From a virus: a DNA stretch of 48,891 bases. The stretch's first letter is position 1; every line of letters starts with the position of its first letter. Shown here one piece after another: positions 1-48,891 of this stretch. The notes under the pieces are model-generated. The model was given only the letters and a program-made list of their open reading frames with translations, had not been told where the DNA came from and made no database searches. Where the stretch lies: positions 1-48,891 of the IMG/VR virus record IMGVR_UViG_3300046660_000247. One strand, given 5' to 3'. A program made the translations under genes and the position numbers.

Positions 1-127
1 TAGTGCCACTTCTTGCCCCGTCGTTTGAGATACCGCATAGGGTCAAGATCGATTATGATAGTCTTCCGGGGTGGCAAATTAATATCTCCATTTGTAGTGC
101 AATTAGTAATGCAAAAACGGAAACTTT
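1..127. repeat. Terminal direct repeat, left copy (circular overlap)
   Basis: Bases 1-127 match 48765-48891 exactly. Bases 1-77 are the first 26 codons of the integrase on the minus strand, and the rest is its leader and promoter. An exact overlap of 127, a usual largest assembler k-mer, points to a circular assembly graph and not to a biological terminal repeat. The gene fragment at 1-77 is therefore a duplicate of the integrase 5' end at 48765-48841 and not a broken gene. Confidence 0.95.
92..113. promoter_or_regulatory. Operator-like site OL
   Basis: A 22-bp site with TGCA-N8-TGCA symmetry (TGCA at 98-101 and 110-113). It matches the site at 269-290 at 19 of 22 positions. It covers the -10 of the integrase promoter and sits 15 bp from the integrase start codon. 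A second physical copy at 48856-48877 is the circular duplicate. Confidence 0.5.
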
Positions 128-132
128 GTCAA
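103..132 (-). promoter_or_regulatory. Integrase promoter
   Basis: Read on the minus strand, TTGACA lies at 132-127 (perfect -35) and TACTAA at 108-103 (-10), 18 bp apart. The predicted start of transcription is about 20 nt before the ribosome site GGAG (89-86) and the TTG start codon (77-75) of the integrase. The -10 lies inside the repeat site 92-113, so a protein bound there would block transcription. Confidence 0.55.
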
Positions 133-246
133 TAAGCCATCGGAAGACATTTTAAATCGTGAAGCAATATCAGGTGCTTAGACGAAATCTTGTCGTCGCT
201 CCTCTATAGATTGTCATTTGAGGCGCACCGTAATGAAATCAAATGC
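128..246. other. Intergenic region, possible attP area
   Basis: No ORF of note. It lies between the integrase leader and the promoter of the HTH gene. It holds GTCGTCGC (192-199), the inverse of GCGACGAC (249-256). The 3' end of the integrase is covered by a convergent gene, so this upstream gap is the more likely place for an attachment site. No core can be named without the host sequence. Confidence 0.25.
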
Positions 247-275
247 TTGCGACGACTCAAAGCCTATGTTGTAGT
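247..275 (+). promoter_or_regulatory. Promoter of the HTH gene at 311
   Basis: TTGCGA (247-252) and TGTAGT (270-275) are 17 bp apart and point rightward to the HTH gene. The -10 overlaps the repeat site 269-290, mirroring the arrangement at the integrase promoter. Confidence 0.4.
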
Positions 276-290
276 GCATTTAGTGGTGCA
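269..290. promoter_or_regulatory. Operator-like site OR
   Basis: Second copy of the 22-bp site (19/22 identical to 92-113), with TGCA at 275-278 and 287-290. It overlaps the -10 of the rightward promoter. The two sites control opposite promoters, as expected for a phage regulator that sets integrase against its neighbour. Confidence 0.5.
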
Positions 291-310
291 TTTTTCACAG
301 GATTTTGGTC

Positions 311-643
311 ATGCAAGCCGCTATTAGCACAGGCCGCGACACGCTTACAAACACTTACGGCCTGACCCGCGACGAACTGATTATGCATTTGCGGGTTGCC
401 CCCGAGACGGTCGACGGTTGGTTGTCCGGATCGAGACGGCGGCCCCCATATTTCGACGCTGCGCTACGAGCCGCGAAAGCTGGTCTACATCCGATATCCG
501 CCGCGATCGTGCCGAACTACTGGAAAGAATTGGGCGTCGAGCAGCCACAGGTCAGGTTCTGGCAAAAGACCGGTCAAACACCCGCACCGGCTCGAATGGC
601 CGTCGCCTGGATTATTCACAGTCGGATAACAGGTCGGCGTTGA
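311..643 (+). CDS. Small HTH DNA-binding protein, Cro-like
   Basis: A 110-residue protein, first gene after the divergent control region. ATG at 311 is preferred to TTG at 305 because AGGA (299-302) sits 8 nt ahead. Residues 13-50 (YGLTRDELIMHLRVAPETVD) read as a helix-turn-helix. Residues 68-100 (YWKELGVEQPQVRFWQK then RMAVAWI) look like a second HTH and closely resemble the 62-residue protein at 46251-46439, its likely paralogue on the other side of the integrase. Position, size and the flanking operators suggest a Cro- or excisionase-like regulator. The family is not certain. A terminator follows at 715-766. Confidence 0.65.
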   Translation: MQAAISTGRDTLTNTYGLTRDELIMHLRVAPETVDGWLSGSRRRPPYFDAALRAAKAGLHPISAAIVPNYWKELGVEQPQVRFWQKTGQTPAPARMAVAWIIHSRITGRR

Positions 644-714
644 CAGAAGACGGACGGTTTCATAGCCTGCAACTGTCTCGATCGGAATTTCCAACCGAAT
701 ACGGGTATAGCGCC

Positions 715-766
715 AGAAAGCCTCGTGCCGGATCTTGTCACTCGGTTAGCGGGGCTTTCTCTTTTT
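715..766 (+). terminator. Rho-independent terminator
   Basis: AGAAAGCC (715-722) pairs with GGCTTTCT (753-760), followed by CTTTTT (761-766). The 30-nt loop is long, but the T-run and position between convergent genes fit a terminator for the 311-643 transcript. Confidence 0.5.
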
Positions 767-3038
767 AGCCGACCGCTCGCATTGTCGGCACAACATACCC
801 CTGCCCGATGTCGTAAGGCATTGTTACCCCCGGCTTGGCGTACAATGTCGGCCGGGTGTTGCCTTCCTGCATGATCGTGGTTGTCGCCTTGCCGACTGCA
901 ACGAACCCTAGCGACTCGCATATAAGCGCAATCTTCCGTGGCGGACGCTTCAGGCCGTTGTTGCGCAAGAGGTTCGTCACGGCCCACGATGACAGCCAGC
1001 CGTTCCGGAAGCCCTGCACGTCGCTTTCTATCGCCTCAATAATGTATTGCTCCGCGATACCATAGGACGCGCTTACGGCTTCGTCAGTGCTCGACGTGCG
1101 CGGCGCGATAACGCAGTTCTTGGCGGGGTTGAATTCTTCCTGAATCTGGTAGGTCAGGAGAAAATTCCGAATGATCGCCATGCCGTCGGCGCTAAGCCAA
1201 TCCCAAAGTCTCGGAAAATAGTTATCCGACAACATGCCGTCCCGCTCCATATCCTCGCGCGACTGTTGCGCGGTGTAGAAGACGGCGAAGCGCCGATCGT
1301 CCTTTTCCTTGATAATCGCGTCTTTGTGGTTGGTGCAGAAAAACCAATTGGCGCAATAGTCCCGGTTCATGCCGGCATCGATACCTTTTTTCTCGATTTC
1401 GACTTTCTTCCCGGTGATGTAGTTTTTCAACTTCTCCAGCATTTCGAGCTTTTCGAACATGTGGATTTCTTCGACGTTGATAAATATCCGGTTCCCAAGG
1501 AACGGGTTGAATTGCTTCGTGATCGACTCAGCTTCCGGCGTCCAGGAATACTTATCACCGATCGCATATGAGAGAACTTCGCCGATCGTGGATTTGCCGT
1601 TGCCTTTTGTGCCCTGAAGAACCGGTGACCAAAGAAATTTCTTGCCGGGATATTGGACCAGGGCGGCCATCCACGACAGCAATATTTCCCGATCGCGTTG
1701 GTTCGGCAACAGACGGCGCAAGAATTCGAGGAACGGAGCGGGGTCGCCCTCGATCGTCCGGATTTCCTCGCAAAAGTAAATGTTGATCGCTTCGCCGATG
1801 ATGACACCGGACGGTGACATAGGACGAAAACACGTGCGCTGCACCTTGGGGAACCGTATCGCCCGGTTGACGGTGAAGGCATCCCACGCCGAATAGGTCG
1901 GCTTGCTGCCGTCAAATGACATAGCGAACTGATGACCGCCGAACATGACGTCAAATTGCGTTCGCTTCAGGAGTCGACCACCAGGCACCATGACCCGCTC
2001 GTCAAGCTCGACATAGACGCAGCCTTTGAAATAGTCTGGCAAATCACCGATGCCGAGAAATTCCCTGCCGTCGCCGTTCACTGCCACAGGTTCGGACAAC
2101 GCGTCACCTGGAGCGGCAAGCGGAATGTTCATTTGACGCGGGCGAGCGTAGACGTTGCGGCACGATCGAACGGCCTTGCTGACCGTCTCGGCTCGATAGT
2201 CGGACCGCTTGTCATATTTTTCGCGCATCAGTCCAGAGCGTCGAAACAAACGGTCCATACGCGCCGTGTTCTTGCCGGCATAAAACGCAAGGTGATTAAA
2301 TAGCGCCTGGTCGGCGCTGGAGCGGTCGAAGGCGTCACCTGTGGTTGATGGGTACACACGCCCCAAAACATCCGCCCGCGCTTCCCATAGGTCGCCTACG
2401 GTCGCAGTATCGCCGAACGACGCAGCAATGCCGCCTTTGGCTGCGCACATGATCCTGATAAGCTCGTCATCGTCTGCCGGCCCGTTCCAATCCGGGTCCG
2501 TCGTATCGGCAAACGGCACGGCGTCGGCCGGGTCGCTCGATACCGGCACGAGCGCGGCAAGGGTCGACGTCCAGTCGAGATTGATATTCCCTTGCATCCC
2601 CTGCCCGAGCGCAACGAAGCGCTTGGTTGAATAATATTCCAACCAGGTGCCGGGGCGTGTCGCTGTGCCGAACTTGTGCTTGCGCGGACCGAGCGCCAAC
2701 GGGTCGCACACGCCCATGATATGCAAGCCGGTTCCGTTCACGGATACTTCCATGCAGGCGCCGGGGAACATCGCCGCGATCTGAAGCGCTTCAGGATGCC
2801 ATTGACCGCTGACGGGGTCGCGGCAGTCGTCCAGGTCGAAAAGGAAATAAGGATCGTTGTCAGTCAGCACCAGGCCGACACGAAGGCCGGTTGCCGTCGC
2901 TTGTTCATAGGTCATCCACTGCGACGGGTCGTGCGGGTCGATCGCATAGCCGGTGCGCGGATCCGTCGGAACCTTGCGCGGCTTGCCGCCTGGAATAAGC
3001 GTCGGCTGTTCTGACCAGTTGATAAAGTGAAATGTCAT
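765..3038 (-). CDS. Primase-polymerase/SF3 helicase (DNA replication)
   Basis: A 757-residue two-part replication protein. The N-terminal third looks like an AEP/prim-pol (NrS-1 polymerase-like) domain: LFDLDDC gives acidic residues D68 and D70, GLHI follows near 105, and WLEYYSTKRF near 132 resembles the third motif. The C-terminal part is a D5/DUF5906-type superfamily 3 helicase with Walker A GTKGNGKST (476-484), Walker B RIFINVEE (517-524) and a later FFCTNHKDAI sensor-like segment. It probably primes and unwinds phage DNA for the family B polymerase at 14722-16650. It is the last gene of the leftward early operon, 3 nt after the gene at 3042-3230. Confidence 0.88.
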   Translation of the reverse strand: MTFHFINWSEQPTLIPGGKPRKVPTDPRTGYAIDPHDPSQWMTYEQATATGLRVGLVLTDNDPYFLFDLDDCRDPVSGQWHPEALQIAAMFPGACMEVSVNGTGLHIMGVCDPLALGPRKHKFGTATRPGTWLEYYSTKRFVALGQGMQGNINLDWTSTLAALVPVSSDPADAVPFADTTDPDWNGPADDDELIRIMCAAKGGIAASFGDTATVGDLWEARADVLGRVYPSTTGDAFDRSSADQALFNHLAFYAGKNTARMDRLFRRSGLMREKYDKRSDYRAETVSKAVRSCRNVYARPRQMNIPLAAPGDALSEPVAVNGDGREFLGIGDLPDYFKGCVYVELDERVMVPGGRLLKRTQFDVMFGGHQFAMSFDGSKPTYSAWDAFTVNRAIRFPKVQRTCFRPMSPSGVIIGEAINIYFCEEIRTIEGDPAPFLEFLRRLLPNQRDREILLSWMAALVQYPGKKFLWSPVLQGTKGNGKSTIGEVLSYAIGDKYSWTPEAESITKQFNPFLGNRIFINVEEIHMFEKLEMLEKLKNYITGKKVEIEKKGIDAGMNRDYCANWFFCTNHKDAIIKEKDDRRFAVFYTAQQSREDMERDGMLSDNYFPRLWDWLSADGMAIIRNFLLTYQIQEEFNPAKNCVIAPRTSSTDEAVSASYGIAEQYIIEAIESDVQGFRNGWLSSWAVTNLLRNNGLKRPPRKIALICESLGFVAVGKATTTIMQEGNTRPTLYAKPGVTMPYDIGQGYVVPTMRAVG

Positions 3039-3041
3039 GAT

Positions 3042-3230
3042 CTAAGCGCGCACCCTGTAAGCCGTTATCCGGCCAAGGTCGGAAACGTCGTCAGCATATG
3101 GCCCCCATTGCCAAAGATATGCCGGATTGTTCTCGAACTCTTCACCGTCCGCAAAACGGACGTCTACACGCATTGAACGATTGACAGGCAAGCCGCGCCC
3201 GTCGTGGTCAAGCCACTGTCTCGACTTCAT
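3042..3230 (-). CDS. Small hypothetical protein
   Basis: 62 residues, starting MKSRQWLDHDGRGL and ending DLGRITAYRVRA, rich in W and D. The ATG at 3230 has AGGTG 6 nt ahead, so the longer arginine-rich reading from 3326 is probably not used. It overlaps the previous gene by 23 nt and precedes the primase-helicase. Function unknown. Confidence 0.6.
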   Translation of the reverse strand: MKSRQWLDHDGRGLPVNRSMRVDVRFADGEEFENNPAYLWQWGPYADDVSDLGRITAYRVRA

Positions 3231-3435
3231 CGGCGCACCTGAAACCGGCCTTCGCGATGATGGTCCGTTGTTCGTCCGTCGCCGGCTTGAACGTCGGGAC
3301 GTAGCGGATTGCCTTCGAACCGTCACGAAGCGTCACAGCTTCAAGCGGGGTCGAGTAACGGAACGCCTGTGCCGGTGACTTTGCAACACACGCATGCGCG
3401 TTCTTGCGACCTGTGAAATTCTTGAACTGTTTCAT
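3208..3435 (-). CDS. Small hypothetical protein
   Basis: 75 residues, basic at the N-terminus (MKQFKNFTGRKNAHAC), with no family I recognise. It starts just after the stop of the GIY-YIG gene, with GGAGG 11 nt ahead of ATG. Operon position suggests an early-expressed protein. Confidence 0.65.
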   Translation of the reverse strand: MKQFKNFTGRKNAHACVAKSPAQAFRYSTPLEAVTLRDGSKAIRYVPTFKPATDEQRTIIAKAGFRCADEVETVA

Positions 3436-3436
3436 G

Positions 3437-4171
3437 TTACATCGGCCTCCGTTTCGTTTGTTTCATGTGCGAGCAGACTTCGTCAATCCAGCCGCGACAA
3501 TGCGCCCTGTTATACGCACCTTTTGCACCCAACATGAAGTCATTTCGAGACGTGTATTTCAATGCTTCCGCAACGCACCGGTCTTTCGTCCAATATCCTC
3601 TAGGACGAAAACGGGGTGTCATGTGGTCACAAATTTCACGCAACCAACCGTTTCGTTGCGCTGCCACGTATGCGCCACCTTCCCCATGAAGGAACTCTCT
3701 GGCGGTCTTGTATTTCAGCGCTGCCTTAGCGCAGCGTTGTTTGTTCCAATGACCTTTTACGTTTATTACCCGCTCCATATGTGCACAAACGTCGTCCAGC
3801 CACCCTTTACGATGTGCTGCGGTATAAGCGCTTTTCACACCCAACTCGAAAGCTCGCCGTGTCGAATATTTCGATGCCGCCTCGACACAACGTTCTTTCG
3901 TCCAGCGTGATTCACTGCCGCCAAGCGACCCGGCGACGTTGATATTTACCGTTTCGACGCCGATAACCCGCAAGAAACGAACGGCCTTTGCTTCGAAGCG
4001 TTGGGCGACGTGGTCGGGCATTGGTCCAGTCTTCAGAATAGAGTGACTGCCCACGAAAAGCTGAGGCTTGCGCCGTTTGTGATCAAGCATTCGTCTAACA
4101 AACTGCCCTGTCAAACCGGCGTATGCTTGTCCTGTTTCATTATTCAGAATGATATAGACTAGCCGTGTCAC
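3437..4171 (-). CDS. GIY-YIG nuclease-like protein with three 52-residue repeats (A)
   Basis: 244 residues. Residues 1-88 form a GIY-YIG-like domain: VYI at 5-7, YAG at 17-19, basic [10 protein letters not shown], and a conserved E near 60. Then follow three tandem repeats of about 52 residues (89-140, 142-193, 194-244), each with W-x4-C near the start, KY-x5-F, AY-x2-A, a GW[LI] step and C-x2-HM at the end. The repeats are probably helical DNA-binding modules. The Cys and Cys/His positions could bind metal. GTG start at 4171 overlaps the stop of the previous gene (GTGA) and has GGAG 7 nt ahead. It is the paralogue of 6102-6830. Possibly a homing endonuclease or a DNA-processing enzyme. Confidence 0.8.
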
Positions 4172-5775
4172 GTCGGTCTCCGTAGAGGTTCATTCGAGAA
4201 CGGGATGTCATCGGACCAACAGCACCACATACAGTCCATAGTTGCCGCACCCTGACCCGTGAAATCCACTCTCCAGGTTAACGGATGACACGCTTTTGGC
4301 GGGTGTTTCTTCCACAGTTTGTGACGCTTATCCGCGTTCCAATATGTTGCTTTCAGATACATGGCGATGAACGGAAAGCCGAGCTCGTGCGCGTGTGTAA
4401 TGAAGTCGTCAGCGGCGAAGAACGGCGGGTTTGTGATAAACCCCATACGCGTCCAGGCCGGCAGTTTCGGAAGCTCCAGAAAGTCGACCCCGCCGAACCC
4501 GAACCCCTTATGGTATCGATCGGATGACAGGACGGTGAAGCCGTTTGCCGCGATAACTCGCGCCATATGACCGCGACCGCACGCGAGCTCCGCAACAACA
4601 TCTGGAATGACGTCGCGATACCGATCAATTAGCGCTTGCGTCGGCTCGGGCGGCGTGCCGTAAAAATCGTTTTCCGAGCGCTTGGTTGTTACGCTACTGC
4701 CGGCCATCAGCGACCCGAGATTATTCACCGGTTCATGCTCCAATGGTTTCGGCAAAGGCTTCAATGAACGCTTTCGCTTGATAGGCGTTGATCGCGTTTC
4801 CATAACCGCGCAAGCGTCCCACTCGGGCGGAAGCCCCATGAGCCAACGGGAATGTGCCGGGTTCAACTGCCCGCCACCGCTCATCCCGGCAGAAAAGCCA
4901 ATCTGCATCACGCCAGAAACCGTTAGTCGGGCCGGTTCCTTGATGTCCTGCATCAACTGTTGCGGACCCATTTCGTTCTTGCGGTCGCCCGATCGGCTGC
5001 GAAAGTTGTCCACCGCCGGCGTCGGCCATGTCGCCATGTGTGCCACATCGATCAACGACATTCCGACATTCGCCCCGCGCGCCTTCTGTTGTTCCGGCGT
5101 CTCGGGTGAACCGCGTGTCGCGTCCGCTGCTCCAGTCGTCGGCCAACCCGCTAAGTTCGCCTGTCGCGGAAGCTGATCGAACCGTTCCGTTCCGTCCGAT
5201 CGGGGCTTGATGTCGCTGCCCGAGTCCTTCCAATCGCGCGTCGTGGGTAACACCCACGACGCGAACTGTGCCATCGTCGCCAATGACGGGGATCCCGCCC
5301 CAGGACGGTCCACTATCGCGAAATCCGGTCCCGCTGCGCTGGCCTTCTCCGAAGGCCAGCCTTTTCGCTCCAAAGAATTGTCGGTGTCTTTCGTGCGGCG
5401 CCCCGTAGCCCGCAGAAGGGGAAACGACCGCCCCGCAGGCGTAACCCATTCCTTCCAGGTCAGATTGTACAAGGTCGAGCCAAGCATATCCGTCTTTTGA
5501 CGCAACTTGTTCGCCAACGATTTCTGAAGGTCCGCACTCGTGGATGAGATGCTGCCAAGACGGCCATAAGTGCCGCTCGTCATCAAACCCGCCTCTTTTG
5601 CCTGACGCGCTGAAAGGCTGGCAGGGGCAAGAACCTGTCCATATAGGACGGTCGTCACTCCAGCCGACAAGCCTAAGTCCGTAACTCCAGACTCCAATGC
5701 CTGCAAAGAAATGGCACTGTGTGAAAGATCGAAGTTCGGAAGGCTTAATGTCACGGATATCTCTTTCATCCACAA
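4168..5775 (-). CDS. Overlapping-frame ORF fused to an N6-adenine methyltransferase domain
   Basis: 535 residues if read from TTG 5775 (ATG 5769 is the next start). The first 348 residues lie in another frame inside the Dcm gene (4733-5860), yet they look like real protein: [13 protein letters not shown], repeated WPT steps ([14 protein letters not shown]), and [16 protein letters not shown], a stretch I recall from a conserved phage and bacterial family. The final 186 residues are an adenine-methyltransferase-like domain with SAM motif ELACGRGH and catalytic NPPF. That part could also be translated alone from GTG 4728, which follows the Dcm stop by 4 nt and has GGAG 9 nt ahead. The methyltransferase domain is well supported. 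Expression of the upstream frame is inferred. Confidence 0.7.
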
Positions 5776-5860
5776 TGCCAGGGGCGATATGACCGGCCTC
5801 TATGAGATTTCGCAGCCATTGCGCCGCGAACGGATCAATTTCATTGTAAAACGCCGTCAT
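4733..5860 (-). CDS. C5-cytosine DNA methyltransferase (Dcm-like)
   Basis: 375 residues. Motif I is [12 protein letters not shown], motif IV is [14 protein letters not shown] with catalytic Cys in PCQ, motif VI is VGEQVASK (E in the EQV triad), motif VIII is [10 protein letters not shown], and motif X is [12 protein letters not shown] near the C-terminus. The ATG at 5860 overlaps the stop of the upstream gene, so the longer reading from 6010 is rejected. Residues of the target-recognition region are rich in G, R and D, probably because a second frame is also coding (4168-5775). It likely protects phage DNA from host restriction, together with the adenine methyltransferase encoded next. Confidence 0.9.
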
Positions 5861-6105
5861 CAGCCGAGCACCGTATCCACCAGACCGCGTTTGTAGACAG
5901 CGGCTAGAATGGCGTCGTCCAGATCGGCGGCCTTCATGTTGCGTTTGACGGCGGCGGACTTGCGCGCGGTGAACGCACCGGCTTTCTTGCGGAGCGCCGA
6001 CACGTGGCACGGCTCGACGCCGAAGATACGCGCGACATGTTCGCGACCGACTTCAGGGAACTTGCGGAGATAATCCGTTATGCGCTCGTCATGGAACGAA
6101 GTCAT
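5860..6105 (-). CDS. Small HTH-like protein
   Basis: 81 residues. ERITDYLRKFPEVGREHVAR with the following FGVEPCHVSALRKKAG is compatible with a helix-turn-helix. ATG at 6105 overlaps the stop of the GIY-YIG gene (ATGA), so the start 9 codons upstream is unlikely. Its stop overlaps the Dcm start. Possibly a regulator or accessory factor of the neighbouring methyltransferase. Not assigned to a family. Confidence 0.65.
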   Translation of the reverse strand: MTSFHDERITDYLRKFPEVGREHVARIFGVEPCHVSALRKKAGAFTARKSAAVKRNMKAADLDDAILAAVYKRGLVDTVLG

Positions 6106-6830
6106 CGCGCTTGATACCCCATGTGTTTGCAAATGTCGTTAAGCCACCGATTGCGATACGCGGCGCTGTAACAACCCTTTGCTTTTTTATTAAACTCAGA
6201 CCGTGTCCGAAATTTCAAAGCCTCTTCGGCACAACGTTTTTTGGTCCAAAAGTTGGCAGGCGTCTGCGCAAGGCTCATGTGTGCGCACACCGATCGCAGA
6301 AACCCCTTACGCAGTGCCGCGTAGTACGCGCTTCTTGCGTTTCGAGCGAAGTCACTCCGCGTCGAGTATTTCGCCGCCTCTTCCGCGCACCGTTCCCTTG
6401 TCCAGTATCCGTTAGGATTGCATTGCCGGACCATGTGGCTGCAAATGTCATTTAGCCACCTGTTACGATATGCAGCGTCGTAAGCCCCTGCACCGGCTCG
6501 CTGGAAATCACTACGGTTCGTATATTTCAACGCCTCTTCGGCACAACGTTGCTTCGTCCAGATCAGCCCCACCGGTTGACCGAGTGAACCTGTTTTCGCG
6601 ACATTCACAGTGCAGAAGCCGACGAGTCGCAGATAGGAAATTGCATCCGCTTCTTTCCGTTGCGCTGCCGCAGCCGACATGGGTTCCGTCTTAAATACGG
6701 TGTGACGGCCTGAAAAAAGGTGGGATTTCTTGCGACGGTGACGTGCAATTCTCGCCCCAAATTGCTTCGTCAAACCGACGTATGCTTGTCGGGTTTCGTG
6801 GTTGGCGATGATGTAAACAACGTGTGTCAT
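6102..6830 (-). CDS. GIY-YIG nuclease-like protein with three 52-residue repeats (B)
   Basis: 242 residues, same architecture as the protein at 3437-4171: GIY-YIG-like domain (VYI at 5-7, YVG at 17-19) then three repeats beginning WTKQRC, WTRERC and WTKKRC and ending C-x2-HM. The repeats within this copy are close to one another (RCAEEALKY/RCAEEAAKY/RCAEEALKF), so they may have arisen or been homogenised recently. ATGA coupling joins it to the TetR-like gene upstream and to the HTH-like gene downstream. Confidence 0.8.
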   Translation of the reverse strand: MTHVVYIIANHETRQAYVGLTKQFGARIARHRRKKSHLFSGRHTVFKTEPMSAAAAQRKEADAISYLRLVGFCTVNVAKTGSLGQPVGLIWTKQRCAEEALKYTNRSDFQRAGAGAYDAAYRNRWLNDICSHMVRQCNPNGYWTRERCAEEAAKYSTRSDFARNARSAYYAALRKGFLRSVCAHMSLAQTPANFWTKKRCAEEALKFRTRSEFNKKAKGCYSAAYRNRWLNDICKHMGYQAR

Positions 6831-7069
6831 ACGTCATTTTCCGCACGTACGTAACCCATTCGGTCACCAACAAATCGTTCATCGTTCATCACAGCCGACC
6901 ACAAGGACGTGTAACGTGGGAAATATGCTCTTACGGTTCGGTCGCTTGTTTCCATTTCGCATTCGCTGGCGACGGCGTTCCAATTCACACGCAACAACCC
7001 GTCACGGTTCGCAACGCGAATCGCGGCATCAAGGATAATCGTTCGGCGGGTCGGTGCGGGGAGCTTCAT
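6827..7069 (-). CDS. TetR-type HTH domain protein, short
   Basis: 80 residues. TRRTIILDAAIRVANRDGLL followed by VNWNAVASECEMETSDRTVRAYF and a Y-x2-LW segment matches the N-terminal DNA-binding domain of TetR regulators. The ligand-binding C-terminal domain is absent, as in small phage variants. ATG at 7069 overlaps the stop of the VRR-NUC gene, so the longer reading from 7153 is a shadow. Possibly regulates the early operon. Confidence 0.7.
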   Translation of the reverse strand: MKLPAPTRRTIILDAAIRVANRDGLLRVNWNAVASECEMETSDRTVRAYFPRYTSLWSAVMNDERFVGDRMGYVRAENDV

Positions 7070-7578
7070 ACGGCTACGCCTCGCACTCGGCTGACATATC
7101 CATGATATTGCCCCTCGTGTGTGACGAACATTCCGATTCCGCCAAGTTGACAAACGCTGATCAAAAACGCCTCTTGCGCTCGATCGCGATCATTTTCCGG
7201 CCGTGTCCAGCCGGGGTGTTTCACTTCGACCGCCGTAAACACACCGACGGTTTTCCCGACGAGCTCGGGGCGCACCACAACGGGTGTAATGCCGATCAGA
7301 TCCGAAGATTTCCAGACGTCGTTTAGCTTCTTGCTGTCATTCCCCAAGCCGTAACGGATCATGCGGCTTTGTTCGCCATCATCCTTCGCCGCCATGCACG
7401 CGCCGTTGTTGTTCCGCCACAGTGCGGCCCCGAGCTTCGGCGCGTCGACACGCAATCTTGCCTGTGTGGATGCTTCGGACGAACCGCCGTCGAAAGTTGA
7501 CGGGACGTACAGCGCGCGCAATTCTTCAAGCGCGGCGGCCGGCACGTTCCACTTGATCGCCCATTCCGCAAACGTCAT
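7066..7578 (-). CDS. VRR-NUC domain nuclease
   Basis: 170 residues. LWRNNNGA, RYGLGNDSKKL, SSDLIGITP, AVEVKHPGW and AQEAFLISVCQLGGIGMFV follow in the order expected for the VRR-NUC family of PD-(D/E)XK nucleases, with DLIG and EVK carrying the catalytic acids and lysine. Phage members are thought to process branched DNA. Coupled by ATGA overlap to genes on both sides. Confidence 0.85.
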   Translation of the reverse strand: MTFAEWAIKWNVPAAALEELRALYVPSTFDGGSSEASTQARLRVDAPKLGAALWRNNNGACMAAKDDGEQSRMIRYGLGNDSKKLNDVWKSSDLIGITPVVVRPELVGKTVGVFTAVEVKHPGWTRPENDRDRAQEAFLISVCQLGGIGMFVTHEGQYHGYVSRVRGVAV

Positions 7579-7805
7579 GCCAACGCCTCAGCCGCTTCGG
7601 TCATCATCCTTTTGACACGACCGAAGACGATTGAGATTGCTGCGTCCTGGTCCAGATCCGGTGAAGCGTCGATAGCCGCTTTCAGGTCGTCCAGATCGCT
7701 GTCATATTTCTGTTTGCATTCCTTCGCTTCTTTCACGAAGTCATCGCAGATCGTGTTGATACGCTGCGAAAGCTGATCGAACGTGATAGACGGTGTGATT
7801 GCCAT
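7575..7805 (-). CDS. Small helical hypothetical protein
   Basis: 76 residues, acidic and predicted mostly helical (QRINTICDDFVKEAKECKQK, FGRVKRMMTEAAEALA). ATG at 7805 overlaps the upstream stop (TAATG) and its stop overlaps the VRR-NUC start. Function unknown. Confidence 0.65.
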   Translation of the reverse strand: MAITPSITFDQLSQRINTICDDFVKEAKECKQKYDSDLDDLKAAIDASPDLDQDAAISIVFGRVKRMMTEAAEALA

Positions 7806-8020
7806 TACTTCAACCCCTTCCCCGGATGCATGTTGATCACCATGATTTTCGCATCCGCCGACAGGTCGGACCGGGCGACAGTGTTACGCACGAATTCGAT
7901 AAACTCGTTGCGAGCCTTGATGTATTCGCGCGCCTGTTTCTTCTGAAAGAGCGCGTAACCTTCCGGCGCCGCTGCGCTGGCATGCGCGAGACTGTCGAAA
8001 GTCGGAATACCGAGCGTCAT
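7805..8020 (-). CDS. Small hypothetical protein
   Basis: 71 residues, with ALFQKKQAREYIKARNEFIE as a likely helix. Start and stop overlap the neighbouring genes, typical of this operon. No family recognised. Confidence 0.65.
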   Translation of the reverse strand: MTLGIPTFDSLAHASAAAPEGYALFQKKQAREYIKARNEFIEFVRNTVARSDLSADAKIMVINMHPGKGLK

Positions 8021-8205
8021 GCAAGTTCCGCCAGCTTCGTTTGGGCGGCCGAAAGCATCCGCTTCGCCTCGTTGTGATAACGATCGGCGACTATCAAACG
8101 CTCCGGATCGCCAATCATGCGCGCCTCTTCGACTTCCATAGCCGCCAATTCAGCAACCACGGCCCGGTCAATTGCGATACGCTGCCAACGGGTCAGATTA
8201 GCCAT
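8017..8205 (-). CDS. Small helical hypothetical protein
   Basis: 62 residues (MANLTRWQRIAIDRAVVAEL...). ATG 8205 lies inside the last codons of the previous gene. The longer reading to 8439 would run through that gene in another frame and is rejected. Function unknown. Confidence 0.6.
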   Translation of the reverse strand: MANLTRWQRIAIDRAVVAELAAMEVEEARMIGDPERLIVADRYHNEAKRMLSAAQTKLAELA

Positions 8206-8389
8206 TGACGTGACCCCGGTCCGCGAGCGCACGCAGCTTTTCGGCCTTGCGCTCGCGTTTGGCTTTCGCACGGTCAAGATGCTCTTCTTTCGAAGCCGTC
8301 GACTGAGGCGGGACATATGACGACGCGGTTGACCGTCTCTGCCCAATCGCGCCAAGCATTGCCAACGCCATTCCCAAGCCCTTAAACAT
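8198..8389 (-). CDS. Small hypothetical protein, first gene of the leftward operon
   Basis: 63 residues: a hydrophobic N-terminus (MFKGLGMALAMLGAIG), then a charged segment EEHLDRAKAKRERKAEKLRA. Possibly membrane-attached. GGAG stands 7 nt before ATG 8389, and a promoter lies immediately upstream. Confidence 0.6.
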   Translation of the reverse strand: MFKGLGMALAMLGAIGQRRSTASSYVPPQSTASKEEHLDRAKAKRERKAEKLRALADRGHVNG

Positions 8390-8400
8390 TCCGCGTCTCC

Positions 8401-8457
8401 GTTACAAACGTTACGTTCGTTACAGATTTGATGACACATTATGTCAAATCATGTCAA
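8401..8457 (-). promoter_or_regulatory. Promoter and operators of the leftward early operon
   Basis: On the minus strand, TTGACA (8447-8442) and TGTAAC (8424-8419) are 17 bp apart. The -35 is part of the palindrome TGACA-N5-TGTCA (8432-8446), and a further TGTCAA lies at 8452-8457. The -10 begins a run of three GTTAC units (8401-8405, 8410-8414, 8419-8423). The region also covers the 3' end of the DEAH helicase gene. Confidence 0.5.
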
Positions 8458-10069
8458 CACGAATTTTCTCGGTTAACAAAATCATTTCGGGTCCACTTAG
8501 CGTTTGCGCGGTCAAAACGTCCTGCCCGAACTTGTGAAAGAAGCGACGATAGGCTTCAGATTCGGGGCGTTGCAAGCCGTATATCTGGACGCCGGCCCAA
8601 TAATTTATTGTCTCGCGAAGTTGCTGTAACGCTTCGTACCGGGCGTTATGGTTGCGGAACCTCACGACGTCAGCGGGTGACGCGGCTTTGCCGGCCGACT
8701 GCCAATCAATCGCTTTGATTTCGCCACGCAGCCGCGCCAAGAGCTCCGGTGCGAATTCTAACAAGTCGCCGTCGACCATATCGGGTGATAGTCGCGCGCC
8801 TGGTGCCGGAACATCCACATGGCCGCAATACGGGCAAACCTTCGTCACGGCTTCATAGGCGCTGAAGCATTTAACACACGTGCGAACCGGGATAATATTT
8901 TCGTCGGTGTCTCGCTTGCGGGATCCTCGATAATCGATATCGAGCGACCACTTGCGCGGCGCATCCGGCAGACCGTGGCGAACGACATTGCCGACATGGT
9001 CGATATAAATCCCGTATTGCTTGCCGTCGAATAGACGAAGCATGCGGCCGAAGCGTTGGGCGAACTTCGAAAACGATTCAGTTGGTGCGCCATCAATCAC
9101 AATCTCGACGGCCGGGACGTCAAACCCCTCCCCGAACAGATCGACATTGACGAGCACGAGCAAGTCGCCCCGCGCAAACTTCTCGATCGCCCGTTGTCGA
9201 GTCGCGTCATCAGTCATGCCGCTCACAGCTTCAGCCGGTATCCCGGCCGCCATGAACCGTGCAGCAACTTCCTTCGCCGTTTCGACGTCGACAACGAACG
9301 CTATTGCTCGTTTGCCTGGTGCGATCTTTTGGTATTGCTCGACTATGTCACCGACGATCGGCGATTTATGAGACGCGGCGCGCGCGGACGCTTCCGTAAT
9401 TTCGCCCGTCGTCTCGCTGATCTTCAGTTCGGCACGGTTGATCGATGCGGGCGGGGCGAATATGCGATACTCCGTCAAGAAGCGCATATTGATCAGTTCG
9501 CGCGGCGTCGGCCCCAGGACCATATTATGAAACACGCCACCGAACTTGAAGCCGAGCGGCTGATTATCGGTGCGCCGGGGCGTGGCTGTGACGCCTAGCC
9601 CGATCGCACGCGGAAACAGCGCGACAGACGCACCCCATTTGTTTTTTGGCAAGACGTGGTGTGCTTCGTCAATCGTCCACACGCGCATGCTGTTGCATAC
9701 TTGTTCCAGTGCCGCTTGCCGCTTTGGTGAAATTAACGTGTCGACGCCCGCAACATGAGTCGGCGCTTTTACGTGATGAAAATTGCGACCGAAGTTTTTT
9801 AGATGTTGCTGGATACAGAATTTAATGACCGGCTCGGGCGCAATGATGTTGTGAAAGATACCTTCACAGGCCATCGCGCAAGAAATTTGCCCAACAAGCT
9901 CCTGTCGGTGCGCAATCGCTATTTGCGGTTCTGAATTATCATGAAAAATCGAGGCAACAAGTTTTGTCTTGCCTGCACCCGTCGGCATTACACCTATGAC
10001 ATTTTTATTTCCCGCTCGCCATGACTCATAGATTTCGTTCTTGACCGTCTGCTGATACGGACGCAACAT
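8444..10069 (-). CDS. SF2 DEAH-box helicase with zinc ribbon
   Basis: 541 residues. Walker A MPTGAGKT near 28-35, DEAH in WTIDEAHHVL, motif III GVTATPRR, and in the second RecA domain GFDVPAVEIVIDG and QRFGRMLRL (motifs V-VI). A C-terminal CVKC...CPYC pair forms a probable zinc ribbon. Resembles RecG/UvsW-like and phage DEAD/DEAH helicases used in replication or recombination. Transcribed leftward from the divergent control region at 10088-10130. No clear Shine-Dalgarno before ATG 10069. Confidence 0.88.
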   Translation of the reverse strand: MLRPYQQTVKNEIYESWRAGNKNVIGVMPTGAGKTKLVASIFHDNSEPQIAIAHRQELVGQISCAMACEGIFHNIIAPEPVIKFCIQQHLKNFGRNFHHVKAPTHVAGVDTLISPKRQAALEQVCNSMRVWTIDEAHHVLPKNKWGASVALFPRAIGLGVTATPRRTDNQPLGFKFGGVFHNMVLGPTPRELINMRFLTEYRIFAPPASINRAELKISETTGEITEASARAASHKSPIVGDIVEQYQKIAPGKRAIAFVVDVETAKEVAARFMAAGIPAEAVSGMTDDATRQRAIEKFARGDLLVLVNVDLFGEGFDVPAVEIVIDGAPTESFSKFAQRFGRMLRLFDGKQYGIYIDHVGNVVRHGLPDAPRKWSLDIDYRGSRKRDTDENIIPVRTCVKCFSAYEAVTKVCPYCGHVDVPAPGARLSPDMVDGDLLEFAPELLARLRGEIKAIDWQSAGKAASPADVVRFRNHNARYEALQQLRETINYWAGVQIYGLQRPESEAYRRFFHKFGQDVLTAQTLSGPEMILLTEKIRVDMI

Positions 10070-10087
10070 AATTTATAAAATCCCGCT

Positions 10088-10130
10088 TGACATATGACGG
10101 ATGATGACATTTAGTGTCAGATATTGTCAA
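10088..10130. promoter_or_regulatory. Divergent promoters around a TGACA-N5-TGTCA operator
   Basis: Rightward: TTGACA (10088-10093) with a weak -10 TAGTGT (10112-10117), 18 bp apart. Leftward: TTGACA (10130-10125) and CATCAT (10106-10101), 18 bp apart. Between them lies the perfect arm palindrome TGACA TTTAG TGTCA (10105-10119), the same type as at 8432-8446. One bound protein could block both promoters. Confidence 0.55.
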
Positions 10131-10171
10131 CAATGAAACGTCACATACAACGGGAAAGGCATTCAACGACA

Positions 10172-10798
10172 ATGTCAACTATCACACTCACGCTCACTGT
10201 AACGGAAGAGGAACGCGCCCGTCTGATCGCTCGCTTTATCGAGACGGCAACGGCGGTGACCGGCGAAATCGATGACGAGGGCGGCGTTCCGTCCGATCCT
10301 AACGGTTCCAAGGTCGACAGCACGGGCGTCGTTTGGGATGCGCGTTACCACGGCGTCAAGATGACGAAAAATCAGGATGGCACGTGGCGCCGCAAGAAGA
10401 GCATGACGGAACAGGAAAAGGCCGACGCCGACGCCTATGAAGCCGGTTGCCGTGGCGCACCGACTGCGACCGCTGCGGCCGCTGCCGGTATCCCTGCCGC
10501 CGCTCCTACCGTCACCGACGTGCCGGCGTTCCTCCAGACCGGTGTTTTCGCCCCGGCCGCCGCGCCTGTCATGGGCATGCCTGGTGTTCCGACCTTCGCA
10601 CCCCCGCCGCCCGCGCCGGTTTCCTATCCCGAGCTCATCGCGGCGTTTCAGGCGACTGTTGCACGCATCGGCGAACCGAAGTTGCAGGCCGAGATTGCCG
10701 CCGTCTATCAGCGTGCCGGCGTAACGGACATGGCGCAACTCGAATCCGACGGCGAAATCCGGATCAAGGTCAAGGGCGAGTTGGAAAAGCTCGTCTAA
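10172..10798 (+). CDS. Hypothetical early protein with Ala/Pro-rich linker
   Basis: 208 residues from ATG 10172, which has GAAAGG about 12 nt ahead. An upstream ATG at 10133 is possible but has no ribosome site. Residues 1-95 are charged and folded-looking (VTEEERARLIARFIETATAV, VVWDARYHGVKM), 100-150 are a low-complexity A/P linker, and the C-terminal 55 residues (YPELIAAFQATVARIGEPKL) are helical. It opens the rightward replication operon. Function unknown; a DNA-binding accessory role is a guess. Confidence 0.7.
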   Translation: MSTITLTLTVTEEERARLIARFIETATAVTGEIDDEGGVPSDPNGSKVDSTGVVWDARYHGVKMTKNQDGTWRRKKSMTEQEKADADAYEAGCRGAPTATAAAAAGIPAAAPTVTDVPAFLQTGVFAPAAAPVMGMPGVPTFAPPPPAPVSYPELIAAFQATVARIGEPKLQAEIAAVYQRAGVTDMAQLESDGEIRIKVKGELEKLV

Positions 10799-10824
10799 GA
10801 AATCTCCCTCCCAGGAGAAGCGGC

Positions 10825-10867
10825 AACGAGCGGGTGTCACACCCCCATCACAGGCACCCGCTCGTTT
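10825..10867 (+). terminator. Strong hairpin, terminator-like
   Basis: AACGAGCGGGTG (10825-10836) pairs perfectly with CACCCGCTCGTT (10855-10866), an 18-nt loop between, followed by only a few T. Probably an attenuator or mRNA-stabilising hairpin between the first gene and the rest of the operon. Confidence 0.5.
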
Positions 10868-10901
10868 CATCAACCATCACCAACCGAAAAAGGAAATTAT
10901 C

Positions 10902-11105
10902 ATGCTTACCACTCTTGCGATCGTCGCTTCCACGATGACAACACCCGCCGTTACGCCACAGTGCGAATACCGCCGCTATCTGACGGCCGGTGTATGGTCG
11001 GCGCTGGAAGACGCGGAACGCCACGGCGCATCCGTCTACGTCCGGAACAACCTCGCAACGACGCTGCGCGACACCGTCGCCCGCGAACGTGAGGCTTGCC
11101 AGTAA
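10902..11105 (+). CDS. Small hypothetical protein
   Basis: 67 residues, with a strong AAGGAAA ribosome site 6 nt before the ATG. The hydrophobic N-terminus (MLTTLAIVASTMTTPA) may be a signal peptide, and the rest is helical (WSALEDAERHGASVYVRN). Ends where the DUF3850 gene begins (TAATG). Confidence 0.6.
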   Translation: MLTTLAIVASTMTTPAVTPQCEYRRYLTAGVWSALEDAERHGASVYVRNNLATTLRDTVAREREACQ

Positions 11106-11386
11106 TGGCACACCACACGCTGAAAACTCATCCGCCGTTGTTCCGTGCCGTCCGTGAAGGCGTGAAGAACTTCGACGTGCGGAAGGACGATCGAGCCTTT
11201 CAAGCAGGCGACACTGTGGAATTGACGTTCTACGATCCTGACGTTCCGGGTGGCTTTCCTGCACCGTCCTTTGTGCAGGACGATGCACGGTCACCGATGA
11301 AACGACGTATCACGTTCGTTCTTCGCGGCGGTCAATACGGCGTCGAGCCCGGTTACGTTGTCCTTGCTTTGGCAGGGGTCGAATGA
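11105..11386 (+). CDS. DUF3850 / ASCH-like protein
   Basis: 93 residues. HTLKTHPPLFRAVREGVKNF, FDVRKDDRAFQAGD and GYVVLAL follow the DUF3850 pattern, a PUA/ASCH-like fold thought to bind RNA or modified nucleotides. Common in phage genomes. ATG overlaps the upstream stop. Confidence 0.8.
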   Translation: MAHHTLKTHPPLFRAVREGVKNFDVRKDDRAFQAGDTVELTFYDPDVPGGFPAPSFVQDDARSPMKRRITFVLRGGQYGVEPGYVVLALAGVE

Positions 11387-11598
11387 TGATCCCCGAGACG
11401 GTCTATGCGATGGCACGAGGCATTGCGGCGAAAGCTGGCATTAATGACCCCGTGTGCGTCTCAATGATCGCGCAAGGTATCAATGCCGAGCGTCAGCGCT
11501 GCGTGACGGTCGTCAACCTCATAAAACCAGTGACGCGCCGTGAAGGGCTGATAATCGGCAACACGGTGCGCCGCATCAACGACGGTGTGACCCCATGA
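11383..11598 (+). CDS. Small hypothetical protein
   Basis: 71 residues (MMIPETVYAMARGIAAKAGI...). ATG overlaps the upstream stop, and the stop overlaps the start of the nuclease gene. No family recognised. Confidence 0.6.
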   Translation: MMIPETVYAMARGIAAKAGINDPVCVSMIAQGINAERQRCVTVVNLIKPVTRREGLIIGNTVRRINDGVTP

Positions 11599-12689
11599 CC
11601 TTCCGTTTGCCGCCGTCCAGTTCACACCGTTGGACCAATTGCGCGATGTTCCTCCAGGCCGCCGCGCAATACCCTGAACAGCCGGAAGGCGACGAAGCCC
11701 GCGAGGGAACATGCGCCGCGTGGCTTGCTCAACTGGTGTTGACCGGACAGGCGGCAAATTGCGCGGCGCTCGTCGGCGTCACGCACAAAAACGGATGGTT
11801 GGTCACCGCCGAAATGGCCGCCATCGTTCAAGACTATGTCAATATGGTTTTGAAGCGGGGCGGCACGACGTCGTGCGAAAAATACGTCACGTTGTCGACG
11901 GATCCGTTGATTGCCGGCACGACGGATCTTAGCGCCACGATCGCCAGCATTCCGACGCTGTACATTGATGACCTTAAATACGGTCGCCTCCCCGTGGAAG
12001 TGCGCCGAAACACGCAAGTCGTGATTTACGCTGGCGCCGAGCTCCGCAAGCATCCGCCCGGTACGTTCAATCTCGTGCAACTCGGAATCTATCAACCGCG
12101 CGCCTTCCACAAGGACGGCATCTATCGCAAGTGGGTCGTTTCGGTTGCCGAGCTCGAAAAGCTTTGCGAGGAAATCATTGCTGCCGGTGTGCGTTGCTAT
12201 GCGCCGAACCCGACGGCAACACCCGGTGATTGGTGCACCTATTGCCCGGTAGCAACACGCTGCCAAGCGTTGGCACAGACGAATTACACGCGGGTTTCTC
12301 TCGTTCATTCACAGTCTCATCGTGACATGACGCCGCTCGAAATCTCGCGCGAGCTCGACTTTCTGGACGAAGCCGAGTCGACGCTTAAAGCGCGCAAAAA
12401 GGCCGTAACGGCGGAAGCCGAACAGCGCGCGAAATCCGAAAACATTCCCGGTCGCCGGCTCGAGATGGGCAAAGGTGACCGACGTTTCCGCGTACCCGGC
12501 TCAATCGTCCGGATGATGACCGGAATCGATCCGTATCAGGCGCCGAAGGAATGCACCCCGGCAGAACTGGAACGGCGTGGCGCATCAAAAGATGTTGTTA
12601 ACGCCATGTCATATCGTCCCGACACGGTTTTCAAGCTCGTCAAGATGGATGATAATTTCATTGCGAAAACGTTTGGCGAGGATACGTAA
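11595..12689 (+). CDS. DUF2800 PD-(D/E)XK exonuclease
   Basis: 364 residues. G-T-D-LSATI, then LYIDDLKYGRLPVEV, gives the acidic residues and the lysine of a Cas4/RecB-like nuclease. The cysteines GDWCTYC-x5-C near 214-223, with an early Cys in REGTCAAW near 40, fit the iron-sulphur cluster of this family. DUF2800 proteins in phages accompany the DUF2815 ssDNA-binding protein, present three genes later, so a 5'-3' resection role in recombination is likely. Confidence 0.85.
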   Translation: MTFRLPPSSSHRWTNCAMFLQAAAQYPEQPEGDEAREGTCAAWLAQLVLTGQAANCAALVGVTHKNGWLVTAEMAAIVQDYVNMVLKRGGTTSCEKYVTLSTDPLIAGTTDLSATIASIPTLYIDDLKYGRLPVEVRRNTQVVIYAGAELRKHPPGTFNLVQLGIYQPRAFHKDGIYRKWVVSVAELEKLCEEIIAAGVRCYAPNPTATPGDWCTYCPVATRCQALAQTNYTRVSLVHSQSHRDMTPLEISRELDFLDEAESTLKARKKAVTAEAEQRAKSENIPGRRLEMGKGDRRFRVPGSIVRMMTGIDPYQAPKECTPAELERRGASKDVVNAMSYRPDTVFKLVKMDDNFIAKTFGEDT

Positions 12690-12691
12690 CA

Positions 12692-12937
12692 ATGCAGATT
12701 GACCGGGTTGATGGATGCACGCGCGTTTGCGGAAAGGCACAAGGATTTCTTGGCCTTCCGTTGCGTGACGAAACGCTTGATGTCGAAGGCGTCGGCCTGG
12801 TCAATCAAATGGTCACCGCATGGTTTCCGACGCCGGAAGAGCTTGAAGCACTGAACGCGGGCGCTCCTGTGCACGTGAAAATATGGGGAAATTCCCCGCC
12901 GCCGATGATGGTTGAAACAGGAGACAAGCCCGAATGA
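12692..12937 (+). CDS. Small conserved-looking phage protein
   Basis: 81 residues. [20 protein letters not shown] resembles a short phage protein usually found in replication operons, but I cannot name a function. GAGG stands 10 nt before ATG. Confidence 0.6.
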
Positions 12938-13242
12938 CACTTCAGATACCGACAAGCGACGGTCAACCGCGCCCGAACGAGCCCGACAGTGTTGAAAATG
13001 TCGCTGCTGCCGAGCTTCGCCAGTTTATCGAACGTATCGAACGTTTGACCGAAGAGAAGGCAATAATTTCAGGTGACATCAAAGACGTGTACGGCGAGGC
13101 AAAAGGGCGCGGTTACGACACGAAAGCGATACGCGAAATCGTCCGCATCCGCCGCAAGGATGCTGCCGAACGTGCCGAAGAGCAATCAATCCTTTCGACC
13201 TACCTCATTGCTTTGGGCATGGCGCCTGAAGACGTTTTGTAA
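12934..13242 (+). CDS. gapR: GapR-family (DUF2312) DNA-binding protein
   Basis: 102 residues. [48 protein letters not shown] and [11 protein letters not shown] match the GapR/DUF2312 family along its full length. In Caulobacter GapR binds overtwisted AT-rich DNA and aids replication. The family is largely alphaproteobacterial, the best host clue in the window. In the phage it may act on replicating DNA or interfere with host GapR. Coupled by overlap to the gene upstream. Confidence 0.9.
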
Positions 13243-13256
13243 CGGAGCATAACGAC

Positions 13257-14234
13257 ATGACACAGTCCGCAATTATGAATACGAGCGTCGGCCGATACAT
13301 CGGCGGATCGCTGACGGAAAAGCGCGATACGGATATGGACGACCGTCCGATTCCGCTCGACAAGCAGCAATATGAAATCGGCGTTGCATTCCGCAAGGAT
13401 GATCCGAAGTTGCCACATGTGTTCAACGGCATCGCCGGCCACGCCTGGACCGAATTTGCCCGAGATCCGGCAGCGCAACAGAAGATCGGACAGGCGGCAC
13501 AGTACTTTCCGCATCAAGCGGACCAGTTTAAGGCACACTTCGGCAAAGACGTGCTCGACGGCTTTTCGTGGAAGATTTCCGACGGCGACAAGCCGAACCG
13601 TAAAGGACAGGTCAGCGAGCACACACGCGGACATTACGTGTTCTATTTCAAGTCGTCTTTCCCAATCCGGTGCGCCAATCAACAGAACGCTGAAATTCCG
13701 GCCGATCAGATCAAGCGCGGTTATTTCGTGGATGTCTCTTTCACATGCGCGGGCAATGGCGAAACCGGTGACCGTGCGGGCGTCTATCTCAACCCGGCAT
13801 TCGTCCGTCTGATCGCGTTCGGCGAAGAAATTCGCGGCGGTGTCAGCGCGGCCGAAGCATTCGCGAATGCCCCGGTTCCCACGCAGTTGCCTCCCGGTGC
13901 GTCTGCAATGCCGGTTGCTGGCAATCCTGCCGCCATGCCGACAGGTGCACCACAGCCGGGTTTTCCTCAGACCGGTGCACCCACGGGCATGCCTGTATCA
14001 TCGCTCCCGGCCGGTATGCCGGCAAATGGACTCCCGCCCTCAAACAATGGCCTTCCTGCACAGACGCTTGCATTCCCTTCTAATCCGGCACCGCAGCCGG
14101 GTTTTCCTGGTGCACCCATGACGCCCGCACCAGGTGCGTCCGCTGCATTTCCGGGTGGGAACGCGCCGTTGCCGACTGGATTCCCTGGTAATAGCGTTCC
14201 GCATCCGACCTTTGCCAACGGACCGACGCAATAA
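13257..14234 (+). CDS. DUF2815 ssDNA-binding protein with long disordered tail
   Basis: 325 residues. The N-terminal 200 residues (DVLDGFSWKISDGDKPNRKG, GYFVDVSFTCAGN, GVYLNPAFVRLIAFGEEI) fit the DUF2815 family, phage ssDNA-binding proteins with an OB-type fold. From about residue 210 the chain is P/G/A-rich with repeated GFP and GAP units (GFPQTGAP, PQPGFPGAP), a flexible tail like those of SSB proteins that bind partners. GGAG 10 nt before ATG. A GGGCGGC-TTCG-GCCGCCC hairpin follows. Confidence 0.85.
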   Translation: MTQSAIMNTSVGRYIGGSLTEKRDTDMDDRPIPLDKQQYEIGVAFRKDDPKLPHVFNGIAGHAWTEFARDPAAQQKIGQAAQYFPHQADQFKAHFGKDVLDGFSWKISDGDKPNRKGQVSEHTRGHYVFYFKSSFPIRCANQQNAEIPADQIKRGYFVDVSFTCAGNGETGDRAGVYLNPAFVRLIAFGEEIRGGVSAAEAFANAPVPTQLPPGASAMPVAGNPAAMPTGAPQPGFPQTGAPTGMPVSSLPAGMPANGLPPSNNGLPAQTLAFPSNPAPQPGFPGAPMTPAPGASAAFPGGNAPLPTGFPGNSVPHPTFANGPTQ

Positions 14235-14242
14235 CGTTCAAC

Positions 14243-14260
14243 GGGCGGCTTCGGCCGCCC
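14243..14260 (+). terminator. UUCG-tetraloop hairpin
   Basis: GGGCGGC, TTCG, GCCGCCC: a 7-bp G+C stem closed by a UUCG tetraloop, without a T-run. More likely an mRNA-stabilising or attenuating hairpin after the ssDNA-binding gene than a full terminator. Confidence 0.55.
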
Positions 14261-14280
14261 AAACGATCTAGAGGCGGGTC

Positions 14281-14565
14281 ATGGCGTATTGTTTCTATTG
14301 CGAACGGACTTTGAACGATCGTCGCACACAACGTCGTCACGATCGGAATAAGAATCTCGATTTCACCACTGATCACAAGACGCCGCTTGCTCGGGGCGGA
14401 TCCGACAGACGCGAAAACCGGGTGCCGTGTTGCTTCCGCTGCAACAATCTCAAAGGCGATATGACCGCCAGCGAGTTCAACGCCTACACGCTTCGTTTCG
14501 GCTTCGAACGTCAACCAAGTTGGATTATGAGGAAAATGAAATATGGTCGCGCTGAAGCGCTATGA
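14281..14565 (+). CDS. HNH endonuclease, small
   Basis: 94 residues. CFYC (4-7), TTDHKTPLARGG, ENRVPCCFRCNNLKGD: the zinc Cys pairs and the DH...N...N/K core of the HNH motif are intact. Could be a free-standing homing endonuclease or a recombination nuclease in the replication operon. GAGG ahead of ATG. Confidence 0.85.
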   Translation: MAYCFYCERTLNDRRTQRRHDRNKNLDFTTDHKTPLARGGSDRRENRVPCCFRCNNLKGDMTASEFNAYTLRFGFERQPSWIMRKMKYGRAEAL

Positions 14566-14725
14566 GCGCCCCGATACGCCCCGTTTCCGACCGACGGAAT
14601 GGGAAAAGCAGATTATGCGCGCCAAATGGATCGATTGTGATCCGGTCGCTATGTGCGCGATCGAAGAGCGTTTGAATATCGCCGACCAGGTGCCGACCGA
14701 TCGTCACGGTTACCCGACGTCATGA
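14543..14725 (+). CDS. Small hypothetical protein
   Basis: 60 residues, W- and charge-rich (TPRFRPTEWEKQIMRAKWID), overlapping the HNH gene by 23 nt and the polymerase start by 4 nt. Function unknown. Confidence 0.6.
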   Translation: MVALKRYERPDTPRFRPTEWEKQIMRAKWIDCDPVAMCAIEERLNIADQVPTDRHGYPTS

Positions 14726-16650
14726 TTTACATACAGGTCAAGCCGTTCCGCTGGAAACTGCCCGACGGGTCAGACATTCCCTATAAAGATTACGTCTATG
14801 ACGAAGAGTCATACCCGAACTGTTTCACATGCACGATTCTGCATCCGGTCACCGGCAGTGTGTGGCAGTTTGAGGTTTCCGACCGGTGTAACGACTCTCA
14901 GGCGTTCATAACGTTCATATTCGAATTGCAGCGCCACGGGTGCCGCCTGGTCGGCTTCAACAACTACTTCTATGACTATCCCGTCATGCACCACTTAATC
15001 GCCGTGTGGCGGCAGTGTGGTACGTTCACCGCATGGAACGGCTATGAGAAGACCGACGAGATAATCAACAAGACGCATTTCAACGACAAGTACCGGCACA
15101 CCGTATGGGAGCGCGAAACGATCGTGCCCCAAGTCGATTTGATGATGATTCATCATTTCGATAACAACGCGAAAAGGACCGGGCTTAAGTCGCTTGAATT
15201 TAACATGCGAGCCGAGAACGTCGGCGACCTTCCGTTTCCTGCCGGCACTGTGTTGATGCCTGAACAAATCGACGTGCTGTTACATTATAACTTAGACGAC
15301 GTTAAAGAGACGACGCGCTTTTACATCCACAGTCTTGAAGCGATTTTGTTCCGCGACGAACTCGCCCGCACAACCGGTATGGATTGCATCAACTACAACG
15401 ATACGAAGATTGGGAAAGAGTTTTTCCGCCTGGAACTGGAGCGCTCATTACGTGTCCAGATCGGCAAAGCGAACCGCACGGAGCGGCAAAGCATCGCTCT
15501 TAACGACGTGATCTTACCGAGCGTCCGGTATCAGTCCGACGAATTCAACGGCGCCCTAAACTACCTGAGGCGTACCGTCATCACCAATACGAACAAGCCG
15601 CCCGAGCTCGAATCGCTTTCGGTGACGTTCGGTGGTTTCCAGTTCGATTTCGGTGCTGGCGGAATTCACGGGTCCGTACACCGTCAAAGGGTCGTCCCGA
15701 GTCAATATGAAAAGCTTATCGACCTGGACGTTTCGAGCTACTACCCGAATTTGGCAATCGCAAACCGCATTTACCCGCAACATCTATCTGAGGCGTTTTG
15801 CGACATTTACAAAGCGCTGTACGATCGGCGCCAAAGCATTCCGAAAACCGACGCTATCAACGGAATGCTGAAACTCGCCTTGAACGGCGTCTATGGTGAC
15901 AGCAACAACGAACATTCCAAGGGGTTCTTTGACCCGCAATACACCATGGCAATCACGGTCAACGGTCAATTGCTGCTTTGCATGCTCGCGGAATGGCTGA
16001 TCACTCACGCAAACTGCCGCCTGGTGCAGATCAACACCGACGGCATGACCGCGCTCGTTCCGGATAGCCACCATGCGACGTTCCGCGAACTTTGTGAACG
16101 CTGGCAAGAGTTGACACGTCTGAAGCTTGAAGACGTCGAATATAGTCAAATGCTTATTCGAGACGTGAATAATTATATCGCTGTGGATGCGGCCGGCAAG
16201 GTCAAGAAGCGCAAGGGCGCATATCAATGGAAGACGGACAAGCCGACGAACCTCAACGAGTCGTTGGTGTGGCACCAGGACTGGAGCGCGCTTGTTGCCC
16301 CGATGGCGGCCGAAATGCAGATGGTCAAAGGTATCCAGGCGCGCGAATTCATCCACAACCACGAAGACGCGTTTGATTTCATGCTGAAGGCCAAGGCACC
16401 CAAGGGCAAAGGTCACCTGGAGCTTGACGACGGCCGACGGCTTCAGAAGGTCACGCGATACGCTATCGCTCGCCACGGCCCCGGAATGCGGTCGGTGCAC
16501 CCGCCTCTAGCCAAAGCACCGGACAAGATCCGCAATATCTCGATACAGGCAGGCTATAGCGTCCAGGTGTGCGACGACGTGCGCGACTTCGACCCGAGAA
16601 ACCTGAATTATGATTGGTACGTCAAAGAAGCGGAGAAGCTGATTATTTAG
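14722..16650 (+). CDS. Family B DNA polymerase
   Basis: 642 residues from ATG 14722, which overlaps the upstream stop (ATGA). Exonuclease part: YDEESYPN (motif I-like, D and E), FNNYFYDYPV (motif II) and YNLDDV (motif III). Polymerase part: motif A DVSSYYPN with D336, motif B K384...N-x2-YG (Y391), and motif C QINTDGMT with D440. In motif C the usual D-T-D reads N-T-D, keeping the second, essential Asp. Short for family B, in the size range of protein-primed and compact phage enzymes, although no terminal protein was seen. It is the replicative polymerase and converges on the late operon. Confidence 0.9.
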   Translation: MIYIQVKPFRWKLPDGSDIPYKDYVYDEESYPNCFTCTILHPVTGSVWQFEVSDRCNDSQAFITFIFELQRHGCRLVGFNNYFYDYPVMHHLIAVWRQCGTFTAWNGYEKTDEIINKTHFNDKYRHTVWERETIVPQVDLMMIHHFDNNAKRTGLKSLEFNMRAENVGDLPFPAGTVLMPEQIDVLLHYNLDDVKETTRFYIHSLEAILFRDELARTTGMDCINYNDTKIGKEFFRLELERSLRVQIGKANRTERQSIALNDVILPSVRYQSDEFNGALNYLRRTVITNTNKPPELESLSVTFGGFQFDFGAGGIHGSVHRQRVVPSQYEKLIDLDVSSYYPNLAIANRIYPQHLSEAFCDIYKALYDRRQSIPKTDAINGMLKLALNGVYGDSNNEHSKGFFDPQYTMAITVNGQLLLCMLAEWLITHANCRLVQINTDGMTALVPDSHHATFRELCERWQELTRLKLEDVEYSQMLIRDVNNYIAVDAAGKVKKRKGAYQWKTDKPTNLNESLVWHQDWSALVAPMAAEMQMVKGIQAREFIHNHEDAFDFMLKAKAPKGKGHLELDDGRRLQKVTRYAIARHGPGMRSVHPPLAKAPDKIRNISIQAGYSVQVCDDVRDFDPRNLNYDWYVKEAEKLII

Positions 16651-17078
16651 CGCTTCAGAATCGGCATGTTGAACCGTGTCCGGTCCGCCTTCCCTGCCGC
16701 GTCTTCAAGCTTGCTGTTCAGCACTTCGACGCGGGTAGCGATCTTATTCACGCTGTCAACGAGCGTGTCGAGCTTGCCGCCAAGCGATTCAACAACTCGG
16801 TCGGTCCGTGCATTGACAGCCACAATCCCGGCCTTGTTTTCCGAAATCTGTTCAACGGCGCGCGTCACCTGGAATTGAAGCTGCGTGATCTGTGGAAGTT
16901 GCTTTTGAATATCGGTGACGCTCGCCTGTAGCGTCTTCATATCGTCTTGCGTGTCTTGGATATCACGTTTCGTGTCGTTCCAGACAAAAGCGGCGCCGCC
17001 CGCATTGACGGCGATCGAGAGCATGATAGCCGAGATATGCCAGACGTTCAGCCTAGCTTTTTCCCACGTTACAGGCAT
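16647..17078 (-). CDS. Membrane-anchored coiled-coil protein
   Basis: 143 residues. One N-terminal membrane segment (HISAIMLSIAVNAGGAAFVW), then a long helical coiled coil (DIQDTQDDMKTLQASVTDIQ and onward). ATG 17078 has AAGGG 8 nt ahead and is preferred to ATG 17096. Last gene of the late region; its stop overlaps that of the polymerase. Possibly a lysis or superinfection-related membrane protein; not assigned. Confidence 0.65.
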   Translation of the reverse strand: MPVTWEKARLNVWHISAIMLSIAVNAGGAAFVWNDTKRDIQDTQDDMKTLQASVTDIQKQLPQITQLQFQVTRAVEQISENKAGIVAVNARTDRVVESLGGKLDTLVDSVNKIATRVEVLNSKLEDAAGKADRTRFNMPILKR

Positions 17079-17161
17079 GTCATCACCCTTGGTCATGATT
17101 CGTTATATCAATATGATGAAACGCGGCAACCGGCTAAACGTTTCGATCAACAGTTGTTACG

Positions 17162-18598
17162 TTACCAACCCTTAGCGATGATCCAATCACCAATCATTTG
17201 CGCATAGATAGACACGCAGACGGCATTGGGGTGTAAGGCGTCAGTGGTGGACCCGTTGAAGAACCGGAGTTGCGAGGAAAGGACATCGTTGGTTATAGCC
17301 GCGCTGTCCTGGTACGGCTGACCGGGAAGCGACAGGGCGATGAGCATGGAGCGGATATCGAGCCAATTATTCGGGAACGCCGCAGCGACTGCCGCGTTGT
17401 TCGCCATCTTGTTGATGTATCCGGCGCTTCCCTGCCGTTCGGTGTCACTGTTGAAGCTCGGCAAGATGAGAAACTTGGTACCGGGAGGAAGATCCGCCAC
17501 AGCTGCCTGGATGTCACCCAGGACGGTATGGCCAGAGCCCGGCCCATTCGTACCACAGAAGAAAATATGTGCGCGATCGGTATAATCAATATCAGCAATG
17601 GAACGGTCTGTGACCTCTGTAGAGTTCTGACCACCGATACCACCATTGTACACCTTTCGACCCAAACGAGCCGCCAAGATATCGGTCCAGTGATCGGCGG
17701 GGTTCGTCAGGTAGGAAAGCTGAGTGAAACTGTCACCGAAGGCCGCTATATTGAGTAGGCGCGGGTTAGTCCGTGGGTCTTTGGTAGCCCACTCCCCGGC
17801 AATGTAGGACTCTAGGCCCCATTTGTGTGCCAAATAACCAAGGACAAGTGCGCCTTCGTCAAGGGTCAGCACACGGTTATACCCGACGATCTGGGAGATT
17901 ATGCCGTTCCACCTGGAACCCGTGCTAGCGGGGTCACCGCCGAAGCGCCATGTAGTCATAGCCCCGTAAGTCGGCGCCCCGTTGGCACCGCCGCGTGTGA
18001 TGCCGTTCAGGTAGTTATACGCAAGTGCGGTTGTGCCCCGAAGCTGTGATATTGTGGGGCCTGCATCTTCGGGGGCGGCGGCATCCGGTATCGCAGATGC
18101 TCCGGAATACTGATAAACGCGATCATCCACGTTGCTTATGTCTGTCGCAAGACCGGTCCGGATAGTACCGCCAGAGTTCTTTCCGTAGTCGTGGATTGCG
18201 AAAGTAGCACCAAGATCGTTATCCCATACGCGGAACAACGAATAAGCAGCCGCCGTGAGGTTCATCACTTCAGCGGACAAATCCATGTGGTTCGTACCGG
18301 AGAAGTCCAGAGTCGGCAACGTACCCATAGTGCGGGTTCCGAAGTTCGGCCGGTTGGTCCCTGAAGACGTAGCTTTGCCGCCGTATGAGCCTTTATTCGC
18401 CCACTCGGTTACCAGCGTACCGGCAAGAACCATCGTAGCAGCATCGGAACCGTCAAAGTCGATCACCAGCCCCGGAATGTCCGTCAGGGCTGCCATCGCC
18501 GGCACAACCGGTGACCCGCCACCGCCCCGCTTCTGCCGAGCATTCATCGGCTTGCTGAAAATCGTTTGCGGGATGGGGCGTAAGATACTGTTACGCAC
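17162..18598 (-). CDS. Tail-fibre/receptor-active SGNH hydrolase
   Basis: About 478 residues. An N-terminal LamG-like region (IDFDGSDAATMVLAG, WRFGGDPASTGSRWNGIISQ) with Gly-rich linker, then an SGNH/GDSL hydrolase: block I FGDSF with Ser290, block II GGIGGQNS, block III GTNGP, and DALH with Asp453/His456. It likely removes acyl groups from surface polysaccharide at the tail tip. Start uncertain: GTG 18598 just before the previous stop, ATG 18547 or GTG 18643. None has a strong ribosome site. Confidence 0.8.
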   Translation of the reverse strand: MRNSILRPIPQTIFSKPMNARQKRGGGGSPVVPAMAALTDIPGLVIDFDGSDAATMVLAGTLVTEWANKGSYGGKATSSGTNRPNFGTRTMGTLPTLDFSGTNHMDLSAEVMNLTAAAYSLFRVWDNDLGATFAIHDYGKNSGGTIRTGLATDISNVDDRVYQYSGASAIPDAAAPEDAGPTISQLRGTTALAYNYLNGITRGGANGAPTYGAMTTWRFGGDPASTGSRWNGIISQIVGYNRVLTLDEGALVLGYLAHKWGLESYIAGEWATKDPRTNPRLLNIAAFGDSFTQLSYLTNPADHWTDILAARLGRKVYNGGIGGQNSTEVTDRSIADIDYTDRAHIFFCGTNGPGSGHTVLGDIQAAVADLPPGTKFLILPSFNSDTERQGSAGYINKMANNAAVAAAFPNNWLDIRSMLIALSLPGQPYQDSAAITNDVLSSQLRFFNGSTTDALHPNAVCVSIYAQMIGDWIIAKGW

Positions 18599-18854
18599 TA
18601 AAGACACCACATGTGCCGGCAGCGCGGCTAAAGCGATAGACACCCGGTGTGGATATTGTGGCTGAACTTTCGTTCGGCTTGTTCAACAGATTGCTGATAT
18701 GCTGATACGCCCCGGCGTCGTCCTTCAAATAAACGCGGACTTCGCAACCGAAACCGGCATCCTTGAGCGACACGCCTAGAGTCGATCCAGCCGCAACGGT
18801 TACGTCTGCCGAGTCTGCCGGTGTGCTACCTGTCGCTAGAATTAGTGTTGCCAC
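18591..18854 (-). CDS. Small structural-looking protein
   Basis: 87 residues, Gly/Ser/Thr-rich with beta character (VTVAAGSTLGVSLKDAG, STPGVYRFSRAAGTCGVF). Resembles small beta-sandwich proteins near phage fibre genes. Precedes the SGNH fibre gene with a short overlap. Function unknown. Confidence 0.6.
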   Translation of the reverse strand: MATLILATGSTPADSADVTVAAGSTLGVSLKDAGFGCEVRVYLKDDAGAYQHISNLLNKPNESSATISTPGVYRFSRAAGTCGVFSA

Positions 18855-18890
18855 GGTGATGCCCTCGATTTCGTCAACCGATTTGTAACG

Positions 18891-19229
18891 CTAATGCGTA
18901 ACGTTCGCAACGCCCGCCGCGTGATTTGCAACACCTTTATAAAACGTTCCCCAACACCAACGATCACGGGTGATTTCGTTCGCGCGAACGATTTCCCATC
19001 GCTTTTGTGTCCAGCGTGTTTTTTCACCGCTCACAGGATCCACGGTCGGCATTTCGTCGGTGCAATATGCAGGAGCGGGCGGCAACCGAGTCGGCGCCGC
19101 CGCAACAGCCTTTTCAACGCTGGCAGTCCGTAGTTGCTCAAGCTGTTTAGTGTTTCCGCAACCAATCAATATCGCCGTCAGTCCACACAGCACCATCGTC
19201 GCCGGTATCAGTCGAAACAGCTTCATCAT
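18891..19229 (-). CDS. Rz1: o-spanin lipoprotein (Rz1-like)
   Basis: 112 residues. Signal peptide MMKLFRLIPATMVLCGLTAI with lipobox LIGC at 21-24, so Cys24 would be lipidated and the protein placed in the outer membrane. The mature part has PTRLPPAPAYC, the proline-rich stretch typical of Rz1. It starts inside the Rz gene in another frame (83-nt overlap), the classic spanin layout. With Rz it fuses inner and outer membranes in the last lysis step. Longer than lambda Rz1. Confidence 0.8.
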   Translation of the reverse strand: MMKLFRLIPATMVLCGLTAILIGCGNTKQLEQLRTASVEKAVAAAPTRLPPAPAYCTDEMPTVDPVSGEKTRWTQKRWEIVRANEITRDRWCWGTFYKGVANHAAGVANVTH

Positions 19230-19491
19230 ATTTCTTCCTTGCCGCTTGCGCCTCGATCTGTGCGTTATCGGCTTGCTTGCGGGCAGAGTCGGCCGCCTGG
19301 AGCGCAAACTTAACGTCTGCCTCTGCCTTGATGCGTTTTGCTTCGGACGCGTCCAGCGTGGCTTGTGTGACGTAACCGGTGCGTGCCTCGTCGGCGACGT
19401 TCTTGTCATGGATCGTCAGCCACAGGACAAACCCGCCGATTATTAAGAACGTACCAACGACGGCACCGATCGCTTTTTCAATGACGGTCAT
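19147..19491 (-). CDS. Rz: i-spanin (Rz-like)
   Basis: 114 residues. One N-terminal membrane helix (AIGAVVGTFLIIGGFVLWL) followed by an A/K/E/Q-rich coiled coil in the periplasm (ASEAKRIKAEADVKFALQAA). ATG 19491 overlaps the endolysin stop (ATGA). Partner of the lipoprotein at 18891-19229. Confidence 0.8.
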   Translation of the reverse strand: MTVIEKAIGAVVGTFLIIGGFVLWLTIHDKNVADEARTGYVTQATLDASEAKRIKAEADVKFALQAADSARKQADNAQIEAQAARKKYDEAVSTDTGDDGAVWTDGDIDWLRKH

Positions 19492-20093
19492 GAGGCGCCC
19501 GTAACGCACATTTCGCCGTCCCCGATACGAGACAAGTCACCTATGCCGCGCCGCTTTACGAGCCCGTCATAGGTCTTGCCGCCCGACTTGACATAAAGCG
19601 TTGCGTACCGGCAGCTTGCCTTATAATCCGGAACCTTCCTCAGCCGAGTTGCTGTGTTGACGACCTGGACCGCCGTTGAATTGCACGTCGCACCCGTGCC
19701 GATGTTCCATGACAGATCGAGCATCGCGCCGCGCCATCCGAGCGGGTGTTTATCCCAATTGGGAACGCACGCGACGAGTCGGGGCCGGTAATCACGTTCC
19801 ATCTTGACAGCAACGCGTTTATCACACCCGGCGTCGGTTTCGATCTGACCGGACTTAACGTCCGTTGTATCCCCGTCACAGATCGTCCAACGGTCAGGAT
19901 TCGGAAGCGTGTCGAGATATGCGACAAGGCGCCGACCTTCCCACGGTCCCGTGAGATACCGAATTGAAAGCGCCGTGTCGTCATGAACTCTATAGCCCGA
20001 CGGCAACGACACATAACCGCCAACCGTGATAGAGACGATCGCAGCAAGCGCGGCGGCAGCGCGGGCCGTCGGCTTAAGGTTTATCTTCGGCAT
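19488..20093 (-). CDS. SAR endolysin, GH24 lysozyme family
   Basis: 201 residues. An N-terminal weakly hydrophobic segment rich in Ala and Gly (AAAALAAIVSITVGGYVSL, 12-30) looks like a signal-arrest-release domain, so export could be Sec-dependent and holin-independent. Catalytic region WEGRRLVAYLDTLPN with E52 and D61 (E-8-D spacing as in T4 lysozyme) followed by TICDGDTT. Several Cys may form disulphides. It cleaves peptidoglycan. It follows the holin with a 20-nt overlap. Confidence 0.87.
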   Translation of the reverse strand: MPKINLKPTARAAAALAAIVSITVGGYVSLPSGYRVHDDTALSIRYLTGPWEGRRLVAYLDTLPNPDRWTICDGDTTDVKSGQIETDAGCDKRVAVKMERDYRPRLVACVPNWDKHPLGWRGAMLDLSWNIGTGATCNSTAVQVVNTATRLRKVPDYKASCRYATLYVKSGGKTYDGLVKRRGIGDLSRIGDGEMCVTGAS

Positions 20094-20331
20094 TTGTGCG
20101 TGCCTCTAGTTTTGGCTGAAGGATGAAACGCCCTATCCAGGCGAGGAACTGAAACAACGCCGCGCCGACAATGAGCCACACCGGATTGAACGGCACTCGC
20201 TCGCGAAACTCGGGCAACACAGCCGCCGCAAGCTCGAATAGCGTAATGGCAAAGCCGAGCTCCAGCATGCGAAGGTTCAACGACCCGCGCAACACCGCGC
20301 CTTTGTTTCGGATGAGAAGACGTTTCGACAT
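20074..20331 (-). CDS. Holin, two membrane segments
   Basis: 85 residues with two hydrophobic helices (FAITLFELAAAVL and VWLIVGAALFQFLAWIG) joined by a short charged loop and ending in a charged tail KLEARTNAEDKP. Class II holin or pinholin topology, first gene of the lysis cassette. No Shine-Dalgarno is evident before ATG 20331. Confidence 0.75.
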   Translation of the reverse strand: MSKRLLIRNKGAVLRGSLNLRMLELGFAITLFELAAAVLPEFRERVPFNPVWLIVGAALFQFLAWIGRFILQPKLEARTNAEDKP

Positions 20332-20338
20332 GTAAAAT

Positions 20339-20367
20339 ACGTTACACGCGGAACGTTACAGGGGCAA
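20339..20367 (-). promoter_or_regulatory. Possible lysis-cassette promoter
   Basis: On the minus strand TTGCCC (20367-20362) and TAACGT (20344-20339) are 17 bp apart, directly before the holin ATG. If used, the message would be nearly leaderless, in keeping with the missing ribosome site. Two GTTAC units lie here as in other promoters. Weak evidence. Confidence 0.3.
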
Positions 20368-20408
20368 GTCAGTGCTGAATGACTTCCACAGTGCTAAGCG
20401 CTACCGGA

Positions 20409-20436
20409 TTGCGCTTGCTTGAAAGTTGTGTATTAG
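20409..20436 (+). promoter_or_regulatory. Promoter of the methyltransferase moron
   Basis: TTGCGC (20409-20414) and TATTAG (20431-20436), 16 bp apart, facing the plus-strand methyltransferase gene, which lies alone among minus-strand late genes and so needs its own promoter. Confidence 0.45.
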
Positions 20437-20480
20437 AGCCACGGGCTGACGTTCGCGCGGGAAAATAGGAGAACACACGG

Positions 20481-21200
20481 ATGGGAAAATTTAAAGAATT
20501 GATATGGGGAAAGAAGCCGACCCCTCCCGCGCCCGCACCGAAAGCGGAACCTGTCTCAAAGGCTGCTTTTGACTGGTCCGGATCCGAATCTTTCCAGCAA
20601 CGCAGCTACCCGACCTATGAAGCGTATACCGAGCACCAGAAATCGAAGCTAAGCAAGCTCGATCTGACAAAGTACAATGTCGACTTTTCCGCCGCATTGC
20701 AGGAGCGTGTTGCAAAAGTCCTTGACGGCTTCAAGCCTGGTGGAAACGTGCTATGCTTGGGTGCCCGAACAGGTGCGGAATGTGATGCATTCATTAAACT
20801 CGGGTACTTTCCAATCGGCATTGACCTTAACCCCGGCGAAGGAAACCGTTATGTCGTGGTAGGTGACTTTCACGATCTACAATATGCCAATCAATCCGTC
20901 GATATCGTCTATACAAATGCACTTGATCACGCGTTTGACCTGGAAAAGATCGTAAAAGAGGTAACACGCGTCCTGAAGGATGACGGTTTGTTCATCGCTG
21001 AAATTGTTGATCCGTCAGTTCGCGGACCCGGCGACTACGAGGCGATTTGGTGGAAAACGCTTGGCGATGTGATCGAGCGCATCGAACAAGGCGGCATGAC
21101 AGTTTGGGAACATGCGGATTTCGAATATCCGTGGCAGGGTCGTCAAGTCGTCTTTGTTAAAAACGGAACTCGGATGACTATCCGTTCGCAAGAAAATTGA
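20481..21200 (+). CDS. SAM-dependent methyltransferase (moron)
   Basis: 239 residues. Class I methyltransferase of the Methyltransf_11 kind: motif I VLCLGARTGAE near 90, acidic FPIGIDLNPG, DFHDLQYANQSVDIVYTNAL and the strand VLKDDGLFIAEIV. AGGAG 9 nt ahead of ATG. It is the only plus-strand gene in the late region, between lysis and tail-fibre genes, with its own promoter: a moron layout. It may alter the lysogen's surface (for example a sugar or lipid), but the substrate cannot be read from sequence. Confidence 0.8.
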   Translation: MGKFKELIWGKKPTPPAPAPKAEPVSKAAFDWSGSESFQQRSYPTYEAYTEHQKSKLSKLDLTKYNVDFSAALQERVAKVLDGFKPGGNVLCLGARTGAECDAFIKLGYFPIGIDLNPGEGNRYVVVGDFHDLQYANQSVDIVYTNALDHAFDLEKIVKEVTRVLKDDGLFIAEIVDPSVRGPGDYEAIWWKTLGDVIERIEQGGMTVWEHADFEYPWQGRQVVFVKNGTRMTIRSQEN

Positions 21201-22056
21201 CAATCAAAGGCACCTTCAAAGCAGCCTGTGCGGCGGCGCCGGCAACAGTGAAATGTGCGTCGTCATACCGATAGCTAAGATCGAGTATATCTATATCCGC
21301 TCCAGCCCTAACAAGGCCGCCGTCAACAACATCGGCTTGCGCTTGACGGATGATGTTTCGACTGGTGGACGAGTTGGTTAGGCGCGTGCATTTGTGAACG
21401 AACATCACATTTCCGGTGCGCAACAGACCCACAAGTTTTAACTCGGCTATGACCTTTTCCAGCGCGGCTTTATAGTTCGCGTAAGTCGTTGGGGTGTTAT
21501 CACTATCCCATTCACCTTGCTGCCAATCGATAATCGTTGGCAGATCATGAAGACCGGCATTGCGAATTGTACGCGCCGCGAGCCCGATGCGGTACGCCAA
21601 GGATCCGGTTCTAACGCCGGGGAACTGTCCGCCCGCAGTTCCGCCACCAGGCGCATAATCAGCAACGTATGAACCGCCGATCGCCACAGGGGTAAGGACT
21701 ACACTATCACGATATCCGCCAACAATGAGTTGGTCGCCTAGTGCCATTCCGTGATGCCCGTTGGTGATATCACTAGCTAGCAACGGCTCTTTGGCCTGAT
21801 ATATATTAGATCGCATTGGATGCGAAAGACTAAGATTAAACAGCTTCGTAGGGTTGGCTGGCGTCGTTGTGCTTTGCACACTATTATTGTTCGTTGACTG
21901 TCCGATGAAGACAATATTGCAGGCACGCCCGGTAATCTCGGAAATATCGCGCAGCGTACGCCCCGATAAACTCCAGGTATCATCGTTCAATGGGGCGTTG
22001 GATCGCACCTTTAAATCAACTGTGCGTTGGTCTAAACCGCTTGAAGAAAAAGACAT
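21178..22056 (-). CDS. SASA-type (sialate O-acetylesterase-like) tail esterase
   Basis: 292 residues. IVFIGQSTNN (catalytic Ser54 in GQS), DWQQGEWDSD (the WQQGE-x-D block) and DDAH near the end (Asp265/His268) form the triad and blocks of the SASA/DUF303 carbohydrate esterase family. Sits directly after the fibre gene, so it is probably a virion-borne deacetylase. Its 3' end overlaps the moron gene tail-to-tail by 23 nt. Confidence 0.8.
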   Translation of the reverse strand: MSFSSSGLDQRTVDLKVRSNAPLNDDTWSLSGRTLRDISEITGRACNIVFIGQSTNNNSVQSTTTPANPTKLFNLSLSHPMRSNIYQAKEPLLASDITNGHHGMALGDQLIVGGYRDSVVLTPVAIGGSYVADYAPGGGTAGGQFPGVRTGSLAYRIGLAARTIRNAGLHDLPTIIDWQQGEWDSDNTPTTYANYKAALEKVIAELKLVGLLRTGNVMFVHKCTRLTNSSTSRNIIRQAQADVVDGGLVRAGADIDILDLSYRYDDAHFTVAGAAAQAALKVPLIVNFLANG

Positions 22057-22069
22057 TCAGCAATCCCGC

Positions 22070-22990
22070 TTATAGATAATCGGTCCAACCAATCGTGTTT
22101 ATCCAAACACTTGTGTTTGCCGAACTACCATCGAGCCGATACCTAATCTGCCGGCTCGTATTCGTATCTCGTCGGTATTCGCCCTGCGCGGAACCAGCCG
22201 TTGTAGACGTGCCAGTCGAAATAGAGGATTGGTCGCCCGCATTTGGGACCACATCCGGGTCAAGTGGCGATGTAATGACGGCGACCCGTCGCGCGGCCTC
22301 CGCCGACTGCAGATAGAAGTTGAATATCGCCCGCACTTGAATGCCGCTGGGAACTTCCAGCGGCACCAGAACGGCAGCCGTGCCCGGATTGGAAAGGCTG
22401 TAACTGCCGGCTGGGGCGGTCCACATGAATTCATTCGGCCCGACATGTCTGAATGCGATAATCTGCGAAGAGCCGTTCGTTTTAAACGATCCGAGACGAC
22501 GCTTCTTCGTATAGCCCGTGGGGAGAGTTGGCGCCGTCGGTGACAGCGAAGCCAACCTAGCCGCCGTGCCATCCGCCTTTGCGATCGCAAAAGCATGATA
22601 CCATGTGCTCGCAGCGAGCACACCGGCATCCAAACCATTGATACCCGTGCCGGCGCAATTGATCGTCCCGGCGGCAAGCGAAATCAACAAGTCGTTGGCA
22701 TCGCTGTTCGTAACACCGGCCGCAACATCAATCTGCGTATTCGGCGTAGAGATGCTATTCGAGAGCGTCAGACCGGACTTATAATCGCGCAGTGTTGCAG
22801 GCGAGACAGACCCGCCGCCCGATAGCGTGAATTGATTGCCACCAGGCGTGACGCCATCATGCAACGCGATGATGTGGCGAATATGATCAACGGTCAGCTC
22901 GCCCGACGGACCAACATAAGCGTCAAACGCCGCAGAGTTTGCAAGGTCGGCGGCGCCGATACGCGCCAGCCTTCTAGGAACGCGTGCCAT
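22070..22990 (-). CDS. Tail fibre protein
   Basis: 306 residues. AYVGPSGELTVDHIRHIIALHDGVTPGGNQF (residues about 25-55) is the short attachment motif common in siphovirus fibres. Rest is beta-rich, Ser/Thr/Gly-rich, with a C-terminal half resembling fibre knobs (RAIFNFYLQSAEAARRVAVI). Begins right after the stop of the previous gene. Confidence 0.75.
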   Translation of the reverse strand: MARVPRRLARIGAADLANSAAFDAYVGPSGELTVDHIRHIIALHDGVTPGGNQFTLSGGGSVSPATLRDYKSGLTLSNSISTPNTQIDVAAGVTNSDANDLLISLAAGTINCAGTGINGLDAGVLAASTWYHAFAIAKADGTAARLASLSPTAPTLPTGYTKKRRLGSFKTNGSSQIIAFRHVGPNEFMWTAPAGSYSLSNPGTAAVLVPLEVPSGIQVRAIFNFYLQSAEAARRVAVITSPLDPDVVPNAGDQSSISTGTSTTAGSAQGEYRRDTNTSRQIRYRLDGSSANTSVWINTIGWTDYL

Positions 22991-23791
22991 TCAAGTATTC
23001 CAATCATATCCTGGGGTTAAAGGGTCGCTGTCAACATTGAAATCAAAGACCGACGCACCAACCATGTCAGCGTACATCTGCGCTTCTGTAGCAGATGCAG
23101 CGCTATCATTTGCGGAAGTCAGACTATCCGCCGCTGAAGCGGCCGCTTCGTCCCGGTAAGATTGGGTCGCAGCAACAAACTCGTCCGCCGCCGCTTCCAC
23201 AAGTGCGGAGACGTCTTGGTCATTGAGCATTCGAGCCGTGTTGTCAGATGAACGCGTGCGAAACCAGATATCCATGCCGGCAGTAAGTGCGCTAGCGTTG
23301 TTGCCTCGATTGGTTTTCAGGGTCAACGCGGTTCCGCCGTTGATTGACACTGTGACAGGGGCGGCGGTCGTGTCATCCGACAGAACGAAGGAAACGATCA
23401 CGCCATCCGAAACAGGAATATTTGTTGTCAACTGTATCGCGTTGGGTGTGCCGGCCCCTGAATCGTTCGCAATGATAAACGAATACGGTAAATCACTTCG
23501 ACGGGTCCACGAGCCGACACCCGATGTGCCTACCTTGCCGTAAACACCGTTGTTCGCCGCGACCGGATCACCAATGACCCACGCCATGCTATTTGCAGCA
23601 TGCGCGAGGTCGGCGTTCAGCAACGCCAGCGACGAATAAATCAACCCGCCGTTCGCGGTAAATGCCGCAATGATACCTTCGACCCACGAACCCCAAGCCC
23701 TGATTTCGGCTTTACGCGGTTCGTGCGCTCCAGAGGAAACGACGCCGTCAACTGCATAGTTGCGATAAATTGAATTTGCCGTCGAGACCAT
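22991..23791 (-). CDS. Tail fibre / fibre-attachment protein
   Basis: 266 residues. N-terminal anchoring-like region (YRNYAVDGVVSSGAHEPRKA), a central beta-rich part with VTVSINGGTALTLKTN, and an Ala/Ser/Asp-rich helical stretch (YRDEAAASAADSLTSANDSA) like the coiled stem of many fibres. Follows the J-like gene with TAATG coupling. Confidence 0.75.
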   Translation of the reverse strand: MVSTANSIYRNYAVDGVVSSGAHEPRKAEIRAWGSWVEGIIAAFTANGGLIYSSLALLNADLAHAANSMAWVIGDPVAANNGVYGKVGTSGVGSWTRRSDLPYSFIIANDSGAGTPNAIQLTTNIPVSDGVIVSFVLSDDTTAAPVTVSINGGTALTLKTNRGNNASALTAGMDIWFRTRSSDNTARMLNDQDVSALVEAAADEFVAATQSYRDEAAASAADSLTSANDSAASATEAQMYADMVGASVFDFNVDSDPLTPGYDWNT

Positions 23792-25881
23792 TACGTTACC
23801 GTTTTCGCGCCCGTTGCGACAGAGGCACTTTCTACCGCACTCGCGTTTGCTGCGGTGAGCCAGTAATAGTATGTGCCAGCCGTCAAACCACTATCGATTG
23901 ATGTATATGCCGTGTTGGCCGAACCGTAAACAGTTTTAACACGTGTCGACGTTCCAAAGTTGTTGACGGTGTTGCGATAAATGTAAACTCGACTGAAATT
24001 GGCGCTGTTCGGCGTCGTGTAACCGATACTGACTTGCCCTACCCCGCCCGTGACGGTCCCGAGCGTAACAACGCCTGGTGCAGTCGTGTCAGCCGTGGCA
24101 GTAAGCTTGATGGTGGGAGACGTCCAGGCGCCTTGCCGCCCGGTCAACGTCACGTGGCGAGCGCGATATTCGTATTCAACACCGTCGTCTTGAATGATGC
24201 CATCAACCACAATGGCGCTTTCCGGCACGTTGATATCTATCCAGTTCGGATCGGCAACCTTTTTTCCCTGAAGCTGCACCGTCAAGGAATCCGATGGCGG
24301 CGCGTCGAAATCAAGAATACTGTACGCGACTAACGACCCGCTGATGGTGCGCCGACCAACCGTGGCGTCAAACCCCGAAACCAACGGAATAGAGTTGTCC
24401 ACGTCGGGATGCTGCGTGACAGGCGCAACACCTTCCTCCTGTGCAGGATCCCAAGCGAAGGCTTCCGGGTCGATCGAACGCAGCGAAATAGACACGCTCC
24501 GCAAAATGCCTTTGTCGCCGATATTCCAAGTGAACTTGATCACTTCAAACGCGCCCTGGATATGCGTGTTGCCGAGCCAATAATCCACCGCAACGAAACG
24601 TTCTTGGAACGCAGCAAGCGCACCGATTCGGCAATTCACCGTCAATTGCCATTCCGGATCGAGCTGGAACGAACGACGCTTCATGAGACGCCGGCATTGA
24701 CTATGTGAAGGTGTCCACCCGAATGTTACGTCATCCGGCAGATAACCCCGCGCCGTGACACTCGCGTCATTAACCCACGGGTCAGCATCCACTTGCTGAT
24801 AGTCATCGGCTTGAGAAATATATTTCGCCGTGATCACATTCGCTGTTGATCGAACGTCTGTGCCGCGCGTGATCGACGTCACGGCAGTAATCAACGACTT
24901 GTCGAGCAAAACCGTCGGCTCGTAGTATTCTGTTATATCGATTGATACCCCGCCATCACGGGTTAAGATCGGCCGCCCGTCACAATTAGCTAGCATCGCC
25001 TCGAAGACACTCCCCGGCGTCTCAGATAACTTGTAAGCACCCCAAAGCCGATAACGCGGTTCCGTCCCGCCTGCCTTGAGTGCCACCGCTTCGGCGGCCT
25101 TGTTCCATGCAGCTTTCCACGATGCCAGTGCTAGTGGGGTGTTCACGATCGAGGCAGGAAAGCGCATACCGTCTTGACTGAGAACAAAATCACGAATGAT
25201 GCCAGCAGCATTGTCTGACCACGCGGTGTTTTCGGTAACGGGGTTATAAATCGCCGAAAATCTGCCCTCGATACGATAAAGTGTATCCTTCAAGGACGGA
25301 AAAACTTGCGTTACCTTGTCCGCTTTCAAGGCGAACTGAGTTGCATAAATCAAAACAACGCCGTCGCCCCGGTGACTGCCATCCCATTCCGGAAATACAG
25401 ATGTCAAATCCGAAAACGCAAGGCTAGGCACTGCACCAGTTGTATATTTAAATCTAACTTTGCTGCTATACGGTGCCGCGCCAACATATCCGTCTGAGTC
25501 GGTAATAACTATATTGTCGTCAATTTTCAGATTCAGAACCTGTATCAACGGACCTTCGCAGACCGCTAACACCTTGTGCAGATTGCCGCTTTTCGAGTCA
25601 CCGAAAATCCAATTTCCCGTTGCCTGCATTTGACCGTAAATCTTTACTCGATCGGAAATCGCAACCCGCAAAGATTGTTGCACGTCATCCGATTTGGTCG
25701 ATTGTTGGCGGGGCCGGAAGATGGCACCAGCGAGTGCCGATATACCGAACGAAAGTGCGAGTTGACCAACCGCCCCGAGAACGCCGCCAAGAGCGCCAAC
25801 GCCAACAAGAGCGTTTGACAGCCACAGTGGGCCGCCCGCCTGGAAAAGCGTAAGTGCTAACGCGCCTAGTGCCTGTGGCAT
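23791..25881 (-). CDS. Tail tip hub protein (lambda J-like)
   Basis: 696 residues. Gly/Ala-rich membrane-like N-terminus (GALALTLFQAGGPLWLSNAL), then a hub region (VLAVCEGPLIQVLNLKIDD, GDGVVLIYATQF, RYRLWGAYKLSETP) and C-terminal fibronectin III-like modules (YEYRARHVTLTGRQG; YYYWLTAANASAVES). Order and content match host-specificity protein J. ATG 25881 has GGGAGG 7 nt ahead and is preferred to ATG 25896. Confidence 0.82.
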   Translation of the reverse strand: MPQALGALALTLFQAGGPLWLSNALVGVGALGGVLGAVGQLALSFGISALAGAIFRPRQQSTKSDDVQQSLRVAISDRVKIYGQMQATGNWIFGDSKSGNLHKVLAVCEGPLIQVLNLKIDDNIVITDSDGYVGAAPYSSKVRFKYTTGAVPSLAFSDLTSVFPEWDGSHRGDGVVLIYATQFALKADKVTQVFPSLKDTLYRIEGRFSAIYNPVTENTAWSDNAAGIIRDFVLSQDGMRFPASIVNTPLALASWKAAWNKAAEAVALKAGGTEPRYRLWGAYKLSETPGSVFEAMLANCDGRPILTRDGGVSIDITEYYEPTVLLDKSLITAVTSITRGTDVRSTANVITAKYISQADDYQQVDADPWVNDASVTARGYLPDDVTFGWTPSHSQCRRLMKRRSFQLDPEWQLTVNCRIGALAAFQERFVAVDYWLGNTHIQGAFEVIKFTWNIGDKGILRSVSISLRSIDPEAFAWDPAQEEGVAPVTQHPDVDNSIPLVSGFDATVGRRTISGSLVAYSILDFDAPPSDSLTVQLQGKKVADPNWIDINVPESAIVVDGIIQDDGVEYEYRARHVTLTGRQGAWTSPTIKLTATADTTAPGVVTLGTVTGGVGQVSIGYTTPNSANFSRVYIYRNTVNNFGTSTRVKTVYGSANTAYTSIDSGLTAGTYYYWLTAANASAVESASVATGAKTVT

Positions 25882-26270
25882 ATCGCGACCTCCCATGCAA
25901 CGAAACGATGCGTGTCATTGGCAAATATTAGACCGTCTTCATCACGACTTTGCCACAAGTCGCCGTCGAAAATCGCGATACACGCCCGACCGTCAACAAC
26001 TATCACGCCGATATCGCCCGCAACCGGCGTACCGTGAAGCAACACGATACGTGCGTATCGCATGACATCTTTTATACCTCTCACGAGTCCACCCGGTTGC
26101 GCGAGCCACGCGCGCCCGAGCTCTTCGTTCATCACCGTCCGCCCAAAGAGTTGCAACGGGGAATAGCCGTGAATTATCTTAAACCATCGATCGGCGGTTG
26201 ATGCACAGTCCGTGTCACCCCATGCAAAAGGGCTGAGCGTTTCGCCATAGAGAAATTCCCGAACCTCCAT
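25866..26270 (-). CDS. Tail assembly protein, DUF6950/NlpC-P60-like
   Basis: 134 residues. FAWGDTDCASTADRWF carries the WG-x2-DC core with a candidate catalytic Cys, and GDIGVIVVDG plus FVAWEV complete a DUF6950-type fold. Equivalent to lambda K in position: between tail-tip proteins and J. May trim peptidoglycan during entry. Confidence 0.8.
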   Translation of the reverse strand: MEVREFLYGETLSPFAWGDTDCASTADRWFKIIHGYSPLQLFGRTVMNEELGRAWLAQPGGLVRGIKDVMRYARIVLLHGTPVAGDIGVIVVDGRACIAIFDGDLWQSRDEDGLIFANDTHRFVAWEVAICHRH

Positions 26271-26272
26271 CC

Positions 26273-26863
26273 TCAGAAGTCCGGATAGTTGAACGTTTTG
26301 AAAACAAGCCCCGGCATAAAATTGAAAACGTCGTCGCCTGGATGGCGATACTGCTGATCGCGGTCGCTATAGCGACCACCTGGAGCGCGCGAACGATTGA
26401 AATAAATATTCTCAGCCGCAATCGTGATTGTATGCGTCGGTGAACTTGCACCGACGTCTAAAACAACTTCGTCCTGATTACCTTCAGGCGGCTGCATATA
26501 TCCGAAGAAAATAGCCGGCGCCGCCGCGATCGGTTGCCAGTTGTCATCAAACAACTGAAGGAAGATCGTAACAAGCCTGTCTTGCACTTCGCCAGCTTCG
26601 GCCATCGCAAGACCCAATATATCGGCATTCGCACCGGAAACACCGATGGTGACTTGGTCCGACGTCGTGGAATTGGTGAAAGAAAGTCCATCGATCGTGC
26701 CAGCGCCGTACATCGGCATATAGTCGACGCCGTCGACCAAAAGCTTTGTGTTGCCGTTCCAAACACCAATGGTTTCAGATGCGAAATCCATCTTTACAAG
26801 AAAAGCACAACGTACACTTCCCGACTCGAAAACGGCAATTTCAGACGGCGTAAAAAATGTCAT
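26273..26863 (-). CDS. Minor tail / distal tail protein
   Basis: 196 residues. VKMDFASETIGVWNGNTKLL, VDGVDYMPMYGAGTIDGLSF and the C-terminal RDQQYRHPGDDVFNFMPGL pattern match a tail-tip protein family found before the DUF6950 gene in alphaproteobacterial phages and gene transfer agents. Exact role inferred from order. Confidence 0.75.
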   Translation of the reverse strand: MTFFTPSEIAVFESGSVRCAFLVKMDFASETIGVWNGNTKLLVDGVDYMPMYGAGTIDGLSFTNSTTSDQVTIGVSGANADILGLAMAEAGEVQDRLVTIFLQLFDDNWQPIAAAPAIFFGYMQPPEGNQDEVVLDVGASSPTHTITIAAENIYFNRSRAPGGRYSDRDQQYRHPGDDVFNFMPGLVFKTFNYPDF

Positions 26864-27537
26864 GGCGCTAGATCCTCGACAAAATCGACTGACGGAAATC
26901 CGCGCCGGTTCATATCAAGATCAACCGCCATCGCATCATCGGTCGCGAGACGCATACGACAAACAGGATTGGTGAATTCCAATTCCGTATCGGCAAAAAC
27001 CGCCTCGCGCGCGGGCGGAAGAAACGTCAATTGCTTGATCGTGTCGCTTACGTCAACGACGTCGGTTATTTGGTATAAACGTTCCCCGAGAGAAAACACC
27101 TGTCCCGGCTGAAGTGTATCCGCCACCACAACATTCACAGTGCAGTTTATCGCCCGTTCCGCAACGTCGGCTGTCAGATAGACTTGCGTTTTGCTTCCGA
27201 TATAACCGGTGCCGTCATCAAAATAGCTGTCATCATCGTGTGGAACGGAGTCGGTCACCAAATCATTGACGATCGGTTGGTACGCGCTGCAATACGGGAC
27301 AAGGATTGGATTTAGACGCCCCTGGAGCTTCGCGGCGATAGCACGCCACGTAATCACGCGTTCCCGCGTCGTGACGATCACGCTGCCGTATGTCGCACGC
27401 CAAAACCCTGCATCACCCGATATGACGTCAGAAACACCCGCCTGTGACACAGGACCAGAAATGTTCATGTGCGACAGGAAGTGCGGGCGTGGCGTCTGCG
27501 GTGGCAGTAATTTGCGCGGCCATACGAGCGTAACCAT
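26860..27537 (-). CDS. Minor tail protein
   Basis: 225 residues, beta-rich (WRATYGSVIVTTRERVITWR, GQVFSLGERLYQITDVV). Placed directly after the tape measure gene, where distal tail proteins are encoded. Start overlaps the tape measure stop (TAATG). Confidence 0.72.
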   Translation of the reverse strand: MVTLVWPRKLLPPQTPRPHFLSHMNISGPVSQAGVSDVISGDAGFWRATYGSVIVTTRERVITWRAIAAKLQGRLNPILVPYCSAYQPIVNDLVTDSVPHDDDSYFDDGTGYIGSKTQVYLTADVAERAINCTVNVVVADTLQPGQVFSLGERLYQITDVVDVSDTIKQLTFLPPAREAVFADTELEFTNPVCRMRLATDDAMAVDLDMNRRGFPSVDFVEDLAP

Positions 27538-29552
27538 TAAAGCGACCTTTGCTGAGTGTCAGTGATCAAAGACGCCATGTTTGATTTCACCTGCTTATAG
27601 GACTGCGTCACCGACACCTGAACAATCGTGCCGCTTGCCGTCTGGATTCGCTGGTCCGCGATCGCGGACATTCTTCCCGAGTCGTCCGTTAGATTGATCG
27701 CCACGACGTCACGGCTCGATTTGCCCGACGGAACCGACGGCGATGCAATCTGCACCGGCACCTTGCCGCCTGCCGGCAGCGGAATGACAGCCTCTTGACC
27801 ATGCACCACGCCAGCCGGTTGACCGCGCTTGCCGCCCGTGTTCGCCGTACCGGATGAAAACCCGAACAACTTTCCGATGCCGCCAAGCAACGAACTGAAA
27901 ATTCCGCCCCCGCCTCCAGCAGAACCCGACTTTGTATCAAAGATGCTGTTTACGGCCATATCGAGAAGCTTATCGGCAACCTTGTTCAACGCGTTCGAAA
28001 GCGCTTCGGCGCCCGATTTGCCGTCCTTTAGGTCGGAAATGAAGCCCTTGAAAACGTCCTTTTCCAGAGACGCCCATTCTTCGGCGTTCTTCCGGATCTT
28101 GTTCTGCGATTCGGAAAGCTGCTTTGCCTCAACGGATGCTTGCGCGTAGCCGGTTGCGAGCTCGGAAATTTGATCACGCAACTGTGGTGTGATTGTCAGT
28201 CCCGATCGCTGCGCGTCGGCAAGCAATTTCTGTTCAGCTTTGGCTTTCTCGAGCGCGAACCCGTAATCATTCACAAGTGGGTTGACCGCCGCTTGTGCCG
28301 CCGTCGACTCGCGCAAGGCTGCGGTTCGTTCCTTGATGCCCGAAACTTCATCCTTGTAGGAATTCGCGCCGCGTTTCGATGCCCCGCCTCCGCGTTTTCT
28401 GCCGGCTAGCGAGCCGTCGGCCTTAAACTCCCCCGGCAAGCCCTGGAGTTCGATCAGCGGGCGCGATTCCGGTGTCGGCACGTCTTTCGGCTGAAACGAT
28501 TCCTGCGTCTGGAATTTTCCGTTCTCGGAAAACAACGGCGACAACGTTCCGAGCGCTGGACCGTTTTTGCCGATTGCCAGCGCGTTCAACGCTTCTTGGC
28601 GGAAGCGCATGGCCTGTGCCGTCGCGCCCGCGATCGTCTGCCCGAGCCCCGCGAATTGAGAAGCAAAGTCAGCGAGAGACGGAATTCCCGCACTATAAAC
28701 GGTGGACGCAAGAGCTTGCGTAACAGCATCCATATCCTGCGTCGTCGCTTTACCGTCTTCAACCTTCTGCCGAAGATTTTGAAACGCATCGCTGATAGAG
28801 TTTATCGTTTCTTCACTTTCACCCGCCAGACGCAAATCCTGAAGCAAGGCAGCAAACGCAACATTGACGTCTTCTACTTCTTTACGAGCAAGTGCCCATT
28901 GATCGCTCGCGAGTCCTTCCGAAGCCTTGATCAGTTCGGCCGCGTCTTTCGCGCTAGCGAGCGCATCAACGTAAGCCTGAAGTGCAGGCACGGCATCGCC
29001 CCAAGTCTTCGCGACGTTCTGGATAAGTTTTGCTTGTTCCTCAATGACCTTGTTTGCATCCTCGCCACCAGACATCACCGAAGCGAAATATTGCACCGCC
29101 GCGCCGCCAAGGCCGATAATTGCGAATGTGAGAAGCGAAAACGGATTGAGCGCTGACGTTATGGCGCCGGTCAAAAGAGACCCGAACGACTTGATGTTGC
29201 CGCCTGTCTGCTGGAATAGTTGTGATATCTGCGTACCTTGCTGAATCATGATCAGAAAAGGCGATTGACCGCCCGCAAGCTGCACGCCGATATCGTTCAA
29301 CTGTGACGCAAGGTTCGCCGTATAACCGGACGTGTTCTTAACCGCGTTACCGGCATTGTTGATCTGTGGAACAGCTTTGCCGAAGGCACCGAAAGATTTT
29401 CCGATGTTGTCGTTTGCACCACGAAACGAATCTTCCGTTTGCTGTGCGGCTTTTGCTGCGGATTTTACGAGCGAAGCAAGCTCGCGTTCCATTCGTGCCT
29501 GTGTGACACCAATCTGAACAAGCAATCCGCCGCTATCAGCCGTTTCGGCCAT
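27537..29552 (-). CDS. Tail tape measure protein
   Basis: 671 residues. Helical N-terminus (QARMERELASLVKSAAKAAQ), hydrophobic region near 120-160 (ITSALNPFSLLTFAIIGLGG), long helical middle and a Gly-rich C-terminus (GSAGGGGGIFSSLLGGIGKL). Length suggests a tail of roughly 100 nm by the usual 0.15 nm per residue rule. Starts directly after the frameshift ORF of the tail chaperone, the expected order. Confidence 0.88.
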   Translation of the reverse strand: MAETADSGGLLVQIGVTQARMERELASLVKSAAKAAQQTEDSFRGANDNIGKSFGAFGKAVPQINNAGNAVKNTSGYTANLASQLNDIGVQLAGGQSPFLIMIQQGTQISQLFQQTGGNIKSFGSLLTGAITSALNPFSLLTFAIIGLGGAAVQYFASVMSGGEDANKVIEEQAKLIQNVAKTWGDAVPALQAYVDALASAKDAAELIKASEGLASDQWALARKEVEDVNVAFAALLQDLRLAGESEETINSISDAFQNLRQKVEDGKATTQDMDAVTQALASTVYSAGIPSLADFASQFAGLGQTIAGATAQAMRFRQEALNALAIGKNGPALGTLSPLFSENGKFQTQESFQPKDVPTPESRPLIELQGLPGEFKADGSLAGRKRGGGASKRGANSYKDEVSGIKERTAALRESTAAQAAVNPLVNDYGFALEKAKAEQKLLADAQRSGLTITPQLRDQISELATGYAQASVEAKQLSESQNKIRKNAEEWASLEKDVFKGFISDLKDGKSGAEALSNALNKVADKLLDMAVNSIFDTKSGSAGGGGGIFSSLLGGIGKLFGFSSGTANTGGKRGQPAGVVHGQEAVIPLPAGGKVPVQIASPSVPSGKSSRDVVAINLTDDSGRMSAIADQRIQTASGTIVQVSVTQSYKQVKSNMASLITDTQQRSL

Positions 29553-29750
29553 TTAAAATCCCTCGATCCCCATTTCGGCTAGACGCTCTTCGCTGATGTC
29601 GCCCTTGCCTCGTGGCTTCACGCCGTTCGCAGCTTTCCAGCCGTCAAAACATGCGTTGAATTCCCAAATGGTCATCTGATCGACGTCACGCGGCGTGAAG
29701 CCCATGACTTGACCGGATGCGTAGAAAGCCGAGAACTTTATTCGCCCCCG
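29553..29750 (-). CDS. Tail assembly chaperone, frameshift extension (T-like)
   Basis: This frame is open from the CGGGGGC site (29750-29744) to the TAA at 29553, where the tape measure gene follows. Its own ATG (29705) would give only 50 residues: MGFTPRDVDQMTIWEFNACF and 30 more. Upstream in the same frame the chain reads IKFSAFYASGQV, so a -1 slip on the G-run near the end of 29738-30091 would give one chaperone of about 180 residues, like lambda G-GT. Similar to the small Phage_TAC proteins (MGF-x5-V-x3-T-x-WEF). Confidence 0.7.
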   Translation of the reverse strand, partial: RGRIKFSAFYASGQVMGFTPRDVDQMTIWEFNACFDGWKAANGVKPRGKGDISEERLAEMGIEGF

Positions 29751-30091
29751 GCTGTCGACTCCCCCTCGTCACCGCCAGTCTCGCCCGTCGGGTCGTCGGG
29801 TTCACCCATTACGGCATCACGAAGGATTTTCGTCGCCAGCAATGCCGATCGGTAAAGCGCCGGGGTGTTTTCATCGAAGATCGAGCCGACAAGCTTTTTC
29901 GCTTCCGGTTCGGTCATGCCGCCGCCGATCAACCCGAGCCGGATCGTTTCAATAATGTCGTCAACGAACCATTGCGAGCCGGCAACACGCCCGAGAAGAA
30001 AAAGCGGCCCGACACCCGTTGCGGACTGAAGCGCGCGCAATTGGCCGATACCGAGCCGAAACGGGTGTTCCCCGCCATCCCAATTGTACAT
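29738..30091 (-). CDS. Tail assembly chaperone (GTA/Phage_TAC_11 type, G-like)
   Basis: 117 residues. MYNWDGGEHPFRLGIGQLRAL then VGPLFLLGRVAG and RLGLIGGGM fit the gene-transfer-agent family of tail chaperones. Ends in an acidic Gly-rich tail whose last codons GCC GGG GGC GAA TAA hold the presumed -1 slip site. Lies between the major tail protein and the tape measure gene. Confidence 0.85.
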   Translation of the reverse strand: MYNWDGGEHPFRLGIGQLRALQSATGVGPLFLLGRVAGSQWFVDDIIETIRLGLIGGGMTEPEAKKLVGSIFDENTPALYRSALLATKILRDAVMGEPDDPTGETGGDEGESTAGGE

Positions 30092-30095
30092 GCCG

Positions 30096-30548
30096 TTATG
30101 CCTTGTTCGCGATAGCCGGCACGCCGTCGAAACGGATGTTGATTTCGCGCGTGACCTTCTGACCCTTCGTACGGGCGTCGGTCATGGTGACGAGCAACGC
30201 CGGTCCAGATTCGGTTTCGGGATCGCCGCTGGCGGCAGCGGTGTTGCGAACGCGAATGTTCCGCGTCGAACCCGAGCGCCACCAATCCATCATGACCTTG
30301 TTGGATGTCCGCGCCCAAACGCCGGTTGCGTCCACGGTGACCGTTTGCGACCGTACGGCAACCTCGATCGAGACAGGCAACGACTCGTCGTCGCAATCGG
30401 GAACTTCCGTTTCGTCAACATTCGACGTGCGCGTAATCGTGACGTCGGTCATGCCGCACAGCGCGGCGTAGACACCAGGTGCGCCGATCGGATCCGTTTC
30501 GACGTCCAAAATCAGTTCTTCATATTTTTCGGTGATTGCCTTCGCCAT
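30096..30548 (-). CDS. Major tail tube protein
   Basis: 150 residues. EKYEELILDVETDPIGAPGV, NVDETEVPDCDDESLPV and VTREINIRFDGVPAIANKA follow the alphaproteobacterial phage/GTA major tail protein pattern. Position just before the chaperone supports it. Confidence 0.85.
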   Translation of the reverse strand: MAKAITEKYEELILDVETDPIGAPGVYAALCGMTDVTITRTSNVDETEVPDCDDESLPVSIEVAVRSQTVTVDATGVWARTSNKVMMDWWRSGSTRNIRVRNTAAASGDPETESGPALLVTMTDARTKGQKVTREINIRFDGVPAIANKA

Positions 30549-30691
30549 GGCGTTGCCTTTCCTGCCTCTACAGCCGCTTCCACAACGTCATGCGGCAAAT
30601 TCTGTGGTTCCGGTGACGGTTCCACTACAAACGCGACGGATTGCGCCGGCCGACGATCAAACTCGAAACGCTCATGAAAAATCGCTCTCAT
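30512..30691 (-). CDS. Small protein between tail terminator and tube genes
   Basis: 59 residues, starting MRAIFHERFEFDRRPAQSVA and containing PSPEPQNLPHDVVEAAVEAG, a pattern I recall from small phage proteins at this locus. ATG 30691 overlaps the upstream stop (ATGA) and the last 36 nt overlap the tube gene in another frame. It fills what would be a 139-nt gap. Confidence 0.6.
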   Translation of the reverse strand: MRAIFHERFEFDRRPAQSVAFVVEPSPEPQNLPHDVVEAAVEAGKATPWRRQSPKNMKN

Positions 30692-31077
30692 GGCTCTTCA
30701 ATCAACGCCTCGAATTGCAACACACCGTGGTAGTTAATGCCGTCTGGTTCTTCTAACACGTTGGAACGTATGAAACGAATAGAATGTAACGCGTTGTCGG
30801 TCAATTCCCCATCATAATTGTGCAACGATTGTTTCACGCGGCCCATCTGTTCCTTCAGTTCGGCCATGCCGTCCTGACTGTGATAGAGGTTCACTTGAAA
30901 CTGATGGTTCGTGCCTGTGATACACTCGTCATCATCTTCAATGACGTCTTCAAGGCCGAAGTCAATGAACCCCATCGGCTGTTGCGGCGGCGCACGATCG
31001 AACACCGGCCACGTGACGTTAGGGTCCGTCGTCAGCCGCTTATAAATCATGTCCTGAAGATCGAGCGAGGGTGTCAT
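30688..31077 (-). CDS. Tail completion/terminator protein (DUF3168)
   Basis: 129 residues. MIYKRLTTDPNVTWPVFDRA, MGFIDFGLEDVIEDDDE and HQFQVNLYHSQDG match the DUF3168 family, neck/tail-terminator proteins. Coupled by ATGA overlap to the gp10-like gene upstream. Confidence 0.82.
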   Translation of the reverse strand: MTPSLDLQDMIYKRLTTDPNVTWPVFDRAPPQQPMGFIDFGLEDVIEDDDECITGTNHQFQVNLYHSQDGMAELKEQMGRVKQSLHNYDGELTDNALHSIRFIRSNVLEEPDGINYHGVLQFEALIEEP

Positions 31078-31550
31078 ACCATGCCTATATCTTTGATCGC
31101 TTTGCGGATTGCCCTGGTCAGTTGACCCTTGACCTTCCGCTTATTGTTGCGCCAAGTGCTGAAAAAGAAGGGGTTCCCGGCCCATTTGCGTGTGCCGAAT
31201 TCAACCCATCTGGCGTAAAAGGCTTCACGGTTGCCGGCGTAAATCGTCAGCTTCGTTGTGCCCTCTTTCTTCATGCCGGTTTGAACCGAGCCGAGCGCGA
31301 CCGTTCCCTTTGGGGCATCCCCCCAAGTCCACGCGATACTGTCACGCAGTGCACCAGGCACGACGGGTTGCCCCTTGTGCCGCTTGTCGGAACGAATATC
31401 GGGCGGCCCGGTGTAGACAGGCGCCCGAGACTTCATTTGTGCGACGACTGAATCGGCCGCCTTCGCCATCGCTTCACGAACGCGCTGTTCAACGAGCTTC
31501 GGAAACTCGACCGTTAACTTTTTCTGAAGCTCGGGAACACCCGTAACCAT
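31074..31550 (-). CDS. HK97 gp10-like neck/tail component
   Basis: 158 residues from ATG 31550. LQKKLTVEFPKLVEQRVREA, MKSRAPVYTGPP, GALRDSIAWTWG and YARWVEFGTRKWAGNPFF are the hallmarks of the HK97 gp10 family. Longer readings from 31601 overlap the previous gene. Confidence 0.87.
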   Translation of the reverse strand: MVTGVPELQKKLTVEFPKLVEQRVREAMAKAADSVVAQMKSRAPVYTGPPDIRSDKRHKGQPVVPGALRDSIAWTWGDAPKGTVALGSVQTGMKKEGTTKLTIYAGNREAFYARWVEFGTRKWAGNPFFFSTWRNNKRKVKGQLTRAIRKAIKDIGMV

Positions 31551-31554
31551 CGCG

Positions 31555-32061
31555 TCACGCGTTACGCGCAAGTACCGCGATTTGGTACTTGTTCGATGCA
31601 CCCGCGCTGTTAACGATTGTCAGAATGTCGGCGGTCGCCGGGGTGACGGTCTTGATACCGGCCGCATCACCGGCCGCGAGCAAGAACACCGCACCAGGCT
31701 TCAGAACAAACGGCATGGCCGTGGCGAAAACGCCGTTGGTGCCACCGCCGATCGTCAAATCCGTGGTATTCAACGGCGTGCCGGCACGCGGCTTGTTGAT
31801 GACCACCAGCGCCACGAGCTCGACGGCGGCAATGGTCGCCCCGAACGCGTCAGCGAGAACGCCGGCAAGATCCAGGCTATCCGTTGCGGCGGTCGCAAGC
31901 GTGCGTTCGTCCACAAAGGCGATGTTTGCTTTGCCGACGGTGACACCATCCGTGAGTTGGATCAGCGATTCAAGAACCGGTTCGAAATCGGGGCCGCCGA
32001 AATCATTCGAGCCAATTTGCGAAATCTTGAGACGTGCGAGAATTTCAGCAGTGAGAGTCAT
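31555..32061 (-). CDS. Virion-associated protein of unknown role
   Basis: 168 residues, Ala/Thr/Val-rich and beta-looking, with DFGGPDFEPVLESLIQLTDG, FVDERTLATAATDSLDLAGV and TIGGGTNGVF. I recall similar proteins next to head-tail joining genes in many phages. Function not known; probably structural. Confidence 0.72.
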   Translation of the reverse strand: MTLTAEILARLKISQIGSNDFGGPDFEPVLESLIQLTDGVTVGKANIAFVDERTLATAATDSLDLAGVLADAFGATIAAVELVALVVINKPRAGTPLNTTDLTIGGGTNGVFATAMPFVLKPGAVFLLAAGDAAGIKTVTPATADILTIVNSAGASNKYQIAVLARNA

Positions 32062-32417
32062 CCGAGTTGCACCCCTTTTTCAACCACGATTTCAACATCG
32101 CGGCTGCGTTGATCCGGATTTTCAAGCGAATAGATCCGGTGCGGAACATCGCCGGATTGCTCATGAATGACGATAATATCGGCAGGCGTCACACCGCGAA
32201 CGGCGGCGCAATCCTGTAGCGTCACGAAAGCGACCGTCGCCGCCTCAAGACGGCCCGCCTGGACGCGCTCGCGCCCTCGCTGCGGCTTGTATTCGACCGG
32301 CACACGAACAAGGCCGGGGAGCTCAGTCCAATTGCGTGTCTTCGAACCGCCAACACCGACGGCGCCGGTATCGCGTTTGAAGGTCGCAAGCTTGCCCATG
32401 CTTCCCTGTGTCGCCAT
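32058..32417 (-). CDS. Head closure protein (head-tail joining)
   Basis: 119 residues from ATG 32417 (TGATG overlap with the connector gene stop). GKLATFKRDTGAVGVGGSKT, ELPGLVRVPVEYKPQRGRER and HRIYSLENPDQRSRDVEIVV fit the phage head-tail joining / head closure family. Confidence 0.78.
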   Translation of the reverse strand: MATQGSMGKLATFKRDTGAVGVGGSKTRNWTELPGLVRVPVEYKPQRGRERVQAGRLEAATVAFVTLQDCAAVRGVTPADIIVIHEQSGDVPHRIYSLENPDQRSRDVEIVVEKGVQLG

Positions 32418-32971
32418 CAGAAAGCCCACCTATGCGGAGCAATCAACGCGTCGACAGAGTGAGGGATTTTCGCGGGAATGCCGCCAAACGTCACCGGCTC
32501 GCGATTGCGATACCAATGAGCAACAAGAATCTTGATTGCCAGCGCGAGCGATTCCGGCACCGTCGCGTAACCATGCGTCGTGGTGACCGAAATCGGGTCG
32601 TCTCGATCGGTGTCAAAGGTCGGAAACACGAACTCGTTGTTAAAACGGATATAATCCGGATAGACGCTATAAGCGGCGCCGTCGACTGTCTGTTCAGAAC
32701 CACTTTCGTCAAAATACTTAATCACTGCCGCCGTAGCGTCGGTGAAAATCGTCTCCATCTTTCGGCACCAGTTGCAACGCGTCACTTGCCACGCCTGCGA
32801 TACGATGCAGCGGTTCAATATGCCCTGATAGCCGTCCAGGTGCGAAGTCGCGGCCTTAATGAGCGCCGTCAAATATGCATCATCATCGGAATAAAACACC
32901 CGCAAGTGAGCCTTTACGTCTTGCAACGTAACGGGGTCACTTGCGGGCGGTGTAATCAACTTCGGCTTCAT
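32417..32971 (-). CDS. Head-tail connector (gp6-like)
   Basis: 184 residues. MKPKLITPPASDPVTLQDVK, AHLRVFYSDDDAYLTALIKA and LALAIKILVAHWYRNREPV match the HK97 gp6-like adaptor family, which forms the ring below the portal. Confidence 0.87.
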   Translation of the reverse strand: MKPKLITPPASDPVTLQDVKAHLRVFYSDDDAYLTALIKAATSHLDGYQGILNRCIVSQAWQVTRCNWCRKMETIFTDATAAVIKYFDESGSEQTVDGAAYSVYPDYIRFNNEFVFPTFDTDRDDPISVTTTHGYATVPESLALAIKILVAHWYRNREPVTFGGIPAKIPHSVDALIAPHRWAF

Positions 32972-33343
32972 TTAAGCGGCCGGAATGGGCGGCAGTCCGA
33001 CCGACGGCTTCGCAGCCTTGGCTTTATCGGCCGCTTCTTTCTCGGCAGCAGCCTTTTCATCGGCGGCTTTCTTCGCGGCGGCGCTGGCGGCAGCGGCTTT
33101 ATCGGCCGCGTCCTTTTCAGCCGCTTCTTTCTCGGCCGACTTCGCTTTCACTCGATCGGTTGCTGAAGCCTTCTTTTCCGCAACTTCATGAGCTTCGCCG
33201 GCTTCGATGAACACTTCGCCGAGCGCGTCGGAAACGACAAAGACGCCGTCTTTCTCGGGGCCGCCGTCCTTCGGATAAGCCCGAACGGTCGCCCCGTCAT
33301 CAGCGCCTTTGACACCGTCTTTCACAATCTTGACTTTGATCAT
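32972..33343 (-). CDS. Low-complexity Ala/Lys/Glu-rich virion-locus protein
   Basis: 123 residues. Residues 1-55 form a small beta domain (MIKVKIVKDGVKGADDGATV). The rest is a long A/K/E/D helix or coil ending in PSVGLPPIPAA. Lies among head genes; may decorate the capsid or act in assembly. Not assigned. Confidence 0.65.
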   Translation of the reverse strand: MIKVKIVKDGVKGADDGATVRAYPKDGGPEKDGVFVVSDALGEVFIEAGEAHEVAEKKASATDRVKAKSAEKEAAEKDAADKAAAASAAAKKAADEKAAAEKEAADKAKAAKPSVGLPPIPAA

Positions 33344-33370
33344 TGTCGAATACCTTGTTGACGCCAGTGG

Positions 33371-33781
33371 TTAGTTGACGTTGCCGCGCACGTTCGGCTG
33401 TTCGATGCACACCGCCGAATAGGAGGCGGCGCCGGTATTTGCAGCCGGTGTGAGGGTCAGACGCGTGTAACGCTTGTAACCGATATAACCGAGTGTCTTG
33501 ACGATGTTGTCTTCACTGAAGATGAACGACGCGCCCGCTTCGGTGCCGAGCAAATACGCATCGTCCACAGCCGTGAAGCCCGAGCCGGAAGAGTCGGACT
33601 CTTCAAGAAGCGCGGTCAGCGTCATATCCGCGTCGACCAACGAGCCGGCATGAATGACGTAGGTGTGCGACTTGGATCCGCGATGATCCTGGACGACACC
33701 CACGGAAGCGGTGTTGTCGGCCGGGTCGGAATGCAGAACCGGATTTACGGTGATATTGTCTTTAAGGTCACGGGGTGCCAT
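33371..33781 (-). CDS. Probable head decoration or fibre protein
   Basis: 136 residues (APRDLKDNITVNPVLHSDPA, VVQDHRGSKSHTYVIHAG, KRYTRLTLTPAANTGAAS), beta-rich. Immediately follows the capsid gene, a usual place for a decoration or minor head protein. Confidence 0.7.
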   Translation of the reverse strand: MAPRDLKDNITVNPVLHSDPADNTASVGVVQDHRGSKSHTYVIHAGSLVDADMTLTALLEESDSSGSGFTAVDDAYLLGTEAGASFIFSEDNIVKTLGYIGYKRYTRLTLTPAANTGAASYSAVCIEQPNVRGNVN

Positions 33782-33808
33782 TGGTTTTCCCTTTCAGAAT
33801 TGACGAAA

Positions 33809-33828
33809 GGGGCGGAACTAGCCGCCCC
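33809..33828 (-). terminator. Hairpin after the capsid gene
   Basis: GGGGCGG, AACTAG, CCGCCCC: 7-bp stem in the 66-nt gap below the capsid gene, with only a short T stretch after it on the minus strand. Likely a partial terminator or 3'-end stabiliser that raises capsid output over downstream genes. Confidence 0.5.
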
Positions 33829-33847
33829 ATATGCCATCCGGTGCCGT

Positions 33848-35179
33848 TTACGAAACCGAGAATTTCATGAACTTCGCGGCGTCGAAGTCGAGCGCATCGC
33901 CGCCGACCCGCTTCGTGGTGTAGAGCTTGACAAAGCCCTTTTCCGTGTAGGGGTCGCGAAGAACGCGAATGCCCATACGGTCCACGATCTGATAGGCGGC
34001 CTTGAAGTTGCCGAAGCCAACCGAAAGCGCGTTGGACGCGATATCGGGCATATCTTCGGCTTCAACAATGTCATAACCGAGCAACGTCCCGCCCTGCCGC
34101 TGACCGAAATCCGGCTGCCACAGATAGTTGCCGTCGCCATCCTTCAGCGTGCGGATGTAGCCGAGCGTTTTCCGGTTCATCGTCCAGTTGGCGCCGGTGC
34201 GGTAGGCCGCTTTCAGTGCCATCACGAGATTGATCAGAAAATCGGTGTTGGTGATGCCGGTCGTACCGCCAGAAGCGATATGTTCAAACACCTGCCAGTT
34301 GCGCGTGGCGTCGGGCGTTGCTGCCGTGGTGTACGTCAGAATGCCGCGCGGCTTGTTGACGCCGTCACCCGAGAACGTCGCCGTGTTCTCGACGCGGGCG
34401 AACTTGTCGGCGACACGGGCCGAAAGCCATGCTTCGATGTCGAAGCTGGAGTCGTCCAGGAGCTTTTGCGTTACCTTCGGCATTGCGTATTGCTCGTGAA
34501 CGTCGATCCGCCACTTGCCAAGATCCGGCGTACCGGTTTCGGGGCGCGGCTGCTTTTCACCGACCCAACCCGTATCAAGGTCGTCGCGGTCGATCAGACC
34601 TTCAACGGCATCGGTGCCGATTGACATGACGCTGAAAAGCTGACGAGCCGGCGACGTCTCGAAAATCTTCTTGATGATGCGACCGGACATATCCGGGGTG
34701 ACGGTGTAGCCGCCTGCCGGATCGCTGCCGACTTCCATCAGGTTCCGAACTTCGGAGAAACGGCGGTTGTCGGCGCCGACACGCATATAAGCGTCCAGGC
34801 CGTTCGCGTATTTCCCAAGGTCTTCCGCGCTGACGTCGTGACCGACGGTCTTGGAAAACGCCTTTGCCTGCGCCTGGATATCGGACGTCGCGCCCGAGCC
34901 GGCGAGATCGTTCGCGGCGAACTTTTCCATGATCTTCGTGATTTCCGCCCGAACTTCGTCAAGCGAAACGTTGATCTTGTTGACCTTGTCGGCCTGGAGC
35001 GGATCGTTGACGCCCTTTTCCAGTTCCGTAAGGCGTTTGTCATTCTCGACTTTGAAATCGGCGAACGTCTTGTTGAAAGTTGCGATCATCGCCGCAGCTT
35101 CGGGAGCTTCGTTACGTGCACCGGCCGCGCCGATACCACGGAACGATGCACCGTGCATCATTCGATTATGAAAGGTCAT
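33848..35179 (-). CDS. Major capsid protein, HK97 fold
   Basis: 443 residues. An N-terminal helical delta-like region (FNKTFADFKVENDKRLTELE onward, about 30-110) would act as scaffold and be cut by the protease encoded upstream. Then come the capsid core features AYMRVGADNRRFSEVRNLM, DPAGGYTVTPDMSGRI and a C-terminal GYDIVEAEDMPDI / LRDPYTEKGFVKLYTTKRVG pattern. Standard HK97-type capsid. Confidence 0.92.
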   Translation of the reverse strand: MTFHNRMMHGASFRGIGAAGARNEAPEAAAMIATFNKTFADFKVENDKRLTELEKGVNDPLQADKVNKINVSLDEVRAEITKIMEKFAANDLAGSGATSDIQAQAKAFSKTVGHDVSAEDLGKYANGLDAYMRVGADNRRFSEVRNLMEVGSDPAGGYTVTPDMSGRIIKKIFETSPARQLFSVMSIGTDAVEGLIDRDDLDTGWVGEKQPRPETGTPDLGKWRIDVHEQYAMPKVTQKLLDDSSFDIEAWLSARVADKFARVENTATFSGDGVNKPRGILTYTTAATPDATRNWQVFEHIASGGTTGITNTDFLINLVMALKAAYRTGANWTMNRKTLGYIRTLKDGDGNYLWQPDFGQRQGGTLLGYDIVEAEDMPDIASNALSVGFGNFKAAYQIVDRMGIRVLRDPYTEKGFVKLYTTKRVGGDALDFDAAKFMKFSVS

Positions 35180-35180
35180 G

Positions 35181-36038
35181 TTATGCCCTCATTGTTGCAA
35201 GTAGCTCGTGAAAAGCGTTTGTAACGTCGGTGACGTTATTTTCATGACTTGCATCACGCGGGGTCATAATTTTCGCGAATGTATCAGCACGCTCTTTACG
35301 TGACAACCCCGCTTTCGCCATTGACGCCTCAATACGGCGGCGCGCAACGATGGCGTCACGGTTTTTCTGTGGAATACTTGCGGCGGGGTCCGTTTCATCT
35401 TTGAATTCACCATCGGCAAATTTCATTTCAACCGCTTCGGCGGCGGTCATCCATGTGCCGTCGCTGCGACGATTCGGACCAGCAAGCATTGCCATGATTT
35501 TATCGTCACTCAGGCCGGTACGCGCCGAATAGACCGACGCAAGCGACTTGTCGATTTGACCGAAAATCGTGACAGCTTCGGCGAAGTCGTCACCGTTTCC
35601 GATGATGACACCCCACGCCTTATGAACCATCATCATTGAACCGACGGCGATTTGGATTTCGTCGCCGGCCATCGCAATCACACTGGCGGCGCTGGCGGCG
35701 ATCCCGCGCACGCGGACGGTGACTTTCGCCGGATGTTCGCGCAACAGATCGTACATCGCCAGGCCGTCGAAGACGTTACCACCAGGCGAGTTGACATTGA
35801 CGGTGATGTCGCGCGGGCCGATGTTCCGAAGGATACCGGAAAGCTTGCTTGTGCTGAAACCGTCACCAAACCAATCTTCCCCGATCGGTTCATAAATATT
35901 GATGGTCGTATCGTCGCCGGCAGCGGCAACAACGCGTTCCATCCATTCCTCGATAGCCGAGCTCGGAGCGTCATGCTCATACCAAGTCGGCTGACGAGCC
36001 ATTACACGACCCTTGGGGAGATTTTTAAGCAGGCTCAT
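35181..36038 (-). CDS. ClpP-type prohead protease
   Basis: 285 residues. ITVNVNSPGGNVFDGLAMYD, then GIAASAASVIAMAGD with nucleophile Ser near 116, and MMMVHKAW with His139, as in the ClpP/S49-like head maturation proteases. ATG 36038 has GAGG 9 nt ahead; ATG 36002, with AAGGG 7 nt ahead, is an alternative. Starts inside the portal stop. Confidence 0.9.
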   Translation of the reverse strand: MSLLKNLPKGRVMARQPTWYEHDAPSSAIEEWMERVVAAAGDDTTINIYEPIGEDWFGDGFSTSKLSGILRNIGPRDITVNVNSPGGNVFDGLAMYDLLREHPAKVTVRVRGIAASAASVIAMAGDEIQIAVGSMMMVHKAWGVIIGNGDDFAEAVTIFGQIDKSLASVYSARTGLSDDKIMAMLAGPNRRSDGTWMTAAEAVEMKFADGEFKDETDPAASIPQKNRDAIVARRRIEASMAKAGLSRKERADTFAKIMTPRDASHENNVTDVTNAFHELLATMRA

Positions 36039-37290
36039 TGTTCGGATCCTCTAATGGCGGACCGCCGTTGTGTCCGATATCGGGGTTTTGGTTCGGGGGT
36101 GCGGCGTATTCGTCGCCCTCTGGGTCCGTGCGCGGATTCATGTCCAGCAAGGCGCGAATGTCGTTCGGGCTGTAAACACCCCACTGGCGACCGCGCGTGA
36201 ACGCATCCCATTGTGCTTTGGTGTCGCCCTTCAGGAGCGCTTGCGGGAAAAACCGGACGTCGAGGCTTTCCCACTCGTTTTCGTTGATCGTGTCGCGCTT
36301 CAGCGCCTCTTGCCACATGACAAGCCAATCATTGAGCGTGTACGTGACAAAGCCGATATTCTGTTGCTCGATACCCGAACCCCAGGACGTTGTTTTTTCG
36401 GTCGCGCCGATCATGTGCGGCGGAACGCCAAAGAACATCGCGATATCGTATCGCTGAAAGTCTCGGGATTGGATAAACTGAAGGTCGTTCGCCGACATAG
36501 ACGTTTTGACCAGGTCGGCGCCTTCCTCAAGGATTGCGGTCTTGCCGGTATTGTCGACACCGGTCTTACGCTTCTCCCAAGATTCCTTCAGGCGTTCATA
36601 TGCCTCTTTCGACATTTTTTCCGGATGCCGAATTACGGTATCGATGAACGACCCGTTTTTCATCAGCGTGGAAGCGGCTGTTTCGCCGTCAAGTGCGATC
36701 GCCAGCGATTCCCGCATATGCGACAGGACCGACAAGCCGGCATAGCCGTTCAGCGACAGGCCGCGCAAATGCAGAACGTCCGCCGATCGATACACGCGCT
36801 GCGAACCGTCGGCCGCCGTGATCGTGTATTTCATCAGCAAGTTATTCTCTTGCTCGATCAACACCCGATCGGGATGGATAGGAATAAGGCCGACTACTTG
36901 CCCGAGCGCCTTGACCTTCAGCGCAACGGCGTTGCCGCGCAACATCACGTGCGCTTGCATCAGTTGCTTGAATTCTTTCGGCGTCTGCCAGGCGTTCGGG
37001 CGGACGGTCAACACCTTCCGGAGCGGGTGCGTAACGGCGGGGTTGCGTACCGTCTCGCTTTCGCGGCGAATAAGGTCCATCGGTAGCCACGACACGACGC
37101 CGGAAATGATATTGACGCAGCGATAGGCCGCCGCAACCTTCATGGCGTTGTTTTCGGTGACCGAGCGTCCGCTTATCGACCTATTCGAGCCGTCACGCAG
37201 GAAATCTTGAATTTCCGCATCCGTTGCACTTGAAACGTCGATCGTTTGCCCGATCGCGGCACGGATAGCCGATGTTAGAAAATTTGCCAA
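36025..37290 (-). CDS. Portal protein, HK97 family
   Basis: 421 residues. VAAAYRCVNIISGVVSWLPM, LRKVLTVRPNAWQTPKEFKQ, LMQAHVMLRGNAVALKV and FFGVPPHMIGATEKTTSWGS are typical. Start is TTG 37290 with AGGGA 10 nt ahead. C-terminus is acidic and Asn/Pro-rich (DIGHNGGPPLEDPNNEPA). Confidence 0.92.
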   Translation of the reverse strand: MANFLTSAIRAAIGQTIDVSSATDAEIQDFLRDGSNRSISGRSVTENNAMKVAAAYRCVNIISGVVSWLPMDLIRRESETVRNPAVTHPLRKVLTVRPNAWQTPKEFKQLMQAHVMLRGNAVALKVKALGQVVGLIPIHPDRVLIEQENNLLMKYTITAADGSQRVYRSADVLHLRGLSLNGYAGLSVLSHMRESLAIALDGETAASTLMKNGSFIDTVIRHPEKMSKEAYERLKESWEKRKTGVDNTGKTAILEEGADLVKTSMSANDLQFIQSRDFQRYDIAMFFGVPPHMIGATEKTTSWGSGIEQQNIGFVTYTLNDWLVMWQEALKRDTINENEWESLDVRFFPQALLKGDTKAQWDAFTRGRQWGVYSPNDIRALLDMNPRTDPEGDEYAAPPNQNPDIGHNGGPPLEDPNNEPA

Positions 37291-37373
37291 ACCGGCATTC
37301 CCTGAATGAAACGTTGCGTGCGCGCCAAAGTGATATCAAACGTGACGACACGTTACAACAGGGCAAGCTAGTT

Positions 37374-39161
37374 TTACACCATGAGAATTCCACGATCCTC
37401 ATAGACAGACTTCGTATCCTCGATCAGCATCCAACGAGCCATAGCCATGATTTCCGCAACCGGGCCGTCAATTTTGTTCTCTGCCCGGTCCTTACGGGGA
37501 TACACGTTGTCCTTGGCGTCAGCCTTAGCGACGACGTTAGACAGCATCCATGTATAGACAGGGTCACCATCATGCGCGATGGCACGCGAACGTATCAAGC
37601 CCTCGATTTCCTTCATAGGTTCGGAAAAATTCAGCACGTTCGGCGCAACTTCCACACAGTTGACACCTTTTTCTATCAATTCCGATACCATCATACGGGC
37701 CTGATGCTGGTCGAAAGCTAGTTCCTCTACCTGAAATTGCTCGCAATCATCAAGAATATCGTCACGAACGATCACGTAATCAATCATGTCACCGGACGTT
37801 TCTGTAATCCATCCGTCGTGAACCCACCCTTGATAGTGCTCGTTTTCGCCAAGTGAAATCGTCTTTTCCGGCAGATAATACGACCCGAAACGCGCGTATT
37901 TATATCCTTCGTCCTGTAAAATCTTCGCAATGTCACAATTGCACTGATCAAGACGAAACAAATACTCTTTCGCGGCAATATCGACTTTTGACGCAAGGTC
38001 CAGGCCGATTTTTACCGGCTGATTATAGAACATTTCGAGCGTTAGCGTCGGTTTTTCCGATTCGATCCACCGTTGTATGTTGAAATACGCATCTCGTGCC
38101 TGCACCCAAAGGTTAAGATGCTTCGTCTTGAACGCACCAACCTTGCGTGACGACTGTATCGCCTCGCGCTGCATCGATTTGAGGAATTCGGCGCGTACCG
38201 AGATATCGTAATTCGGGTTTGCCTGCCGTAGTGCGAGCTCCGAAGTCCAATCAATGTCTGGATCCGCCGCATAGATCATGCCGAACAACTCATCATTAAC
38301 GATGACCTTTTCAAGCACCTTCTGAACGTCAAGCTGCATCGCGTAGCAGGGACCGGCGATGTTGTCGCCCGCTGTGGAAATGATCAGCAACAGTGGCTGA
38401 TCACGGGCACCCATGCCGGTCTCAAACGTCGAAACCATCGCGTCGGCGTCGTGCTCGTGGTATTCGTCCACGATTGCGCACGACGGGCTTGCGCCGTCAC
38501 CAGGGTTGCCGACGACGGTTTCAAACTTGGCGCCATCCGCCATCTTATAGAGGTTGCTGCCGGCGCCCTTCCCTGTCTCGACGCCGTAGTAAGCGACAAG
38601 CTGCGGCGAGCTCTTCGCCATCAGCCGAGCAGGCTTGAAAACTTCCCATGCCTGCTTTTCGTTGGTCGCGCCTGAGTAGACTTCAGCGCCGAATTCCCCA
38701 TCGGCGCAAAACATGTAAAGCCCGACGGCGGCGGCCCACGCTGATTTGCCATTCTTGCGGCTTTCGAGCACGAACGCCTTGCGAAAGCGCCGCAAACCGT
38801 CGGCAACGCGCTTCCATCCAAAAATGGACATTGTCTTGAAGCACTGCCACGGTTCAAGGATCAGCTTTTGCCGCTGCGCCGCCCATCTTCCCTTTGTGTG
38901 TGGCAGCAATTCGATGAACCCGCACACCTTTTCAGCGGCCTTTTCATCGAAATAATAGGGAAAATCGTCGGTTTCTTCGTCTAATGACGGTCCGACCTTT
39001 GCCCGGTGCAGATCGTCAAAGTGCCGCTGACAGGCTAGTTTGGTCCATTTACCGGCAGGAATCGCCCCCGAGAGAACATCAAGGGCGTATTGCGTGCCCT
39101 TTTCGACATGCGTCCAGGTGTGCGAGGCTCTAGGGAACACGCCGGCAGGTATTCCGAGCAT
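37374..39161 (-). CDS. terL: Terminase large subunit
   Basis: 595 residues from ATG 39161, one base past the upstream stop. ATPase: ESRKNGKSA (Walker A-like, 133-141) and CAIVDEYHEH (Walker B, D232-E233), followed by LIISTAGD (motif III). Nuclease: IGLDLASKVD, ELAFDQHQARMM and an acidic C-terminal stretch. HK97/P27-type packaging motor, expected to cut at cos with the small subunit and the HNH protein. Confidence 0.92.
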   Translation of the reverse strand: MLGIPAGVFPRASHTWTHVEKGTQYALDVLSGAIPAGKWTKLACQRHFDDLHRAKVGPSLDEETDDFPYYFDEKAAEKVCGFIELLPHTKGRWAAQRQKLILEPWQCFKTMSIFGWKRVADGLRRFRKAFVLESRKNGKSAWAAAVGLYMFCADGEFGAEVYSGATNEKQAWEVFKPARLMAKSSPQLVAYYGVETGKGAGSNLYKMADGAKFETVVGNPGDGASPSCAIVDEYHEHDADAMVSTFETGMGARDQPLLLIISTAGDNIAGPCYAMQLDVQKVLEKVIVNDELFGMIYAADPDIDWTSELALRQANPNYDISVRAEFLKSMQREAIQSSRKVGAFKTKHLNLWVQARDAYFNIQRWIESEKPTLTLEMFYNQPVKIGLDLASKVDIAAKEYLFRLDQCNCDIAKILQDEGYKYARFGSYYLPEKTISLGENEHYQGWVHDGWITETSGDMIDYVIVRDDILDDCEQFQVEELAFDQHQARMMVSELIEKGVNCVEVAPNVLNFSEPMKEIEGLIRSRAIAHDGDPVYTWMLSNVVAKADAKDNVYPRKDRAENKIDGPVAEIMAMARWMLIEDTKSVYEDRGILMV

Positions 39162-39162
39162 G

Positions 39163-39345
39163 TCAGCGGACCAAGCCGCGCGGAACAAACACCTTCCTCA
39201 AATCCGCTTCAAAGAACGCGTCAAACAATTCCTCGTCGGAAAGGTGTTCATCTGGCAAACGGTTGCTCGTCACCATTGGTCGCTCAAATGAAGGCGGCAT
39301 TTCACCGTACGAAATCGCTCGCTTGTGTCGCTCTATCGTCTTCAT
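39163..39345 (-). CDS. Small protein between terS and terL
   Basis: 60 residues, KRAISYGEMPPSFERPM and an acidic helix DEELFDAFFEADLRKVF. Begins 1 nt after the terS stop and ends just before terL ATG. Possibly an accessory packaging protein; not assigned. Confidence 0.6.
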   Translation of the reverse strand: MKTIERHKRAISYGEMPPSFERPMVTSNRLPDEHLSDEELFDAFFEADLRKVFVPRGLVR

Positions 39346-39346
39346 G

Positions 39347-39811
39347 TCACTGGTCCAGGATCGCGAACGGGTTTTCTTTCCGATCGCCGATTTGCGCGCT
39401 TACGCGCGATCGAGCGGCCGGCGATAGTCCGAATTCGATCAGCAGCGATTGAGCGTGCCGCATCGATTCATTTCTCATTGCGACTTCCGGCCGTGACTTC
39501 CACACGCCTTTGCCATTCAGATAAACATACCCTTCCGATTCAATCGTCGCGGTGTGTTCCTCGACTTCGTGAAGCCTGGACGCCAGCAAGCCGAGCATCG
39601 GGATATCCTCGACGTTCAGAATCTTCATGCCCGTGAGATACACGGCCAACTGACGGAAGATTTCGGCGGCACGGAAATTCAGATACTCGGGCGGCGCCGG
39701 CAGATAATTAGGGACGTTGGCAGGCGGCGCGTGGTCGGCGTCCCGGCACGATTGATACGTGCCCTTCAATTGCTTGAGTGCCGTAGGTAACGGCCTGGAC
39801 CCGCCACCCAT
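39347..39811 (-). CDS. terS: Terminase small subunit, P27 family
   Basis: 154 residues. GSRPLPTALKQLKGTYQSCR at the N-terminus, helical core (VEDIPMLGLLASRLHEVEEH) and SLLIEFGLSPAARSRVSAQI at the C-terminus match P27-type small subunits. It recognises the packaging site, presumably in the gap at 40822-41838. Confidence 0.85.
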   Translation of the reverse strand: MGGGSRPLPTALKQLKGTYQSCRDADHAPPANVPNYLPAPPEYLNFRAAEIFRQLAVYLTGMKILNVEDIPMLGLLASRLHEVEEHTATIESEGYVYLNGKGVWKSRPEVAMRNESMRHAQSLLIEFGLSPAARSRVSAQIGDRKENPFAILDQ

Positions 39812-39816
39812 CGCCG

Positions 39817-40047
39817 CTATTCCCCGCCCCGCGCCAATTCGTCGGCGTGGTCAATGAGCTCGTCAAAGAGCGTTCCTTGCTGCTCGGGTCTATTTACGAC
39901 AGTATCGTAAGCGGCGGCGGCGCCGGCAAAGAACATCTTTTCGAAATTCCGCCGCTGTTCCGGCGACAAGCGCAGATTGCCGAAATAACGGTCAAGCACT
40001 GTATCGAATTCGCTTCTTAGTGGCGCATAAGTTTTATCGATAATCAT
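39817..40047 (-). CDS. Small hypothetical protein
   Basis: 76 residues (YAPLRSEFDTVLDRYFGNLR, FFAGAAAAYDTVVNRPEQQG). Starts 1 nt after the preceding stop. Similar small proteins lie before terS in related phages. Function unknown. Confidence 0.65.
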   Translation of the reverse strand: MIIDKTYAPLRSEFDTVLDRYFGNLRLSPEQRRNFEKMFFAGAAAAYDTVVNRPEQQGTLFDELIDHADELARGGE

Positions 40048-40048
40048 T

Positions 40049-40255
40049 TCAGCCCCAAAAGCCTCCAACCCAAAGCAATCCGACGAGGATCGATTTCAAC
40101 ACAAAATCGACAGTCCATTTTCCCCAAAACTCGCGCCAAGGAACAAACCCCTGTGCACCGTTCCGGATCATCACCAACCGCAAAACAGGCGTACCGAGAA
40201 CGACCAGGCCGAGCCAAACCGCCAACACCCATTGTGCGACACCAAAGGAATACAT
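40049..40255 (-). CDS. Small membrane protein
   Basis: 68 residues with two hydrophobic stretches (VAQWVLAVWLGLVVLGTPVL and FVLKSILVGLLWVGGFWG). The alternative reading at 40044-40265 in another frame looks like a shadow. No family recognised. Confidence 0.65.
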   Translation of the reverse strand: MYSFGVAQWVLAVWLGLVVLGTPVLRLVMIRNGAQGFVPWREFWGKWTVDFVLKSILVGLLWVGGFWG

Positions 40256-40300
40256 TCCTATTCAACCCTTCCTAGCAAACGAAGAACAAAAAGAGAACAT

Positions 40301-40621
40301 CTAATTTTGCTCCAGGCGTTGTTTGTGCTTGGCGTGGCACGGGGAATCGCACAAACACTGATGGTTTTCCGGATCCACGAACAACGACCAGTTACCGCGA
40401 TGGGGTGTCACATGGTCGACCACCAAACGGGACGTCTCGTGCCCCCAATTCCTTCCGCACATCTGGCAAGCGTAGTTGTCTCGTCGCATTGCTGCCGGTC
40501 GCAACTTCCGCACCCAAATAGCGCGTTTATACCAAGCACGGTAAATCCGCTCGTCGGCAACCACATGGCGTGCGGCGCCGACGAGACGAGGTTGTTTATG
40601 CTTGGGAGGCGCGAGCGGCAT
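40301..40621 (-). CDS. HNH endonuclease (terminase-associated)
   Basis: 106 residues from ATG 40621 (AAGG 6 nt ahead). CQMCGRNW, LVVDHVTPHRG, DPENHQCLCDSPCHAKH: intact HNH core with two zinc Cys pairs. Encoded just upstream of terS in HK97-like phages, where the HNH protein is needed for cos cleavage by terminase. Confidence 0.87.
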   Translation of the reverse strand: MPLAPPKHKQPRLVGAARHVVADERIYRAWYKRAIWVRKLRPAAMRRDNYACQMCGRNWGHETSRLVVDHVTPHRGNWSLFVDPENHQCLCDSPCHAKHKQRLEQN

Positions 40622-40811
40622 CTTCAGCCTTGATTTCGTCGGGCTGAACTTCATGGATGCGAAGATCCATGCTGGACGTGCAATAGAAATCCTGCGTTTC
40701 GCCGGCAGGGACACGACCGCCGTAATTGACCGGCTCGCCTGTCTTCGGATCGACACCCGTTACGTCGACGGGCCAACCATGATTTGCCTGAACCTTCACC
40801 GTCGTTGTCAT
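40596..40811 (-). CDS. Small conserved-looking protein, first gene of the late operon
   Basis: 71 residues (TTTVKVQANHGWPVDVTGVD, GGRVPAGETQDFYCTSSMDL). ATG 40811 has GAAGGA 8 nt ahead. A beta-rich fold seems likely. It lies in the packaging module but has no known role. Confidence 0.62.
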   Translation of the reverse strand: MTTTVKVQANHGWPVDVTGVDPKTGEPVNYGGRVPAGETQDFYCTSSMDLRIHEVQPDEIKAEDAARASQA

Positions 40812-41015
40812 AACCATTTCCTTCAAGCGTTACAGCATGTGACATAATCTGACATAACGGTTGCACGGTCGCATTTTTATGTCAACTCGAAACGTTACAC
40901 ATTTAACGGGAATGTTACGCACCGCCCGCATTTTTGCACTGAGTGCAATATTTCATCAAGTGCAACATTGCGTCTGGTGCTGTTTTGTCCGGACGGTGCA
41001 CCAGCGAAAATGTGA

Positions 41016-41049
41016 CTAGGGGGCCGGTCCGCACCGTTTTTACCCCTAG
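41016..41049. repeat. CTAGGGG/CCCCTAG inverted repeat, possible cos
   Basis: CTAGGGG (41016-41022) and CCCCTAG (41043-41049) are separated by 20 nt containing GGCCGGTCC. GC-rich dyads of this kind upstream of HNH/terS are a common cos layout. Nick positions cannot be read from sequence. Confidence 0.3.
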
Positions 41050-41084
41050 ACTTTCCACCCACCCCCCGTACGGGTCAAAATCGG

Positions 41085-41133
41085 TGTTTCACGCATCATT
41101 ATTGCTGTTTCACGCAATAAAATTACGTTTCAC
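41085..41133 (+). repeat. Three GTTTCAC repeats phased at 20-21 bp
   Basis: TGTTTCACGCA at 41085-41095 and 41106-41116, and GTTTCAC at 41127-41133. Steps of 21 and 20 bp are two helical turns, so a protein would sit on one face of DNA. A fourth GTTTCAC lies at 41760-41766. May be small-terminase or initiator binding sites. Confidence 0.45.
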
Positions 41134-41560
41134 ATTCGATCTCGATCAATGGTCGACCATGACCAGGCGTTCGGTTCGATATTCGCTTGATTGTTCTCGA
41201 TCCCCAAGACTGGCGGACCATCACGGCTCGTGCACCATCACAGTGCCACGACGTTGACCAAGGAACGCTGTCGACACCTACTCTGGTGTCACGCGCCATC
41301 CATCACCGTGCACCACGCCCCAAAGCGCCCTGTTCTCACTCACATTCACAGCTCTGTTCCATGCCTAATCATCGTCTGTTTATTTAGACGCAGCTTTAAT
41401 TTAAGAAGACATGTACTTGATTGTATTTATTTAATTAGTGTTTTATTAGAGTTGTAATAACATATCGATAATGATAGAGACATCATTGATTTCATTATCT
41501 ATTTTCTTGTTTATTTAGGATTGGTCTTAATAAAAGTAAATATAAATACTACCATAGATA

Positions 41561-41598
41561 TACCATACCATACCACAACCGTTAAATATGGTATGGTA
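41561..41598 (+). repeat. TACCATACCATA hairpin
   Basis: TACCATACCATA (41561-41572) pairs with TATGGTATGGTA (41587-41598) around a 14-nt loop. The left arm continues a TACCA tandem repeat. ATGGTACGC recurs at 41593-41601 and 41751-41759. Iteron- or operator-like element upstream of the AP2-like gene. Confidence 0.5.
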
Positions 41599-41782
41599 CG
41601 CTGTACACTATAGGGGAGACCTGAGGGGCATTTTTGGCCTAAATCAAGCCCTATTAAGACGGCATATCAATAATATCATGACTTTACAAGCATGTCTCAA
41701 TACTTCAAATGAATCACTCGATTAAGACATACCAAGACAGGCTCAAAATCATGGTACGCGTTTCACCTGTTTCGGAGCGGGA

Positions 41783-41811
41783 TTGACATTAATAACGGTT
41801 TTAACGATCAT
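41783..41811 (+). promoter_or_regulatory. Promoter of the AP2-like gene
   Basis: TTGACA (41783-41788) and GATCAT (41806-41811), 17 bp apart, 27 nt before the start codon. Confidence 0.5.
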
Positions 41812-41838
41812 TATTCGATACCACGGAGATTCGGGTAA

Positions 41839-42351
41839 ATGATGTTACGCGGCACCATAATAATTGATGGTATGGAATTATCGGCAACGATCAGCGTTCC
41901 GCATAAAATAACGGGTCGCATTGTTAAATATCGCAACGGAAAACTGCGCGTATATAAGAATGAGAACGGTCGACAGGTTCACTTGGGATATTATGAGAAT
42001 GAAATCGACGCACAGCGAGCAGCACGGCTAGGCCGAAACCTCACGCCGGCTAAACCTGTGAATGATGGTATCCGCAAGACAGCGCGCGGCTATAGGGTGT
42101 CGTTGACGCTCCGTCGCGGCCACACGGTGAAGCTCGGGGAATATCCGACCAGGGGCAACGCAATGCTTGTCCGCGACGTGGTGGCGCGACGTGCCGGCAT
42201 TGCTGCGCTTGTTCCGGACTATGAAATGCCGCTTGCATTTGTAACAAATCCGGTGGCTCGATCTTACATTACGGATATCGTCCGACCCGCAACGATCGAG
42301 GAAACGACCATATTTTTCATACGGGTCGCCTCAATAAATGACATAAATTAA
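41839..42351 (+). CDS. AP2-like DNA-binding protein with two domains
   Basis: 170 residues. Two similar segments, YRNGKLRVYKNENGRQVHLG then YYENEIDAQRAARLG (about 30-68), and GYRVSLTLRRGHTVKLGEY then RGNAMLVRDVVARRAG (about 85-120), have the three-strand plus helix pattern of AP2/integrase-type DNA-binding domains. No nuclease domain is attached, unlike phage AP2-HNH proteins. GGAG 10 nt before ATG. First rightward gene after the repeat hub, so it may bind its ATACCA or GTTTCAC repeats as regulator or initiator. Confidence 0.65.
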   Translation: MMLRGTIIIDGMELSATISVPHKITGRIVKYRNGKLRVYKNENGRQVHLGYYENEIDAQRAARLGRNLTPAKPVNDGIRKTARGYRVSLTLRRGHTVKLGEYPTRGNAMLVRDVVARRAGIAALVPDYEMPLAFVTNPVARSYITDIVRPATIEETTIFFIRVASINDIN

Positions 42352-42371
42352 CCTATATTAAGTTTGTACAT

Positions 42372-42410
42372 TTGACATTTGACGCGCTGCAATGTAAAAA
42401 GTATTTGTCA
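42372..42410 (+). promoter_or_regulatory. Promoter with 19-bp operator (copy 1)
   Basis: TTGACA (42372-42377) and TAAAAA (42395-42400), 17 bp apart. The -10 lies inside the site ATGTAAAAAGTATTTGTCA (42392-42410), copy 1 of the palindromic family also found at 42869 and 45666. Confidence 0.6.
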
Positions 42411-42437
42411 AATTCGTTTCCCGCCAGGAGAAATTAT

Positions 42438-42788
42438 ATGTCAGTGCGTGAGTTGCTGTTGAACCGTAAAAACGAGATCGCGGCAGAGATTGAAAAATTG
42501 CAGACGGAGACGCGCGAGATCGACAAGATGTTGTCCGTGACGCTGACGGTGCCCCCTGCCGTTATACAGCGAGCGACACCCCCGGAACCGGACCAGCGAC
42601 CGACCACGAAGGACGAGGCAATCATTGACGCGATCAAGGCCGGTAACAACACGCCCGCCAAGATATCCGGCTACATCCGCCAAAAGCTCGGGGTCGACGT
42701 CAACGACGCATCCACAAGAACGCGCCTCAGCCGCATGAAGGCCGCCGACAAACTAAGTCACGACGGCTTCGGCTGGAAACTAAAGTAA
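42438..42788 (+). CDS. Coiled-coil/winged-helix DNA-binding protein
   Basis: 116 residues from ATG 42438 (AGGAG 8 nt ahead). N-terminal helix pair (RELLLNRKNEIAAEIEKLQT, 4-50) for dimerisation, Pro-rich linker, and a C-terminal region PTTKDEAIIDAIKAGNNTPA...LSRMKAADKLSHDGFGWKL that reads as a winged helix. Its promoter carries the operator, so it is a candidate self-regulating repressor. Followed by a terminator. Confidence 0.65.
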   Translation: MSVRELLLNRKNEIAAEIEKLQTETREIDKMLSVTLTVPPAVIQRATPPEPDQRPTTKDEAIIDAIKAGNNTPAKISGYIRQKLGVDVNDASTRTRLSRMKAADKLSHDGFGWKLK

Positions 42789-42833
42789 CCCGCGACGTCA
42801 CCCGCGACGGAAACCCCATACCGTCACCATAAG

Positions 42834-42860
42834 AGCGCTCCCTAACCGGGGCGCTTTTTT
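42834..42860 (+). terminator. Rho-independent terminator
   Basis: AGCGCTCC (42834-42841), loop CTAACC, GGGGCGCT (42848-42855), then TTTTTT. Clear intrinsic terminator for the 42438-42788 gene. Confidence 0.85.
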
Positions 42861-42868
42861 GTTGCGCA

Positions 42869-42910
42869 ATGTAAAATCTATTTGACACGTTACGACCGAC
42901 GCGTTACAAA
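42869..42910 (+). promoter_or_regulatory. Promoter with 19-bp operator (copy 2)
   Basis: ATGTAAAATCTATTTGACA (42869-42887) ends in the -35 TTGACA (42882-42887). TACAAA (42905-42910) is the -10, 17 bp on. The -10 lies in a GTTACAAACGTTACA block like the one at 8401-8424. Confidence 0.65.
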
Positions 42911-42938
42911 CGTTACATAGACAACGGGAGTGACGCAA

Positions 42939-43157
42939 ATGAACCGCATCGAAGCAATCGCCGAACTGAAGTCCTTCACCAAAGCGTCAAACGCAGCCTG
43001 GAAAGTTCTCATGAACGATCCGCGCGTAATGGCCGACAAGACTGCTACACACACGCCGGAATTGCTTCAGGCTTGGAACAACGCCGCCGACGCGGAACGT
43101 ATGTTCCGGGAAAAGCACGAACTGTGCGATTACCCCAACCGCCGCCGCTCCAATTAG
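42939..43157 (+). CDS. Small hypothetical protein
   Basis: 72 residues from ATG 42939 (GGGAG 9 nt ahead; GTG 42930 rejected). Helical (RIEAIAELKSFTKASNAAWK). First gene of the second accessory operon. Function unknown. Confidence 0.65.
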   Translation: MNRIEAIAELKSFTKASNAAWKVLMNDPRVMADKTATHTPELLQAWNNAADAERMFREKHELCDYPNRRRSN

Positions 43158-43168
43158 GAGCGGCACAC

Positions 43169-43456
43169 ATGGCGCTTAGTATCCCTCCTGTTGTTTTTTC
43201 TAAGCGCTCGGTTTTGTCCGACGAGGAATTGACCGAAGCGCTTACGAGTGCGGCTCGTATCCTTGCCGGAGGCTGTTTCAATAATAGCTATCATAAACAA
43301 TCTGAAGTGAAACGGTTTGTCCAAATTTTGGAAGCCGTGACGCCTTTGGAATACGCCCAAATGTGGCAAGCGTTGTTGCCGGACCGCGACAGACCTGATT
43401 GGACCAAGTGTTCTTTATGGGAAACAGTCACCGGTCAAAAAACGATCGGTATGTGA
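43169..43456 (+). CDS. Small hypothetical protein
   Basis: 95 residues from ATG 43169 (AGGAGC 8 nt ahead). ALTSAARILAGGCFNNSYHK and YAQMWQALLPDRDRPDW. The reading extended to 43073 overlaps the previous gene and is not supported. Function unknown. Confidence 0.62.
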   Translation: MALSIPPVVFSKRSVLSDEELTEALTSAARILAGGCFNNSYHKQSEVKRFVQILEAVTPLEYAQMWQALLPDRDRPDWTKCSLWETVTGQKTIGM

Positions 43457-43457
43457 A

Positions 43458-43544
43458 ATGTTCCCCCAAACCCGTTACATTATCGCCGCTCTTGCCGCCT
43501 GCTTCATTGCTGAGGCGCTGTTTATCAATTGGATGCTGACATGA
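43458..43544 (+). CDS. Tiny membrane protein
   Basis: 28 residues, with a hydrophobic helix YIIAALAACFIAEALFI. Starts 2 nt after the previous stop and its TGA overlaps the ATG of the next gene (ATGA). The coupling supports it, though the ribosome site is weak. Confidence 0.45.
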   Translation: MFPQTRYIIAALAACFIAEALFINWMLT

Positions 43545-43813
43545 CCGACGTGACGCGTGGGCAGCTCTTGCTGCTCGGATATAACATTCTCGCCCGTGTT
43601 GAAAACACCACCACCGACGGTTTCGACTTTTACGTTCAAAACGGCGCATGGAACGGACGATACATCTTTGAGGGCGAACGACTGTTCATGAAAGAATTGA
43701 ACAAGTGGCACGAAGGCATAAAAATAATTTGTGCGGAACAACCGCCCAACGACGTCTTACTGGGTGGTTATAATTCCGTCATTCCTTGGATGCTGTCACA
43801 GGTGTCGGCATGA
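43541..43813 (+). CDS. Small hypothetical protein
   Basis: 90 residues (RVENTTTDGFDFYVQNGAWN, FEGERLFMKELNKWHEGIKI). Coupled to both neighbours by ATGA overlaps. Function unknown. Confidence 0.6.
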   Translation: MTDVTRGQLLLLGYNILARVENTTTDGFDFYVQNGAWNGRYIFEGERLFMKELNKWHEGIKIICAEQPPNDVLLGGYNSVIPWMLSQVSA

Positions 43814-43926
43814 TCCCCGCCGCAAACGTCATGATGCCGCACGCTCCGTATGAAATCATGCTCTTGCCGATGATCGTTTTCGTTGGTCTTGCGTGGCTCG
43901 CGCTGACGATCGGCGGTCAGAAATGA
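43810..43926 (+). CDS. Tiny membrane protein
   Basis: 38 residues with one membrane helix (MLLPMIVFVGLAWLALTIGG). ATGA-coupled to genes on both sides. Confidence 0.5.
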   Translation: MIPAANVMMPHAPYEIMLLPMIVFVGLAWLALTIGGQK

Positions 43927-44387
43927 CAGCGATCATATCCGCATGCGGCACGTATCGTTACCGCCTGGAGCGCACTTGGTCGACCAGTCCGAAGGTCGCA
44001 TTCATCATGCTCAACCCCTCGACGGCCGACGCTGAAAAGGACGATCCGACTATTCGCCGCTGCGTCTCGTTTGCGAAGTCATGGGGTTATGGCGGCCTGA
44101 TCGTCGGGAACCTCTTCGCGCTGCGGTCAACGGACCCGAAAGCGCTGATAAGTGCACCCGACCCGATCGGACCGGACAACGACGCTCATTTGCGAGCGAT
44201 AGCCTTATGTGCCGAACGTGTCGTTTGCGCATGGGGTGCCCACGGTTCGCACCATAACCGCGATAAGCACGTGACCAGGTTGTTTAAGCTTCAGCACGAG
44301 CTCGCGTCATTAGGTGTCACCGGCAAGGGACAACCGAAACACCCGCTTTATATCGCGGCAACAACCGAGTTGAGGAACTTCGAATGA
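43923..44387 (+). CDS. DUF1643 protein
   Basis: 154 residues. YRYRLERTW, VAFIMLNPSTADAEKDDPTI, RRCVSFAKSWGYGGLIVGNL, FALRSTDPKAL and AWGAHGSHHNRDKHV are the signature of DUF1643. Common in phages and plasmids; function unknown, possibly nucleotide- or DNA-related. ATG overlaps the preceding stop. Confidence 0.85.
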   Translation: MTAIISACGTYRYRLERTWSTSPKVAFIMLNPSTADAEKDDPTIRRCVSFAKSWGYGGLIVGNLFALRSTDPKALISAPDPIGPDNDAHLRAIALCAERVVCAWGAHGSHHNRDKHVTRLFKLQHELASLGVTGKGQPKHPLYIAATTELRNFE

Positions 44388-44692
44388 GTGTCATTCACAA
44401 GCAAGAATTACCAATCTTCAAAGCCAATTCCAATATCATTACGCTTCATCTGCCGCCGTTCGCGCGCATCGTCCGCGTTTCGCGGCAGTATCCCGGCGAT
44501 CCGTCGGTATTCGTTTGGTACATCTGCAACCCGAGCTTGCCGGCAGATGAAGCGGTTCGAATTGGGGTCTTTGGTACGGGTCACGCGTTCCCGGCGACGA
44601 TCATCAACGACTATTTGGGAACCGAGATTTTCGATAACGGAGCGCTCGTTTTGCACTTCTTTCTTATGGGGAACACACATGACCAAGGTTAA
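44384..44692 (+). CDS. Small hypothetical protein (DUF7352-like)
   Basis: 102 residues. IFKANSNIITLHLPPFARIV, YPGDPSVFVWYICNP and FGTGHAFPATII form a short beta-rich protein seen in several phages. Function unknown. ATGA overlap with DUF1643. Confidence 0.7.
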   Translation: MSVIHKQELPIFKANSNIITLHLPPFARIVRVSRQYPGDPSVFVWYICNPSLPADEAVRIGVFGTGHAFPATIINDYLGTEIFDNGALVLHFFLMGNTHDQG

Positions 44693-45479
44693 CATCAAAG
44701 ACGAAGCAATTGGCCGCTCGGATCTGTTCCGCATGCCGCCCGACAAGCTGCATATCAAGGAAGACTGGAACAGCCGCAACGATAGCGACCCCGAGAACGA
44801 AGCGCACGTTGAAAGCTTGACCGTCTCGATTATGGAAGTCGGCGTGAAACAACCGCTGACGATCTATCAGGATAGCGGCACGTTCTATGTATCGGACGGC
44901 CATTGCCGACTGAAGGCGGTCCGTCGTGCGATCGAGCGCGGCGCCGATATCAAGTCCGTGCCGGTGCAGCTTGAAGAGCGCTACAGCGACGAGGCGGACC
45001 GGATATTCAGTCAGATCGTGCGGAACTCGGGCAAACCCCTCGCCCCGTTCGAAATGGGGCGCGTCTTCAAGCGGCTGCTTGCGTTCGGCTGGACTGTGGA
45101 TGATATCGCCAAGAAAAGCGGCATCAATCGCGGATGGGTTACCGAGCTCCTGGAGCTTCAGGCGTCGACCGCCGAAATTCAAGAAATGGTGTCGACGGGC
45201 CGGGTGTCTGCCACATTGGCAATTGAATCGTTGCGCAAGGATGGCGACAAGGCCGGTGAAGTGCTGACACAAGCCGTTGCCACCGCACAGGCGGCCGGGA
45301 AGACACGCGCCACAAAGAAACACATCGTCCCGTATGCCGGCAAACCAAAGACCGGGCGCGAACGTCTTAAGGAATTGCTCGGAAAAGACGTGACCTGGAG
45401 CGCTACAGACGGCGCGACATATACGTGTAAAATGACGGTCGACCAATACGCCGAATTTAGATCGCTGATAGGGTTTTGA
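44679..45479 (+). CDS. ParB-like DNA-binding protein
   Basis: 266 residues from ATG 44679 (GGGGA 7 nt ahead). N-terminal ParB/Srx fold: DKLHIKEDWNSRND, LTVSIMEVGVKQPLTIYQDS, YVSDGHCRLKAVRRAIERG. Then an HTH (FGWTVDDIAKKSGINRGWVT). No ParA is encoded, so a regulator or nuclease-like role is more likely than partition. The long reading from 44388 is a shadow of the previous gene. Confidence 0.85.
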   Translation: MTKVNIKDEAIGRSDLFRMPPDKLHIKEDWNSRNDSDPENEAHVESLTVSIMEVGVKQPLTIYQDSGTFYVSDGHCRLKAVRRAIERGADIKSVPVQLEERYSDEADRIFSQIVRNSGKPLAPFEMGRVFKRLLAFGWTVDDIAKKSGINRGWVTELLELQASTAEIQEMVSTGRVSATLAIESLRKDGDKAGEVLTQAVATAQAAGKTRATKKHIVPYAGKPKTGRERLKELLGKDVTWSATDGATYTCKMTVDQYAEFRSLIGF

Positions 45480-45482
45480 TCG

Positions 45483-45650
45483 ATGCGCACCAGGCACGTG
45501 TTGAAATACGGGACGCAAGAAACCTGGTGCGGCGTCGAAATCACCGGATGGTTTTTCACGAGCATTGATCAAGCGGCGGTCAACACGGAACCGATTTGTA
45601 AGAAGTGTAAGACCGCGATTATCGAATGCTTGAAAGCGACCCGCCCGTAA
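45483..45650 (+). CDS. Small Cys-containing protein
   Basis: 55 residues (RTRHVLKYGTQETWCGVEIT, EPICKKCKTAIIECL). The CxxC with other Cys suggests a zinc knuckle. AGGG 9 nt ahead of ATG. The terminator stem overlaps its last codons. Confidence 0.6.
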   Translation: MRTRHVLKYGTQETWCGVEITGWFFTSIDQAAVNTEPICKKCKTAIIECLKATRP

Positions 45651-45665
45651 CACGGCGGGTTTTTT
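45639..45665 (+). terminator. Rho-independent terminator
   Basis: ACCCGCC (45639-45645), 8-nt loop, GGCGGGT (45654-45660), then TTTTT. Ends the operon containing the ParB-like gene. Confidence 0.85.
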
Positions 45666-45684
45666 ATGTAAAACATATTTGACA
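45666..45684 (+). promoter_or_regulatory. 19-bp operator with promoter (copy 3)
   Basis: ATGTAAAACATATTTGACA includes the -35 TTGACA (45679-45684). Positions 2-19 match their reverse complement at 14 of 18 places. No good -10 is obvious downstream. GTAACGTTTG follows, as at the other copies. Confidence 0.55.
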
Positions 45685-45738
45685 TGGCGTAACGTTTGTG
45701 ACACTCTGTCCGTAACGAATGAAACGGAGATGTGCCAA

Positions 45739-45912
45739 ATGTTTCACGATGACGCTGGAATTTCCGCCTGCATCCTTGAAGCCGACCGCGAAGACGTCAA
45801 ATGGCGCCGCCGCACACTGTTCGTCGCCGGATGCCTTGTCGGCGCGCTATTGCTCATGGCGTGGCGTCTGACCGAATACCAGGCGTATATGGAGGCGGCG
45901 GCCCGTGTCTAA
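45739..45912 (+). CDS. Small membrane protein
   Basis: 57 residues from ATG 45739 (GGAG 9 nt ahead). A charged start, then one membrane helix (LFVAGCLVGALLLMAW). Start of the third accessory operon. Confidence 0.6.
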   Translation: MFHDDAGISACILEADREDVKWRRRTLFVAGCLVGALLLMAWRLTEYQAYMEAAARV

Positions 45913-46054
45913 GATCCTGGAGCAATACGTTCAAGAAGCATGGCGGCAGGCGTGCGAATGCGGCCGATCGGAAGCGGTTCGTTTGATGCGTCAGAAGCCG
46001 GTGACGTACAGTGAACGGCCCGACGATGCTCCGCTTAAGGTGGTGCTCCAATGA
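45905..46054 (+). CDS. Small hypothetical protein
   Basis: 49 residues from GTG 45905 (SKILEQYVQEAWRQACECGR...). Overlaps both neighbours; the next gene's ATG overlaps its stop. Function unknown. Confidence 0.5.
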   Translation: MSKILEQYVQEAWRQACECGRSEAVRLMRQKPVTYSERPDDAPLKVVLQ

Positions 46055-46254
46055 TCTATGGCGCGCTAGTCGTCGGCGGACCGCTCAACGGTCAACGCCT
46101 CGCACACACAAGCCAGACCGTTTTGACCGATGGCGAACATTATTCGTTCGGCCCGATCTATCTAGACCACAACAACGAACTGAACGTGTGGACGCCTGCC
46201 GGTCAATCCAGGCTCGAAACCTTGCGTAAGTTGCTGGAGCATTACAAGCCGTGA
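46051..46254 (+). CDS. Small hypothetical protein
   Basis: 67 residues (IYGALVVGGPLNGQRLAHTS, YSFGPIYLDHNNELNVWTPA). The GGPLNG start is seen in other small phage proteins. Function unknown. Confidence 0.65.
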   Translation: MIYGALVVGGPLNGQRLAHTSQTVLTDGEHYSFGPIYLDHNNELNVWTPAGQSRLETLRKLLEHYKP

Positions 46255-46439
46255 AAACATACAACGAAGCGGCCGAACACGCAGTTCAGCATAACTTGCC
46301 GCCAGCGAGCAATGACGACACGTGCAGCCATTGGCGCGAGCTCGGGGTGACCAGGCAGACCGGTTATAACTGGCGGCGCGATGGCGCCCCGCTGACGGCT
46401 CGTCTTGCCGTCGCATGGATGACGAGGGCGGACGGATGA
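46251..46439 (+). CDS. Small HTH protein, Cro-like paralogue
   Basis: 62 residues from GTG 46251 (overlapping the upstream stop). HWRELGVTRQTGYNWRRDG with LTARLAVAWM is an HTH and matches the C-terminal part of the protein at 311-643 (YWKELGV...W...RMAVAWI). Likely a paralogous regulator on the other side of the integrase. Confidence 0.7.
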   Translation: MKTYNEAAEHAVQHNLPPASNDDTCSHWRELGVTRQTGYNWRRDGAPLTARLAVAWMTRADG

Positions 46440-46852
46440 CGCTAGCGGGAAACGACCTGAGACGTGCCATGACAACCTTGGGCGAGTCGATCGCGCGCGT
46501 TGTCGAAGAGAACGAAGAGCTTAAAGCAAAGCTCGAAACTGCAAACGCTCTTGTCACGTGTTGTTGCGGCAACCCTGTGGACACTCACGGTATGGGTGAC
46601 GGTCATTCGCCGGTCGACATGTATCATTACGCACATATGAAGATGGCCGAACAGAACGACCGTTTGAAAAATCTTCTGTGCCTCGCTGACGAAGCTTTAA
46701 TATTGTCGCACGGCAGTTTTCCGTTAGACCGAACGACCGTTGCCGAAAGGCGTCTGAACGACGCCGCCAAGGCTGTGAGGAACGTCACAGGCGATGACTA
46801 CAACAAGCGGAAAGCTATGGCAGCGCTCGCTTTGCTGGAGCACGATCGATGA
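46436..46852 (+). CDS. Hypothetical protein with coiled coil
   Basis: 138 residues from ATG 46436 (ATGA overlap). Helix LGESIARVVEENEELKAKLE, a Cys cluster TCCCGNP, HGMGDGHSPVDMYHYAHMKM with several His, and a C-terminal helix. Could bind metal. Not assigned. Confidence 0.62.
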   Translation: MTLAGNDLRRAMTTLGESIARVVEENEELKAKLETANALVTCCCGNPVDTHGMGDGHSPVDMYHYAHMKMAEQNDRLKNLLCLADEALILSHGSFPLDRTTVAERRLNDAAKAVRNVTGDDYNKRKAMAALALLEHDR

Positions 46853-47025
46853 CCGCCACAGTGCCACAGATCCGGCAAGCGATGGCTGATCTTGCCGGCA
46901 TTATCGAGACGTCACCACACGGTGACAAATATTGGCCGATCTTCGAACGCCTGGAGCGCGAACTAGCGAACCGGGACACGCGCGCCGCACGGTTGGCGGC
47001 GGCTCGGGCACAGGCGGCAGCATGA
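46849..47025 (+). CDS. Small hypothetical protein
   Basis: 58 residues (TATVPQIRQAMADLAGIIET..., ending ARLAAARAQAAA), helical. Overlaps both neighbours by ATGA. Confidence 0.55.
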   Translation: MTATVPQIRQAMADLAGIIETSPHGDKYWPIFERLERELANRDTRAARLAAARAQAAA

Positions 47026-47174
47026 CAGCGTCTTGGATCATCCGTGAGAAAGACACCGGCCGCGTGATTACCGAGACGTTCAATAAAGCTCTTGTCGACG
47101 TGCTGAACACGGCGCGATATGAAGCGGTGCCGATCCAGACGTATTTGGCGGGTTTGAACAAGGTGACGAAATGA
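47022..47174 (+). CDS. Small hypothetical protein
   Basis: 50 residues (TASWIIREKDTGRVITETFN..., ending YLAGLNKVTK). ATG overlaps the upstream stop; its stop overlaps the next ATG. Function unknown. Confidence 0.6.
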   Translation: MTASWIIREKDTGRVITETFNKALVDVLNTARYEAVPIQTYLAGLNKVTK

Positions 47175-47341
47175 GTAAAACTCTTTCGGAAAAGCTGATC
47201 GAGGCAGACGAACGCGGAAGCCGTTACCTTGCGGACGCGAACGAAGCGGCCGAACGCGGCGACACTGTGAAAGCAGAAAAGCTTTACGCTAAGGGTCAAT
47301 ATTGGCTCGATCGTTACAACAAGCTTGCGGGGAACAATTGA
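47171..47341 (+). CDS. Small helical protein
   Basis: 56 residues, amphipathic (SEKLIEADERGSRYLADANE, KAEKLYAKGQYWLDRYNKL). Coupled to both neighbours by overlaps. Resembles small phage proteins with EAA..GD..KAE patterns; function unknown. Confidence 0.58.
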   Translation: MSKTLSEKLIEADERGSRYLADANEAAERGDTVKAEKLYAKGQYWLDRYNKLAGNN

Positions 47342-47529
47342 TGACGGGTCTTAATATCCTCGCCAATAGGTGCCGACTTGAGCCGGAAGACGTTCGGCGT
47401 TTACTCGTGGAAATCCTTGAAGACGGACCGACAGCGGCAAGCGCTGCGCGGACGATCGCCGTTCGAATCGGTGGACCTTCAATGGAAACACCGCGCCTCA
47501 CGCCGTCAGAACCCCCGGATCATAGCTAA
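47341..47529 (+). CDS. Small hypothetical protein convergent with integrase
   Basis: 62 residues (TGLNILANRCRLEPEDVRRL...). Its 3' end overlaps the integrase 3' end by 32 nt. Helical N-terminus; function unknown. Confidence 0.58.
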   Translation: MTGLNILANRCRLEPEDVRRLLVEILEDGPTAASAARTIAVRIGGPSMETPRLTPSEPPDHS

Positions 47530-48841
47530 GCGCTATCCGCTGCATCCGTTCCGCGCGCCACTCCAGCGACCCGCCGTCGCCATATTCGGGGCGGTCCGTG
47601 TCATGCCCGAGCATGCGCCGTCGAAACTCGTCATCGTACCCGGCTTCAAGCATCCGCTTTTCATATGAGTGGCGCAGCGAATAAACCCTGTGGTTGCTGG
47701 TCGGCAGCAATTCGTTCTTCCGCAGATGATACATCAGCATGCGCGATAGATTGAATTCGTTATCGAGGTACGCCGGAAAGCCTTTAGGCGCGCGCTTCAT
47801 CGCTTCCAACGATATACCGACGAGGGGAATAAGACGCGCGCTGTTCTCAGTCTTAAGGTTACGCTCCTCATGGAAAGCTAGCGCCAAGTGCGGAACGGGT
47901 GCATCAAGGCGGATGTTCTCGGGGCGCAGATTGCAAATCTCCGACGGCCGGCAACCGGTTTCAATCAATGCCAAGAAGATCAAACGGAGCTCCTGTTTCA
48001 TGACCTTCAGCGCATCGCTTTTCAGGAACACGCTTTCGATATAGGCCGCCTCGAATGGCGGGATGATCTTTCGTTGTTTCTTCGGATAAGCATATGACAG
48101 CCCGTCAAACGGGTTCTTTATTTCCAACTGGATATATCGCGCGTATTCCCTGAACAGCTTTCGAATGTTCCCGAAACGACGATTCGCCGTGTTCCCGGTG
48201 ATACCTTCGGTCTTGATGCGCTGTTGAAAGTGATTGTGGAATTTGTTCGCGTCCGCCCGCGTGATATCGAGAATCGGTTTATCTCCGATCACCTCGCAAA
48301 ACATATCAACCGAAATATTCTTGATCTTTTTCCAGTTGTCCGCTTGCGCTTCACTCATGCCGCGCAATTCGTCCAGGGCGATTTCCTCGATATAGAGTTT
48401 CATCGCTTCGCGAACGGTCAGTCTCGGTTCGTCGGCGCCGCCCAACACGGCTATTTCGTCGCGAGGAATGTTGACCGCTGCCGAGATCCGTCGAATGATT
48501 TCTTCCACGGTGGAATTCTCAGCAATATCAACCGCAGCCTTGTATTCGAACCCGAGCGCCACGGCCCGCGCCTTAGCCGCCGCATATTGCGCGTGTGCGG
48601 CCTGCGCCGGGTCGTCCAGGGCGAGTCCTTGCCAAAACAGATCGTCCGCCCGCTCCAGGGCATCCCGACGCAGCTTCGCCACTTCAAGGGACGCGGTCTT
48701 TAGAGAGACTTGCACCAGGCCGCGCCCGTCGAGCGAATGGAAGTGAGTCGGGACGCGCCGCACATAGTGCCACTTCTTGCCCCGTCGTTTGAGATACCGC
48801 ATAGGGTCAAGATCGATTATGATAGTCTTCCGGGGTGGCAA
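47498..48841 (-). CDS. int: Tyrosine recombinase integrase
   Basis: 447 residues. N-terminal DUF6538-like start (RRGKKWHYVRRVPTHF), a core-binding region (about 140-245), and a C-terminal catalytic domain. Catalytic residues read as R298 (TGCRPSEICNL), K330, R390 (YSLRH), H413 (MLGHD) and Y420 (RPEYGDG). In the usual H-x-x-R box the first His is replaced by Tyr387. TTG start at 48841 has GGAG 8 nt ahead. Inserts and excises the prophage. Divergent from the HTH gene across the circle join. Confidence 0.92.
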   Translation of the reverse strand: MPPRKTIIIDLDPMRYLKRRGKKWHYVRRVPTHFHSLDGRGLVQVSLKTASLEVAKLRRDALERADDLFWQGLALDDPAQAAHAQYAAAKARAVALGFEYKAAVDIAENSTVEEIIRRISAAVNIPRDEIAVLGGADEPRLTVREAMKLYIEEIALDELRGMSEAQADNWKKIKNISVDMFCEVIGDKPILDITRADANKFHNHFQQRIKTEGITGNTANRRFGNIRKLFREYARYIQLEIKNPFDGLSYAYPKKQRKIIPPFEAAYIESVFLKSDALKVMKQELRLIFLALIETGCRPSEICNLRPENIRLDAPVPHLALAFHEERNLKTENSARLIPLVGISLEAMKRAPKGFPAYLDNEFNLSRMLMYHLRKNELLPTSNHRVYSLRHSYEKRMLEAGYDDEFRRRMLGHDTDRPEYGDGGSLEWRAERMQRIALSYDPGVLTA

Positions 48842-48891
48842 ATTAATATCTCCATTTGTAGTGCAATTAGTAATGCAAAAACGGAAACTTT
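48765..48891. repeat. Terminal direct repeat, right copy (circular overlap)
   Basis: Identical to bases 1-127. Contains the integrase 5' end, its ribosome site and part of its promoter. Joining the copies gives a circle of 48,764 bp. Confidence 0.95.

Follow-up and report, generated by a model that had tools for sequence, protein, structure and literature searches.

A second gene nested in the +1 frame of a phage C5 cytosine methyltransferase gene probably encodes its specificity subunit

A dcm locus in viral DNA most probably encodes a two-subunit C5 cytosine methyltransferase, with the specificity subunit nested within the catalytic gene. The locus lies in a sequence of 48,891 nucleotides (IMG/VR virus record IMGVR_UViG_3300046660_000247), which was analysed as a whole and is called the window here. 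We propose that alpha, in frame 1, provides the SAM-binding and catalytic motifs I-VIII together with motif X, and that beta, in frame 2, is a protein started inside the alpha gene which would bring motif IX and, as its modules for target recognition, the WPTP repeats. We infer that these are separate chains that assemble into one sequence-specific methylase, that beta gives this complex its specificity, and that the complex methylates DNA. Over the recognition region alpha would serve as a low-complexity linker, open only to reach motif X, and in the window the beta frame continues, without a stop, into a second methyltransferase domain. Selection acts at the protein level on both frames, the selected frame can be assigned region by region, motif X is present on one chain only, and in relatives internal start codons are coupled to ribosome sites.

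Two reading frames at one methyltransferase locus

The alpha gene is located on the minus strand, from an ATG at 5860 to its end at 4733, and encodes a C5 cytosine methyltransferase of 375 aa with motifs I-VIII and X. Its product matched PF00145 above cut-off (E 3e-13, residues 74-165), with the match ending after motif VIII, and matched phrog_363 over residues 1-372 (E 2e-81). Catalytic motifs I, IV (PCQ), VI and VIII are conserved in the homologue alignment, as is motif X (GYGNAI, 4790-4807). The beta ORF extends from 5775 to 4168 on the same strand, in the +1 frame relative to Dcm. Over its first two thirds it overlaps the Dcm gene, and this part contains the nested gene for the putative specificity subunit (4741-5769; phrog_1008, E 1.5e-27), which is open and constrained in homologues. 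The preliminary description had reported two open minus-strand frames and the positions of their motifs, and all were located accordingly. This included the sharing of the Dcm motif X bases with frame 2, where GYGNAI (4807-4790) is read just past a 16-residue element (4866-4819).

The last third of the beta ORF is a separate methyltransferase-like domain (4168-4722, minus strand; phrog_799, E 1e-37), in frame with beta and with no stop between them. It carries the motifs ACGRG (4584-4570) and NPPF (4431-4420), and has its own internal ATG at 4707. The same fusion was found in a related contig (L002), and another contig (L003) has the domain without a Dcm gene. As judged from the reading frame, beta and the second methyltransferase domain may form one long protein. 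The block of dcm, beta and methyltransferase genes is flanked by a related pair of GIY-YIG-type proteins (PF01541), at 3437-4171, where the match is weak, and at 6102-6830; a small ORF (5860-6132) also lies within this block.

Both frames are kept open as protein

We compared the openness of each frame with nulls in which synonymous codons of alpha were shuffled within each gene, or, in the reverse direction, in which the amino acids of beta were held fixed. None of 200 synonymous shuffles of the window Dcm gene left frame 2 open, and the mean number of stops was 3.1. A first homologue set was drawn from phage records, viral contigs and bacterial genomes by the presence of the alpha N-terminus, and contained 176 complete genes including that of the window. 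The +1 frame was open in 134 of these 176 genes versus 7.8 expected from the shuffle, a count which overstates independence, as the homologues here and in the tests below are mutually related and are not independent events. The frame contained a mean of 0.33 stops per gene, mostly near its natural end, where the shuffle predicts 3.1, and the other four alternative frames of the same genes averaged 4 to 12.5 stops. In the reverse test, alpha was open in all 162 variable regions versus 27 expected, with the third frame at its null. This rules out frame 2 as the sole real gene, since alpha is likewise kept open.

A second, distant set was collected from viral contigs with a DNA pattern for LNPx[WF]VEWLMGFP. 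This gave 80 loci, in 73 of which the -1 frame encodes a complete Dcm. Frame 2 was open from PCQ to the pattern in 73/73, with 13 expected for the main stretch, and was at the null level of openness upstream of PCQ. Given beta, alpha was open in 73/73 versus 3.5 expected. Single-chain C5 methylases with an in-frame motif IX served as controls; the 17 examined had 9.35 stops in the +1 frame versus 9.16 expected, and none was open. The overlap is a property of this class and not of C5 methylases generally, and the forward and reverse tests together establish that both frames are held open as protein.

G+C-rich codon usage lowers the number of stops in alternative frames, and frame 2 could in principle be open without coding for anything, as a by-product of the codon usage of a G+C-rich Dcm gene. 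We give this practically no weight, as it is excluded by the synonymous-shuffle nulls, the single-chain controls and the reversal of codon positions described below, and the overlap is also present in phages of the low-G+C host Paenibacillus. The two genes are an overprinted pair, each frame open and constrained beyond what the other imposes. A conserved dual-coding locus had been suggested in the preliminary description, and this was borne out: frame 2 of relatives is unbroken by stops, and its nonsynonymous sites are not free to vary.

Selection acts on different frames in different regions

With a +1 offset, the wobble position of beta is the first base of alpha codons and the wobble position of alpha is the second base of beta codons, so selection on either frame can be separated. 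We therefore counted differences by codon position between non-redundant pairs of homologues. Before PCQ, corresponding to codons 1-81 of alpha (5617-5860 in the window, minus strand), 64% of differences fell at the alpha wobble position and the reverse pattern was seen in 0 of 142 pairs, as for coding constraint on alpha only. A scan by codon showed that the alpha wobble position is free in codons 30-81 and that this freedom is lost abruptly at codon 82, where beta reads LSARQAK (5616-5596). The block that begins here and extends from PCQ to motif VIII (5360-5616, minus strand), which also contains a 13-residue element of beta (5463-5425), is under dual constraint. Both this block and the surroundings of motifs IX and X displayed the intermediate pattern that dual coding predicts.

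In the variable region (4928-5359, minus strand) the pattern was reversed in 132/132 pairs, with 53% of differences at the first base of alpha, which is the beta wobble position, and 20% at the third. The same reversal was seen in 33 of 34 pairs of the distant set. Alpha consists here of 17% glycine and 12% arginine, and beta contains WPTP-type modules, with W-P-T elements at 5256, 5145 and 5028 in the window. Some of these modules recur in phages of different hosts, as in RcKeef (Rhodobacter) and Haboob (Pseudomonas). The selected protein in the variable region is beta, and alpha behaves as a passenger linker that is kept open. The preliminary description had regarded the G/R-rich stretch as the target-recognition region of Dcm and as the price of overprinting. 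Our results agree that it is a price of the overlap; it is probably not a recognition region, as selection there acts on frame 2. A constraint from RNA structure was judged unlikely, since the signal is three-periodic and the wobble position of beta is freed.

Initiation of beta

An internal ATG in frame 2 was present in 125 of 172 genes, written by a conserved Asp-Val of alpha near codon 37. A GGAG or AGGAG sequence precedes this ATG in 80 of the 125, and was found in 1 of 41 genes without a start there. In alpha, the codons for the start and for the ribosome site can vary freely and are separated by several positions, and their coupling is therefore evidence that the internal start is real. 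In the distant set, frame 2 has stops and then clear ATGs a short way ahead of PCQ. Candidate starts for beta in the window are an ATG at 5769 and a GTG at 5754, neither with a strong ribosome site.

The constraint on beta begins sharply at codon 82, where there is no start codon, and the sequences CCT TTC (codons 82-83) and GGG TTT (codons 91-92) are conserved. Both observations would fit programmed frameshifting, in which ribosomes move from alpha into frame 2, and possibly return, and so make a single protein in place of two starts. However, frame 2 is already kept open over codons 38-81 (154/172 versus 100 expected), and neither the ribosome sites coupled to internal ATGs nor the position of the distant-set ATGs after frame-2 stops is expected of such a protein, which would moreover need a second shift to reach motif X. 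We therefore consider frameshifting very unlikely, and prefer two chains with separate starts.

Distribution of motif X and a motif IX-like element between the chains

In its own chain, alpha has no recognisable motif IX or recognition domain. The C-terminal element of beta, LNP(x4)WLMG(F/L)P, which corresponds to the 16-residue element of the window (4819-4866, minus strand), gave an ungapped 7/13 match with the motif IX (LTPRECARLMGFP) found in single-chain enzymes. When an HMM was made from this single-chain motif, 89 of the 247 beta chains scored above 0, almost always at the element just described, compared with 7 of the 247 alpha chains, all away from the expected place, and 5 shuffled sequences. 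Conversely, an HMM built from beta gave no significant match to motif IX of single-chain Dcm. This short likeness, with its weak enrichment, is suggestive of motif IX on beta. Natural rearrangements at these loci give a stronger argument.

Motif X was located on alpha, with a nested beta, in 138 of 151 clear alpha-beta pairs. In the remaining 13, from about eight contigs (including L248, L251, L376, L390, L423 and L441), alpha stops short of motif IX, in several cases immediately behind motif VIII, and beta runs through motif IX to motif X. In L441, the beta that bears motif X matches both phrog_1008 and the C-terminal third of phrog_363, the family of alpha. None of the 151 clear pairs had motif X on both chains, with a few further loci ambiguous or incomplete. 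The presence of motif X on one chain or the other, and never on both, is what would result from one enzyme cut in two ways, and is not explained by an unrelated overlapping gene. Among the loci found, beta was always on or overlapping an alpha gene; stand-alone beta genes and in-frame single-chain fusions of alpha and beta were looked for and not found.

Beta has no Pfam or NCBIfam relative, and this would suit a real overlapping gene for an independent accessory protein, such as an anti-restriction or regulatory protein, in place of a methylase subunit. We consider this improbable, because beta always accompanies alpha, motif X moves between the two chains, a motif IX-like element absent from alpha is found on beta, and alpha is unselected over what would be its own recognition region. 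These features favour beta as a subunit of the methylase. The preliminary description had proposed no function for frame 2, for which our results indicate the role of specificity subunit in the same enzyme. A PDB sequence search with a beta profile gave no match, and AlphaFold2 modelling of beta alone (the minimal beta of L148) gave a pLDDT of 66, with no match in a PDB fold search.

Spread and annotation of the nested arrangement

The nested arrangement recurs in hundreds of methylase genes of phages and prophages, which are entered in databases as a single ordinary gene. The overlap also occurs in Paenibacillus, Mycobacterium, Acinetobacter and Leptospira records. The overlap has led to several misannotations: in ZS04 an antisense ORF was called as a gene (L018, 1638-2075), in SAP012 no gene was called (L023, 1417-2210), and in PMG1 the beta frame was called as the methyltransferase (L013, 1486-2247).

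The dcm genes of three unrelated loci (L024, at about 1359-2990, L141 and L171) contain an HNH-like insert in the beta frame between motifs IX and X, and alpha is open throughout. Two more inserts, endonuclease-like and one in each frame, were found in the alpha/beta gene of L011 (2163-4360), where alpha reaches 731 aa and is still open. On the Paenibacillus polymyxa plasmid pAP1 (L309, 832-2322) a tandem duplication appears to have affected the end of the locus, covering motif IX and the part of alpha that precedes motif X. Two bacterial copies look decayed: in Brenneria alni (L144) a frame change joins the beta frame to the alpha C-terminus, and in L179 another sequence replaces the end of alpha.

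Beyond the window, we lean towards a broader reading, in which the 'Dcm' proteins of phages and prophages would include a large, host-wide class of two-chain enzymes with specificity solely in the nested +1 gene. WPTP modules would be exchanged between phages in that frame, alpha would be a passenger open only to reach motif X, and the window beta, fused to a second methyltransferase, would be a bifunctional subunit. If this is true, many annotated complete cytosine methylases are half-enzymes, and prediction of specificity or cloning from the annotated chain alone fails. The beta family is often unannotated and is without a Pfam or NCBIfam model. The locus is also an unusually clear overlapping-gene system, in which single-coded, dual-coded and beta-dominated stretches adjoin, and natural rearrangements at such loci redistribute motifs between the frames, which is useful for the study of overlapping genes.

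Comparison with known systems

In PHROGs, beta corresponds to phrog_1008 and phrog_31772 and alpha to phrog_363; beta of the window, beta of the distant loci and the internal gene of phage Diva all match phrog_1008. These alpha and beta families are all labelled 'DNA methyltransferase', and their relation as two frames of one locus is unrecorded. The records of Paenibacillus phage Diva (DIVA_50) and Escherichia phage K1ind1 (gp33) annotate both overlapping frames, and call the internal genes hypothetical or simply a second methyltransferase, with no role given. In the open-access literature we found no account of the phage overlap beyond M.EcoHK31I and M.AquI as two-polypeptide enzymes. The preliminary description had called the locus little-described; this needs qualification, as some phage records list the internal gene and a C5 methylase made of two polypeptides in this layout, M.EcoHK31I, is already known (PMC3404938), and otherwise holds.

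The window pair resembles M.EcoHK31I (YGGCCR) in its described layout, with a large chain that has motifs I-VIII and X without motif IX. In M.EcoHK31I the gene for the small chain lies inside that for the large chain, in a different frame. The larger polypeptide of this enzyme carries motifs I-VIII and X and the smaller motif IX (PMC3404938). The same review locates the predicted recognition domain on the large subunit, whereas in the phage loci the selected recognition region is in the small-chain frame. The window beta is also longer than the small chain of M.EcoHK31I and is fused to a second methyltransferase domain. M.AquI (CYCGRG) is split between motifs I-VIII and motifs IX-X (PMC3404938), a division matched by the about eight related contigs in which beta bears motif X. 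The window itself differs from M.AquI, in that motif X stays on alpha and the two genes overlap.
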